64,000 bases of DNA from Bolinopsis microptera (Eukaryota; Ctenophora; Tentaculata; Lobata; Bolinopsidae). The stretch lies in assembly GCF_026151205.1 (NCBI RefSeq), contig NC_087077.1, forward strand, positions 3,720,001 through 3,784,000, written 5' to 3'. Positions 1-64,000 of the stretch are shown piece after piece. The notes beneath the pieces were generated by a model. It saw nothing but the letters and a program-made list of their open reading frames with translations. It searched no databases and had not been told where the DNA came from. The position numbers and the translations under genes were made by a program. Position 1 is the first letter of the stretch; each line of letters opens with the position of its first letter.

Positions 1-63
1 ATGCAGATTATACATAGTATTATTAATCATTAACCAAATCCTAATTGCAAATTGCATCTTTAG

Positions 64-991
64 ACAATTCCTCAAAGTATGTACTACACGACTGCTGGTA
101 AATTGATAAAATGGGCGATGGAAGCAAACGATAGTGGGGATTATTTCCCAGTTTGGGGAATCTGTCTTGGGTTTCAGTTCATGACCAATTTTTTCTTAAA
201 TTCGAACCGGACGGTAGACCAGCACGAGGATCTCCGTGGACATTGCAGAGCTTATGATCTGTCACTGCCATTTCGTCCAACCCAGGTATTTTTTCTCAAA
301 ATTCAGTACCCACGAACTTTATTTGAAAACTTTTTAAATATAATTCGTATAAACATACAAAGTTTTAATTTCACGAGTTGAATAATGAGTATAATAAATT
401 ACATTTTAGAGCTCCGAGAGTAGCAGAATGTTGGCAAAGATAAGCAGACCGCTTTATGAAGATATACAAAAGGAACCATCCGTTTACTACTTCCATACTA
501 AATGTTTCACGATTGATCAACTTCAACGCAGTGGGGTTCTACAGAAGATTAATGTTGTGGGAAAAAGTTTCGACCTTGATGGTAAAGAGTATGCATCGAT
601 GACCGAACACAAAAAATATCCATTCTATGGCACACAATTCCACCCGGAGAAACTCATGTTTGAGTGGAATCCGATCATAAATATTTTCAGACCTCAAAGT
701 GGAATTGTATTTTCTCAGACTCTCCTTAACTTTTTTATGAGTGAAGTAGCTAAGAACAGACATTCTTTCAAAAATCCTACTGTAGTAAATAAAATTGACA
801 TAGAAAATTATCCTTGCATCCACACTATGCTCTTGCACAAAACTCATTTACAAGCATACTATTTTCTTAATGACAATTCGTTTGGTAAACCTGTTATTGA
901 TTACAGATTGGATCAGCAAAAGTTTGATTTTATGGTGCAATTAGCATTAGGAAATGCATCACTGACACAGATCTTAGGGATAAATACATAA
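64..991 (+). CDS. GGH: Gamma-glutamyl hydrolase, 3' part (two exons)
   Basis: This is the C-terminal part of a gamma-glutamyl hydrolase, the lysosomal or secreted cysteine peptidase that trims the polyglutamate tail of folates. Exon 64..285 holds the nucleophile motif WGICLGFQ (family: WGTCLGFE). It ends at a CAG|GTATTT donor, and exon 410..991 follows a TTTTAG acceptor in the same phase. The second exon carries YGTQFHPEK, with the catalytic His, and the conserved FEW that follows it. The N-terminal part, with the signal peptide, lies upstream of the window. The reading frame is open in both exons and ends at a TAA. The family match is by motif and is strong; expression is unknown. Confidence 0.9.
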
Positions 992-1404
992 AATATATGG
1001 CAGAGATATAGGTTGGCACAGCTCAGTAAGAATCAAAGTCTTTAAAATATTTATTTTATATAATAGTGACTAGTATAGTGATTATTGACTACGAGGCCTT
1101 AGTTCTGAAACCAATTTATCGGCAATTTAGCACCCTGTTAATTATTACGTTGAATTGAACCTTGACAATATAATTATTCTGGTTAAGGGCTTTTGTTATT
1201 TTCTTTGATTCAAATTAAAATCTTTTTGCTTCCTCTCTATACCGGGCCTCTCCGTGCCCCAAAACTTTTACTTTTAGTTAATTAGCTCGTTTTGTGCAAG
1301 AAATGTGATTTATGTCATACCTCACATTTATAATACTGGTCAAAATCGGCATATTTGCCGCGACTAAACGTGGCTTTTTTCTAAATTAATAATAAAAACG
1401 TTTT

Positions 1405-2285
1405 TGCTATCCTGCTAGACCTTTCAGTTTCAGCAGCTTTCGACACAATAGATCATAAAATACTTATCAGAAAACTCTTAGCTGACTTAGGAATCACAGG
1501 TAAAGCTAACAGCTGGTTTGTCGTTTGAGGATTATCTTCATGCAAGAATAACAAGATCTTTCAATACAATGTCAAAGTTGGTCAGGAGCTATCTGATGTA
1601 ATATGTCTTCTTTTAAATATGGGATCCGTATTCAGCTATATGCAGATGACTCGCAGCTCTACATTTCTTTTGAACCCCTAATACCTGGAGAACTAAGTGG
1701 AATGAAAATCAAAATCAATGCCTGCCTTGACGAAATAAGGGCCTGGATGCTTGAAAATTATATGAAACTTAATGAGTCAAAAACAGAGCTATTAGTCATT
1801 GGGAAGCCTTTGGTTCTGAGAGAATTTGGACAGTATCAAATTTCTGTTAATTTTGGGAGTACGGAAGTGATGCCAACAGAATGTGTCGGTGACAATTGAA
1901 AAAGTTTAGGAGTCAAACTAGATCCTCATCCAGCTCTTACCATGGAAAGACAGCTAAACAGTGTTAAACAGAAGTCAATGTGGGCACTAAATAATCTGAA
2001 GAGAATATGACGTTATATCTTGATGAAAGTTTAAAAGTTATGCTAGTGAAGCAACTGGTCATATCAAAGCTTGACTACTGTAATGCACTGTATGTTTGCC
2101 TACCGATGAAGTCACTGAAAAAGCTCAAATCTGTACTGAATGCTGGAATACGATTCATCTATAACATCGATGACCGTGATGTAGATCTTCTTGAATACTA
2201 GAAAAAAGCACACATTCTCCCCATTGAAGAACGAATAAGTTTCAAGATTTGTCTTCTGGCGTATAAGGTTATGTAGAGCCAAGCA
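1405..2285 (+). pseudogene. Decayed LINE reverse transcriptase (L2/CR1-like)
   Basis: Broken pieces of a non-LTR reverse transcriptase are in order on this strand. First comes an LDLS..AAFDTIDH block near 1415-1465. Next is an open stretch at 1603-1899 with the catalytic YADDSQLY motif. Then a stretch at 2007-2201 has the SKLDYCNALY motif found in the C-terminal part of L2/CR1 proteins. Frameshifts and stops separate them, so this is a relic. No endonuclease or ORF1 is seen beside it. Confidence 0.8.
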
Positions 2286-2660
2286 CCACCATAAGCGCTT
2301 ATAATTGCTTATAAATCAAAATGCTAGCTACGAATCGCTTATCTGGCCAACCGCTTTTCCACCGCTTATAATCACCAATCCTACTTGAAAATCTCTCGCT
2401 GAGAGCGATTATGATAAGCTTATAAGCGCTTTCTAGGCGCTTTTATGAAATTATAATCGCTTTCCCGTATAAAATTAAAAAGCGATTATATTTATAAATG
2501 TTTATAAGCGATTATTTTCGAACCGCCTATAATCGCGATCGCCAAAAAACGAGTATAATGTATCAGCGGTGTTTTTTAAAGAGATTTAATAGAAGGCTTT
2601 AATAAAGCGCTTCATAACAAATAAGCGAATTATCAGCGCTGATCAGAAAATTTCATTTTA
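2285..2660. repeat. AT-rich block of GCTTATAA-type short repeats
   Basis: The octamer-like words GCTTATAA, ATAAGCGC and GCGATTAT recur on both strands at irregular spacing through about 370 bp. Many form small inverted pairs (GCTTATAAGC, AAGCGCTT). No coding potential is seen. It starts at the end of the LINE relic and may be the relic's degenerate tail or a separate simple repeat. Confidence 0.6.
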
Positions 2661-2744
2661 TGGAAACTTGCAGTTATATTTACAAAATTAAATATAATTA
2701 AAAGCGGGAAATGTTTGGTTTGTGTATTGTGTACCCTGGATAAT

Positions 2745-2850
2745 TTTCACCTGGGGACCCAGGCTTAGTGTTCATACACTCATCTCCGATCGAAAATACG
2801 GCGGAATATGGCAGGCTGAGCGCTGCCCAGTAATAAGCGAACTAGGTACG
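2745..2850 (+). repeat. Dispersed repeat with the CCTGGGGACCCAGG palindrome
   Basis: Contains ACCTGGGGACCCAGGCT, then GTTCATA, then GAGCGCTGCCCAGTAATAAG. The same arrangement in reverse lies at 47945-48040, and shorter copies lie at 9525-9565 and 22200-22255. It is a dispersed short repeat of unknown class. Confidence 0.6.
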
Positions 2851-2861
2851 TCACATAAGGC

Positions 2862-3120
2862 CGGGTGGTGTAACTGAGTGGTAACACGATCGCCTCCCAA
2901 GCAGAAGGCCCGGGTTCAATTCCGGTCGGATGCAAGTCGGCCAGTTATCAAGCTGTGATTTGCTGGTGATACACACTCTCTGACTCGTATGTCGTAGGAC
3001 TAACCCCCTACAGCTAGTATCTGTATAGTGCCTGGGCACAGAGTGGCTTAGGGTTATTGAAAAGGAGATAAGCACCTCATGCCATCCCAACTTGCGTAAG
3101 AGACCTGCCCTTGTATCTTG
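2862..3120 (+). repeat. tRNA-derived SINE
   Basis: The head resembles a tRNA: GCCGGGTGGTGTAACTG with the box A-like GAGTGGTAACACG, and a box B GGTTCAATTCC about 35 bp further on. About 150 bp of unrelated body follows, with no clean cloverleaf for the whole tRNA part. That fits a SINE better than a working tRNA gene. The 3' end is placed roughly, just before the mobile element at 3139. Confidence 0.65.
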
Positions 3121-3138
3121 TATTGTATTTGAACGTCA

Positions 3139-3897
3139 TATATATACATATCACCGGAGACTCGCGGGCGGAACAAAATATTGCACGCGCACGCGCGTGC
3201 AATATTTCATATGTCCCCGAGGGCGCTAGCCCGAGGAGGACATATTTTCGTATAGCACGGAGGGCCCATCGGGCCCGAGTGCTATACGATTTTTCCGCCC
3301 GCGGGTCGAGGTGATGTGGATTATATCCACCAGCGGGCGTATTACAGTTAATATATAATTTTATAAATAAACAATGGAGCTTGTATAAAAGTCAACTCTA
3401 GAAAAGGTCGCCACTAATTGTTGTAACCATGGTAACACGTCACGTGTTCAATGTAAGCCAATCATAAAGGGCTGTGTCGTATATAGGGGCTGGAGATGCA
3501 CTGCATTCCTGGGCCGTGGGAATAATGAATGTAATGTCAGTGACGATGAATATCAATAATATAGGGGGATTATAGTGCTGATGTGTATTATGTAGTGTGT
3601 TATAATAACTTTGATATAAATCAAAGTATCATGTCATCTGCTCACGAGCTGCATGAGCAGCCCTACCGGACACAAAAATAAAATGTATATAATATAGTCA
3701 GTGTAATAAGGAATTTCACATGGAGACGATACAGAAACTGAAAATATTTTAGAGAACTCCGGGCTATATTGCTACTGGTCAAATTAAATGTCACTTGTTA
3801 GCGGGCTATATCATGAGCGGGCTGTAGAGATATCGGGCCCTTTGACAGCGGGCTGGTAAGAGCCCGCGATGCAAAAAAGCGCACGCTGGTGGATATA
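3139..3897 (-). mobile_element. Non-autonomous element, subfamily A, copy 1
   Basis: Read on the minus strand, this 759-bp element has the left end TATATCCACCAGCG at 3897, several AGCCCGC motifs, a central part with CACGTGACGTG and a CCAAT-like ATGATTGGCT, and a cloverleaf right end that finishes in ACCGGTGATA-like sequence at 3139. It is the mirror of 5431..6189: positions in the two copies sum to 9328, with no difference noticed. It contains no gene. It is homologous along its length to the 1.3-kb element at 6186, which ties it to the tyrosine-recombinase family. Confidence 0.85.
3150..3315 (+). other. Cloverleaf end structure, copy 1 (subfamily A)
   Basis: The outer stem pairs ATCACC...CGCGGGCGG with CCGCCCGCG...GGTGAT. 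It encloses three hairpins: 3177-3206 (AATATTGCACGCG stem, 4-nt loop), 3209-3245 (ATATGTCC/GGACATAT plus GGGC/GCCC), and 3249-3288 (CGTATAGCAC/GTGCTATACG plus GGGCCC/GGGCCC). Confidence 0.85.
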
Positions 3898-5316
3898 CAG
3901 GGGATATCTAGCTCTCATGAAATTCCACACATCATACAGGTTACCTGGGGATTGGGGAGTCTGGACATCTCAGACTAATACACTTACACTATAAGTAAGG
4001 TGATACCCTGCTCTTCAGCCTGCTGCTGGACTGTACTGGTATAACGTAGCGGTGGACATATTTTGCTGTACATTTGCGTGCTACCTCTCCAATTACGTTT
4101 CGGTATTGTTTATATATCATTTTTCAACAATTGGTATACCTAATTAGTAATTGAGGTTATTTTGAATACTTTTGTGGTGAGAATAATAGTAAAAACTATA
4201 CTATATATATACTAGTCACTACAATAAAAATATATTAAATTAAACTTAAGGAAAAATCATTGTACGTGACGAAAAATTCAAGGTTTTATATTACTTTTTA
4301 AATATTTGATACAAGAGAAACGCCATTTTCGGACGTGAAGAGAGTTAGGACTCCTCCTAATTACATTAAATTAACACCTTCTGTAACGTCCTGAATAAAT
4401 ACAGTTACGAAACAAAATTTACTAAACATTTTAAAACATTACTGAACATATTTGATGTTTTTTTCTTACCGCACTCCATTTTATGTCTACCTTTCAAGGA
4501 TCTGTTTCTGAGTTTCTCTTTTTGGTTGATTATGTCACTGTACTAACCTTTATTTATATACCTACATGTATTGTATGGTTTCTGTTCTTTTTAGTGTGGT
4601 TTACTAGAAAAGTTGTTTTAATTTTGTCTTTTATTGAGTTATACTCTTGTTCATTTTAACACTGCATTTGCTCACTTCACTCACAGTCAGCCGCTCTGAC
4701 ATGGTTGACCACCTTCTTTGTGTTGTTGGCTAATCATATACATCATTTCATTTCATATCATATATTTATTTATTTAATTTCAAATTTCAAATTGTTTGTT
4801 TACAATTTAATCGAGTTATGACCCTTTTAAGATCTTGCAGATACGTGATCCAGTTAATCAGTGATATCTTCACTCAATCAATGCCCTGATTGGTTGGAGA
4901 CTGCTTATAGGACAGTAACCGAAGCGCTATAACGCGAATTTCTTTGGTTTTAAGGAACGTCATTACGTCACTATCAGTATTCACTCAGTGATCAGATCTT
5001 AATCCACCAACATGCTCGTTACCGCCTATAAATGAGTCTCATCGTTGCTCGCTAGCGAATATAGTTCCCGATGAGATTACTGATTGGGTGACGAAATCAC
5101 TGATCTGCAATATTTTAAAAGGGTCATAACTTGGTTAAATTGAGATTTAGTTATTTAGTTATAGTTTCAACTCATGGTACATTAACATACAGTTAGCATA
5201 TTTAGTGTTTTGAGTGTGTTAATAAACACAAAATTTCTAATTTTTTAATGACAAAATGCTTATTTGTGTTTCTCGAGGGTACATTCATGTAAACGTTTGA
5301 TCGCAGAAAATATACA
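3898..5316. other. Spacer between inverted elements; SLC23 upstream region
   Basis: This is AT-rich single-copy-looking sequence with no open frame of note. Because the first SLC23 coding exon follows at 5317, it should hold the promoter and 5' leader, but I see no clear core promoter. A small inverted-repeat element lies at 4803-5142. Confidence 0.5.
4803..5142. mobile_element. Small MITE with imperfect terminal inverted repeats
   Basis: The ends match as inverted repeats: CAATTTAATCGAGTTATGAC at the left and, in reverse complement, TCAATTTAACCAAGTTATGAC at the right. Both run on through CCCTTTTAA and TTGCAGAT. Total length is about 340 bp and it is non-coding. No target duplication is clear, so the superfamily is not assigned. 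Confidence 0.6.
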
Positions 5317-8300
5317 ATGCCACCCGAAGATACTAACGACGGACAAGAACTTGTTCAACAAGTGAGTACCTTTCAGAATTCAGACAGAGTTATCCTAAAA
5401 TTAATATCTGAAGTTATGTGGTGATACCTTTATATCCACCAGCGTGCGCTTTTTTGCATCGCGGGCTCTTACCAGCCCGCTGTCAAAGGGCCCGATATCT
5501 CTACAGCCCGCTCATGATATAGCCCGCTAACAAGTGACATTTAATTTGACCAGTAGCAATATAGCCCGGAGTTCTCTAAAATATTTTCAGTTTCTGTATC
5601 GTCTCCATGTGAAATTCCTTATTACACTGACTATATTATATACATTTTATTTTTGTGTCCGGTAGGGCTGCTCATGCAGCTCGTGAGCAGATGACATGAT
5701 ACTTTGATTTATATCAAAGTTATTATAACACACTACATAATACACATCAGCACTATAATCCCCCTATATTATTGATATTCATCGTCACTGACATTACATT
5801 CATTATTCCCACGGCCCAGGAATGCAGTGCATCTCCAGCCCCTATATACGACACAGCCCTTTATGATTGGCTTACATTGAACACGTGACGTGTTACCATG
5901 GTTACAACAATTAGTGGCGACCTTTTCTAGAGTTGACTTTTATACAAGCTCCATTGTTTATTTATAAAATTATATATTAACTGTAATACGCCCGCTGGTG
6001 GATATAATCCACATCACCTCGACCCGCGGGCGGAAAAATCGTATAGCACTCGGGCCCGATGGGCCCTCCGTGCTATACGAAAATATGTCCTCCTCGGGCT
6101 AGCGCCCTCGGGGACATATGAAATATTGCACGCGCGTGCGCGTGCAATATTTTGTTCCGCCCGCGAGTCTCCGGTGATATGTATATATATCCACCAGCGG
6201 GCTATATTTTGTCTTCTGACCTCTCGCAGCCCGATGTAACAAGACACAGTGCGCGTCCAGCCCGCTTAAAATACAGCACGCGAGCAGACGACACTTAACG
6301 TGACAAGTAACAATACAGCCCGGAGCACTTTCACTTTCAAACAAATTTTTGGGGCCTAAACTATTAAACTTTAACTATTACAAGACACGTACACCATATT
6401 TATGTCACTGACACTACATATATCTTAATGTTTCCCACGGCTCAAGGAATGCACTAGTATATCACTTATCGGCCTCAGTCCCTATACCACGCAGTGCAAT
6501 ATGATTGGCTGACATTTAACACGTGACGTGTTACCATGGTTGCAACAATTAGTGGCGACTTTAAGTCTAGAGTTGATGTTTATACAGTATACACCATACA
6601 CGCTCCATTGTTTATTTCGACTGATTTCCATTTCCATAATTGCTCAAGCTATTTCGAGTAATAATTCTTGAAATTTTAGGCCGGAATTTTACGTGTAATT
6701 CTATTGTGTTCCCGAAAGAAATTTTGCCCTGTTTTTTGTTTTGAAACTATACCGTCTACCACTAATATTGATGTTATGAATTTGATCTTTTACTCAACGT
6801 AAAATATATATATATATTATATATTCAATGTCCCTTCGTGCTTCGTTATCTTGAGCTCTCTTTGTAACTGCAGATGGCATTCAGTTTATAGTTACACAGT
6901 TGTTAAAGTTATGGCGAGCACTCTTTTTGATAGTTTAAGCTGAATTTATTGTTTGACCGGCCCTACACACTGTGTACTGATTAACTCTCATTGTACATCT
7001 GACGTGTTGTCATGGTAACAGGAATTCTGTGTTACTCGTAGTATGGATTGACGGAGATACACAATTTTTAATCTATGTTAATGATTAACATCCCGTTGAC
7101 TGTTCATCAATATGGTTGGTGTGTAATACCATTATAGTACGTGGGATTTCAATTCTTCTATTGTGTTATATAATCAGTAATGCGCATGTTGCCCTGTTCT
7201 GCATCTTAAACCAAAGGCTAAAGCATGATTTTCTATTAAATTTGCAGCTTAATTAGTTCGAAATCTTTTACTTCTATTTGCTATGATTGTTGAAAACTGT
7301 AAAGCGCCCGCTCATGGATATACACGATATCATTCCTCGCCATGAGGGCGGAACTATCGTATAGCACTCGGGCCTGTTGGGCCCTCCGTGCTATACGAAA
7401 ATATCTCCGCCTCGGGCTGGAGCCCTCGTGGAGATATAAAATATTGCACGCGCACGCGCGTGCAATATTTAGTACCGCCCTCAAAGCTGCGGTGATATTT
7501 ATATATATTGGCCAATAATCTTATTTTGAGCGGAGGAAATTGTGTTCTGCCCAATTGCTGAGCTAAATCTAAACGACGTTGATGCATCACTTACTGAGTA
7601 CTGAGTACAGCTGAGGTACATGTCTGTCGCAATATGACTAATAATCGTCTGAGCCCTGGATAAGATTACAGTGTGTAGAATACAGCTGGAATTCTGGAAA
7701 TTCTGTAATGCTCTGTCTGGTATGGCAGGCAGTGGCGTAACGAAAGGCCCTGCTGACCCCGCTGTGCAGGGGGGCGCCGTCTTAGGGGGGCGCCAAATCG
7801 TCGTTTGAATGTGGGACAATTTCAAAAACTTAACTAAAGTACTAGCAAAACTGCGCGTTTTCTCTAGATACACACTTTTTAGAGATTTTACCGGCGTATT
7901 CTTTAAAATCACCTAATTTGTTTAATTTTAGGGAGGGGCACCAAAAGGGGAGGGGCGCCAACAGGGGGGCGCTTTTTTCGGCAGGGGGGCGCCAACAGGC
8001 AACGTTACGCCACTGATGGCAGGTATGCGCAAATAAAGTACGAAGTATTTGCAACATGATGAGTAGAGAAAGAGTAGAGAAAGAGTAGAGAAAGAGTAGA
8101 GAAAGAGTAGAGAAAGAGTAGAGAAAGAGCAGAGAAAGAGCAGAGAAAGAGTAGAGAAAGAGTAGAGAAAGAGTAGAGAAAGAGTAGAGAAAGAGTAGAG
8201 AAAGAGTAGAGAAAGAGTAGAGAAAGAGTAGAGAAAGAGTAGAGAAAGAGTAGAGAAAGAGTAGAGAAAGAGTAGAGAAAGAGTAGAGAAAGAGTAGAGA

Positions 8301-11300
8301 AAGAGTAGAGAAAGAGTAGAGAAAGAGTAGAGAAAGAGTAGAGAAAGAGTAGAGAAAGAGTAGAGAAAGAGTAGAGAAAGAGTAGAGAAAGAGTAGAGAA
8401 AGAGTAGAGAACAAGTATAGAAAGAGTAGAGAAAGAGTAGAGAAAGAGTAGAGAAAGAGTAGAGAAAGAGTGGAGAAAGAGTGGAGTAAGAGTGGAGAAA
8501 AAGTGGAGAAAGAGTGGAGAAAGAGTGGAGAAAGAGTGGAGAAAGAGTGGAGAAAGAGTGGAGAAAGAGTGGAGAAAGAGTGGAGAAAGAGTGGAGAAAT
8601 AGTGGAGAAAGAGTACAGAAAGAGTACAGAAAGAGTACAGAAAGAGTACAGAAAGAGTACAGAAAGAGTACAGAAAGAGTACAGAAAGAGTACAGAAAGA
8701 GTACAGAAAGAGTACAGAAAGAGTACAGAAAGAGTACAGAAAGAGTACAGAAAGAGTACAGAAAGAGTACAGAAAGAGTACAGAAAGAGTACAGAAAGAG
8801 TACAGAAAGAGTACAGAAAGAGTACAGAAAGAGTACAGAAAGAGTCTGAGCAGGGAAAGAAACTCTGTATATAATTTCATTTTCGCACAGGAACCCAAAC
8901 CAACACAAAGGCTTATAAAATTTCAATAAACCCTCGTTTGGCTTTATAATTAGAGTACTGATCCTGCTATTATTGAATTAATAGGGATTAATGATGAATG
9001 AATTGTGATGAAATCACTAGAGCATCGCAATTCTTTGTCTAAAATTAATTTATCAAAAGAAATGGTACACGTTCTCAATATTTCCATTAAATATCGAGTA
9101 AAGATAGTCTAAACAAGTGATTAAAGTTATTTTAGGGGGAAATCGTGCGATATTTCCGCTAATAACTGAGCCAATTACGTGAGTTTGCTTAAATCGAGGC
9201 TTTCACATTCAGGGATTACAAATCCGACCTATAATTGCGAATCAACCGAAACGAGAAAAAATTGATGAATGAATTCATAGTAATGATATTAGATAAAATT
9301 TGTGGACATTGATTGTCCGCCTTTTTGTCAATAATCTGGACGTATATCTTATATGATATTTATAATTTTGACTGTTCTGTTTCAGTACTTTCAGAGTTTG
9401 CCACACTTTTTGCCACTTCGTATCATGCAATTTGGTACCTTAGCAGGTGTACAGTTCACTAGATATTAAGGAAAAGTTGTTATTGGGAGAAGTGTAATGT
9501 AGTTAGGCGTGTAGAATGTTCTTACCTGGGGACCCCAGGCTATAATGTTCATAATATGAAGAATGAAGTATCACTATTTTTAGGATTACAAGCTTATCAA
9601 GGACAGCAGTCCAATGAAGATTGATATCAAAAACGATGATCAAGATGAGTCAGAAAATGATCTTGAAGTTATCAGAAAACAGGTAAAATAAAATTTAGTA
9701 GAACCTCAATCTACTGTGTGATCTAACGGGTAGAATATGGAACTTTGCTATACCCGGAGTTCGTTACGCCACTAAATTAAGTTCATTTACAAATTGTATG
9801 ATATTTTCGGTGTTTTAAATTAAATCCTGATTAACAGTGAAGCAGGTTTAATTTTCCCAAGACTCTCTTGAAAACAGAGTATCGCTGTAAGACCAATGAA
9901 TTCGGCTAATGGTCCATTTCTTCTCACCAATTCAAGACACATCTTACGATCGTAATCGAGGCAAGTCCTTCTAATTGTCCAATTTCAGCTGAATTACCCT
10001 CTTGGTAAGGACCCTAACTGGTTTCTGTCCGTTCTGCTAGGATTTCAACAATACCTCATCTTGTTTGGTTCTACTTTTGCTATCGCTGTTATTCTCGCCC
10101 CCAGTTTATGTGTTGAAAGTGAGTTTTGACAACCATGCTTTTATACATTTGTACCAGTATAGCAGTATGATCACATTTCAACAAATAATGAAAATATAAA
10201 ATTTAATATTTGCTCACATTTCTTTTCTCCGTTACAGATTTGTTGGTTCCCCGTCAGATTTCTAAAATATTCAATAACTTTGTAGGTAACGTGGTCGTTA
10301 AAGGTATTCTGTTAAACACGATGTTTGTTATGTGTGGCTTAGCTACTATGGTTCAGGTAGAATTAAATTAGTTTTTAACTAACTAATGAGTTATTGAATT
10401 ACGTTAGGTAGAATTCAATTCGACTTTACTTGCAATATTTGATAAGATATGTTGCAGCTTGTTTTCGTAAAAAAACATAAATTAAGCCACGTTATTTTGA
10501 TATTTACAAAAGTAAAGGTGAATAATTATGATGCTAATTTCAGATATTCTTTGGAACCCGACTTCCTATCGTTCAAAGTGGGTCTTTTGTCTATTTTGCC
10601 GTAGCAAAAGGAATTTTGTCTAAAGAGCCCTGCAAGGATGTGTACTACGTTATTGATGAGGATGGCAGTAAGTCAGATCTTTTAAATTATATTACATTTT
10701 ATGAAATGATTATGTAAATCGGTGCAATATAATATGTATATCCATCGTCATCGTCAATTTAACTCAACATTAACTCAGTTACGTAAAAACATGTGTTTTT
10801 AATGTGTTTTTTTAAAGGCATACGTGTCAACGTATATGTGGTACATGTTGAATGAACATTGATCATAGATGTAATTCTTGTTCAGATAACGGGACTCAAA
10901 CCTGGGATCCAAACTGGAAGCTGCGGATGACGGAGCTCCAGGGTAACCTCATGCTGGCTAGTTTGTTCCAGGTATGTAAATTAATTGAGGTATTTAAATT
11001 GTAAACAACTTTATTGTTAGCTCAATTTTTGCGCATTTTAAAAGTGGTGACTAAGAAAACAAATCGTAATTACTGAATTTTATTTTAATTTGAGAAAATG
11101 TATGTTTGGCAATTGGCACTGCTCTAACTAATTATTGTGTACATAGTACGATCAGTAAATGAGACTTTCTTTAGATCCTCGGTTATTCTGCCTTTAATAT
11201 CTTAAGGTTAGGTTTTTAGGCATGACTTAGCGAGAGTAAAATGGTACATAATGCAAATGAATTGATAAATAAAACTAGTATGTGGTAATGCATAAATCTA

Positions 11301-14300
11301 ATTACTTAATTCCCGAAAACACTATGAAGATATTTTAATAAAGAAAACACAAACAGTAAACACGTGAAATAGCTTGTCCGTTTATAAATGTTTAATGATC
11401 TCTTTGACACTGTAACACCAACTCCTTCTATTTTTACCTGAAATAATTCATTCTGACCACTAAATTGGTATTTAGTGAATTTGTTTGATCCTTCGTACCT
11501 TCAATTCAAATTAGCGTTATAAAAATTAGAAGCCACCCTTACCCTTTCATTTTCTTGAGCGACTTTAGACGCCAAAACGAAACCTCGGGCGCTCTCGTTT
11601 TACAATTTCCATCTTCGCCATTTCTTTCTCCGATCAGAATTTGGTGCAACTCTTTTTGGCCTTGGGGCTCTTCTTGAATCTTGATTAGATATTTCATCAT
11701 TAAGTTCGGCAGAGATGGATGGCAGGTATTGAACTGCTACTATGATGAGGCAGACCAGTATAACTGTGGTTAAAAACTTCATATCCTTCTTTTGACGGCC
11801 CCAACGTTAATGTGGCTTTTGCTATGTGTTGGTTCAGCCGAATTAATTATTATATAATCAAGTTTATTTTTCTCGTTAGTTGTCATCCGGCCAAACATTA
11901 AGCAACTTATATTGCAGTACCATTTATCATTTAGTAATCAAAATATGTCATTGTAATTTTGCATGGCTGAAATGTAACGCTTGATTTATATATATAATGA
12001 TTAATTGAATTTTCAAATAAAAAATAACTAGTTAGAACTATAAATAGCTGTGTAAAATAATTTGGTAAATGTAAGTTAAATAATATAAATTAGCTTTAAC
12101 ATTTATTTTGAGACACCCCATTTGATATTTAACGAAATTCTGTTAAATGCAATATCAGCTGCCAGGGAGTAGGGACTCCCATTACCCAGTATGAAAACTC
12201 CTAATGCACGTTTTAAATTCATATCGACTTCCGACTATAGGGCCTGTCATGATATCATGGATTGCTTAGGTTCCACCAGGATCTGGTAGTCCTCATAATT
12301 CTGCGGCCTCTATGTATCGTCATCTCGCACAACTCCGTATAAAGACCCTTGTGAGTTAGGCATGTTAAAATTTGCAGCTTTCCAGACATTGATTGGGTTG
12401 ACGAGGTGTCGTACGTCACCTCAAGATCGGGTGACAGGGGGCTGACCAGGCCAGAACCAAATTGATTGGGTCTGAGGTCACGTGATTATGAGCTTGAGGT
12501 CACGTGACTGTGACGTCACCAGAGCTTGTTCTCCGTTTCCCGCTCATTGGACCAAGTGAGCTTGCATGCTTGTGAATGTGGGTGTAAGTACAGCTGTACT
12601 GTAGTTTATATCTAATTACCCCATATTATAGAAACCGTAAATTTATTTTCTGACAGAAAGCTAGAAATTTACCAAAATATCGACATTGTTATAAACTTAT
12701 TTTGATGATCATTACTGACGTAAGATTGCACGAGAAATCGATTAAACTCGGTTTCAGAGCTCAACAATGCTTCCTTATGCCTTAAAATCCATGTTTTAAC
12801 GATAAAATCAACAGAGGTAATAAATACGCAGAAACAACGGATCGATTTTGAGTGACCAATAATTGTCGTGATGATACGCTCACAGGCTACCACGTCTCGT
12901 GTACCCTAGGATTTGGTTTGGATCGGACACTCAAAACAACGATAGAGGAGCGGTCTATACGCTCACAGGCGCCGGGACAAGTCAAACTAGGCAAAATCGC
13001 GGTGAATTTGCAGCGAAAGATAATATATCCACCAGCGGGCTATATTTTGTCTTCTGACCTCTCGCAGCCCGATGTAACAAGACACAGTGCGCGTCCAGCC
13101 CGCTTAAAATACAGCACGCGAGCAGACGACACTTAACGTGACAAGTAACAATACAGCCCGGAGCACTTTCACTTTCAAACAAATTTTTGGGGCCTAAGCT
13201 ATTAAACTTTAACTATTACAAGACACGTACACCATATTTATGTCACTGACACTACATCTTAATGGTTCCCACGGCTCAAGGAATGCACAATATCACTTAT
13301 CGTCCTCAGTCCCTATACCACGCAGTGCAATATGATTGGCTGACATTGAACACGTGACGTGTTACCGCATGGTTGCAACAATTAGTGGCGACTGTAAGTC
13401 TAGAGTTGATGTTTATACAGTATACACCATACACGCTCCATTGTTTATTTCAACTGATTTCCATTTCCATAATTGCTCAAGCTATTTCGAGTAATAATTC
13501 TTGAAATTTTAGGCCGGAATTTTACGTGTAATTCTATTGTGTTCCCGAAAGAAATTTTGCCCTGTTTTTTGTTTTGAAACTATACCGTCTACCACTAATA
13601 TAGATGTTATGAATTTGATATTTTACTCAACGTAATATATATATAGATATCACCGCAGCCTTGAGGGCGGTTCTAAATATTGCACGCGCGTGCGCGGGCA
13701 ATATTTTATATCTCCACGAGGGCGCCAGCCCGAGGAGGAGATATTTACGTATAGCACGGAGGGCCCAACGGGCCCGAGTGCTATACGATAGTTCCGCCCT
13801 CATGGCGAGGAATGATATCGTGTATATCCATGAGCGGGCGCTTCTCAAGTGTAGTTGTAATGCCACTAATTAGATGATCATTTACTAAGTTTTATAAACC
13901 ACAGGCGTAGTTTTATAGCCGTTGCCAGAGACAAATTTTACATTTTGCAGTCGAGTATTACATTTTTGAATTCCTGTCTCAGGAATAAGGAGAATAAATG
14001 AAACATTTTAATTTCACAAGGTTAAGCAATTCATATAAAAGTCAGGTGAAATCACAAAACAATTCTATTGAAGTATTGATCATGAACCTTTCAGCAGTTT
14101 AAAAACAATCATTTCTACCAGCTAGTATAACGGGGATCAAGTAAAACATTTTAAACAGTTCGGCAGTTCAGTTTAAAATACGGGTCAGTATAAAGGTAAC
14201 CAGAATAACGATTAAGATGAGGGCAATGGTTAACATTCTTTCTCGATAGTCTCTAGGGCTGTCCAAAGTGAGAATCTGCGACACTCTAGCCACATTTTTG

Positions 14301-16894
14301 GTGAGACCAGGTCGCTTGTACCTGTCGAGACCAGCCTGACTTTTGTGTCCAGTTCTAGCCATTATCACATTGTCGTCCACTCCCTGCTCGTTCAGCTGAG
14401 TGGTGACTGTAGCTCTCAACGATCTGAGGGAAAGCTTTTCTCCGTGTTTTCCTAGGCTTGCCTTCTCGTAGTACTTTTTGATAAGCAGGTTGAAGTAATT
14501 CCGTCCCAGAGCTCGTTTTTTTCCGTACCTGCAAGTATAAAAAGTAGATTGAAATCAGTAGTCAGGAAGGCTAACTATTTAAAATCGTTGCATGTATCCA
14601 ATATTTAGTTTTTGGTACTGAGTCAGAGTATAGAATACAAAGTAGTAAGAATGAAAAGGAAAGTGATTCGAAGATGAAATGAGTTGGTAATAAACTTACC
14701 AAATCGTGTGTCTCTCCGCGTCAGCAGCAGCTAACTTGAGAGGGTGCTGGAATAACTTGATTTGTGATCCTCTCATGCTTGGACAACAGCGATCCAGGTA
14801 TTATAGGTTGTAGTAGTGGTAGAAACTGGTTCTGTCAGAGAGTTTGGACACGTGAGATACTGTTCTTCTTTGATGGTTGATGTTCTTCATGCCTGGTTGT
14901 CTGTTTTTAGCAGCGTTTTCAATGTATGTGGTTTCCACCTCCTTATCTGTCAACTTGAAGGTGAAGTTCTCTGGAGTCATGTAACTCAACTCTGTACCTC
15001 CTCTGAAAGATGATCACATTCAGTAAGCGTAAGAATGACGTCATTGCAAGGCAATAATATCAGATAGGTCAGCAAAATTATCGTCAGATTTTTGGTAATA
15101 GGTTAGAAAAATCCTCAAATTTAACGACTGCTCCAACTGACCTGATAGCGAAGGTGTACGTGGTGAGAAAGATTAAAGTGGTGAGCAGCTGTTCGGGAGA
15201 AGAGGATCCAAGTACAGTCAGTAGCTGCGTCAGCTGTTCCGAAGTGAGGTGATCAGGTTGGTTGAGTGTAGCCGGCATTGAGTATTGTTTCTCTTTGACG
15301 TACCCGTCGTAAACTAGCTGAAACGGTCTAAAGCGTCTGTGTTTGAAGATGTTGTAGTCCTCTTTTGTTACACCTTGGTCATCACATCTCGCTCTTAGTA
15401 CTCGGTTCAGACCTGAAAATATGGAAAGATCTGAACATGTACTGCATTTAACATGTGTACGTGAAATGGATTAAAAAAACAGGAAAGAGAATCTGTTCTG
15501 CTAGACTGCATACTGGTATAATGATCCTACTCTTACTATTCAACAGAATGTTGTTCAAAAGTACGATGTCATCTTAATTACAAGCTATTGAAGAATCAAA
15601 TAAAAAATTAGCAAACCTCCAAGTAGACTGTGGAAAGTCCGCTGGTCATAGTTTTCTCCTCTGGCGGCGACGAACCTCACTAAAGCGTTAGGCATTCTTG
15701 AAAGAGGAAGCTCCTCCCACGGGGATTTAACTGTTTCGTCCGTCTTCGCAAAGTCTCTGAAAGCATTCAATGCAGTCACATTTTTCTTCAGGGTGTTTTC
15801 GGGAACGGTGTTGGTGAGAAACCGGGAAACAATCTTTTCCATTTCAAGCTCTCGATTTGCAGAGTGGGTCCGAGTTGAACTTGATGGGGTCTGATCAGAT
15901 GGGGGAGTTGACTTCTTTCCATACAGAATGTTTGAAATGGAGAACTGTCCAGTTGCACTATCTTCTGATAATTCTTCTCGAGGGAATAGTGAGTCATGGG
16001 AGGCATTCAACAGAGCCTGATTCATCAAGCTGACAGAACGGTCGTGTGCTGAGATCAAAGTGCTCGCCCTGGTTGACCTTGGAGTGCTCGCCCTGGTTGA
16101 CCTTGGAGTGCTCTGAGGAATCTGTGTGGAGGGGATCAAGTCGGATATTCCAACATCAAAGTTTCCGGGGCAGAAAGGACGACGGTCAGCTACACTACAC
16201 AAATTATCAATGTCCGGATCAAAATCGGAGTCTCCCTGGTCGGGAAGTTGAGAGGGGGTTGGAACATAATCAGGGTCACAATCAGACATCTCGTTATCGC
16301 TGAGCTCCGAACAATTATGTGGCTGGGCAGGAAGTGAGCGGAAATCCAGGCAGAGGGGCGGAAACGGAAACGTGAAAGTGAAAGCGATCCCTAATTAGAG
16401 TCGGCCCGGTATAGGCAACTGCCACCTAGTACACTGCTCAGTCACGTGACATCAAATTCGTCTAATAGCGCGTAGATGCGCTAGCACGAGTAGGTCACGT
16501 GACATACAAGAGCAGTCACGTGCGCGCGTAGCAGACATGTTCCCACGCGAACAGACATACTGAAACCTTTTTGAATAAAAAACCAAACTGTATTGAATTA
16601 GAAACCGAATCCAACTTTAACAAGGTAGGTAAATTAAAGTTACTAAGACAATGAACCAAGCGATTAGAATACCTCAACGATTATCATCGTATCGGGCAGT
16701 TATGAAAGTGAAAGTGCTCCGGGCTGTATTGTTACTTGTCACGTTATGTGTCGTCTGCTCGCGTGCTATATTTTAAGCGGGTTGGACGCGCACTGTGTCT
16801 TGTTACATCGGGCTGCGAGAGGTCAGAAGACAAAATATAGCCCGCTGGTGGATATATATATATTATATGTATATATATATATATATATTATATG

Positions 16895-16931
<37 letters not shown>

Positions 16932-19900
16932 ACCAGCGGGCTATATTTTGTCTTCTGACCTCTCGCAGCCCGATGTAACAAGACACAGTGCGCGTCCAGC
17001 CCGCTTAAAATATAGCACGCGAGCAGACGACACATAACGTGACAAGTAACAATACAGCCCGGAGCACTTTCACTTTCATAACTGCCCGATACGATGATAA
17101 TCGTTGAGGTATTCTAATCGCTTGGTTCATTGTCTTAGTAACTTTAATTTACCTACCTTGTTAAAGTTGGATTCGGTTTCTAATTCAATACAGTTTGGTT
17201 TTTTATTCAAAAAGGTTTCAGTATGTCTGTTCGCGTGGGAACATGTCTGCTACGCGCGCACGTGACTGCTCTTGTATGTCACGTGACCTACTCGTGCTAG
17301 CGCATCTACGCGCTATTAGACGAATTTGATGTCACGTGACTGAGCAGTGTACTAGGTGGCAGTTGCCTATACCGGGCCGACTCTAATTAGGGATCGCTTT
17401 CACTTTCACGTTTCCGTTTCCGCCCCTCTGCCTGGATTTCCGCTCACTTCCTGCCCAGCCACATAATTGTTCGGAGCTCAGCGATAACGAGATGTCTGAT
17501 TGTGACCCTGATTATGTTCCAACCCCCTCTCAACTTCCCGACCAGGGAGACTCCGATTTTGATCCGGACATTGATAATTTGTGTAGTGTAGCTGACCGTC
17601 GTCCTTTCTGCCCCGGAAACTTTGATGTTGGAATATCCGACTTGATCCCCTCCACACAGATTCCTCAGAGCACTCCAAGGTCAACCAGGGCGAGCACTCC
17701 AAGGTCAACCAGGGCGAGCACTTTGATCTCAGCACACGACCGTTCTGTCAGCTTGATGAATCAGGCTCTGTTGAATGCCTCCCATGACTCACTATTCCCT
17801 CGAGAAGAATTATCAGAAGATAGTGCAACTGGACAGTTCTCCATTTCAAACATTCTGTATGGAAAGAAGTCAACTCCCCCATCTGATCAGACCCCATCAA
17901 GTTCAACTCGGACCCACTCTGCAAATCGAGAGCTTGAAATGGAAAAGATTGTTTCCCGGTTTCTCACCAACACCGTTCCCGAAAACACCCTGAAGAAAAA
18001 TGTGACTGCATTGAATGCTTTCAGAGACTTTGCGAAGACGGACGAAACAGTTAAATCCCCGTGGGAGGAGCTTCCTCTTTCAAGAATGCCTAACGCTTTA
18101 GTGAGGTTCGTCGCCGCCAGAGGAGAAAACTATGACCAGCGGACTTTCCACAGTCTACTTGGAGGTTTGCTAATTTTTTATTTGATTCTTCAATAGCTTG
18201 TAATTAAGATGACATCGTACTTTTGAACAACATTCTGTTGAATAGTAAGAGTAGGATCATTATACCAGTATGCAGTCTAGCAGAACAGATTCTCTTTCCT
18301 GTTTTTTTAATCCATTTCACGTACACATGTTAAATGCAGTACATGTTCAGATCTTTCCATATTTTCAGGTCTGAACCGAGTACTAAGAGCGAGATGTGAT
18401 GACCAAGGTGTAACAAAAGAGGACTACAACATCTTCAAACACAGACGCTTTAGACCGTTTCAGCTAGTTTACGACGGGTACGTCAAAGAGAAACAATACT
18501 CAATGCCGGCTACACTCAACCAACCTGATCACCTCACTTCGGAACAGCTGACGCAGCTACTGACTGTACTTGGATCCTCTTCTCCCGAACAGCTGCTCAC
18601 CACTTTAATCTTTCTCACCACGTACACCTTCGCTATCAGGTCAGTTGGAGCAGTCGTTAAATTTGAGGATTTTTCTAACCTATTACCAAAAATCTGACGA
18701 TAATTTTGCTGACCTATCTGATATTATTGCCTTGCAATGACGTCATTCTTACGCTTACTGAATGTGATCATCTTTCAGAGGAGGTACAGAGTTGAGTTAC
18801 ATGACTCCAGAGAACTTCACCTTCAAGTTGACAGATAAGGAGGTGGAAACCACATACATTGAAAACGCTGCTAAAAACAGACAACCAGGCATGAAGAACA
18901 TCAACCATCAAAGAAGAACAGTATCTCACGTGTCCAAACTCTCTGACAGAACCAGTTTCTACCACTACTACAACCTATAATACCTGGATCGCTGTTGTCC
19001 AAGCATGAGAGGATCACAAATCAAGTTATTCCAGCACCCTCTCAAGTTAGCTGCTGCTGACGCGGAGAGACACACGATTTGGTAAGTTTATTACCAACTC
19101 ATTTCATCTTCGAATCACTTTCCTTTTCATTCTTACTACTTTGTATTCTATACTCTGACTCAGTACCAAAAACTAAATATTGGATACATGCAACGATTTT
19201 AAATAGTTAGCCTTCCTGACTACTGATTTCAATCTACTTTTTATACTTGCAGGTACGGAAAAAAACGAGCTCTGGGACGGAATTACTTCAACCTGCTTAT
19301 CAAAAAGTACTACGAGAAGGCAAGCCTAGGAAAACACGGAGAAAAGCTTTCCCTCAGATCGTTGAGAGCTACAGTCACCACTCAGCTGAACGAGCAGGGA
19401 GTGGACGACAATGTGATAATGGCTAGAACTGGACACAAAAGTCAGGCTGGTCTCGACAGGTACAAGCGACCTGGTCTCACCAAAAATGTGGCTAGAGTGT
19501 CGCAGATTCTCACTTTGGACAGCCCTAGAGACTATCGAGAAAGAATGTTAACCATTGCCCTCATCTTAATCGTTATTCTGGTTACCTTTATACTGACCCG
19601 TATTTTAAACTGAACTGCCGAACTGTTTAAAATGTTTTACTTGATCCCCGTTATACTAGCTGGTAGAAATGATTGTTTTTAAACTGCTGAAAGGTTCATG
19701 ATCAATACTTCAATAGAATTGTTTTGTGATTTCACCTGACTTTTATATGAATTGCTTAACCTTGTGAAATTAAAATGTTTCATTTATTCTCCTTATTCCT
19801 GAGACAGGAATTCAAAAATGTAATACTCGACTGCAAAATGTAAAATTTGTCTCTGGCAACGGCTATAAAACTACGCCTGTGCAGTGGTTTATAAAACTTA

Positions 19901-22900
19901 GTAAATGATCATCTAATTAGTGGCATTACAACTACACTTGAGAAGCGCCCGCTCATGGATATACACGATATCATTCCTCGCCATGAGGGCGGAACTATCG
20001 TATAGCACTCGGGCCCGTTGGGCCCTCCGTGCTATACGTAAATATCTCCTCCTCGGGCTGGCGCCCTCGTGGAGATATAAAATATTGCCCGCGCACGCGC
20101 GTGCAATATTTAGAACCGCCCTCAAGGCTGCGGTGATATCTATATATATTCAATGTCCCTTCGTGCTTCGTTATCTTGAGCTCTCTTGGTAACTGCAGAT
20201 GGCATTCAGTTTATAGCTACACAGTTGTTAAAGTTATGGCGAGCACTCTTTTTGATAGTTTAAGCTGAATTAATTGTTTGACCGGCCCTACACACTGTGT
20301 ACTGATTAACTCTCATTGTACATCTGACGTGTTGTCATGGTAACAGGAATTCTGTGTTACTCGTAGTATGGATTGACGGGGATACACAATTTTTAATCTA
20401 TATATGTTAATGATTAACATCCCGTTGACTGTTCATCAATATGGTTGGTGTGTAATACCATTATAGTACGTGGGATTTCAATTATTCTATTGTGTTATAT
20501 AATCAGTAATACTAATGTTGCCCTGTTCTGCATCTTACACCAAAGGCTAAAGCATGATTTTCTATTAAATTTGCAGCTTTATAGTTCGAAATCTTTTACT
20601 TCTATTTGCTATGATTGTTGAAAACTGTAAAGCGCCCGCTCATGGATATACACGATATCATTCCTCGCCATGAGGGCGGAACTATCGTATAGCACTCGGG
20701 CCTGTTGGGCCCTCCGTGCTATACGAAAATATCTCCGCCTCGGGCTGGAGCCCTCGTGGAGATATAAAATATTGCACGCGCACGCGCGTGCAATATTTAG
20801 TACCGCCCTCAAAGCTGCGGTGATATCTATATGTATTTGCATAGCTAAGTTAGATGTCATAAATTCGTTAACTAGTTTGTTAGCTTGCAAAATAGGGAGC
20901 GACAGGCTTGTCTGGCAAAACAATAGCATCTATATTAATAATCTTAAGTGTTAAGGTCTAAACAGACTCTTCTTCGTGATGTTGTTACACGAATAGGGTA
21001 ATGGAAATTATTAGTTGGTTTGTGTGTAGATAGTAGGTCTGTGCGGCTTCTAGTGATAATAGAAAATTATTATAATTATTACGGAAGAATTATAATAAAA
21101 GTTATGTTTATATGGGAACAAGGAGAGTAAGTTTACATCGAAAAAAAAAACACCATATTTTCGGACTACCAAAATTTAGGTCACCATCGGCATCATTGTT
21201 TTCCCCAAATTATTTTTCAAGTATTTTCCTTAATTATGACTTTATCGATCTACTATCAACTTATCAATATAGTAAGTTATAAATATGATTCATCAAATAA
21301 TTAATGAACACTAGTATTCGATCATGAATTGATTTAAAATGATTTTGGATACGTTCTATTAAAAATAAAGAAATAAGCAAGCTCTGTCAGTCACTAGACA
21401 CCCCAATCAATGTCTGGAAAACTGCAAACATTCAGAAGACGATACATAGAGGCCCTCTTATGAACAAAAGCAAAGATGAGGAAATAACATAGTCATAATA
21501 CGTATGTGATGTAAAATGTGTTAGGCATAAGGTTAGTTAGCAGTTAATCTGTTAAGTGAGATTTGGAACAATGAGAACATTGACTAATTGTTAACACGAT
21601 TAATCTATATTATAACTTTATAACATACCTTTGCGAACACAATATGGACAAAAAATCATGAGGGTGAACGAAATATTTCTACGAACATAGTGATAGTGTA
21701 AAACTTATACAAAGGATGCCGCAAATCACAATGCTGACATTTGACAACATACCGCCCGGCAAAAAGCCACTGAGCTGCAAAATTTTGCCACTATACTCGA
21801 TAGAATTAAAGATGTTAAGTGATTTAAACCTCATTCTGTTCGATAACCATAATAATAATATGCCATAGGACTACTTGTTCCAGAACCACGTGCCTAAGAA
21901 CAACTTGTTCACTTGAAGAACCGTGGACATTTCTGTGAATTCGCCGCGATTTTCAAAATTTTCGCCGCGATTTTGCCTAGTTTGGCTTGTCGTGGCGCCG
22001 CGATTTTTGGCCTAAATAATCGCGATTTTCTTTTGTCCTTGGTCATTCTCGATACGTACTCCTCAAGGCAAAGCTCGTTTTACGAATGGGAGCTGGGAGG
22101 CCTGCCTTCCGAGATCGCATTACAAAAGGGAACCCTCGAGTCCAAAATCGTATATCGAGGGGTAGGTGGTACTGGGTGGCGCTCAACCTGTCATTCGGCC
22201 AAATCTCTATTCATTATGAACATAAATATAATAGCCTCTGGTCCCCCAGGTATGGTAGGTTCGGACTTCGAAAAACCAAAAAAATACTTTTGGCTCATAA
22301 TGATCAGAGTAGCATGAAACATGAACAAAATTAGTTTCAGGAAAAACTTCCAAAATCGTATATCGAGAGGTAGGTACTACTAGTGTACTACTAGGTAAGG
22401 ACTTCAGAAAACCGAAAAAAATATTTTAGGCTCATAATGATCAGGGTAGCATGAACCGTGGAAAAATTGGTTTCCAGGAATCCACTTTCACAAGCATTTC
22501 TTAACCCACTCGTCTGCTGACGTAACAATAACATTGTTAACCAAAAACTTCTCAACTTCCCTAAAACTTAGACATAAAAACTTAACTTATACCAATAGAC
22601 ATAAGTTTACCACTAGACATAAAGTTAACCACTAGACACCCCAATCAATGCCTGGAAAACTGCAAACATTCAGAAAACGATATGAACAAAAGCAAAGATG
22701 AGGAAATAAAATAATACGTATGTGATGTAAAATGTGTTAGGCATAATATAATGTTAGTTAGCAGTTAATCTGTTAAGTGAGATTTGGAACAATGTGAACA
22801 TTGACCAATTGTTAACACGATTAATCTATATTGTAACTTTATAACATACTTTTGCGAACATAATATGGACAAAACTCATGAGGGTAAAGGAAATATTTCT

Positions 22901-25900
22901 ACGAACATAGTGTTAGTGTAAAACTTATACAAAGGATTCCACAATGCTGACAACATGCTGCCACCTCTAAGTCGCCCACAAAAAGCCACTGAGCTGCACA
23001 ATTGTGCCACTACTCGATAGAATTAAAAATGCTAAGTGATTTAAACCTCATTCTGTCCGATAACCATAATGATAATAAGCCATAGGACTACTTATTCCAG
23101 AACCGGTAAAAAGAAGGTTTGAGCTGGTATATTGAACAATTGAGTTCTGGGTATGGGAGCGTTCACATATTATGAGTCAGCAGCCGAGGGGAGAGGGGCG
23201 GGTTTGGAAATGCTGGACGGGGGGGGGGGGGGGGGACTCCAGAGGGGGTGAGGGGTCTAAACCTTGCTGACGTCAGCAGAAATGTACCGTGAATTTTGGC
23301 AAACATTTTTGTTTCAAATAAATTTGATTAACAATAAAACTTCGCTAATTTCCTTAATATTAGTACTTCGGTGAACTGATATAAACTCTGTTGTCCAACT
23401 GTTTATAATTATATCAGTCGCATACTAATTTCTCTGCCTAAACCCGTCAGCATTTCTATACCCCCTCGCGGCGTGGCTCGCTGGCTGACGGGAGGGGGTA
23501 AGTATTAAGTAAGGGGGTTGAGACGGCAAGGGGGTCTGGCGACTGCTGACGTCATTAGGGGGGGGGGGGGGGGGGGTCGCTCAATGCTGACAGTTGCTGA
23601 CAGAAGGGGGGGGGGGGGGTAAAATTGGCTAAAATCTTGCTGACGTCATATGTGAACGCCCCCTATGCACCTTTCTCCATCAATTTCTCAATCAATTTAT
23701 ATACCCATCTGCTAACAGAATTTGGACAGGATGCTTTATCGGCAGTCCTATCATAATATTTAAACTTTAAACTTTTTACAGGCATGGTTGAGACTGAATG
23801 TTTTGCTGTTTTGACATTCAGTCGCACAGCGTGCTACATAAACATTATAAAAACTTTATCATTTTGCCCCCCCCCCCCCCCCCCAGATTTTGATATGAGG
23901 AATTTTCGAACTGAAGTGCGTTTCGAACAAATATAAACCGTTTTCATATTATTTTCATATTATTTTCAGATGGCGTTAGGAGCGTTTGGATTGGTGGGAT
24001 TGCTGCTAAAAGTGATAGGACCGATTACTATAACAGTGCTCATCTCACTCCTTGGGCTTTGTCTAGCTGGCGAAGCAGTTAAAATGGCCAGCCTAAACTG
24101 GGGAATATCGCTTTTGTTAGTTAGCTTTAAATTGGATGATTTAGAATGAAAGAAGGTTGATATGACAGGAGTGTAACTTTTTGTTTTTAGCGATGATATC
24201 AATTCGCATTAGCAATCGTGCTCTTTGAATTAGTACAACCACGGAAAGTTCAATAATATTGATATTTGATAATGAATAAATGTAGTTAATTTGCAGAATG
24301 GTGGTGTTGGTGACTATTTTCTCTGAATACCTAAAGAATGTTCCAGTGCCTGTTCCCACTGTTAGCTTCAATATAAGCAAGGTGAGTTAAAGAGCCTGTT
24401 CCCACTGTTAGCTTCAATATAAGCAAGGTGAGTTAAATAAGTGCATGTTCCCACTGTTAGCTTCAATATAAGCAATGTGAGTTAAAGTGCCTGTTCCCAC
24501 TGTTAGCTTCAATATAAGCAAGGTGAGTTAAAGTGCATGTTCCCACTGTTAGCTTCAATATAAGCAATGTGAGTTAAAGTGCCTGTTCCCACTGTTAGCT
24601 TCAATATAAGCAAGGTGAGTTAAAGTGCATGTTCCCACTGTTAGCTTCAATATAAGCAATGTGAGTTAAAGTGCCTGTTCCCACTGTTAGCTTCAATATA
24701 AGCAAGGTGAGTTAAAGTGCATGTTCCCACTGTTGCACAAGGAAGTATTATTTCGATAGATGCTCAATCCAAGTGGAGCATACGAATCATGCATTATATG
24801 AATGGTGTTCAAGATAATGAGGAAATGTAATAAGAGTGCACAGTATTACAAAACTTGTATGTCATATAGATGGCATGTCGTTGTGGAAACTCTGCACAGA
24901 CAGTCCCGAGTGGGAAATTAAATAAATTAAACATGTTTAAGATTAATTTACAACGCAATGTTATGATTTTCCAATCTTTTAATTCAGCAAATTTGAAAAT
25001 TTAAATACAGCAACACTATTTAAATACAGCAACACTAGATCGTTATAAGCCGTTTTCAAATACTGATGGCTAATATAGTACTACAGTTAAAACAGAATCA
25101 GTGATGAATCACTGGTCGCACCGGTTAAAATGAACGACTCCCTGCGAGAAGACCTTTCTGTTTGTTTGAGTCGAGTCTATTTCTCCCGTTCTTATAATGG
25201 AGTCTCTCCAATTGCAGCTGCTAGTGGATTTGAAATAACGTTCTGAACGACATTGTTTTCTTCTACTTGGTGGACATTGTTTGCAGGTCTTGTGAAGTCT
25301 CTGATTAGTCTCAATATCCTCCTGATACTTGATATTGTACCTTCTTTCAGAGCAGGCATTCTCCAAAAGTAGAGTGCTGGGTTAGCTGCTGAGTTAGCTG
25401 CTAAAAGTATAATTTGTGTTGCAATATTGTAATAAAGCTCTGTATCAAACCCATACAAACGATAGTACCATTTATCCTCAGTAATCCAGAAGTAGGTCAA
25501 CAAGATATAATTAATAGCTACGGGTATGTTGCAGACTCCATAGAGCAGAGCGAAAAGTAGAATGGTTACAGTCGCTCGATTCCTGGAACGTTGAACCTCT
25601 TGTTGTTGCACTTGAACGTCAGTTCTTTTGAGAACCACGGCTGATATGATGCAGCTCGTAGCAACAACAACAACTGGGATTACATAGGTCAAGTTTCTGA
25701 TAATTACCAAAATGTAGGTTTCAGTACCACTCCAACTTTTTGAATTAGTGACAAATAAGTCACAGCGTAAAAAGTTAAAGGGATAATATATTTTTGCAAA
25801 CTCAAACACATGGGTTCTTATAAATAAAACTAATATAAACACTGTAAATGTTATAACTGATATAATCGAATATCTAATTTTTGGTCGTTGAAAGGGTCTG

Positions 25901-28900
25901 AGCAGTGAAATTGTTCTTGTAATACTTAGGCACATTACAAGGAAGATGCTTATTGACACTGCTGTATACCATAGGTACACCCAAGCCGCGCAGCCATATT
26001 CATTCGCAAACCAGGGACCTGGTTGTCGATTTGAGAGGGATGAGATTCCTACCGGAAGAACTGCTATGCTGACCAAGATATCATTCCCTGTTATAAGCAT
26101 ATAAATGACATTGGAGATGTCTCTTCGCTTTGACTTGAAGTATATGAAACTGATTAGGTTTCCAACTGTTCCGAAGAGGAAGAAAAGACAACAGATAGAT
26201 CCGTAGGTCATATCTGCTGCCTTATTGAAGGTTACTGTTGTATTCACCATTCTGATAAAGATACAATTTATTATAACTTCCAAGATAAATGTGAGCCGCG
26301 TCAACAATTTAACGATTACAAACTTGGGAAGGCATCGGTCAAGTGTAAATCTACCTCATATAGAAAGATTGCACGCGGGAGAAAGATATAATAGAATAAA
26401 GATAAAATAGAATTGTGATTGTAATTCTCGGTAGCACGATATCCTTTTTTTCCTTAAAAAACAGAGAATTCAAAGACTAATCTTAAATCGATGATGGTTG
26501 ACCGTTTTTTGTATTGTTGATCTGACCAGCAAACTTATAAAAAAATAATCTTTAAGACTTTTTGAGACAATTTAAATCTTATCGTTTGGTGCAAGCGGTA
26601 AACAAATATTCACAGCCCCAGAAAATATTATTAGTTGGAGTTTTTGACTTATAAAGAGTTCGATTTTGAACATCATCACCTCTTCTATCCGACAATCATG
26701 AGCAACTCATTGATCCCCATTTTATGGAGCATCATATAATATGTAAACATGACCCCGTATTTATGAGTCGCAGGACCCTGTTTGTCCTTTTTTTCGGCTA
26801 TTGGATTAGTCTAGTAAAGAGCGAAACGAGTTAAATATCGTTTAAGTTCACCATCTGCGATACAAATTGCCCTTATCACCAAGACATTATAACTCATCAT
26901 CTACAGATTCAAGAGCCAATATGTCCAAAAAGTGTGTTTTGAGGAAATCGATTATACCATTTTCCATTTAAAATACTCAGGCATCATGTTATTGTTAGCT
27001 TCAATAAAAGTGAGATGAGTTTTATACTCGTAGTGGTAGAACTACTACTAGCCATGATATTGTATTCTGCAGCTGTTCAATTTCATCAAGCCCTATAATT
27101 TACACCTTATTGTAGACATTTTCAGAAGATAAAGTGCGGTGTGGCTTGGCTGAAGCTGTTTTCTACCCTATCGGTAAATACAGTAGGAATATTGAGCTAG
27201 AGCTGATTTTATATTTGATCTCTATTACAAATTGAACCCAATTTCTTATTTATCTTAAAATCAAAATATGTGCTTATAAATATAAAGTTAATTGTATCTT
27301 GTCCTTTATAAACACTACCACATCTCTACAGATAATGATATCCCTAACTTTGGTATGGAGCTTGTGTGCTATTCTCACTGTAACTGATGTTCTGCCTCAA
27401 GATGACCCAGCAAGAATAATTAATATTACAAGTGCTATTGATGCTACAAATTGGTTATATTTTCCGTATCCGGGTAAGAAAAGTTACGGGCACATGAAAA
27501 TGAAGTGACCATACATGAAATGATTTGAGATAGTGATGCTGAAAACTAGGATTTTACACAGTTTGGGCTCGTTGAATTAGGATTTGAGGTTTCTCAGTGA
27601 CAATATCATGTTCAATTTACTTTCAGGACAGTTTGGAACACCCCAAGTTAGTTTAGGAGGGTTTATCGGCTTTATTGCAGCCGTTATCGGTGGTATGATT
27701 GAGAGTTTGGGGGATTATTTCGCTTGTGCTAAACTCGCCGGTGCGCCTCCCCCACCTCGGTCAGTAGATATCGAAATAGAACCCAATCAAAATAAAGTTC
27801 TTGATAATGATTAATGATACTTTCCAGACGATACAGTAAAAGGGTGAAAATGAATAGATCAATCGCCAACAGTAACAACTAATTACTTCAATTGATGGGA
27901 CCATTTTGCCATTGACTGACGGCAATGCGATCGCGCCATTTTAGCAAGTCATTTGTTATTAATATTTCCCAGATACGCACTCAACAGAGGTATCATGATG
28001 GAAGGAGTGGGATGTTTCTTGACAGGGCTCTGTGGTCCAGGAGTCGGGGTTACCAGTTACAGTGAAAATATCGCAGCAATCGGGCTAACAAAAGTAACCA
28101 TTCTTAATTTTCAATAAAGCCCCTAAGTATCATTTCATTAAATATTAACTTCAAACAGTTTTAGGAGGAAATTCCTTCCAGTATTCGAAACCTAGAATAG
28201 TAGTTCACCTTAACAAGGTCGACCTAATATCCAGGTAGGGAGTAGAAGAGTGATGTTCTGTGGAGCTGTAGTTGTACTCTTGATGGGAGTGATAGGCAAG
28301 CTAGGAGTACTGTTTGCCTCCATACCTGGCCCCATTATTGGTGGGATGTATCTGGTGATGTTTGGTGTGGTTGCTGCTGTGGGGATATCTAATCTCCGGG
28401 TAAATCTCCACTACTCCTATCTGCCATTCTCTCCGAATTCCATTTCTGTATAAACATGCCTCAGATACATGTATTGGTGCTTCAGTGCTGGTATTTCATT
28501 TTTTATTTCTCCATTTCTTTCTCCTTCTATCGTAACATGCTAATGATTTGATTTTCCCCAGTTTGTTGATATGACTTCGTCACGAAATATATTTGTGCTC
28601 GGGATATCTCTCTATATGGGGATCGTTATACCAATGTGGTCCGGTCAGATCATGGACGATCCCGAAAAAGTGGTAAATATAGTTGCTCATGATTAGCTGG
28701 TAATATTTCATAATTTAATATGTTAGATTTGGTTTATGAGCATTAAATTTGATTCGTTTCCTAAGCGCAATTTTCACTGCACCAGTCACTGTATTTTTTG
28801 TATCCTCATAAATGCGTCTATGAGACTATACCAAGAACCTTAGACAAGTAACAGATTTATTCGATCCCCAGAAAGCAATAAAAACGGGAAACAAGGAATT

Positions 28901-29269
28901 CGATCAGCTGGTGGCGGTAGTTTTAAGCTCTGGTATGATAGTTGGATCTTCCATATCCTGCCTCCTAGACAACACTCTACCTGGTACTGATAAAGAAAGA
29001 GGTCAGTTGAGAGACAGACTATGATCCTAATCTGGTTATTATTTTTCTAGAAGTTGCAGAAACTTCAGAGGTGCTGGTTGATAATGTCTCATTGACTTCT
29101 ACAATCATAATTTTTTATTATTACAGGGATAACGGGTTATCGATTAGCCTCTGAAGACTGTACTGATAAGGAACTACTGGAGAAGATATACCGTGAACCG
29201 GTTATGGAGTACTTTGCTAATAAACTACCCATCTTAAGAAAACTTCCTTTTGTGCCTGAACTTAAATAG
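5317..29269 (+). CDS. SLC23 family nucleobase/ascorbate transporter (16 exons)
   Basis: A plasma-membrane permease of the SLC23 (NAT) family, whose members carry ascorbate or nucleobases, usually with sodium. Exons: 5317-5361, 9584-9682, 9989-10118, 10238-10356, 10544-10667, 10886-10971, 23970-24115, 24297-24381, 27126-27173, 27332-27473, 27627-27759, 27973-28093, 28235-28399, 28562-28672, 28872-29001, 29127-29269. All have GT-AG borders and agreeing phases, giving 608 codons, normal for the family. Recognised segments are LLGFQQYLILFG (TM1), FGTRLPIVQSGSF, GLVGLLLKVIGPIT, IESLGDYFACAKLAGAPPPP, KVGSRRV and LLDNTLPGTDKERG. Two signature places differ: the TM1 QH pair is QQ, and the NAT signature reads ENIAAIGLTK with Ala in place of Gly. 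Start exon 1 is short and inferred from phase and the donor; later exons are firm. Substrate cannot be told. Confidence 0.9.
5431..6189 (+). mobile_element. Non-autonomous element, subfamily A, copy 2
   Basis: Mirror image of 3139..3897. The left end TATATCCACCAGCGTGCG faces inward and the cloverleaf right end CTCCGGTGATAT faces outward. It directly abuts the 1.3-kb element that starts at about 6186; the two share a TATATATAT junction. No TSD is visible, which fits recombinase-type insertion at TA-rich sites. It lies in SLC23 intron 1, only 70 bp past exon 1. Confidence 0.85.
6013..6178 (-). other. Cloverleaf end structure, copy 2 (subfamily A)
   Basis: Exact mirror of 3150-3315, with the same outer stem and three hairpins. 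It forms the right end of the element at 5431-6189. Confidence 0.85.
6186..7508 (+). mobile_element. Non-autonomous element, subfamily B, intact copy (1.3 kb)
   Basis: The left end is TATATCCACCAGCGGGCTAT and the cloverleaf right end finishes in GCTGCGGTGATATTTATAT. The body has no gene. It is homologous to subfamily A (shared ATGATTGGCTGACAT, CACGTGACGTG and ATTAGTGGCGAC), and its left end matches the autonomous element's left end. An interrupted copy lies at 13022-13637 plus 20144-20832, so this one shows the state before that insertion. Confidence 0.85.
7326..7498 (-). other. Cloverleaf end structure, copy 3 (subfamily B)
   Basis: The outer stem pairs the arm GATATCATTCCTCGCC.. with ..GCTGCGGTGATAT through TGAGGGCGG/CCGCCCTCA. 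Three hairpins lie inside. The middle stem reads ATATCTCC/GGAGATAT, where subfamily A has ATATGTCC/GGACATAT. Confidence 0.85.
7730..8015 (+). mobile_element. hAT-type MITE, copy 1
   Basis: The ends are CAGTGGCGTAACG and CGTTACGCCACTG, and the element is flanked by the 8-bp direct repeat ATGGCAGG (7722-7729 and 8016-8023). An 8-bp duplication and a CAGTGGCG end are typical of hAT elements. The body is GC-rich near both ends (runs of GGGGGGCGCC) and has no gene. The related copy at 46707-46995 is in the other orientation. Confidence 0.92.
8056..8846. repeat. 11-bp minisatellite in three variant blocks
   Basis: About 72 units of an 11-bp repeat. The first block (to about 8468) is GAGTAGAGAAA, the second (to about 8610) is GAGTGGAGAAA, and the last is GAGTACAGAAA. 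Long open frames on both strands here come from the 11-bp period (11 codons per three units) and are not genes. It lies in SLC23 intron 1. Confidence 0.95.
8850..9583. other. Intron sequence with a palindromic repeat fragment
   Basis: AT-rich, no gene seen. At 9525-9565 there is a copy of the CCTGGGGACCCCAGGCTATA repeat also found at 2745, 22200 and 47945. Confidence 0.5.
11600..11782 (-). CDS. Small secreted cationic Trp-rich peptide precursor (candidate)
   Basis: A 60-residue open frame. Residues 1-25 look like a signal peptide (MKFLTTVILVCLIIVAV, then SISA). An acidic stretch follows (ELNDEISNQDS), then several basic sites (RRAPRPKR), and the C-terminal end is strongly basic with two Trp (RRKKWRRWKL). 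This layout is known from precursors of antimicrobial or signalling peptides. It lies antisense inside SLC23 intron 6 with no intron seen of its own. No family is recognised, and a chance frame of this size is possible, although the signal-spacer-basic order is unlikely by chance. Confidence 0.45.
   Translation of the reverse strand: MKFLTTVILVCLIIVAVQYLPSISAELNDEISNQDSRRAPRPKRVAPNSDRRKKWRRWKL
12290..12410 (-). repeat. Fragment of a dispersed repeat
   Basis: On the minus strand it carries CCCAATCAATGTCTGGAAA and GACGATACATAGAGGCC, also found at 21395-21455 and partly at 22636-22685. It is a short relic of unknown class. The next 200 bp contain three GTCACGTGA-like words. Confidence 0.55.
13646..13819 (+). 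other. Cloverleaf end structure, copy 4 (subfamily B)
   Basis: Outer stem GATATCACCGCAGCCTTGA.. with ..TCATGGCGAGGAATGATATC. The hairpins are at 13676-13705 (one A-G mismatch), 13708-13744 and 13748-13787. Confidence 0.85.
14168..16289 (-). CDS. Crypton-like tyrosine recombinase, copy 1 (with internal stop)
   Basis: Four exons on the minus strand: 16289-15617, 15412-15142, 15002-14700, 14528-14168. They mirror copy 2 exactly, with the same 536-codon frame and the same TAA, here at 14801-14803. Domain reading and residue comments are given under copy 2. Because both arms carry the same nonsense codon, it either predates the palindrome or was copied between the arms. Transcription would run from the palindrome centre outward, so the two genes are divergent from a shared central region. 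The stop and a missing box-II His make activity doubtful. Confidence 0.8.
16859..16922. other. AT-rich centre of the palindrome
   Basis: About 64 bp of alternating TATATA with two TATATGTATATA variants. It joins the two left ends (each TATATCCACCAGCG). The symmetry axis is between 16890 and 16891. The pair could have arisen by two insertions in a TA run or by a head-to-head replication product. Confidence 0.8.
17492..19613 (+). CDS. Crypton-like tyrosine recombinase, copy 2 (with internal stop)
   Basis: Exons 17492-18164, 18369-18639, 18779-19081 and 19253-19613 join in phase to 536 codons. The Ser/Thr-rich, acidic N-terminal part is followed by a helical region (ENTLKKNVTALNAFRDF) and the catalytic core seen in KIAA1958/Crypton recombinases. 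Box I is AIRGGTEL with Arg 315. Box II is RSLRAT at 451-456, where relatives have HSLRAT. GHKS lies near 475, and the Tyr nucleophile is in LDRYKRP, about residue 486. Codon 382 is TAA (18978-18980), with clear homology continuing in frame after it. The protein ends in about 20 hydrophobic residues (TIALILIVILVTFIL), like a tail anchor. A recombinase of this class would cut and rejoin the element's ends; activity is uncertain. Confidence 0.82.
19967..20140 (-). other. Cloverleaf end structure, copy 5 (subfamily B)
   Basis: Mirror of copy 4. It forms the right end of autonomous copy 2. Confidence 0.85.
20654..20827 (-). other. Cloverleaf end structure, copy 6 (subfamily B)
   Basis: Nearly identical to the structure at 7326-7498. 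It forms the right end of the interrupted 1.3-kb element. Confidence 0.85.
21384..23110 (+). repeat. Pair of ~500-bp direct repeats with a non-coding block between
   Basis: 21384-21900 and 22625-23110 share long stretches (CACTAGACACCCCAATCAAT, GTGATGTAAAATGTGTTAGG, AAAAAGCCACTGAGCTGCA). Between them, 22040-22500 holds a smaller tandem pair (CCAAAATCGTATATCGAG and GGCTCATAATGATCAG twice). No gene is supported. The layout looks like a decayed element with direct repeats at its ends, or a local duplication. Confidence 0.6.
23155..23663. mobile_element. TIR element with TAT duplication and poly-G tracts
   Basis: The left end GGGAGCGTTCACATATTATG matches the reverse complement of the right end, GGGGGCGTTCACATATGACG. 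Both ends are flanked by TAT. The interior has three uninterrupted G runs of 13 to 21 bases and repeats of TGCTGACGTCA. It is non-coding. The three-base duplication and GGG ends recall Harbinger-type elements, but assignment is open. It lies in SLC23 intron 6. Confidence 0.65.
24350..24735 (+). repeat. Tandem array duplicating an exon end and its splice donor
   Basis: A unit of about 43-50 bp is repeated eight times and then breaks off. It covers the last 32 bases of SLC23 exon 8 and the donor, in the form TATAAGCAAGGTGAGTTAAA. Five copies have AAG|GTGAGT and three have AAT|GTGAGT, mostly alternating. Only the first donor keeps the frame: reading on from any AAG gives GTG AGT TAA, a stop. Confidence 0.9.
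25192..26307 (-). CDS. Class A (rhodopsin-like) orphan GPCR, single exon
   Basis: 371 residues with seven hydrophobic segments. TM1 has GTVGNL, and a Cys at the start of TM3 (YGCAAW) can pair with the Cys in loop 2 (LRCDLF). TM3 ends in SITRT where most relatives have DRY. TM7 has NSAANPALYF, a good NPxxY. The loop-3 segment is basic and Gln-rich. The gene is intronless and lies on the opposite strand within the SLC23 intron 24382-27125. Ligand and subfamily cannot be told. An upstream Met allows an N-terminal hydrophobic stretch; the Met at residue 20 (MVNTTVTFN) is an alternative start with an N-glycosylation site. Confidence 0.88.
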   Translation of the reverse strand: MLTRLTFILEVIINCIFIRMVNTTVTFNKAADMTYGSICCLFFLFGTVGNLISFIYFKSKRRDISNVIYMLITGNDILVSIAVLPVGISSLSNRQPGPWFANEYGCAAWVYLWYTAVSISIFLVMCLSITRTISLLRPFQRPKIRYSIISVITFTVFILVLFIRTHVFEFAKIYYPFNFLRCDLFVTNSKSWSGTETYILVIIRNLTYVIPVVVVATSCIISAVVLKRTDVQVQQQEVQRSRNRATVTILLFALLYGVCNIPVAINYILLTYFWITEDKWYYRLYGFDTELYYNIATQIILLAANSAANPALYFWRMPALKEGTISSIRRILRLIRDFTRPANNVHQVEENNVVQNVISNPLAAAIGETPL

Positions 29270-30168
29270 ACTGTCGGTTCCAATGAATAACCAAAGGATA
29301 GTCCTAAAATTAATAATAGTATTAGCATGTGTAAACAACCGTTACTCGTTTTATGGCAACAGAATGACCAGTTGGTTATAAGTAGCAACTTTTGAAATTA
29401 AAGATAACCATGCTATACGGCTAGTTTAAAGCTGATCATCGTGCCAGTCGCCAGATGTGTGATATAATTTTGTGGACTAATCCGTGAACTTTTCTAGACT
29501 TTTCTAATCGCATTTGACGTATAAGGAGTACTGTGTACTGTACTTATATCTTTATATCTCCAAGTCAATATACCAGCTGTGATTCCAAATATTTTACTTT
29601 AATTCGCCGGGGTAGATTCTTGTAGTCGTTATACTTATTTAATTAAAGTCGTACTTCATCTTTATTGATAACGAGGATTTTACTTTGAATCAGTTTTATT
29701 ATGGCAAGTTATACTAAAATTTATTTCCAATTTACTACCATCATATACCTGACTATACCTTAATTTCCAATTTAAGTCGTGTAATTTAACAATATTCCTG
29801 CATCAAGAGTGGTCTATGAACTAGAACAGCTGTGTTATACACAATACAGCTGTACTATTTCAATATAGGTGACTATATTGGTAATATATCCTCTCAGTCC
29901 AATACATTCATTAACGGACCTTAGGTTTAGGATTTAGAGTGCCATCTGTCCCTCTTCAACATCGCGACTCGCGAGGAGGTGCAGTTGTTCTTTATCACGC
30001 TAGAAGATTGTTCGGCGGTCAAGTTGAGCTTTACGTTTAATGAGCCAGTCTGAGTTTGAAATTCTAGACCCTTATTGAAATTCGGAGCAGTTGATTCGAT
30101 ATTTCATTTTTTGAGTTTGATACAAACCAATTTTGAATTTATCACAAATAAACTTATTATCGTGATGT
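29270..30168. other. Intergenic, no feature recognised
   Basis: Follows the SLC23 stop codon and holds its 3' untranslated end (AT-rich, several AATTAAAG words). No repeat or gene is recognised before the GPCR at 30169. Confidence 0.5.
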
Positions 30169-31731
30169 ATGCAATTTGATTATCCAATATCCATTTCGGT
30201 GCAAACGATCGCTAGCAAATCTTTGTTCAGATACGAATTCGAAATGGCCGATTTAGACAAATTTTATAGGACTGGCAGCAACGAAACCTGTTCTCCTACC
30301 TTATCCTACAACTCAGAGCTCATCCACCTGATACCCATCAGCTCCAGCTCTGAGAATGCGGAGCAGGTACAGGATATAGCGGGGGTTTGTTTCATCAGTT
30401 TGGTGGCACTCTCAACTTTAGTCAACTCTGTCATCATTATTCATTTCCTGGTGAAGAGGAAGTACAAAAGATCACATCACATGACTTACTTGAATCTCGC
30501 TGTAGCTGACCTGTTAATTTCTGTTTACGGTACTGCTGTGAGAGGACCAGGTGATTTCTTTATCTTTCTACTTTTATGAAATTGAATATGGATTAAAGTA
30601 AGGTATTGTTTTCAGCTGAAATTGCTCAAAAATTACAATTTTAAAAGATATTCAGAGAAATTGAGCTATTACCAGTTTCTGAGTTTCAAGTTTATAACCA
30701 ATTTATTTTCACTTTTCAGCCATTTACAACGGTATAAATACAGAAACAATGTGTTTCGTGTCTCTTCTCATCAGCACATACGTCACCATGGTAAACTTCG
30801 CTTCAATCGTCCCTCTCACCTACGATAGAGTAGTTGCAGTCCTCTTCCCGTACAGGTCCGGTAATAATAAATAATAATTAAAATCTGTGAGGCTTTCAAC
30901 TTTGACATACTTCTCGTTAACTTTAATCTGCTCAGCCGTATTCTCAGTTCCGAGTCTTAGTCATATCATGACTTGGTTAAAATGTTATTCTTTTAGTTAA
31001 ATGTGGTCGAACTGTTGAATTGTAAGGTGATTGTTTCCATTCGAAAGATGATTTGCATTAAATCATTCATTCTGATTTCTATTCTATATCTCAGATACAA
31101 AGACCAGGAACACAGGACACAACTGAAATACTTTATCGCTTGCATCTGGATCGCTCCCATTGTAGTACTACTAATCATCAACATATCTGTATACGCTCAG
31201 GGTCGAACCTTCAGCAGATTCTGCCCCGACACCTCCACATGCAGATTTGATACTTGGGGGGATATCTTCATCTACTTTCTTGCTAGTTTCTTCTACATCC
31301 TTCCCCTCCTCTTCAACATCATATCCTACTCTGCGATCATCAGGCAGCTACGAAACAGACGACCCAGCTCCAGGAACCTCCTCATTTCTCTGAGAGCTAT
31401 CCTAGTGTGTGTTGTATTCACCATGTCGTGGGTCCCTCACTTTACTTTCCACGTGACACATCTAGCTGATCAACACTTCATGTGGGTCTGCCAAGTTTTC
31501 ATGTACCTCAATGCGATCACTGACCCCTTGTTGTACGTTTTCTCCCCGAATGCTATCAAACCATGTATAAACAAGATAAGGGTGAAACGGGGGTTTACTC
31601 ATAAAACCTGCGGAGATGCAGTGTCTCATGTGAGTGTATTTTTGAAAAGAGGTCCTAATGATTCGGGGATCATAGTTAATCCAGCTTATCAATCATCTTC
31701 AAACATGTGCAGTTCATCAGTAACCTTGTAA
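30169..31731 (+). CDS. Class A GPCR, three exons
   Basis: Exons 30169-30550, 30720-30855 and 31095-31731 join in phase to 384 residues. TM1 holds ALSTLVNSVII, and TM2 LNLAVADLLISVYG has the usual LAVAD. TM3 ends in LTYDRVVAV (DRY as DRV), TM6 has FTMSWVPHF (CWxP as SWVP), and TM7 has NAITDPLLYVF (NPxxY as DPxxY). Met 26 (MADLDKFYRTG, at 30244) is a likely alternative start, since the stretch before it has no clear role and N-glycosylation sites follow it. The LAVAD, DRV and DPLLY set is common among peptide- and opsin-like invertebrate receptors. No retinal Lys is evident in TM7, so an opsin is unlikely. Ligand unknown. Confidence 0.88.
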
Positions 31732-31939
31732 ATTTCAATTCTCATGAATAATGATACCAGAACATCATTAAACTGCGAGCATAATTGTCGTGTTTTCAGA
31801 AAGGCAATTGGTTGATCTTTTGACGCTGCCCGAATTTTGTGTTTAAAAAAAATACTTTTCGCGTGAATGTGATAATCAGGGCCCTAAAATCTAATCTCCA
31901 AGTTTTTGTGTGAGTGATTAATTATAGCTGTAACGTTTT

Positions 31940-34640
31940 TCGTTTACTAACCAAGGCAAGATTAAGTTTTTAACAGAACCAAATATCTATAAATGAATTA
32001 CCCAACTGATTTCTTGAAATAGAAACCTGGGAGTTAGGACAGGAAAAGCTAAGGCTAATAAGGTGCGATTTGCCATATTTTATTCATTCGAGTGTGGACA
32101 GACCATGAACTTCCATAATGATCAAAGACAAAATTACACAAGAATTGTTGACAATGAAAAATCTTGCTAAAATCACAGGTATAATATAATAATTAAATAT
32201 CTTATCATTGAACGAAAAAGCAAAAATGCCGTTTTTTAAAACCAGCTTTTAACAATTAACGATTCATTTTTCACCAAAATGCTTTTAGTTTTACTGTTAA
32301 AAATTAATGATCTGCTCTGTAATTACGATTTTCAGTGAATTTGAACATGAGGATTGATATTAGTTTACAATCAACGCTAAAAGTACAAACACAATTATTT
32401 TCAAACATTAATCATTCAAATGCCCAAGGCCAAATTGAAATAGGCCACTTGGTCGATGCACGAATTGGACAGCCATTAATTAGGCGAATTCGTTTATTGT
32501 TTGTGCATTGTGAAATCGTTTCCAGATAAGGGTAATTTTTAAAATCTGTATCAATGAGTAAACTGATCTGAAGACATTGTTCATGTTGACTAGATCCCAA
32601 GCTATGTCGGGTACGTCAGACTCAGAATTTTCTTTGTTTTTTATTCCGCATGTCTTCGGCTTTAAAAGGTGTTTCAATTATCATTGAGAGTATTCCGTCG
32701 CGTTATCTTTCATTCTATCATATTTCATGGCGCCGGAAATATGGATTACGATCATATTAAGTTTAAACAAGCAAGCTTTTGAGTTTATGTAGGTGGGTGG
32801 GCGCTGTTTCAATCTTTTTACCATGTCTTTGATCACTCCACGTTTATCTTTTGTAGCTGCTGAAGCGAGAATATCTAGAACCTGGCTTTGTCTTATTGAG
32901 TAGATTCTCGAAAAATGGATGATCAAGCCAATTGAATCTTCGTTCAATATCATAACCATCATTTCATACGGTATGTTAACAATAAAGAATTGTAGAAAAT
33001 GTAAACAAGTATTCATTATGTAATCATCTACAATCGATATTTGTTTTTGGCTGAGCATTCTGTTTAAGAACTGGAGAGCACTTGGAAATATGGGCAGCAA
33101 ATCCACAGGTTTCACCTCTTCTTTAAACCAGTCTATTAAAATAATGCTCACACCCTGTATTAAGCCAGGTAAGTCGCAATCTTTGTATGACAGAACTTCA
33201 GTTATAGCATCAACGATACCCTCCTTCACAAGGAAACACTTAGCTTTCTGTACATCAGATTCATTGAACTCCGAGTGGATTGAATCTTTCATATGTTGTA
33301 TGAGATTCAAGATGTTTAGCAATTCTAGTGAATGTGTCTCGATTCGTTTAGCATAAGTAAGGGCACTCGAGACGAGTAGTAAAACGTCTTCCAACTTATT
33401 GTACTTGACTGGAAATGGTGATCCATTGTAGATTTCTAGAACTTGGTTGAAAATATCTTCTTCATTCAGGAAACAAGCCAAAAGGGCTGTTGCCAACACC
33501 ACCTTTTCATTTACTAGCCAATGACAAATCTCCTCTGAATCAAACGAGCTCTTCTCAAAAACTTCTTTTATCATGCGAAGCAGTGGTACAATCAATTGCT
33601 TGTCATTCCAATATTTAACGGCTGTGCAGACCATTCTGGGAAAGGTAGGGTCACAGTTAAGTATACTGCTCTGGATGTTTGACGTTTCAGCCCCAAAGTA
33701 CCCCTGTATATATTCCATGATTTGGTCCCGGGAGAAATCAAACATGGGAAGGTCCCAAACATTACTATACGGATTCTCTCGAGCTTCATTGATTTTTGAT
33801 GCAAATTCATCACAGCTTAGGCTGTTTCCTTTAATCGGCTCAACCAAAATTGGCTGAAATTCTTTGCTGCTCGTGCTTTCCAGCGAGTCTCTTTCCTGTC
33901 CTTTCAAGCTAGTCTGTGGACCCATTTCTTGGCGTGTATTCTTTGACTTACCCGCTTTTTGTTTACCTTTCGCCTTTTTGACGCCCTGATCTGATATAAA
34001 ATCGAGAAGTGGCGCCACTTTAAATTCTTTTGCAAAAGAAGTTAAAACATTTTGCAGTTCGTCTTTAATAAGTATCTTCACGAGATCTGAAATTAACAGA
34101 AATTGTTTGATTTTAAGTTCACGATGTAAGTTACTACCAAAACACTAAAAATAGGTATACTCATTGGATGTGACCTATCTGCAGTGACATACTACTGTTT
34201 TACAAAAGTGGAAATATGCTGCACTTTTTGTGTAGGAATCTTAAATCTATAATAATTGATAAACAATGTTAATAAAAACGACTAACGAGATGTTAACACC
34301 CAATGGTTAATGCCTACCTCGGGCTGTTTCTGGTGTTGAACCCATATCAAACTTTTCAAACTGATCAATCAATTCCAGAACTCTGCGTCTGTTCTTTCGT
34401 CTTCTGTTATTCTCCTTTGTTCGGATACTATTCACTATCAGGTCTACTGTTGCACTTATTTCTTCCATTCTATAATTGCTTTATCACATGATCATTAAAA
34501 CATTTATAACAAGTACGTGTGAAATTAGTTAAATATATATGTTTCAAATGATTTTAATCATAAGATGAATTATTTTATATTCAGCTCAGTTACCTAGTTG
34601 AACTAATTATAATGAATTATTTACTCACGCGCGCTTCTAC
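31940..34640. repeat. Segmental duplication, copy 1
   Basis: Matches 40440-43320 in the same orientation over the whole two-exon gene and about 700 bp past its 3' end (shared AACCAAGGCAAG-like, TTGAAATAGAAACCTGGGA and ATTTATTCATTCGAG words). The copies have diverged clearly, so the duplication is not recent. Confidence 0.8.
32681..34468 (-). CDS. Unrecognised two-exon gene, tandem paralogue A
   Basis: Exon 1 is 34468-34318 (MEEISATVDLIVNSIRTK...) and exon 2 is 34086-32681. The GT-AG intron keeps phase and yields 518 residues. The N-terminal 50 residues contain a very basic patch (NNRRRKNRRR). A Lys-rich linker (KKAKGKQKAGKSK) follows, and from about residue 150 the protein is Leu/Ile-rich and probably all helical, perhaps of HEAT/ARM-like form. 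I know no family for it. The paralogue at 41128-43160 is alike over nearly the full length, and the preserved frames and splice sites in both copies argue that they are real genes. Confidence 0.7.
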
Positions 34641-35197
34641 AGTTAAGAAAAGTAATGAACGAACATCTTTATTTAGAAATTCGATTTTTAATAGAAATGG
34701 AAGACAAAGAATGACGAAGCAAAGGAGAAACCACTAAATAAAAGATCAAGACCAAGACTCGAATATTAATAGAAAACTAAACGGGAAATATTTCACTGCT
34801 TGTTATGTTTGACGTGTCTTCACCATCATCACGCCTAAGATTAACTCAATTTTAGTAACAAGACACTGATAAATTAGATGGGCTTGTATGGAATCGTGGA
34901 TGCAAATAATTTGAACAAAAAACAGAACGTTGAAGGTGAATATCCATCACGTTCATACGAATACGCATCGAGTTATCATAATTCTATTACCAAAATGCAC
35001 CTGGTAACGAAATTCAATACTTATGTCCAAAAATTTCCAAAGAAAATTTTACAAAAAAACTTTCTTTGTATTTGTACATTATGAACGTATTGCAAAAATT
35101 AATTGGGAAGATCATGTATTTATTAATTGCATACGTTGCTCTTTTCTTACTCTCTTATCTTAGTGCTTATCTCTGTTGATTGTAACGTGCAGCTACA

Positions 35198-36104
35198 GTG
35201 GTTTGTGTATCACCGTGTTACACGACCATGACCATCCCGCCCAGCGAGTATGGTGAAAAGGAGATCAACATGTTAAGGGGTGACTCAGTTGAACTTCTCA
35301 GCAAGGCTATGAACGAGATGGAGATCACAGCAATTGGGCAACTATCCCCTTCGCGCGTGAAGAAGATGAACAAGGACACTGCGTGTGCGGTGTGACTTGT
35401 TGCACGAGGTATTAAGATATATGGAGGAGTTCACTGGTGTCGTATCCACGGACTACAAGATGGCCTCAAACTCAGTTAAACATCTTATGTTCGAGACACA
35501 GGAGACCATCATTAAGCTGCAGTCAGAACTACTAGCCTGCAAAAATGAACAGTTGGAATCGTTGCAGACGTCAGTTAAATCGTCAGTCGGAGAGTCTGTC
35601 AAGGCTGAATTCCAATCCTTCAGCTCGGTATTACAGGCGAATTGTCCAGAATCTCAGAAGCCTGTCAGTTCTGAAATGATCAAGAAAGTTGTGAAAACTG
35701 TGGTACAGGAGGAAGACCGAAACAAAAATATGATGATTTTTGGTTTATCGGAGCAGGACAATGAGGAGCTCAGCACCGTGGTCAGTGAAGTGTTCTCAGC
35801 AATCGGAGAGAAACCCAGAATCGAAGCTAGTAGAGTCGGAAAGCTCAAACCTGGCAAGGCTGTGAGACCAGTTAAAGTGACTGCGGCAAGTGCAACAATT
35901 GTTAATCAGATTCTCGCTAAATCGAGAAACCTGCGAGCAACGGAAAAGTTTAAAACTGTTTTTATCAGCACAGATCGATCTCCAGAACAGAGAGCCAAGC
36001 AAAGAGAACTCGTCAGGGACATGAAAAGACTGGTAACTGAGCAGCCTGATAAGCTACACTTTATCAGAAACGGTGCTATAAAGAGTACTGATAAGACTAA
36101 TTAG
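35198..36104 (+). pseudogene. LINE ORF1-type protein fragment (frameshifted)
   Basis: Two overlapping frames meet near 35385-35395. The second runs 239 residues. It has a coiled-coil-like segment (residues 20-110) and then a block with EEDRNKNMMIFGLSE, RVGK and RPVKV, and further on FISTDRSPEQRAKQRELV. That is the nucleic-acid-binding region typical of ORF1 proteins of CR1/L2-like and related LINEs. No ORF2 follows within the next kilobase, so this is a truncated or dead copy. The join at 35385 needs a one-base shift. Confidence 0.7.
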
Positions 36105-37430
36105 ACTGCAGAATGAGCTTGTGTGTTTTTAATAATTGATTATTATTAGTGTATTCAAGTTTTTGTTGTGTGGAGGATGTTTTAACTCACTCTTGTGTGC
36201 CCAGTCTTGCACTGTCAGTATTTCTCGACACTTTGAGCACACAAAACTGTCAGTTTTCGCGACAATTGTCAGATTTCGTTTTCAATTCTGTCAATTTCAA
36301 GCGCTACTAGCAGTAGCTCTACTACTAGTAGTCTACTTCAGCTCACATTAAAGGGAGTTTTCGTCGTGCGTGTAGCGCCCTTCAAGTTTAACTTGGACGG
36401 ATAGGATTTATAAAACTTCTTATTATAATATTTATACTATATTGTATTTTGTATTTATGTATTTTAGTAAATGGTCATTAGAACCACCGGCACCGTCCGG
36501 GCCCAAACAAACATTGATCAGCCAGCACCATGTATTTTAGTAAATAACTCTAAGGAACCCTACCCAACAGCGGTTTGCCCACAGTTTTCGATTCAAAAAT
36601 ACAAACTTCGTTCCGTGCAGCAAACTGACCTACTGAAAATAGTACCATTCACTTTAGCTAGGATTAATGTTGATGATCCCACGATCCAAGTCCAGGTTCT
36701 CACTGCACAGTGCACACTGCACAGTGCACTTATCAGCTTTTCGATAATGGAAAAAGTTACTATGATTACATTGGATGTGCACGCAACGTCCGCTCTACGG
36801 CATTTTTTTCTACTGTTGAGTAGCACAAGAAGAAACCTTATATGTATCTAGCTAGCATCACGCGGTTGCAAGAAACTGTGCATCTAATTTCTTATCCGCA
36901 ATTGATCATGTTATTGATAAACCTCCAAGTTGCAGCGTCATTTAACATACCATCTGTTATTTGCTTTATTTGAGATGAGTAAAGAATGGAGAAAAGTAGA
37001 AAAGATTATGGGTAGTTTTTTTTTGTATACTGACCAGATGCCGACACTGCTCTTTTGCTATAACTCAGTTTTCGTAACATGATATTTAATATGATTTGAA
37101 TGATATGAGAAGCATATGTATAAGCATGTGATAAAAACTGTCTATTAATTAGATTTGTAAATTGCAGAGCTTTCAGGTGACCAACTACTGTGTGACCTCA
37201 TCACGGTTGATGTCATGGTTAAGTTATTTTTTCATGTCCTGTCAAATAAGTTAATGGAATGTTTTGTTCTCCTGACGCTGCTTTGAGTGAATATTTACTA
37301 ACATGATTTATGGATCTTGCTTAATCGTGTGAAATATATGGCACTCTAATATATGCTCAACAGATAATGATGCTTTTAGTTTAAACTTTTAAACAATAAT
37401 TATTGGTGGGATCACATTTTTTGGGTAACA
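36105..37430. other. No gene recognised
   Basis: AT-rich sequence between the LINE ORF1 fragment and the element at 37431. Open frames here are short and lack any recognised motif. Confidence 0.5.
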
Positions 37431-37832
37431 CGACATCTGTCCGACAGCGACATCTGTCCGATAGCACTATTTTCGTGTGTTTGAAGTGATATCTCAAATT
37501 TGGCACATAGAAATTTATCCAAACTTGCACAAATTATTTGTCTTAAAGCTATCTTACTATCTAGAAAGTTTAAAGAAAATCGTATCGTTGGATCTCCAGA
37601 TATATGCTTTGGAACCACTGAAAACCACCGAATTGGATATATTTTTGTGTTTAAGGTAATATCTTAAATTTGGCACAAAAAAACTCGCTCAAACTTACAC
37701 AGATTATTCGTCCTATAACCACCATACTTTATGGAAAGTTTCAAGAAAATCGTACGGTAGGATCCGACATAAACTATTGTCCAAATAACCTATTTTCTGA
37801 GTCGGACAGATGTCGCTGTCGGACAGATGTCG
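37431..37832. mobile_element. 402-bp element with 31-bp perfect terminal inverted repeats
   Basis: Both ends read CGACATCTGTCCGACAGCGA and continue CATCTGTCCGA, inverted. Each terminal repeat itself holds GACATCTGTCCGA twice. The interior is a diverged tandem pair of about 150 bp (each with ATATCTNAAATTTGGCACA and GAAAATCGTA). No target duplication is evident and no gene is present. Confidence 0.8.
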
Positions 37833-38903
37833 GCCAATCCATTTTTTGCTTTCATCTAATTCCCGATAACAAAAATTCAGTCAATGATTTGTTGTTTATA
37901 TCAAAATCCATTTCAGGTTTTGGTAAATGATCTTTCTGGGGAGGACACTGCTTATATAGTTATATGCCTCCTTATGGTACTCCAGACGCTTACTACTGCA
38001 AACCCTTGAGCCTTGGCACCTACAACTACCAGTCTCATCAAATATCCTAAACAAGCAAATCTTCCGACAAGCCATGTCCTCAAACTTCACTTCAAACTTC
38101 AACAACATTTTCGCGAGTTTTGAGGGTTTTGGCAACGCTACAAAATGTACTGCCAAACTGTCTCAACTCACATCTGGTCTGGCTTCATTCAACCCGGAGA
38201 GTATAGCGTTTATAAACGCTCTGGGTAAACCAGGTCCAGGTGTAACTACAGGGAACTTCCTGTTGCTGGGGAACTACGAGATGTGCGGGACAGGAGCACT
38301 GGAGGATAAGGCTACCGGGTACAAGTATGAGAATTGTGTTGTCACCGCAGCTTTAACTTTAGGAGGCTCCCCCCCCCCCCCTTGCTCTTACCTAGACAGG
38401 CTGCAGTCCTCCCGAGTGTAAGAGTAAAAATGATTTGCAGAACGTATTCAAACAGATCGCTGATCTGATAAATAAATCAGGGATAATCCACACTGATCCA
38501 TCAACATGGACTATTATGTGTGATGTGAAACAAGAGTTCGATGCCGGGGCCTGCGGGTATAGGACGCAGCGGCGGAAGTCACTGCGGCGGTGGACGGTAC
38601 AGCGGAGGACGGTACAGCGGAGGACGGTACGGCGGTAGTTTCCAAAAAGGTTGGACGGTACGGCGGATCACATGACACCCACTTTCTGGTTCGTATCAGA
38701 TCGTGTCCGGTCTGCACAACGGTGGTTAAGCGAGTGCACGATGAGCTTGTTACGGTGAGATCTCATATCACTGCGCCGAGATGCAATGTGTAATAACAAG
38801 GGCATGAGAACACGTCACGAGGGATCGCATCCAGGAATCTGATCAACCGTAGCCAAGAAGAGAGGTTGCTCAGTGAAACGTAGATAATGATAGAGGCAAA
38901 CAG

Positions 38904-38912
38904 TATATAAAG
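38904..38912 (+). promoter_or_regulatory. TATA box of the FLYWCH cassette
   Basis: TATATAAAG lies 79 bp before the ATG at 38983 and near the start of a short leader rich in ACTCTCCAGTACTGCAACAC-type sequence. Confidence 0.5.
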
Positions 38913-38982
38913 CGGATCAAAGTTGAGGAGATTATCTCATTAGCACCACCATCTCCACTCTCCAGTACTGCAACACTACAAC

Positions 38983-39285
38983 TTGAGTACAACAGCTACA
39001 ACGATGTTCGTTGAAGATACGGTGAAGGTGGTCAGAGGGAGTACTGCTAAGAGTCAGAACCTTCTACAACGTGGTTTCCGCTACTCCAAAGATGGAAAGC
39101 CGACTCTGGATGGACGACAGGCTTGGAAGTGCGTGAAGAAGAACGACAGATGCAAGGGACGACTCTACACCCTCAACGGATCCCTGGAGAGAACCCACCG
39201 AAGAGGAAGAAAGCTCACAGCGACAAGGACAGGAGGATTCACCGCATCGTGCAGAACTACCACTCTTACGAAGATGATGTCTTGA
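38983..39285 (+). CDS. FLYWCH-type zinc finger protein in a mobile element
   Basis: A 100-residue frame. From residue 8 it reads VEDTVKVVRGSTAKSQNLLQ, then GFRYSKDGK, AWKCVKKNDRCKGRLYT and an ERTH. That is the order of a FLYWCH finger (aromatic, W-x-C, C-x-G-R, H), a DNA-binding fold often found in MULE- and hAT-derived proteins. The last His of the finger is not in this frame. A neighbouring frame from about 39190 continues NPPKRKKAHSDKDRRIHRIV, so a frameshift near 39195 is likely. No transposase domain is present. Confidence 0.6.
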   Translation: MSTTATTMFVEDTVKVVRGSTAKSQNLLQRGFRYSKDGKPTLDGRQAWKCVKKNDRCKGRLYTLNGSLERTHRRGRKLTATRTGGFTASCRTTTLTKMMS

Positions 39286-41127
39286 CTTACCTGGATCTGC
39301 TCAGAAGTGTTATGTGAACTATTGATTGCTGTAACTCCTTGATAATGATTTGTGGGATTTAGATATTATTGCTATATTGAGTGTGTCAAGTTATATTAAC
39401 TTTTCAACAACTCAATATTTTCAACAACTCAATATTCTCGATTTACATTGTCTGCAAAGCCCTGAATAAAAAAAATGAACAACTAAACTAACAAGAATTA
39501 TACAAAATGATAAAGAGAAAAGAAAAAATAAAACTTATAATGCGAATCTAGAACAAAACTTAGAAACAAGTTGAATGTGTAAGTTCTGTCTTAGGTACAG
39601 TTTCTAGTAGTAGTACCGCCGTACTGTCCAAAGTAAAGTGGGTGTCATGTGATCCGCCGTACCGTCCAACCTTTTTGGAAACTACCGTCGTACCGTCCTC
39701 CGCTGTACCGTCCTCCGCTGTACCGTCCACCGCCGCAGTGACTTCCGCCGCAGTGACCGGTTCCCGCCTGCCTATGCAGCAGTTACAATAGTCTCCCTCT
39801 TCGTAATCTTAGTAGTGGTAGGCACACTGTGGTACCTCCTGGAACCAATAATTATTAGCATTTTGGAACAAGGCAAGGACGATACGACAGTTCTAATTGA
39901 CGCAGAGGAAAACCCGCACAAAGATGTTGACAAGCAGGTTCCGTCCACCGAGGTAAGAGAGAAGTATAAAAGCTCAAACCAGCCGGAGCTAAGTGTTTCA
40001 CTCTGCAGAGGACAATGGAGACTCTCTTCACTACGAAACCGGGACAGGTGCTCTGTCTGAACGGAATCAGGGTTCTCAGTATCAACTGGGTGGTTCTTGG
40101 TCATGTGTACGCCTCTTTAGCATCATTCATTCTTTCATTGGTGGTTATTCGTACGTAACAGAGCTCACCAAGCGAAGGAATTTCATGTTGGTATACAATG
40201 GTCTTCCATCTGTCGATTCTTTCTTGCCTTGAGTGGGTTTCTGGCGACATACCTCCTGTTAAAGCAGCTTACCAAAAGAGGTGGTCTCACTCCTTTACAA
40301 TGGATTGCATTCTATGTACACAGGTATGTGAGACTAACGATGCCGTATTTGGTAGCCATGCTGATCGAGGGATGGCTTTATAGACTCGTAATGACAGGAC
40401 CACGTGCACAGCAAATAACTACAATAACTACTTTGTTTAGTAACTAAGGCAAGCTTAACTTTGTAACATATAGAGATATTGGAACCAAAATGTATTACCT
40501 AATTGATAAATTGAAATAGAAACTTGGGAAACAGGGGAAGCTATTAATTAAAGCTAATAGGTCGCGATTTGCCATTTATTCATTCGAGTATCATGGTCAG
40601 CTCATAAACTTCCACAAAATGATACAAGAAGTGTCAAAGAAAGTTGACATGTTTTGTTAATTAAAAAAACTTCATTTACAAAACGATGACATTTAAAATT
40701 TGTACAATGTAGCCACTGGCCAATCAGTATATCACCGATCAGTACTCAGTAGCTCTATTATATACCTACTAAATCGTTCTGAAAAACGAGTATACTGAGT
40801 AAACACTATACAGTATAAATGTGGCTGGTTATGATACTTCTTTAAATAGAAAAACTCTCCCTAAAATCATCAACAGGTATAATAAGTAAATATCAATGAA
40901 AAAGAAAAAATGCCTTTTTTAAAAGCCCGCTTTTATCAACAATTTATTTTTCACCGAATGCCTTTATACTGTTAAAAATTAATGATGCACTTTGGTAACG
41001 ATATTCGGTGGATCTGATGAACATGAGAATAAAGGTTAGTTAATGTTAATAGGGAAGTAAATGATTTTACATGTTTCATTTTATCTACTCCTTTTTTTCC
41101 TGGCGCCAGAAAACATTGATGATAATT

Positions 41128-43160
41128 TTAAGTTGGACCAAGCAAGAGCAGTGGGTACTGTATCAATCTATTTACCATGTCTTTGATCACTCCAGATTTA
41201 TCTTTTGCAACTGCATGGCCAAGAATGTTTAGAATCTGGTCTTGTCCTTTCGGGTACAATCTTGCTGCACAGATGATAAAGCCAATACAATCTTCGTTCA
41301 ATACCATCACCATTAATTCACACGATATCTTTTCAATAAAGAACTGTAGAAAATGTATACAAATATCGATAACGACATCATCTTTTTCTGATAGTTCTGT
41401 TTGGCTGACCATTCTGTTTAAGAACTGGACAGCACTTGGAAATATGGGCAGCAGATCCACAGGTTTCACCTCTTCTTTAAACCAGTCTATCAAAATAATG
41501 CTCAAATACTGATTTCGGCACAGATAGTCGCAATCTTTGTATAACAGCACAGTTATAGCATCAACGATACCCTCATTCACAAGTATACGTTTAGTTTTCT
41601 TTAAACCAGATTCATCCAATTGGATTGCAGAATATTTCATACAATGTATGAGACACAAGATCCGTGGCAAGTTTAGCGAATGTGTCTTGATTCGTTTAAC
41701 ATAACTAAGGGCACCCGAAACAATTATTAAAACGTCTTCCATCTTGTGGAACGTCAGGGTAATTGTTGATATATTAAATATGTCTAAAACTCGGTTGAAA
41801 ATATCTTCTTCATCAAGGAAAAGAGCCAGAAGAGCTATTGCCAACAACACCTTTTTATTTACTAACCAGTTAAGAGTATCCTTTGAATCTAACGATCTTT
41901 CAAAAACGTCATTTACCATCTGAAGCAGTGGTACAATCAATTGCCTGTCATTCCAATATTTAACAGCTGTGCAGACCATTCTGGGAAAGATTGGGTTACG
42001 GTTAAGTATACTGCTCAGGATGTTTGACCGTTCAGCCCCAAAGTACCCCTGTATGTATTCCATGATTTGGTCCCAGGAGAAATCAAACATGGGAAGGTCC
42101 CAAGCATCACTATATGGAATCTCTTGAGCTTCCTTGATTTTTGATGCAATTTTCTCCGGATCACAGCTTAGGCTGCTCCCTTTAATCGGCTCAACTAAAA
42201 CTGGCTGAAACTCTTTGCTGTTTGTGTTTTCCAATGGGTCTCTTTCCTGTCCTTTCAAGCTTGTCTGTGGCCACATTTCTTGGCATGTTTTCTTTGACTT
42301 ACCAGCTTTTTGTTTACCTTTCGCCTTTTTGACGCCCTGATCTGATATGAAATCGAGAATTGGTGCCACTTTAAATTCTTTTGCAAAAGAAGTTAAAGCT
42401 GTTTGCAGTTCATCATCTTTACTTAGTATCTTCCCGAGATCTGAAATTAACAGAAATTGATTGATTTTAAGTTCACGGCCAGGTAGCGCAGTTGGTTAGA
42501 ACGCCTGTCTTACAATCGTTAGGTTGCGAGTTCGAAACCCACTGACTGCCTGGTCGTGGGGTGAGCGTCGTCGACGTTCAGCTAAGGATCATGAGTGGTC
42601 TATGCAGCCCCCCCGGTCTACTCAGCCGAATACTCGAGAAATCGGGTGTGAGGGTTAAATGAGGAGCTGCACATTGCAGCAAAGTCTCGGACGAAGAAAG
42701 TATGGTACACACTACCTTAACCGTCACTGGCCAAAAAGATCCTTCGGCTTCCTGTAATTGGCTGGTTGCACTTGTGTAACATTGTGGCTGTTGGAATACA
42801 CCGAAGTAAAATAAGTGTCTAGATAAAAAAAAAGTAAGTTACCACCTGAACATTAAGAACAGGAAGTACTTATTTGATGTAACCTATTCATCTGCAAAGT
42901 CCCGCAATAAAATACTTTTGTTTCACAATAATAATTTACAAACAAGGCAATTAATGATAATAAAACATAATGTATAGTGAGTATACACGGTATTGCACCC
43001 GATGCTTACCTCCTGCTGTTTCTAATGTCGAACTCACATCAAACTTTTCAAACTGATCAATCAATTCCAGAACTCTGCGTTTGTTCTTCCGCCTTCTGTT
43101 ATTCTCCTTGGTTCTGATACTGTTTACTATCAGCTCTACTGTCGCACTTATTTCTTCCAT
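41128..43160 (-). CDS. Unrecognised two-exon gene, tandem paralogue B
   Basis: Exon 1 is 43160-43010 (MEEISATVELIVNSIRTK...) and exon 2 is 42440-41128, giving 487 residues in phase. Exon 1 has the same length as in paralogue A (151 nt) and the same donor place. Conserved stretches include FISDQGVKKAKGKQKAGKSK, FDFSWDQIMEYIQGYFGAE and IILIDWFKEEVKPVDLLPIF. The C-terminal end is shorter and differs from A. Function unknown. The intron holds a complete SINE. Confidence 0.7.
42478..42831 (+). repeat. tRNA-derived SINE with A-tail, in intron of paralogue B
   Basis: The head GCCAGGTAGCGCAGTTGGTT has a box A, and a box B GAGTTCGAAACC follows. The anticodon-like loop reads CTTACAA (Val-type). A body of about 270 bp follows and ends in GATAAAAAAAAA. 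The matching intron of paralogue A reads GTTCACGATGTAAGTTACT with no insert, so the boundaries are known from an empty site. Confidence 0.85.
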
Positions 43161-43329
43161 TCTATAATTGCTTTATCACACGATCATTATAACATTTATA
43201 ACAAGTACGTGTGGAACTAGTTGAATATATATGTTTCAAATGATTAATTATAAGATGAATTATCGCTTCAGCTAACTTACTTAGTTGAACTAAACTATTT
43301 CAATTATATTCATAATGAAATATTGGCAC

Positions 43330-44150
43330 TATCCGAGCGGAGTCCGGCGGTGCTCCGCCAAAATGTATTTACACTGGACTCGAATACATTTTGGCGGACT
43401 CCGAGCGGAGCCGAGCGGACTCCGAGCGGACTTTAAAGTCCGCCGCCGACTCCGAGCGGCTCCGCGGCGGCTCGGCGGAGTGTCCGCCGCGAACTAAGCC
43501 ACTAGGCGGACTCCGGTCCGCCGCGGACTCCGGCGGAGTGCTTGGCGGACTCCGGCGGACCTCTCCGGCGGACTTGAATCCGGCGGAGTCCGGCGGAGCT
43601 TGGACTCCGCCGAACTCCAACAGAGTCCACTGACTTCCGACCTCCGACTTCCGACCCTCGGCTAAATTTGTCACGTGACATACAACATAGCATTTTGCGA
43701 TATTGTGGTCAGATGAAAAGGTCGCTAGTGATAAACCTTAACCATTACCCTCACAATGTCAATAGTGTACAACTCTAGTCCTAACTTTGACCCTATAATG
43801 TATAAACGTTGACCCTAACCCTCCACCAAACCGTCAGCAGCGAAATATCAATGTCATTGACTGGTCACGTGACCAAAACAATTTTTGTCATATTATCTCA
43901 TATAGGGAAGCGTTTTTAGTTTTACCCTACACGTTGCATGTGGTGTCATTTGGCCGGATCCCAGCAAGCAAAAATACGTCGACCATCACAGGACGACACC
44001 AGCACTCTCTACGCTCTTCGAGCTCCGATCGTCCTGTGACGAAGTAAGGACGAAGCCTGAGGTCCTCAGGTAACATCGACCACCGATTGTAAATTCAAAG
44101 ATTTTTTGACATAAAGGTCAAATGTAAAACTAAAATTTTAATCATAATGC
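43330..44150 (+). repeat. GC-rich foldback repeat, left arm
   Basis: 43330-43640 is built of GGCGGACTCCG and its complement in both orientations. 43640-44150 is ordinary sequence that matches 47010-47600 in reverse complement (CACGTGACATACAACATAGC, CGACCATCACAGGACGAC, GACATAAAGGTCAAATGT). A short hairpin CCGCCAAAATGTATT lies at its outer part. No gene is supported here despite open frames in the repeat. Confidence 0.75.
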
Positions 44151-45247
44151 AATATTGATTGATTGACGACGTCAATTTTTGAGCACAGCGCGAGCGCATG
44201 CGGAAAAGGACCGCGTAGCTAGTAGTATAGTCAAGATGTTGATAAATATTTGGCTTGTGGCGCGATGTGTTGCTCTAACTATAGCCCTCTCGGTTGCAGT
44301 AGCGCGCGACCGCCGGAGGCGGAAATGACCTAGTTAGTTAGGTAAACGCGATGTGCCTTGTAGAATGAAATCCTACTAGCTGACGCCACTCGCAGCTGTG
44401 CTGTTCGCTGTACGTCAGCGATCGAAATTTATACGCGCCGCGTATCACCCGTTAAGATGTGACACCTGACGCGCCACACAATTTTTTTCGTTGCTCGTCG
44501 CACGTCGACGAACAACGAAGCTCGTTGCAACGCGCCGCGCAATGAGCTGCCAGGCTAGGACATCATCCTGGTCCAACAAATTTTGGCGAGCGATTTTCTC
44601 CAAAAATTTAATGAGGAAGCCGACTTCCACTCTGGCTAGGTTTCTTCTTACCCAGCGCGCGTTCCTTAATGGATGAAATAAAATTAGGTAAAAAGAATCC
44701 ACCGACTTGGCCAGAGTGCTTTCATGAAACTTTATTACTAGCTTGGCGTTGTAGGATTATATACTTTAATTTCGGATCGAGTGAAGCGAGTGATACACAT
44801 TACTTTGATTAAACTCATGCTGATCACAATACAGTACAGGGAAGTGGGTAACACGGCTTGCAGTCGCAGCTGCGGCTCCTCGCTGGCGGTAATATTTCAA
44901 TGAACAAGAATTAAGAAAAAGAGAATTTAAGAAAAAGAGAATTTTATTTGCCACAGAATAATCAATACATATAATATACTTCAAAAACTTCAAAATATAT
45001 TGTAAGTTCATCTATCGTTCATAAGATGGGGTACTCTCAATAATCAAGTACATGATTACCCGATCCGCCGCGCCACGCAAGCACCACACTGCAATTGAAA
45101 TTGGAGATGTAAGCATAATGGGCGCGGGGGCGCCGCGCACGTGGATCGAGCCGGCCCACGTACCCAAATTGCAAATGCAAATGTACATGTCACAATGTCA
45201 CACTCACAGTCACATTTATTAATTTCTACACAATTTATTCATTATAC

Positions 45248-45524
45248 TTATCTGCCCACGAGTGCTGGTATCAAATTGTGTCTTAAGACACTTTCTAGTG
45301 GTCTGAATAGTTCTGCTATGTTGCGAACAGTTCTTTGAAGGTATTGCCATCTGCAATTTACTCCTTTAGTGTATGCAGCTAACGCTGCCTGTGGCTCATC
45401 GGCAGCAAATGTAGAAAATTTTTTTATATCCTTTACCCATTTCTCTACTTTCTTTTTGACATGATATTCCTCCTTGAACCTAGGGGTTCCAATTACCGCT
45501 CCTAGGTAATAATATATGTAACTA
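45248..45524 (-). pseudogene. Retroelement reverse-transcriptase-associated C-terminal fragment
   Basis: On the minus strand the frame contains YLGAVIG, then KKKVEKWVKDIKKFSTFAAD, EPQAALAAYTKG, WQYLQRTV and ends in LESVLRHNLIPALVGR. That block is familiar from reverse-transcriptase proteins of aquatic invertebrate retroelements (GG.IG...W..E...A...P..A...GL..RW...RT....LE..IR..FIPALTGR). The upstream part has been cut off by the mariner-type element that starts at 45525. Confidence 0.6.
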
Positions 45525-46291
45525 CAGGGTGGGCCAAAAGTCAGTACCCATACGTTGGCCTTAATAGCTCCGCCGTTTTTTATATTTGAGAGCTGTTGCT
45601 TTGCAGATGGCATAATGTACTTACTGGTTCGAGGATTCCGTTGTCAAAGTTTGAAAATTCGAATATTTTAGACCACGCCCATTCAATATTAAAACACCTA
45701 TATTGTTTACTCTGAACATGCTGAACGCCTGATTGTTTCAGAGACGGTAGATTATCAAATGTTGCATATGATCTGAAAACATGAGGCAAAACGGATTAGA
45801 AATGACGAAGTTATCAAGCATTTTCTGTATCTCGTTAACAAAATTGACTGGGTGATTATGTGACACCGTGACACGACACCTTAATTGGGCACCCTTAACA
45901 ATTCCCATAATGTTTAACGGGGTAGTTAACGGGGTCACCTTATCACGTGATTAGGTAAACCAATCACCTGATCACACGTAATGAATAAACTCGTTATGCT
46001 TCATATCTCGGTCATCTGAGAAGCTACAGTTCTAATTCTTCCAGGACAAACGTAATTCGAATGGCCAAACACAATTCAATAACATTTAGCTTGATCCGAC
46101 TATCCAAACTATCAAATAAATGTGAAAATGAACCTCCATTTGTAAAAAATGAACGCGAATATTTATCGAATTGACAAATTCCTCGAACCAGTGGTGGTAC
46201 TAAGTCATACCAGAAGGAAGTATTTAAATTGGGCACTCAGTGACTGAGCTATAAAGGCCAACGTGAGGGTACTGACTTTTGGCCCACCCTG
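45525..46291. mobile_element. Tc1/mariner-type non-autonomous element
   Basis: The ends are CAGGGTGGGCCAAAAGTCAG, continuing TACCC..ACGTTGGCC, inverted over about 37 bp. It is flanked by TA on both sides (45523-24 and 46292-93). It is 767 bp, with no transposase frame. It is inserted in the retroelement fragment on its left. Confidence 0.88.
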
Positions 46292-46627
46292 TATAATATG
46301 ATAAGTTAAATTTTGAAGTGAAGGAAAAAGGACGAGTTTTCGATAATCTGTGATGATGTTTATGTCATTATTTTTGATTTGATTTGATTTGATTTGAAGG
46401 CATTCTCAGCATCTATAAGAATACGCTCCTACTAAATCGCTCGCCCAAATTTTAAGAAAATTCTTGTGAAAAGGCCCTAAGGGCATGTAATTGATCTGGA
46501 TCGGTATATTTTTGAACGCTGATTCCGAATCACCCCCCATGACGTAGGGTAAAAATGCTTACCTGAAGAGTTATGGGCAAAAAACTGTTTTAGTCACGTG
46601 ACAGGCTAGTTAAACACACATTCGATT

Positions 46628-46706
46628 GTTTCGGACTCGGGTTAGGGTTAGGGTTGTGGTTAGGGTTATGAATAGCTTTGGGGTTATGTAATGGTTAGGG
46701 TTAGGA
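46628..46706 (+). repeat. Short interstitial TTAGGG-like stretch
   Basis: GGGTTAGGGTTAGGGTT and scattered variants over about 80 bp. It is too short and mixed to mark a chromosome end. The hAT-type MITE is inserted in it. Confidence 0.6.
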
Positions 46707-46995
46707 CAGTGGCGTAACGTTGCCTGTTGGCGCCCCCCTGCCGAAAAAAGCGCCCCCCTGTTGGCGCCCCCTCCCCTTTTGGTGCCCCTCCCTAAAATTG
46801 AACAAATTAGGTGATTTTAAAGAATACGCCGGTAAAATCTCTAAAAAAGTGTGTATCTAGAGCAAAACGCGCAGTTTTGCTAGTACTTTAGTTAAGTTTT
46901 CGAAATTGTCCCACATTCAAACGACGATTTGGCGCCCCCCTAAGACGGCGCCCCCCTGCACAGCGGGGTCAGCAGGGCCTTTCGTTACGCCACTG
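46707..46995 (-). mobile_element. hAT-type MITE, copy 2
   Basis: Reverse-orientation copy of the element at 7730-8015, flanked by the 8-bp direct repeat GGTTAGGA (46699-46706 and 46996-47003). Very few differences from copy 1, so it moved fairly recently. Confidence 0.92.
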
Positions 46996-47009
46996 GGTTA
47001 GGATCAATC

Positions 47010-47735
47010 AATCATCATCAAGATTTTAGTTTTACATTTGACCTTTATGTCAAAAAATCTCTGAATTTTCAATCGGTGGTCGATGTTACCTGAGGACCTT
47101 AGGCTTCGTCCTTACTTCGTCCTTACTTCGTCACAGGACGATCGGAGCTCGAAGAGCGTAGAGAGTGCTGGCGTCGTCCTGTGATGGTCGACGTATTTTT
47201 GCTTGCTGGGATCCGGCCGAATGACGCCACATGCAACGTGTAGGGTAAAACTAAAAACGCTTCCCTATATGAGATAATATGACAAAAATTGTTTTGGTCA
47301 CGTGACCAGTCAATGACATTGATATTTCGCTGCTGACGGTTTGGTGGAGGGTTAGGGTTGTAGGTTTACAACCTACCAGGACGCGCGCCATGGAACAGAT
47401 ATTTTACGAGTATCACCCGTTAAGGGTTAGGGTCAACGTTTATACATTATAGGGTCAAAGTTAGGACTAGAGTTGTACACTATTGACATTGTGAGGGTAA
47501 TGGTTAAGGTTTATCACTAGCGACCTTTTCATCTGACCACAATATTGCAAAATGCTATGTTGTATGTCACGTGACAAATTTAGCCGAGGGTCAAAAGTCG
47601 GAAGTCAGTGGACTCTGTTGGAGTTCGGCGGACTCCGAGCGGAGTCCGCCGAGCTGGTGGACTCCGCCAAGCTCCGCCGGAGTCCGCGGCGGACCGGAGT
47701 CCGCCTAGTGGCTTAGTCCGCGGCGGATTTTACTA
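47010..47735 (-). repeat. GC-rich foldback repeat, right arm
   Basis: Reverse complement of the arm at 43480-44150, ending in the CGGACTCCG-rich part at 47630-47725. It carries a 66-bp insertion at 47358-47423 that the left arm lacks. Confidence 0.75.
47358..47423 (+). mobile_element. 66-bp minimal element with 9-bp target duplication
   Basis: It starts TTGTAGGTTTACAACCTACC and ends TTTTACGAGTATCACCCGTT followed by AA. It is flanked by GGGTTAGGG on both sides. The left foldback arm (43815-43825) lacks it and has the site once, so this is a filled site with a known empty site. Confidence 0.8.
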
Positions 47736-47859
47736 ATTCACTCGCCAGCGCGCTATCACGTGTTTTTAATGCCGTGATTTCATTGGTCACCTCCATAGCG
47801 CGCATTATTTGTGACAGCATAGGAGGACTAAAGTGCAAAGAAACTGCTGCCTAACTGCT

Positions 47860-47952
47860 TTGTAGGTTTACAACCTACCAGGACGCGCGCCGAGTTGGAC
47901 TGTTCCAATATATGGAACAGATATTTTACGAGTACAGAGTATCACCCGTTAA
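47860..47952 (+). mobile_element. 93-bp minimal element, second copy
   Basis: Same start (TTGTAGGTTTACAACC) and same end (ACCCGTTAA) as the 66-bp copy, with more of the middle. Flanks CTAACTGCT and ATAACTGCT agree at 8 of 9 bases. Confidence 0.7.
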
Positions 47953-48039
47953 ATAACTGCTGCTTACTGGGCGGCGCTCAGTAAGCAGAATCAAATATTT
48001 ATTATGTTTATGAACATAATAGCCTGGGGTCCCCAGGTA

Positions 48040-48200
48040 AACTGCTGCTCACTGCTGCTAACTGCTGCTCACTGCTGATATGGGTTCGCGCAGCAGTTAG
48101 CAGCAATTAGTACCAATGAGCAGCAGTGAGCAGTAGTTAGTTAGCAGCAGTGAGCATGAGCAGCAGTGAGCAGCAGTGAGCAACAGTGAGCAGCAGTTTC
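48040..48200. repeat. AGCAGCAGTGAG microsatellite with inverted halves
   Basis: The left part reads CTGCTGCTCACTGCTGCTAA, and the right part reads AGCAGCAGTGAGCAGCAGTG. The array can fold on itself around ATATGGGTTCGCG. Confidence 0.75.
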
Positions 48201-48717
48201 GTTGCACTATAGTGCTCCTGTGAAAGATAGCGATTAGAAAATTAAATAGAGATTTTACAGCAATTTTACATCAATGACACACATGGGCCACCTAATGATA
48301 TACATGATAAACCTGCTAGCGCATGTGTATCAAAACAAATTTTGACACACATGCGCTACTTATAGGAAGCGCATGTGTATCATTATTTTTTTGACACACA
48401 TGCGCTTCCATAATAGTTGTTTTTACACAATTTGTCCACCGCGCGTGCAATAAACTCAATAAACTCAATCTAAGCTCCGATTTGTGACCGAAATGGGCCA
48501 TAATATGGTTTATGAAACGCATGGCAGAGAGCGAGTGAGAGAGAGTCAGAAACAAAAGTTTGTATCTGATCTCAGCTCAAGCTAGCACACGCAGGCGCGC
48601 TATATCACGCGCACGTGACTTAAACACTGCAATATCATTGGTCATCTTCATATCCAATGCGAAATACAAACACGCGCCCTTTTCCTATAATCCATGGCGA
48701 GTGAATTAGTGAAACCG

Positions 48718-49117
48718 TAAGTTTATACTTTTTGCCGATGACACCAACATATTTGTTGTAGATAAATGTATAAAAACACTTTACTGCAAAGCTAATAAAA
48801 TTCTTAAACTTGTTCATCAGTATATGAAAAGTAACTTGCTGCATATCAACATAAAGAAATGGTGTTATATCCACTTTAAGCCGAACTGTAGAAATGAACC
48901 AGATTCAAACACCAATGAATTAGAACTGACACTAAATAATATAGTAATTAAAAAGGTGGAGGAAACTAAGTTTCTTGGAGTCATTATTGACCAAAAACTG
49001 AACTGGGATGCTCACTTAAGAGCGTTAAACCGTAAATTGAAATGTGAGATAGGTAGACTATGTGGAATTAGACGCTGTGTACCTAAAAAACTTTCGTTTT
49101 ATTCCGCAGTTCAATAA
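48718..49117 (+). pseudogene. LINE reverse transcriptase fragment
   Basis: The piece begins just before the catalytic motif (FADDTNIFVV) and runs on through MKSNLLHINIKKWCYIHFKP and KFLGVIIDQKLNWDAH. It breaks off after KKLSFYSAV. The same region is found in the fragment at 49842 and in the intact LINE at 63180-63560, so it belongs to the same CR1-like group. Confidence 0.8.
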
Positions 49118-49841
49118 TTGTTGACCGAAAAAATATAAATTGATCGAAATTTACAATTCATCGTTATCAAATATAGTCAATAATATTTTTGATTCCATTT
49201 AGTACATAATAAGTTGGTTTTATTCTCTTGCAACACTACTGCACAACAAAAACTGCGCCTGTCCACCAGCAACAGCAGAGTCATAGATGTGCAGCCAAAG
49301 CTAGGCCACACACCCATGGCCGCGCCGGTTAAACAACTTTATATTCAATCGTTATATTAGGAAATTTTAGTTAATTCTTTGATCACCCTTCAGTGCCGGT
49401 GGGCAGGCGCCCCGCATAGTTGGCTTTCCAAATTTACAGTCTCAAGAAAGCCGAAACGGTAATCGAGTCCCGGAGCAGAACACACATTTAGAAAATTGAA
49501 AAATTAAAATTAAAATAATAAATTAGAAATTAAAAATTAAAAATTACATGACTACGAGAGTCCAGACAAACAACAAACACACAAATCGGACGATGAGAGG
49601 ACCCACTGCTGAATTCGACATATAATGAATTGTTGAAAACATAATGATTCCTACACTAATATGATCTTGAGGCATGCCCTGCATGTACTGTGCGAGTACA
49701 TTGTAAATAATATCTGATAAGATGCGGCCAAAAATAGCGGCACGGCGCGCAAAATGCGCGGCGTGACCGCCGAAATTTTATACTTTAAACATTAACATTT
49801 CAATCGGCTTTAGCGCTCAGCATATCTTCATTGAGTAGACA
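49118..49841. other. Intergenic, no gene recognised
   Basis: Mixed AT-rich sequence with an A-rich stretch at 49495-49550. It separates two LINE fragments in convergent orientation. Nothing else is recognised. Confidence 0.5.
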
Positions 49842-50910
49842 TTAGAATTTCAGTTCGTTGGAATCGAAGTTCAGTTCACACCAATCTATTTCGTCGTACC
49901 TGGACTGCATGCCGAGTAACTCCTTTTTTATTGTGAATTTTACAAGGTTCGTTGATGTAGAGAAGTTGATATTGCTAGCAGTGTTTCTACAATCGTTCCA
50001 CATTTTTGTCGATTGATATATGAAGGAGGTGGATGGGGTTGGAGTGATGAATCGATCAGCACGTCTTGATGATCTGTGAAATAGATTTAGGAGTGGGACT
50101 GGGGATTCTAATTTATTGATTTTGAACATTTCCAATAAACATGTGTGTTTGAACAAACTGTGTATGGTTAGTAAACCCATTTTTCTTAAATAGCGGTTTT
50201 GTGTGCTGTTTTTCATAGAAGTCGCTTCCTAATTTTTGCTTGTCTTTACTTCGTGTTCTAGCACAAGTTCTAAACTTTTCTAAGTCCGCCTCTCGGTTAC
50301 CAAATAGTATTCTAACACATTTCTTCTGAGTGATAAATATTGGTTCAAGCCTGTTGTTACTAAGGCCACCCCATACTGATATCCCAAATCGCAAGTGTGA
50401 TTCAAATAGTGTGTAGTACAGTTCTTTGTAGAGTTTTTCTGGAATAATGTGCCGTATTCTACAAATTTTCCCACTTTCACATTTCAGCTTTGTGTTGAGC
50501 GACCGTATATGAGCATCCCATTTAAGCTGAACATCAATAATAACACCAAGAAACTTCACCTTTTTGACTTGCTTTATTACTACATTGTTTAGAGTAAGTA
50601 CGTGTTCTTCTTCATTATGTTCTACCTTGCTTTTTCTATTCGTTGGTTTAAAGTGAATGTAACAGCATTTCTTAATGTTAATATGCAGGAGATTACATTT
50701 CATATACAGTTGTACCAGTTTGAGAATTTGGTTTGCTCGTTCATATAATTTTATCTTACATTCATCCGCGACAAATATATTTGTATCGTCAGCAAATAGA
50801 ATGAACTTGCCTAGTTCAGTTGCCCTATATAGGTCGTTGATATAAATAATAAATAGTAACGGACCAAGACAATATCCCTGGGGTACTCCAAAGAGAACTG
50901 GAAGCTTAAA
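49842..50910 (-). pseudogene. LINE reverse transcriptase fragment (frameshifted)
   Basis: On the minus strand it starts with FGVPQGYCLGPLLFIIYIND, then FADDTNIFVADE, MKCNLLHINIKKCCYIHFKP, FLGVIIDVQLKWDAH, ISVWGG and FITQKKCVRILFG. After a shift near 50150-50200 it ends with FHRSSRRADRFI and TSFIYQSTKMWN and a stop at 49842. It covers the second half of ORF2 of a CR1-like LINE, 5'-truncated as is usual for these elements. Confidence 0.85.
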
Positions 50911-51099
50911 AAAACAGCATTTCTTAATTGTAAAAACATCATTTCTTAATTGTAGTCAACGGGCACAAAAAAGCATTACTAGCAATTGTGTCCTTAACCC
51001 TCCTACATTATTTGAACATTTTTGTGGCTAACTCATCGAACAACATCTGAATTAATATGTACTTAGTATTAAAAGATTCAGTAAGTTATCTTTTCATGT

Positions 51100-51188
51100 T
51101 TGTAGGTTTACAACCTACCAGGACGCGCGCCGAGTTGGACTCGTCGACGGTCCTGCAGAACAAATATTTTACGAGTATCACCCGTTAA
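51100..51188 (+). mobile_element. 89-bp minimal element, third copy
   Basis: Starts TTGTAGGTTTACAACC, has GAGTTGGACTCGTCGACGG in the middle and ends TATCACCCGTTAA. The flanks do not match, so it may be a rearranged copy. Confidence 0.6.
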
Positions 51189-51284
51189 CAAGTTGTATCA
51201 CGTAATGACCCCCACGGTCGTGGTGACCCCCACGGTCGCTTCACCCCTGTAGAGTTTCGAAGATACAGGGGGAGCCGCGCACTC

Positions 51285-54200
51285 TTGTAGGTTTACAACC
51301 TACCAGGACGCGCGCCGAGTTGGACTCGTCGACGGTCCTGGTAGGTAGAAATACGACTCAATTACGGCAGAAAAGTGCCGTAGATGCTGATTGGCTGAGA
51401 CGTTTGCGCCAATAGGAGAGCTTATATTGAGTCACGTGAGCTATGCGCGGCGTAAAATCACTCTGCAGTTCGAAATTCTGTGATAAAATCGAGCGCTCAT
51501 GATCAATTTTGTCTGGCCTTTAACTTCACTTCCTCACGCAGTTTATAATCGATTCACTGTTGTTTTGTTCGCTGTCTATGACCGTATTGAAATTAAGCTT
51601 AACATTTGATAACAGATTCTATTCACATCCAGCTTTAATTTGATCGCTTGCTGAGTTGCATGTCATTTGTTTGATTGTTTCCAGATTCAATCTGACCGGT
51701 GTATCATCAATCAATATTACGGTTCAGTCATTCAGTGGTCCATAATTAAGCTGCTACCTGCATATGCAGATGAACAAACAAATATTGTGGTGCATGCCAA
51801 TGTAAATGAAGGTTTTTGTCGCTTACCTTAGTGTACAATTAATTTTGAAGATCAAACATATTTTTGCTATTGGCATTGTTGATGCGACCGACCTAACCCG
51901 ATCGTTTTTTGCTATAACTATATCCCTTGAACTATATGTTCAAGACTAGAATTTCGAGTTCTCCTTTATATGCTGCAGGTACTCCAAATATCGTATGATA
52001 ATAATAATCTAAATCATTGGCTAGAAATGACGTGACACACTTGTAATCCAGTGGAAGTAATGTTTATTAACGGCATTACATGGAGTCCCTGTTCATTTTA
52101 CCAAATAATGAACTGTGATTAAACTTCCAAGTTGAATTCTTCAACTTGCCCCTCGGACGTTATTCCACAGTAACAGACCTGATACAACGTGAGGGACACC
52201 AGTTATATATCGGTTATTAAATATAAGGCTGATGTGTTAAGTTATTAATTGTTTCTAAGGTGTGTCCCAATTCCCATACATCCGTTTACACTCAGTGTGT
52301 ACTGAACGATTTGCTTATAATAACAAGAACCTATTTGTGTATTAAAACATAGACCTCAGTTTGTAAAGTAAATCTTTTGAGTTTGTAAAGTAAATCTTTT
52401 GAGTTTGAACACCTCCTAGTTACCATATTGATAATTGCAGAGATATCACGCGATTTGGTAACCAATTAAATTGTTATAATTGAATGCGTAGAGTACACTA
52501 ATCATTGGCTTTTACTTTTAGTGGCAGTAATTTTTATTGAACTGTGACTAAACTTCCAAGTTGAATTCTTTAACTAGCCCCTCGGACGTTTCCATAGTAA
52601 CAGACCTGATATAATAACGTGAGGGACACCAGTTATATATCGGTTATTAAATGTAAGGCTACTACGATTAGCTATTAAGTGTTTCTAAGGTGTGTCCCAA
52701 TTCCCATACATCCGTTTACACTCAGTGTGTACTGAACGATTTGCTTATAATAACAAGAACCCATTTGTGTATTAAAACATAGACCTCAGTTTGTAAAGTA
52801 AATCTTTTGAGTTTGTAAAGTAAATCTTTTGAGTTTGAACACCTCCTAGTTACCATGGTGATAATTCCAGAGATATCACGCGATTTGGTAACCAATTAAA
52901 TTGTTATAATTGAATGCGAAGAGTACACTAATCATTGGCTTTTACTTTTAGTGGCAGTAATTTTTATTGAACTGTGACTAAACTTCCAAGTTGAATTCTT
53001 TAACTAGCCCCTCGGACGTTTCCATAGTAACAGACCTGATATAATAACGTGAGGGACACCAGTTATATATCGGTTATTAAATGTAAGGCTACTACGATTA
53101 GCTATTAAGTGTTTCTAAGGTGTGTCCCAATTCCCATACATCCGTTTACACTCAGTGTGTACTGAACGATTTGCTTATAATAACAAGAACCCATTTGTGT
53201 ATTAAAACATAGACCTCAGTTTGTAAAGTAAATCTTTTGAGTCTGAACACCTCCCAGTTACCATGGTGATAATCCAAGAGATATCACGCGTCTTTCTAAC
53301 CCAGTATCGCTATAATTGTATAATCGAATCCGTAGAAAGTGCAATTATCATTGGCTATTAATGACGTGACATAGTTGTAGTCTAGTGGTAATAATGTTTT
53401 GGGCTAGCTGACTGAACACGCCATTTTGGAACTAAATTGATCGTCTCCAGGTCCCCGGACAGTTTCATCTTTAAATATCTTAGTTAATTAGTTTAAATCA
53501 GACTTATAGACAATAGATTACAGAACCCTTGATTTCATCGCCTTTGTACACTGCAGTACAGGAGTAAAACTCCTACATACAATCGGAAAATGATCTGACG
53601 GTGTACACTCTTTAAATGTATGATAACCTCCTTTTAAAATAAAATATATATTTTTAACAAATTTGCCGTTAATTAGTACTTGATTATTTAGTATCCGTGT
53701 AAATAAGTCCTCTTTGATAAAATTATCGATGCAAATGACAATCTTTTAGCTTACAAAATCAGTCAAGCAATCTTGACCATATTGTTGCAGATTTTGAACT
53801 ATACCGCCGCAACCACATGTAATGACTTAAAGGAATACTTAAACCAAGTTTGGGAATCACTTCATGTCTAGAACCGATGTAACAAATGTTCCACTTTTGT
53901 CCCAATAATCCTCCTGGGTATCCCATATTCAATTTGGCGACCAATTTGGTATTATATTTTCGTTAAAGCTCCTATCAAAATTATGTACGATTAGCACACG
54001 TATCTTACCTGAATTCTCTCCAAGAAAAGTGGGCAAATAAAATAATATATTGTTGTAATATTTCAACTTCATAACCGAAATGTTGTAACGAGATGTACAC
54101 GATCGCTTACTTTGTCATTACTTTATTACAGTAATCTATAAATAATCATACTTTACACACATCCCTTTACACGCTGTAGGGTGAACACTGCACATAGGCG

Positions 54201-55235
54201 TATCATTCCACTTAAAATTCAACATTAACCATGTACACACACTATGCACTAATTGCCCATTTTTGTCGAGAAATGGTACATGAAAATGTAACCATTTATC
54301 GACAGAAATACGAACGAATACCAACCTTCCCAATAACACCAGTTTGTATCTAAACATTTGCTCCTAATAGCAACACTGACGTAATTTGTTTTATTTTCAG
54401 TTACTGATGGACTGACCTGCCATTGTGTGATACTGATAGTGCGCCGAAGGACCTCTCTGACATGGAAACGGCTATTTCTGGAAGATAATGTACTGCTGGG
54501 AATAATTTATACTCTATGTTAATGGTCTCCTTCTCCTTAAACTGTAAAACATACACTATATATAGGTGAGAACATATTAGAATTTTTGGAATATATGGCT
54601 TACAAATACAATTTAGTCACACTGTAGTAGGCTTAATATTCAATATTGTAAACAGTCATAATTGTGGGTAAAGTTTTGGTAGTAAAATCAGTAATGCATC
54701 ATGTCCCAAACCATCTGATATTGATAAACCGAGTTTCAACATCTTTGATCAATTAAAATGAATTACTTTCAGTTACTGCCGAAATGTTCTTCTACAAATC
54801 CTCTACAATGATGCCGAAGGCTTGAACTTGAAGATTGAGTCTTAATAATAATATCGAAACAATTAATAGATGTTGCTCCTATCAAAGAAATTAAGATGAT
54901 ATTTCCAGTTCACAATGATACACTGTGTACTCACTGCACTGGATTTAGAAAGATAACCATTATATATTATAATCCGTTGTTTCAATATTTTGTTTTCTTT
55001 GTTGATATCACTAACTGATCGATGATTTAATTAGGTTTGATTTCTAACATAAACTGTGATCTGAGAGAAGCCTAATATCAGTGTGTAATGTATTTGCAGT
55101 ACTGCGCCGTGACGTAATAGGACAAAAAGTACCTGCCACCAATGGTCAACACCAAAAGCGCGGCGTACTGCGCGCAACCAACTATTTCGCCCGTACAATA
55201 TATGGAACAGATATTTTACGAGTATCACCCGTTAA
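51285..55235 (+). mobile_element. Possible 3.95-kb full-length member of the TTGTAGG...GTTAA family
   Basis: The start TTGTAGGTTTACAACC at 51285 and the end TTTTACGAGTATCACCCGTT(AA) at 55235 are both single, and the 9-bp flanks CGCGCACTC and CGCGCGCTC agree at 8 bases. If they belong together, the element has a tandem-repeat interior (52050-53345) and no transposase gene. The alternative is two unrelated half copies. Confidence 0.5.
52050..53345 (+). repeat. Three tandem copies of a ~430-bp satellite unit
   Basis: Units begin near 52060, 52500 and 52925. Each has AACTTCCAAGTTGAATTCTT, CCCCTCGGACGTT, GTGAGGGACACCAGTTATAT, GGTGTGTCCCAATTCCCATA and CACTCAGTGTGTACTGAACG. The second and third units are almost identical and the first is more different. 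A short 22-bp doubling (GTTTGTAAAGTAAATCTTTT) is present in the first two units only. Confidence 0.9.
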
Positions 55236-57575
55236 CGCGCGCTCGTGCGCGGCGGGTCATACAACGTATGACAATTAACAAGTTGAATCAAATATTTTAC
55301 GAGCGAGTATCGTAATTATAAACACATTCAACATTAAAAATAGAGGTATGGCGGAACAAAAGGCTAAACACCGCTCAGCAGTGAGAAAGTTACAATAATT
55401 TTAAATTTTAAAATAGTATTTTCAATGATACACAAAACAATCAACATTTTATTCGAATTTTAGTATAATTTGAACCTAAAAAGTGTTTCGATTATTTTAT
55501 TCATTAGTTGTCATCTTTAATTTATTATGACAAACAGAAGGAAATAACTCGTCATCAAAATGTATCGCGCGAGAATGTTTTAGTAGACGCGCATGTGACG
55601 TCACAACTGAAGAGCTCGCACTCTCGCAGTGGGTCGCCCGTTAAATGTGCGGCGTCGCTTCATGTTACCATGTACTTTCGTGCCACTGCAGGCGCGCTTG
55701 TTTTATACCGCTGGGAGGCCAAGGTTGGCTCGCGCAACTGTAAGCGCAAGGGCTTTGTATTCTACAAAGCAACGGCTTCGCTCAGAATTAGTTTTAAATT
55801 TTGCTACAATTTACAATAAATGTCGCCAACAATACATATATGTGTATATAATATGTGTATTTGTGTATTGTAAAGTTTAAAATACGCTAGCAAGAGTTCA
55901 AATAATCTAGTATCGTTTTTTGTTTAACTGTCAAAAACGGCTTTTCCGGCTGAGTCAACAGTCAAATAAAAACTATTTTATTAAGGTACTTGAAATTTGA
56001 TGACACAAGGTACAAGGTAACACAAATTTATAGTTTTGTATTCAGTATTGTAAAAATTAAAAGTTCTTATAACATGTTTAATGTTAAAACGACCACTGAA
56101 CCTTTGTAGCGCGATGCACTACTGGGCCGTGCGCGCATCCAATAATTCTTCCCGCAGAGCGGCTAGATGCAAAGGATTGACATCGTGAATCAAACTGAAC
56201 CTATGTATAATAAAACAAAAGTTAATAAAACAAAAGTTAAATTTATTACCAATTATTCAATCAATACATATCATAAATTCTAATATTGGAAACACAATGC
56301 AGAATGGATGTCTTAAACTATAATTTTGTTGTCACTTATAATCTATTTACTTTCAAAGTTGAAATTTAGTTAAGTATGAAATGCCACCACATCATAGTTA
56401 GGGTAAAATATTATTCTTAAAAATTTTAAAAAACTTGGGGGACAGAGGGCCCAAGTTGCGATATAAACCAGACAATATTGAAGATTTAGATTTAAATATT
56501 GAGCCCTTTGGCTAGAGAATACTTTCTTGAATATTTTCGATAGTTTTTAATATTGGTAATGTTAATGAATTGTAATTGATTGATATGTTATATTTAGGCC
56601 CATTTCCAGTTTTCAAATTAAGAAGATTGCTCAATGACTTAAAATTTAAAATTTAGCAAAAGATATCTAATTTTTGAATAGTTTTTGATTGAAATAAATT
56701 TTCGTGCACATACAGAATGAATGGTTAATAATTTAATATATATGTAGACCAAGCTCTGTGCACGGGATGCTTCCTGGAAGAATCCAGTTCTTTTAGCGGG
56801 GCACCCTACCTAAAGCCAAATTGAGATATAATAATCATATTCCTAGGGAAATAATCAGAAATCGAATACCAATCAAATAATATGTAGTAACCATATTTAC
56901 TATGCAAAATGCCCCAACCTCATAGTGTAAATTTATATAAAATTCAAATTCCATACCACCACTAAACCCCAACAGTCAACACAACAGCCCAAGCAAAATT
57001 AAATAACTTCTTATATACTGTCATACTACAAATTAATTAAACATTTGAGATCTGTTAACCAGAGAATAAATTTCTAAACCTAATGCAAGTGAAATAATTT
57101 AGATGCAATAATGAATGCCTAATATGAGTATCATCTGTCAATGTCCTTGTAGAACAGTCTGTACAAGAGATATGAGTAACTAATATAGAAGAAAAAAAAA
57201 CAGGAAGTTGTCGTCTGTTGGAAAATAAATAAAATATCTAGTATATAAATTAGAATATAAAATAACATTCGGTCAATGTGTCGTCAATAAACTGTACAAT
57301 TATCAAATGTTAAAACTGTACTGGGTGATACAGTCACCAAAAATAAATACTAAGTATAATAAGTTAATAAATTAAATGTGGTCTGTAAAACTACCACTAG
57401 GTATAATAGGTCAATAAATTAAAAGTGGTTTATAAAACTACCACTGTGCGAACCCCTTCTCCAGTTAAAACATGTCAGTCATGTGCAGAATCAATCAGAA
57501 TGGTAAGGTGGTAAAAAAGGGAATATCCTTTCGACACTTCAATTATATATGCCTCAGATTTAAAAGAAATAGAAG
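53346..57575. other. No gene recognised
   Basis: Mostly AT-rich. It contains the end of the element at 55235 and, at 55290-55310, a partial copy of its end (AAATATTTTACGAG). There are patches of GCGC-rich sequence near 55600-55760. No frame with a recognised motif. Confidence 0.5.
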
Positions 57576-57582
57576 ATACTTA

Positions 57583-58474
57583 GTTATCGTCGACTATGAT
57601 TGCAGTGTAAAATTTGTCATATGAATTGTCGACGGTATAATAAGGGTCTGTTGTTATAGATGAGAGTAGCTGTTTCTTATACGAATCACTAAAGCTTTTA
57701 ACATCGGGCAGATTTCGTAGATCTGTTGGAACATTATTCCAACATTTTGCCCCCAAGTATTGAAAGTTTTTATGTGATGTTGATCTATTAACATATAGGT
57801 TGCAGCTTTCGCCGCTCCTATTACCTCCTGATATGTAACTAAATTTGTTCATAAAGTTTGTAGGACAATTGTCATGGATGATTCTAAACATATAATTTGA
57901 CAGATGGAGTTGTCGTCTAAGATGGAGTGGTAACCATTTCATGTCTCTATAAACATTAAGGCTGCTTATAAACATTAAGGCTGCTCTCTGTTTGTGGAAC
58001 GTTGAGAGCTATTTTGGCTACCTTTTTGTACAGAGTGTCAAGTTCAGCAAGTTTTGTCTTGCCAGCTCTACAATAGATCGTGTCTAAATAATCGAATTGT
58101 GGCAACATGAGTGCATTGGCAAACATTTTCCTATATTTAATGGGTAGCAGTGCTTTACTTCTATACATGGCACCAATTCTCTTCCTGACCTTCCTAATAA
58201 TATAATCTACATGGCTTTTGAAGTTTAATTTACTATCTAGAATGAGGCCAAGATATTTTGTCTCTTTGCACTCCTTGATTGTGAAAGTTACCTCATCACA
58301 TTCAATGGTTAATTCATCATGTTTATCAACAGAATCAAATAATAGGAATTCAGTCTTCTTTTCATTGAGTGATAACTTATTAATGTGTAGATAGTGTTGA
58401 AAGAATTTTAGACTTAAAACTTGAACTTCACTTCCGATAACTTTTGGGGCTGTGCTCCAAGAACAGGCTGACAT
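57583..58474 (-). pseudogene. 5'-truncated CR1/L2-like LINE, end of ORF2
   Basis: Two frames on the minus strand join with a small shift near 57960, where AACATTAAGGCTGCTTATAA is doubled. They contain LHINKLSLNEKKTEFLLF, KYLGLILDSKLNFKSHVDYI, ALMLPQFDYLDTIYCRA, then MKWLPLHLRRQLHLSNYMFR and AKCWNNVPTDLRNL. These are the usual C-terminal blocks of CR1/L2 ORF2. The doubled 16-19 bases probably caused the frameshift. It stands head to head with the intact LINE that follows. Confidence 0.85.
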
Positions 58475-58776
58475 ATATATAGCTTATGGATTATATGTAA
58501 TGTATTCTGATTAAATGATAGGGCTTGCCAGTCCAACCACCTCATATTTTTCATACTCACTCACTCTCTTGTCCCATGTGTCGTAGTCCGTCAGTCTGTT
58601 CAATTTTTCAATTTTCAATCTTTTGAATCATTTTGACTAATCCAGTTTACACTTTCATTGTTTTCCACAACAGAACATTTCAAACTACTTTCTGCTCTTC
58701 CTTCTTTTCAGTGAGTGTGCTAGTTGGACGTGAAGGTGCCCCCTGGTCTGCCTGGTACCCCCATTGCTTCTTCACC

Positions 58777-60762
58777 ATGATGGAAACCCCCACTGACACT
58801 CAAACAGAAAAGTGTGAGAAACCTCAACCTGCTGCAGACCAGACTTTATCCACTACGGTTCCTGATCAGGATACACCCACCACTTCCTCAGCTTCAGTCA
58901 TTGATGATATTGACGAAATGCTTAGAGATGTCGATAAAATAATTCATTCAGAAAATCAGGACACAGAAGAAGACAAAAATGTTAGCAGTCTCCTTAGTTT
59001 CTTCTCAAATAGATCTGCTCCCCTCGACACCTATCTGTTAACCCATGCACAGAACCTACGCTCCGAGGTAGACTTAATCAAGATTAACATTTGCAGTATC
59101 TTAAAACTTGAAGTAAATAAGTTTGCAATCATTACTCCACACATGATCAAGAGCTGCTCATCCCTGAACAAGCTCACCCTAGCAGAAGGTCTCCTATCCC
59201 TGCTAGGTCTTGCTGAAAGTGTTTGCGCTGTGGTGAATGGACATAGAGTTGACAATGAAGTCAAGTCCCCTTCCTACTTGTCAGCTCCCTGCAGCATGAG
59301 CATGCCAACGGGTCACACTACATCTGATGGTAGCTCTATACACCATTCTCTAGAAGCCATCCAGATGTCCATCAAGAACCTCAAAGACAATGATAGCCAT
59401 CTCAAAACTCTTGACTCTATCAACAACAAGCTTGCTGAGCTCAAACTTGACATCAACTGTTTTAAAAACAGTAGGTCGTCAAATGTTTCCACCCCTGATC
59501 TGCCCATGCCTCCTTTCCATATAAGGTCACCTGCTCCATGTGAAACAGACCAAGAACAGCTTCTCCTAGATGCACAGAAGCATGCAAGTGTAGACGACCC
59601 TAAGTCCAAGCACATTCTGTCGTATGTCCCAGAATTTGTAGATGAAAAATTGAACTCTGAGCTCTCAGTTTTCTTAGACCAACAGAAGGAAGCCTTTGAT
59701 AGTAACTCCGAAAATGGACATGGGGTTGTGAGCTTTGGCGAACCTTATCAGTACCCGGGGGCTAAAGCTGAAAAACCGACATCAACAGAATTTCCTGAGG
59801 TTCTTAATAAGCTTGTCTCCAAGATAAAGGAAGAATGTCCTAGTTCAACAATCAACCAGTGCTTGATAAATCGGTACACCGACGGGAACAGCTTTCTTCC
59901 TAAGCACTCTGATAACGAGCAATCATTGGTCCATGATAGTTCCATTTTTACAGTATCCTTAGGTGGTGATTGCTCGGTCAAATTCACAAAAAAGGATCAA
60001 CTTGAAGGAGAAATCGTAGAGACAATAGAGGGATGTAGTCTCTATGTGATGAGCAAACAGTCCCAGTTTCTGTGGGACCACCGAATTGATAAGAGCACAG
60101 AAAAGAGGGAATTGAGATACAGTATAACCTTTCGCTACGTAAGCAGGAGCACCAATGCGACATTGATTATTGGTGATTCAAACACCCGGTTCCTCAAATT
60201 TGGGGCTGGTAAAGGAACATTTGGTCACAAACTGCCTGGGAAAAGAATTGAATGTTTCACAATAGATCAGTTAGACCCTCTTCTTTGTGTAGGATACAAG
60301 AACGTTGTAGTACACTGTGGTGTAAATAATATCAAGAGGGGAGGGGGTGATGTTAAACATTGGGCTAATGAGCTGACAAAGAAGCTCAAGAATATTTGTG
60401 ATATGTGTCCATACTCTAAAGTTATAGTTTCACCCATCCTTCCAACTAGGTCCTCCTGGCTGAATGACAGAGCCATGGAGTTTAATAGTTTATTATTTGG
60501 GTACTGTAATACTAATACTAGAATAGGCACTTTAGATTTTGATAGTTTTGTTGATGAGGAGGGTCTACTGGACAAGCAGTTTTGTAGATACAAGAAGCCG
60601 GATGACCCAATCCACCTGGGGTCAAGCGGTATCTTTAAACTCTCCCGGGCAATTGCCCATAAGATCCTAGGTAGCCCTGTTGATGGGAGGTTGTTCAGTG
60701 ATGTTACCAAGGCCCAAAAAAGATTTTCCCCACGTTCTCGTAGATCCGTAGTTATGTCATGA
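58777..60762 (+). CDS. LINE ORF1 with AlkB-like and SGNH esterase domains
   Basis: 661 residues from ATG 58777 (CACCATGATGG, a good start context). The frame is open back to 58633, but that stretch looks like leader. Residues 1-300 are acidic, Ser/Thr-rich and partly coiled-coil. Next comes a 2OG-Fe(II) dioxygenase domain of AlkB type: INQCLINRYTDG, the iron ligands in KHSDNE, the second His in WDHRI, and RYSITFR with the two Arg that bind 2-oxoglutarate. Last is an SGNH hydrolase domain: IIGDSN, HCGVNN and DPIHLG for blocks I, III and V. Esterase domains are known in CR1 ORF1; AlkB beside one is unusual. Stop TGA overlaps the ORF2 ATG. Confidence 0.85.
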   Translation: MMETPTDTQTEKCEKPQPAADQTLSTTVPDQDTPTTSSASVIDDIDEMLRDVDKIIHSENQDTEEDKNVSSLLSFFSNRSAPLDTYLLTHAQNLRSEVDLIKINICSILKLEVNKFAIITPHMIKSCSSLNKLTLAEGLLSLLGLAESVCAVVNGHRVDNEVKSPSYLSAPCSMSMPTGHTTSDGSSIHHSLEAIQMSIKNLKDNDSHLKTLDSINNKLAELKLDINCFKNSRSSNVSTPDLPMPPFHIRSPAPCETDQEQLLLDAQKHASVDDPKSKHILSYVPEFVDEKLNSELSVFLDQQKEAFDSNSENGHGVVSFGEPYQYPGAKAEKPTSTEFPEVLNKLVSKIKEECPSSTINQCLINRYTDGNSFLPKHSDNEQSLVHDSSIFTVSLGGDCSVKFTKKDQLEGEIVETIEGCSLYVMSKQSQFLWDHRIDKSTEKRELRYSITFRYVSRSTNATLIIGDSNTRFLKFGAGKGTFGHKLPGKRIECFTIDQLDPLLCVGYKNVVVHCGVNNIKRGGGDVKHWANELTKKLKNICDMCPYSKVIVSPILPTRSSWLNDRAMEFNSLLFGYCNTNTRIGTLDFDSFVDEEGLLDKQFCRYKKPDDPIHLGSSGIFKLSRAIAHKILGSPVDGRLFSDVTKAQKRFSPRSRRSVVMS

Positions 60763-63700
60763 TAGCCAAACTAATATGCGAAATTTGCTGCTGCTGCAAT
60801 AGACCTGTGCGTGCTGGACATCCATTCATAACTTGTCAGATGTGTGACAAAATAATGCACAAAAAATGCAAAACTGATGATAACATAGTCAAATTTCGAG
60901 ATGCAACATACTGCAAAATATGCACTGATGCCAATGATATCGTTCGGTATAACCCTTTCTACCAAGCTCCCCACTTTGCAAACAATGGCCTCATTGATGA
61001 TGAGCCAGTTAATTATATTGAATCTATCTACAATAGCTCAAAGATTCTTGAAAATTGCAAAACATTCTCAATAACAGAGTTGAATGCCACCATCCTACCT
61101 AAAAATTCAGCTAAATATTTGTCCAAATTATTTCTAAATATTGATGGAAATGCATCAAACTTTGACAACTTTGCAGTTGAATTGTCTTGTATCGACCACA
61201 AATTCTCTGTTATCGGCCTTGCAGAAACAAACACTAATCCCGAAAATGGAACTCTGTATCAGCTTAACGGATACTCCTCTTGTTACCAATCACGCTACTT
61301 TTGCCAAGAGAAAAACCAGTTCAAGGGTAAAGGGTCAGGAGTGTGTCTTTACCTACACGATTCCCTTAACTTTAACAAAATCACTGACTTATCTCTCTGT
61401 AATGAACACATAGAATCACTGTTTGTATCAATCACTAGCTTGCAAGATCCAACTGTCGTAGGGGTTATATACCGTCCCCCAAACGCATCACTTGAGATGT
61501 TCAACAAAGCGTATGAATGTATTCTCTCAAAACTGAATGGCAAAAAAGTATATATTCTTGGTGATTTCAATGTTAACATTTTGAACGACCCATCTCCATC
61601 AGAGGACAAATTTCAAGAAATAATATTCAACAACGGCTTCATACCAACCATATCATTACCAACTCACCAAATGCCTGGCTGTTCCAGGACCTGTATTGAC
61701 AATATCCATACCAATGTCGTAGATCAATCCCTTATTTCTGGTGTGATATCTGACAAGATCTCCCACCATCACCCTATATTCACTCTTATTGAACTTTCCC
61801 CTGACTCTGTGCCAACACCTGATTCATCAGACAAAATTACTATACACTACGACTATAGTAATGCTAACTTAGAGAAGCTCTGTCTTGAAATAGAAAACGA
61901 TATAGATAGGTTCCACCACAGCTGTAACACATTTGACTCTTTCGTGCAGTTATTTCAAGAAAAGATAGATTTGTCTTGCAAACTTCTAACTCCTAGAACC
62001 ACTAAACGTAACAGCATAACCAACCCTTGGATCACCCAGGGCCTCATTAACTCCATCGACAAGAAAGCTAGGTTGTATTTCGAATGGAAGAAGACTTGTA
62101 CATTAAAACTACCTGATGGGGATCCAAACAAGCACATATACTACAAGGAATTCGACAAGTTTCTCAAGAGCTCAATAAAGATGGCAAAGGCTATGTGCTA
62201 TACTCAAAAATTCGAGAAGTACAGCATGAACTCAAAAAAGACCTGGGAAATTATAAATGAACTCCGTGGCAAAAATTTATCTAGATGTAAAGACGATTTT
62301 GTCATAGATGGCCAGAGAGTTACTTGCAGACGAATAATTGCTAACAAATTCTGTGAATATTTTACATCTCTTGCAAGTAATCTCAATAAAAATGTACTGT
62401 CAAACAATAGTATTTCTCTGGAACCAGTAGAATCATTTGCTCAGTTTATGTCTAATTCGGTATCTGACTCCATATACCTGGAAGAAACTAATGAAGAAGA
62501 AATTATAGAGGTGATCCGAGATTTTCAAAATGGTAAGGCCAGTGACATACCTGTAGTTGTTGTAAAAAAACCGGCAAAACTCATTGCAGGTACTTTGGCT
62601 AGGCTTTACAACACATGTATACAAAGTGGTACATTCCCAAGTATTTTTAAAACTGGTAAAGTTATTCCTATTTACAAGAAAGACAATAAAGAATGCATTG
62701 AAAATTATCGGCCTGTATCAATATTACCTTTATTTGGAAAGATCTTCGAGAAGGTTATTTATAAACGCCTCTATAATTTCTTCACATCTAAAGGTGTACT
62801 AACAGACTCACAGTTTGGATTTAGAAAAGGCCATTCTACCACCCATGCTCTACACAAATCTATAGACTCCGTTACTAAGTCTCTGGCAAGCAATAAACAT
62901 GTCCTAGGGATATTCATTGACTTGAGCAAAGCCTTCGACACCCTTGATCACGATATTCTTTTATGCAAATTAAATTCCTACGGTATTAGGGGCACAGCAC
63001 TTACCTTACTAAAAAGCTATTTGACTAACAGAAAGCAGTATGTTATGTATAACGATGTACCATCAGAAACAATGGACGTGAAATTTGGAGTACCACAAGG
63101 GTCAATTCTAGGGCCGTTACTCTTCCTATTGTATATGAACGATATAGTAAACTGCTTTTCAGACAGTGAGGTGAAATTTGTACTTTATGCTGATGACACT
63201 AATATCTTCATATCAGGACCATCTAGAGAAGCAACATACAAAAAAGCCAACTTAGTACTTAAACATGTCTCGATTTACATGAAATGTAATCTACTTCATA
63301 TCAACATGTCCAAATGCTGCTACATACATTTTAAACCTGCCTCTGAATATGATGACACCTGTGCACGGACCAGACCATTTGCTATCCTGCTAGATGAATC
63401 TAGATCAATATTCATCAATGGTAAGGTTATTACTAAAGTCAAGGATACCAAATTCTTAGGTGTTGTTATAGATAGTAAGCTAAACTGGATTGCCCACATG
63501 CACTACATCCGTAAAAAACTGCGATCTATGACTGGTGCAATCTGCAGAATTCGGCACTCGATACCTTCTGAACTATATTTGAAAATATATAATGCTCTTT
63601 TTGAATCACATCTCAGTTATGGTATAAGTGTGTGGGGTGTTGTCCTCAAAGAACGGTCCAATGATAGTCTTTTCATCACACAGAAGCACTGTATAAGGAT

Positions 63701-64000
63701 CCTTTTTGGCGACCTTGACTCATATTTAGATAAACAATCAACATGTGCACGTACTAGACCATACGGTATGCAAAAACTAGACCATAAACACTTTGAAAAG
63801 GAACATACAAAACCCATTTTTAATAGATTAAAAATACTTACGGCTCAAAACTTGTACAAATATCACTGCATCTTAGAATTTTCTAAGATTATCAAGTACC
63901 ACTGCCCATACTCCCTTTATGAGGCTATCAACATTTCAAACCGTGCAACGAGTCTCACGGTTATTCTCCTAAATAAATCAAATACCTTTTTGTTTAATGC
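60759..64000 (+). CDS. LINE ORF2: zinc finger, endonuclease, reverse transcriptase (runs off window)
   Basis: The ATG is inside ATGA, so start and ORF1 stop overlap by one base pair step. The frame is open to the window end (1,080 codons, no stop seen). Residues 8-57 form a PHD/RING-like finger (CEICCCCNRP, CQMCDKIMHKKC, YCKICTD). The APE-type endonuclease has GLAETNT (about 152), VIYRPPN, GDFNVN (about 267) and DKISHHHP (about 334). The reverse transcriptase has FRKGHSTTHAL, FIDLSKAFDTLDH (about 718), GVPQGSILGPLLF and YADDTNIF (about 809). It is CR1-like by these motifs. All catalytic residues are present, so the copy may be active. The protein would copy its own RNA at nicked target DNA in the nucleus. 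Confidence 0.9.
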   Translation, partial: MIAKLICEICCCCNRPVRAGHPFITCQMCDKIMHKKCKTDDNIVKFRDATYCKICTDANDIVRYNPFYQAPHFANNGLIDDEPVNYIESIYNSSKILENCKTFSITELNATILPKNSAKYLSKLFLNIDGNASNFDNFAVELSCIDHKFSVIGLAETNTNPENGTLYQLNGYSSCYQSRYFCQEKNQFKGKGSGVCLYLHDSLNFNKITDLSLCNEHIESLFVSITSLQDPTVVGVIYRPPNASLEMFNKAYECILSKLNGKKVYILGDFNVNILNDPSPSEDKFQEIIFNNGFIPTISLPTHQMPGCSRTCIDNIHTNVVDQSLISGVISDKISHHHPIFTLIELSPDSVPTPDSSDKITIHYDYSNANLEKLCLEIENDIDRFHHSCNTFDSFVQLFQEKIDLSCKLLTPRTTKRNSITNPWITQGLINSIDKKARLYFEWKKTCTLKLPDGDPNKHIYYKEFDKFLKSSIKMAKAMCYTQKFEKYSMNSKKTWEIINELRGKNLSRCKDDFVIDGQRVTCRRIIANKFCEYFTSLASNLNKNVLSNNSISLEPVESFAQFMSNSVSDSIYLEETNEEEIIEVIRDFQNGKASDIPVVVVKKPAKLIAGTLARLYNTCIQSGTFPSIFKTGKVIPIYKKDNKECIENYRPVSILPLFGKIFEKVIYKRLYNFFTSKGVLTDSQFGFRKGHSTTHALHKSIDSVTKSLASNKHVLGIFIDLSKAFDTLDHDILLCKLNSYGIRGTALTLLKSYLTNRKQYVMYNDVPSETMDVKFGVPQGSILGPLLFLLYMNDIVNCFSDSEVKFVLYADDTNIFISGPSREATYKKANLVLKHVSIYMKCNLLHINMSKCCYIHFKPASEYDDTCARTRPFAILLDESRSIFINGKVITKVKDTKFLGVVIDSKLNWIAHMHYIRKKLRSMTGAICRIRHSIPSELYLKIYNALFESHLSYGISVWGVVLKERSNDSLFITQKHCIRILFGDLDSYLDKQSTCARTRPYGMQKLDHKHFEKEHTKPIFNRLKILTAQNLYKYHCILEFSKIIKYHCPYSLYEAINISNRATSLTVILLNKSNTFLFN

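Follow-up and report, generated by a model that had tools for sequence, protein, structure and literature searches.

The 64-kb window of the Bolinopsis microptera genome analysed here raises the question of what a folded terminus does for a mobile element that encodes a tyrosine recombinase (YR). The initial annotation described six three-armed right ends sharing one plan, and all six are present: two of subfamily A, at 3138-3311 (-) and 6017-6190 (+), and four of subfamily B, at 7302-7512 (+), 13633-13843 (-), 19943-20153 (+) and 20630-20840 (+). Folded with RNA parameters, each yielded an outer stem with GGGCGG/CCGCCC around three hairpins. The proposed length of ~170 bp was an underestimate: the structure spans ~205 bp, the outer stem running on into an internal inverted core. 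The six copies fall into three pairs, with 100%, 100% and 99% likeness within the pair, and therefore do not count as six independent witnesses. When the 264.65-Mb genome was searched for further copies, the A right end had 40 full-length matches at 100% identity, including the two in the window. Copies were spread over C1-C13, some as small tandems, and the many near-identical copies suggest recent movement.

The A-type elements in the window are non-autonomous. One of ~760 bp occupies 3138..3901 (-), with its right end at 3138 and its left end near 3897; its inverted partner, at 5427..6190 (+), is 100% complementary. The right end of the former, at 3138..3342 (-), comprises a terminal half-site, the cloverleaf and the internal inverted core. 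In the partner, the internal core, CGCCCGCTGGTGGATATAATCCACATCACC, lies at 5989..6018 (+), and its reverse complement aligns to the element junction. The cloverleaf follows at 6021..6169 (+), with an outer stem at ~6021-6033 and 6157-6169 and hairpins at ~6039-6080, 6083-6119 and 6121-6153. Positions 6173..6190 (+) comprise the right half-site at the terminus, GGTGATATG, and the crossover-region sequence TATATATAT. A natural head-to-tail junction at 5984..6206 (+) joins this A right end to the left end of a B-type non-autonomous element of ~1.3 kb (6182..7509, +), whose own right end, at 7303..7509 (+), likewise consists of internal core, cloverleaf and terminal half-site. A second B-type non-autonomous element is interrupted by a pair of B elements: its left part is at 13024..13643 (+) and the remainder at 20143..20837 (+), with its own right end at 20631..20837. 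The interrupting pair comprises two autonomous B elements, at 13637..16857 (-) and 16924..20150 (+), with right ends at 13637..13843 and 19944..20150, respectively. They lie head to head, with arms of 2964 nt that are 100% identical. Some non-autonomous derivatives match the autonomous B element only over ~161 bp at its start and 207 bp at its end, the latter stretch beginning at the internal core.

That the ends belong to an element encoding a YR is borne out by the exons in the second autonomous B copy. Exons 1 to 3 are inferred, at 17492..18164 (splice sites placed by eye), 18369..18639 and 18779..19081 (one in-frame TAA), and exon 4 is at 19253..19613, all on the + strand. Exon 4 encodes the catalytic R-H-Y and a hydrophobic C-terminal tail, and matched Phage_integrase with 29.1 bits (cut-off 27.1). 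DUF3504 was detected in the protein of family C with 59.1 bits (cut-off 29.7); in B it reached only 18.4 bits, as a fragment in exon 2 below the cut-off (E 0.0024). Residues R315, R454, H477 and Y486 were invariant across seven aligned proteins. The position of the box-II histidine was R or K in B, C, D, P0001 and P0002, and H in P0003, P0004 and G. A structural model of the C protein (pLDDT 77.8, pTM 0.61) best matched Cre (E 1.5e-7, TM 0.59) and also matched the integron integrase 2a3v (E 7.6e-6); the 50 matches listed were all YRs or QRICH1, with Cre first. Judged from this model, the enzyme is a full YR. No reverse transcriptase, RNase H or other transposase was found among the stop-to-stop frames of at least 90 aa in the B element, which distinguishes it from DIRS and Ngaro. 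A relative of P0001 or P0009 was not confirmed in viral contigs.

The six three-armed ends belong to Crypton-type YR transposons and short derivatives of these. As in CryptonA, which carries a DUF3504 YR, the YR is the sole enzyme seen, and both DUF3504 and Phage_integrase domains occur. Also Crypton-like are the few autonomous copies with many short derivatives and the TTATAA flanking a nested insertion. Unlike the animal Cryptons surveyed earlier, the ctenophore elements have a structured right end with an inverted internal core, and families of the A-D type have a hydrophobic C-terminal tail on the YR. Kojima and Jurka 2011 (PMC3212892) describe animal Cryptons as being without terminal repeats and without a C-terminal domain, and the words 'hairpin' and 'palindrom' occur 0 times in the main text. 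The same study reports the domesticated DUF3504 proteins QRICH1, ZMYM and KIAA1958, whose domain is homologous to that of the ctenophore YR, to be without the catalytic site.

The right-end fold is well supported. Using DNA parameters and 200 dinucleotide shuffles as the reference, A and B ends folded 7.5 to 11.4 SD below the shuffled mean, whichever strand was taken, and folding z-scores over the A-D ends ranged from -7.5 to -13.3. The natural A-B junction at 5984-6206 formed one stem with three arms (MFE -84.5, DNA parameters; z -13.79), and 0 of 200 shuffles were as low. We compared 49 distinct A/B ends (15 A and 34 B), leaving out matches shorter than ~150 nt, ends cut by locus borders, the duplicates E10 and E35, and the truncated L080. 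Ten of the 12 base differences between A and B at paired positions sat in five compensated pairs. The stem changes originally quoted are among these: one compensated pair in the middle hairpin (G-C to C-G) and two in the outer stem (C-G to T-A and C-G to A-T). Covariation beyond the A/B split was thin inside the A/B set, with one further pair: pair 48-174 was G-C to A-T in 2 of 34 B ends and G-T in two others. Further paired switches occurred in family F. In family F, pair 34-110 was C-G in 13 of 20 ends and G-C in 7, none being half changed, and pair 38-106 was G-C in 13 and C-G in six, with one gap. Pairs 42-102 and 43-101 were frequently broken. These 20 ends were hand-picked from 53 listed matches to span identities. 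In shuffle tests of family F, the percentage paired passed (0/1000); the number of compensated pairs was not significant (565/1000), and slid structures likewise gave 4-6 compensated pairs. The pair lists were derived from a single B fold and a single F fold, and so favour those folds. Overall, the proposal that paired change maintains the fold held up, also against its own refutation test, a lack of covariation beyond the A/B split.

Other families in the genome provide stronger evidence than the A/B paired changes. Ends of A, B, C and D have three arms, and those of F and G have one. Just inside the structure, all six of these subfamilies carry the recombination junction a second time, in inverted orientation. 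Alignment of internal core to junction scored 56 in A, 48 in B, 60 in C, 56 in D, 50 in G and 39 in F, compared with maxima over 2000 shuffles of 32, 37, 33, 38, 26 and 32, respectively. In 5/6 subfamilies, the internal core falls short of the junction by 1-2 bases, all of them in the spacer. No convincing similarity was found between the C/D and A/B end sequences. The C and D ends have 82 nt in common at 71%, and these families are therefore not fully independent. The A/B ends stand apart from those of C/D, F and G as separate groups, and the plan persists in families C, D and G although most of the sequence differs. Their recombinases have also diverged: C and D are 30-32% identical to B, and all compared pairs (C and D to B; F and G to C) are 27-32% identical. 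At the arm tips, CTC...TC surrounded the tip stem in 10/10 of the H1, H2 and single arms and in 0/4 H3 arms, in a test written after the pattern had been noticed. Genome-wide, the short tip pattern showed no enrichment, with 356 sites (188+168) compared with 1029 (473+556) for a reversed control.

One nested C insertion is precise: TTATAA (6 bp) flanks it on both sides, and the empty site was found. The A/B insertion sites are TA runs, in which direct repeats are not resolvable. Five distinct head-to-tail junctions were found. Such tandem junctions are compatible with an extrachromosomal circle; they also arise by insertion beside an older copy.

We propose that the right end of these Crypton-type elements is a folded YR site formed by pairing of the internal core with the junction, and put the probability of this whole explanation at about 0.55. 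The right end comprises an inverted copy of the full junction, an outer stem bearing one or three hairpin arms, and a terminal half-site. Joining of the left and right ends, whether in a circle or in a tandem, would let one strand fold back and pair its internal core with the junction core; a double-stranded recombinase site, tipped by the arms, would be rebuilt from this single strand. Most likely, the element's recombinase would bind the folded form and act on it, either as a single strand or as a cruciform that a supercoiled circle extrudes. One strand would be exchanged with a TA-rich target, in the manner of XerC on CTXphi attP(+) and of IntI on attC. With its shorter spacer, the internal copy would leave additional bases of the junction strand unpaired, and these could determine the strand that is cut. 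Given GA/GA in the tip loops, the recombinase would be expected to favour the bottom strand. The cloverleaf could instead serve synapsis, replication or chromatin.

Another account, possible though doubtful, holds that recombination occurs on duplex DNA: the internal core would give the recombinase an additional place to bind, for synapsis or for directionality, and extrusion of the hairpins would only shape or regulate the complex. Both cores do exist as duplex sequence too, and accessory sites are present in many YR systems. All gathered A/B ends were in the standard arm order, in a gathering that required a match of at least 150 nt to a standard end and would miss inverted ends; therefore, the internal copy may bind without recombining. 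Duplex recombination leaves unexplained why pairing outside the cores, in the outer stem and in the arms, is maintained by compensated change, and why the tip loops are conserved. It is improbable that the arms are simply inverted repeats kept alike by template switching, with a fold that has no function. Template-switch correction can make inverted stems match without selection for the fold, giving double changes, and identical long inverted pairs occur in the genome. However, the non-paired CTC/TC loops and unequal spacers persist, the plan recurs in families whose recombinases share 27-32% identity, and derivatives that lose the interior retain the end.

The terminal position, the branched T-like shape and the long perfect element palindromes (2964 nt) are reminiscent of a hairpin like that of parvoviruses, which would prime or initiate replication of the element outside the chromosome. 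This reading, too, has little chance of being correct: the frames of at least 90 aa in 13900-19881 are YR exons or left-end overlaps, with no replication protein among them, and the palindromic pairs carry two complete outward right ends instead of one shared hairpin. Least credible is a role in the transcript, such as a terminator or a stabilising 3' structure. The cloverleaf does lie downstream of the YR gene, but its stem finds its partner in the opposite end of the element, across the junction, and 0 Rfam families reached the gathering threshold in window positions 3000-21000. Moreover, departures from the commonest pair were equally G-U (12) and A-C (13), which gives no hint of constraint on an RNA, although neutral mutation would produce the same balance.

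For a folded YR site, the closest mechanistic parallel is attP(+) of phage CTXphi, followed by integron attC. Passages of PMC3089051 describe two inverted cores ~90 bp apart in attP(+), with spacers listed as unequal, which pair in a 150-bp forked hairpin to give the recombination site. Inverted cores are similarly predicted to pair at the base of an armed hairpin in the ctenophore elements. Unlike the transposon, which encodes its own YR, CTXphi has a single-stranded genome and borrows the bacterial XerC/XerD. The earlier comparison with attC was apt, the best reason being the internal inverted core, which the initial annotation had overlooked along with the CTXphi parallel. Passages of PMC8946536 describe attC as an imperfect palindrome with little sequence conservation that, when folded, has an unpaired spacer, extrahelical bases and a variable tip. 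The ctenophore end is likewise an imperfect palindrome with an unpaired spacer, a variable tip and little conserved sequence, and it folds well on either strand in A and B. Unpaired additional bases are predicted on its junction strand. In contrast to attC, two core copies flank the arms; in contrast to integrons, the copies are dispersed and are not cassettes behind attI; and the enzyme model matches Cre before IntI.

A foldable inverted-core end, known from bacterial integrons and phage, was not found reported for animals in the literature searched. The broader proposition, on which the odds are even, is that animal transposons use folded single-stranded or cruciform DNA as a YR substrate, with strand choice by a shorter-spacer inverted core, convergent with or homologous to CTXphi and attC, and that in the A-D type families the recombinase is also anchored by a C-terminal helix of membrane type. 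If so, folded-strand site-specific recombination would not be confined to bacteria and their phages, and these YRs would be integrases of animal origin that select a strand and act largely in one direction. The element ends, their crossover region and a conserved end able to fold have now been described in several lineages in one genome. With many near-identical copies, it is therefore testable whether an animal YR recombines a folded strand.

The inverted pairs are read as separate insertions or local duplicates and not as one element with long TIRs. A composite transposon was considered and rejected, as the inter-arm DNA at three loci had no mutual BLAST match. By eye, the inter-arm DNA at one inverted-pair locus resembles a host exon.

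Finally, we scanned 13 loci for the best-folding 200-nt window. D-type ends were recovered in seven (L084, L087, L088, L090, L092, L093 and L094), a G arm in L089 and an F end in L069. The best windows in L066, L085, L095 and L096 were something else; L095 nonetheless carries a G arm and internal core. L066 continues into LINE-like sequence.

Folding of the copies in the window bore out the cloverleaf shape that the initial annotation had assigned to the right ends of these Crypton-type tyrosine recombinase (YR) transposons. The outer stem extends, on the inner side of the cloverleaf, into an inverted copy of the junction between right and left ends. This internal core lies at 5989–6018 in the A right end. 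Alignment of the internal region with the junction scored 56, 48, 60, 56, 50 and 39 in subfamilies A, B, C, D, G and F, respectively, versus maxima of 32, 37, 33, 38, 26 and 32 in 2000 dinucleotide shuffles each. In five subfamilies (A–D and F), the spacer of the internal copy is one or two bases short; B has two additional arm bases in return, and the spacer alignment of G has gaps on both sides. In all six subfamilies, the joined ends were predicted to form a single stem tipped by the arm or arms (the A input carried one wrong base). The natural A–B tandem junction at 5984–6206 had an MFE of −84.5 and a z-score of −13.79, a value that none of 200 shuffles reached.

The window (38.7% GC) contains three kinds of repeat: short A elements of ~760 bp, non-autonomous B-type elements of ~1.3 kb and autonomous B elements of ~3.2 kb. 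Homology between autonomous B and some B-type short elements is limited to ~1–161 on the left and 3026–3232 on the right, the latter block starting with the internal core. Other short elements have 2971–3232 of autonomous B in common, and those of the type found at locus L042 have 567–764 of A. In derivatives, the core, arms and terminal half-site thus move together as a single cis unit. The genome searched comprised 264.65 Mb in 232 contigs; copy numbers are lower bounds, 40 candidates being scored per search. The A right end had at least 40 matches over its full length at 100% identity, plus one at 96%, from 225 candidates. Matches numbered at least 55 for B (230 candidates), at least 40 with a minimum length of 196 nt for C (235 candidates), at least 40 for D (183 candidates) and, weak ones included, at least 53 for F (263 candidates).

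Some copies are paired. Inverted A pairs with left ends inward occur at 3138–3901 and 5427–6190 of the window, at C7:2988817–2991208 and at C8:17630542–17632916 (contig:position). The partners are 99.4–100% identical, the intervening ~0.8–1.5 kb is unrelated, and the pairs may stem from a local duplication in inverted orientation, from gene conversion or from insertion as a pair. Two head-to-head autonomous B elements, inserted into a non-autonomous copy at its TA run, form a perfect 2964-nt palindrome (13900–16863 and 16918–19881), which may be an assembly artefact.

The YR gene of the B element (17492–19613 in one window copy) comprises four exons, with splice sites placed by eye, and the two autonomous B copies in the window share one in-frame stop in exon 3. 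The protein matched Phage_integrase above the cut-off and DUF3504 weakly. Using the last exon as query, we found four close copies at 99–100% identity, two of them in the window, together with one 90% fragment, two copies at 62–63% and weaker relatives. The recombinases of C, D, F and G came from these weaker relatives or were retrieved when the C protein served as query. C and D share 30% and 32% identity with B, respectively; between the two, identity is 46% across the first long exon. Residues R315, R454, H477 and Y486 were invariant in an alignment of B, C, D and the related proteins P0001–P0004. An AlphaFold2 model of the C protein (353 aa, without the last exon; mean pLDDT of 77.8) retrieved Cre at rank 1 in Foldseek (E of 1.5e-7, TM of 0.59 by query) and 2a3v, an integron integrase, from rank 28 (E of 7.6e-6). 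Dozens of further matches cover only the 5′ part of the C recombinase, from residue ~12 to ~39–111 of 353 (e.g., C13:412905, C5:22133074 and C12:10426016). As some of these adjoin D right ends, the matches resemble D derivatives truncated at different positions.

Three arms, H1–H3, are also found in the right ends of the C element at C12:5804529 (z-scores of −11.4 and −13.3 for the top and bottom strands, respectively) and the D element at C1:13993151 (−8.9 and −9.7). The right ends of the F element at C4:7001192 and the G elements at C1:14643233 and locus L095 have one arm. In direct BLAST comparisons of six ends, the A/B ends had no match to the C, D, F and G ends better than a single 30-nt match of B with C (E of 0.007). 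C and D ends have 82 nt in common at 71% (E of 1e-5). Shorter matches link C with F at the internal core (24 nt, E of 5e-4) and D with G at the CTCGTGC tip (28 nt, E of 2e-4). In 10 of 10 H1, H2 and single arms, CTC borders the tip stem 5′ and TCG, TCC or GTC borders it 3′, a pattern seen before its test was written and in families that are not all independent. All four H3 arms are plain hairpins. On the bottom strand, the tip flanks are facing GA steps. Such steps form stable sheared pairs in DNA, which hints that the bottom strand is the working fold.

The paired stem changes that had been noted between A and B were upheld. A comparison of 49 distinct A/B ends showed the two subfamilies to differ in 26 of the 175 structure columns, 12 unpaired and 14 paired, two of the latter being gaps. 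Ten of the 12 paired base differences make up five compensated pairs; two are uncompensated. Beyond the A/B split, covariation held for one pair within B and two in F, but not for the F pair count. The B pair is G-C in 30 of 34 ends, with two ends each having G-T and A-T, and the mean minor-state frequency in B was 0.0145 at 126 paired versus 0.0324 at 49 unpaired positions. In 20 F ends, 89% of cells pair, a value reached by 0 of 1000 shuffles and compared with 33–49% when the fold was slid along the alignment; the count of six compensated pairs was matched by 565 of 1000 shuffles and some slid structures. On a rough tree, F pair 34-110 underwent approximately five changes, with both sides changed in every end, and 38-106 approximately three, including one gap; pairing is frequently lost at 42-102 and 43-101. 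Overall, the paired changes are real; they are modest within A/B, and two F pairs show them more clearly. The stronger argument is that the plan recurs from one family to another.

According to PMC3089051, two inverted dif-like sites ~90 bp apart in CTXphi pair as a forked hairpin, unmasking the attachment site; XerC exchanges one strand pair, and replication or repair processes the junction. The anatomy of the right ends, known here from sequence and predicted folds, matches that description. Integron attC sites adopt a similar fold, and PMC8946536 describes their extrusion from supercoiled duplex as also possible. By analogy, we infer that the Bolinopsis elements recombine through a folded site: the folded strand would serve as the recombinase site, as for CTXphi and attC, and could also be extruded from supercoiled duplex. 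We recognized no report of such foldable ends in the accessible parts of the literature searched, a scope outside which most subscription journals, bioRxiv and Repbase lie.

A hydrophobic C-terminal helix is present in B, C, D, the proteins of loci L065 and L066, P0001, P0002 and P0009, with a best 19-residue hydropathy of 2.1–3.5 located 0–11 residues from the end. No such helix was found in G, P0003, P0004 or P0010 in this hydropathy scan, which left out F and P0005–P0008, the latter appearing incomplete or running into introns. Judged by sequence, the tail of the A–D type resembles a membrane tail anchor, an uncommon feature for a site-specific recombinase. Because G has the plan without the tail, the tail is not required for it.

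One C copy interrupts the intron of a sibling copy. Without the insertion, the site reads GGGTTAATTATAATATTTTT; with it, the sequence is ...TTAATTATAA-ACCCC... at one border and ...GTGTGTTATAA-TATTTTT at the other, placing TTATAA at both ends of the inserted copy. Among copies whose flanks were read, A/B elements often lie in TA runs, in either orientation, and sometimes within or adjoining other copies. Five distinct head-to-tail junctions occur among the sequences gathered. The first 160 nt of the left ends contain 6, 4, 10 and 8 CCCG/CGGG words in A (5431–5590), B (6191–6350), C (locus L072) and D (locus L068), respectively, whereas window 22000–64000 averages 0.33 per 160 nt; these words are perhaps accessory recombinase sites. 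Elsewhere in the window, a long tandem array of 11-bp period spans ~8060–8850, with several sequence variants discerned by eye, and exons at 64–991, read from the frames, resemble a putative gamma-glutamyl hydrolase gene.
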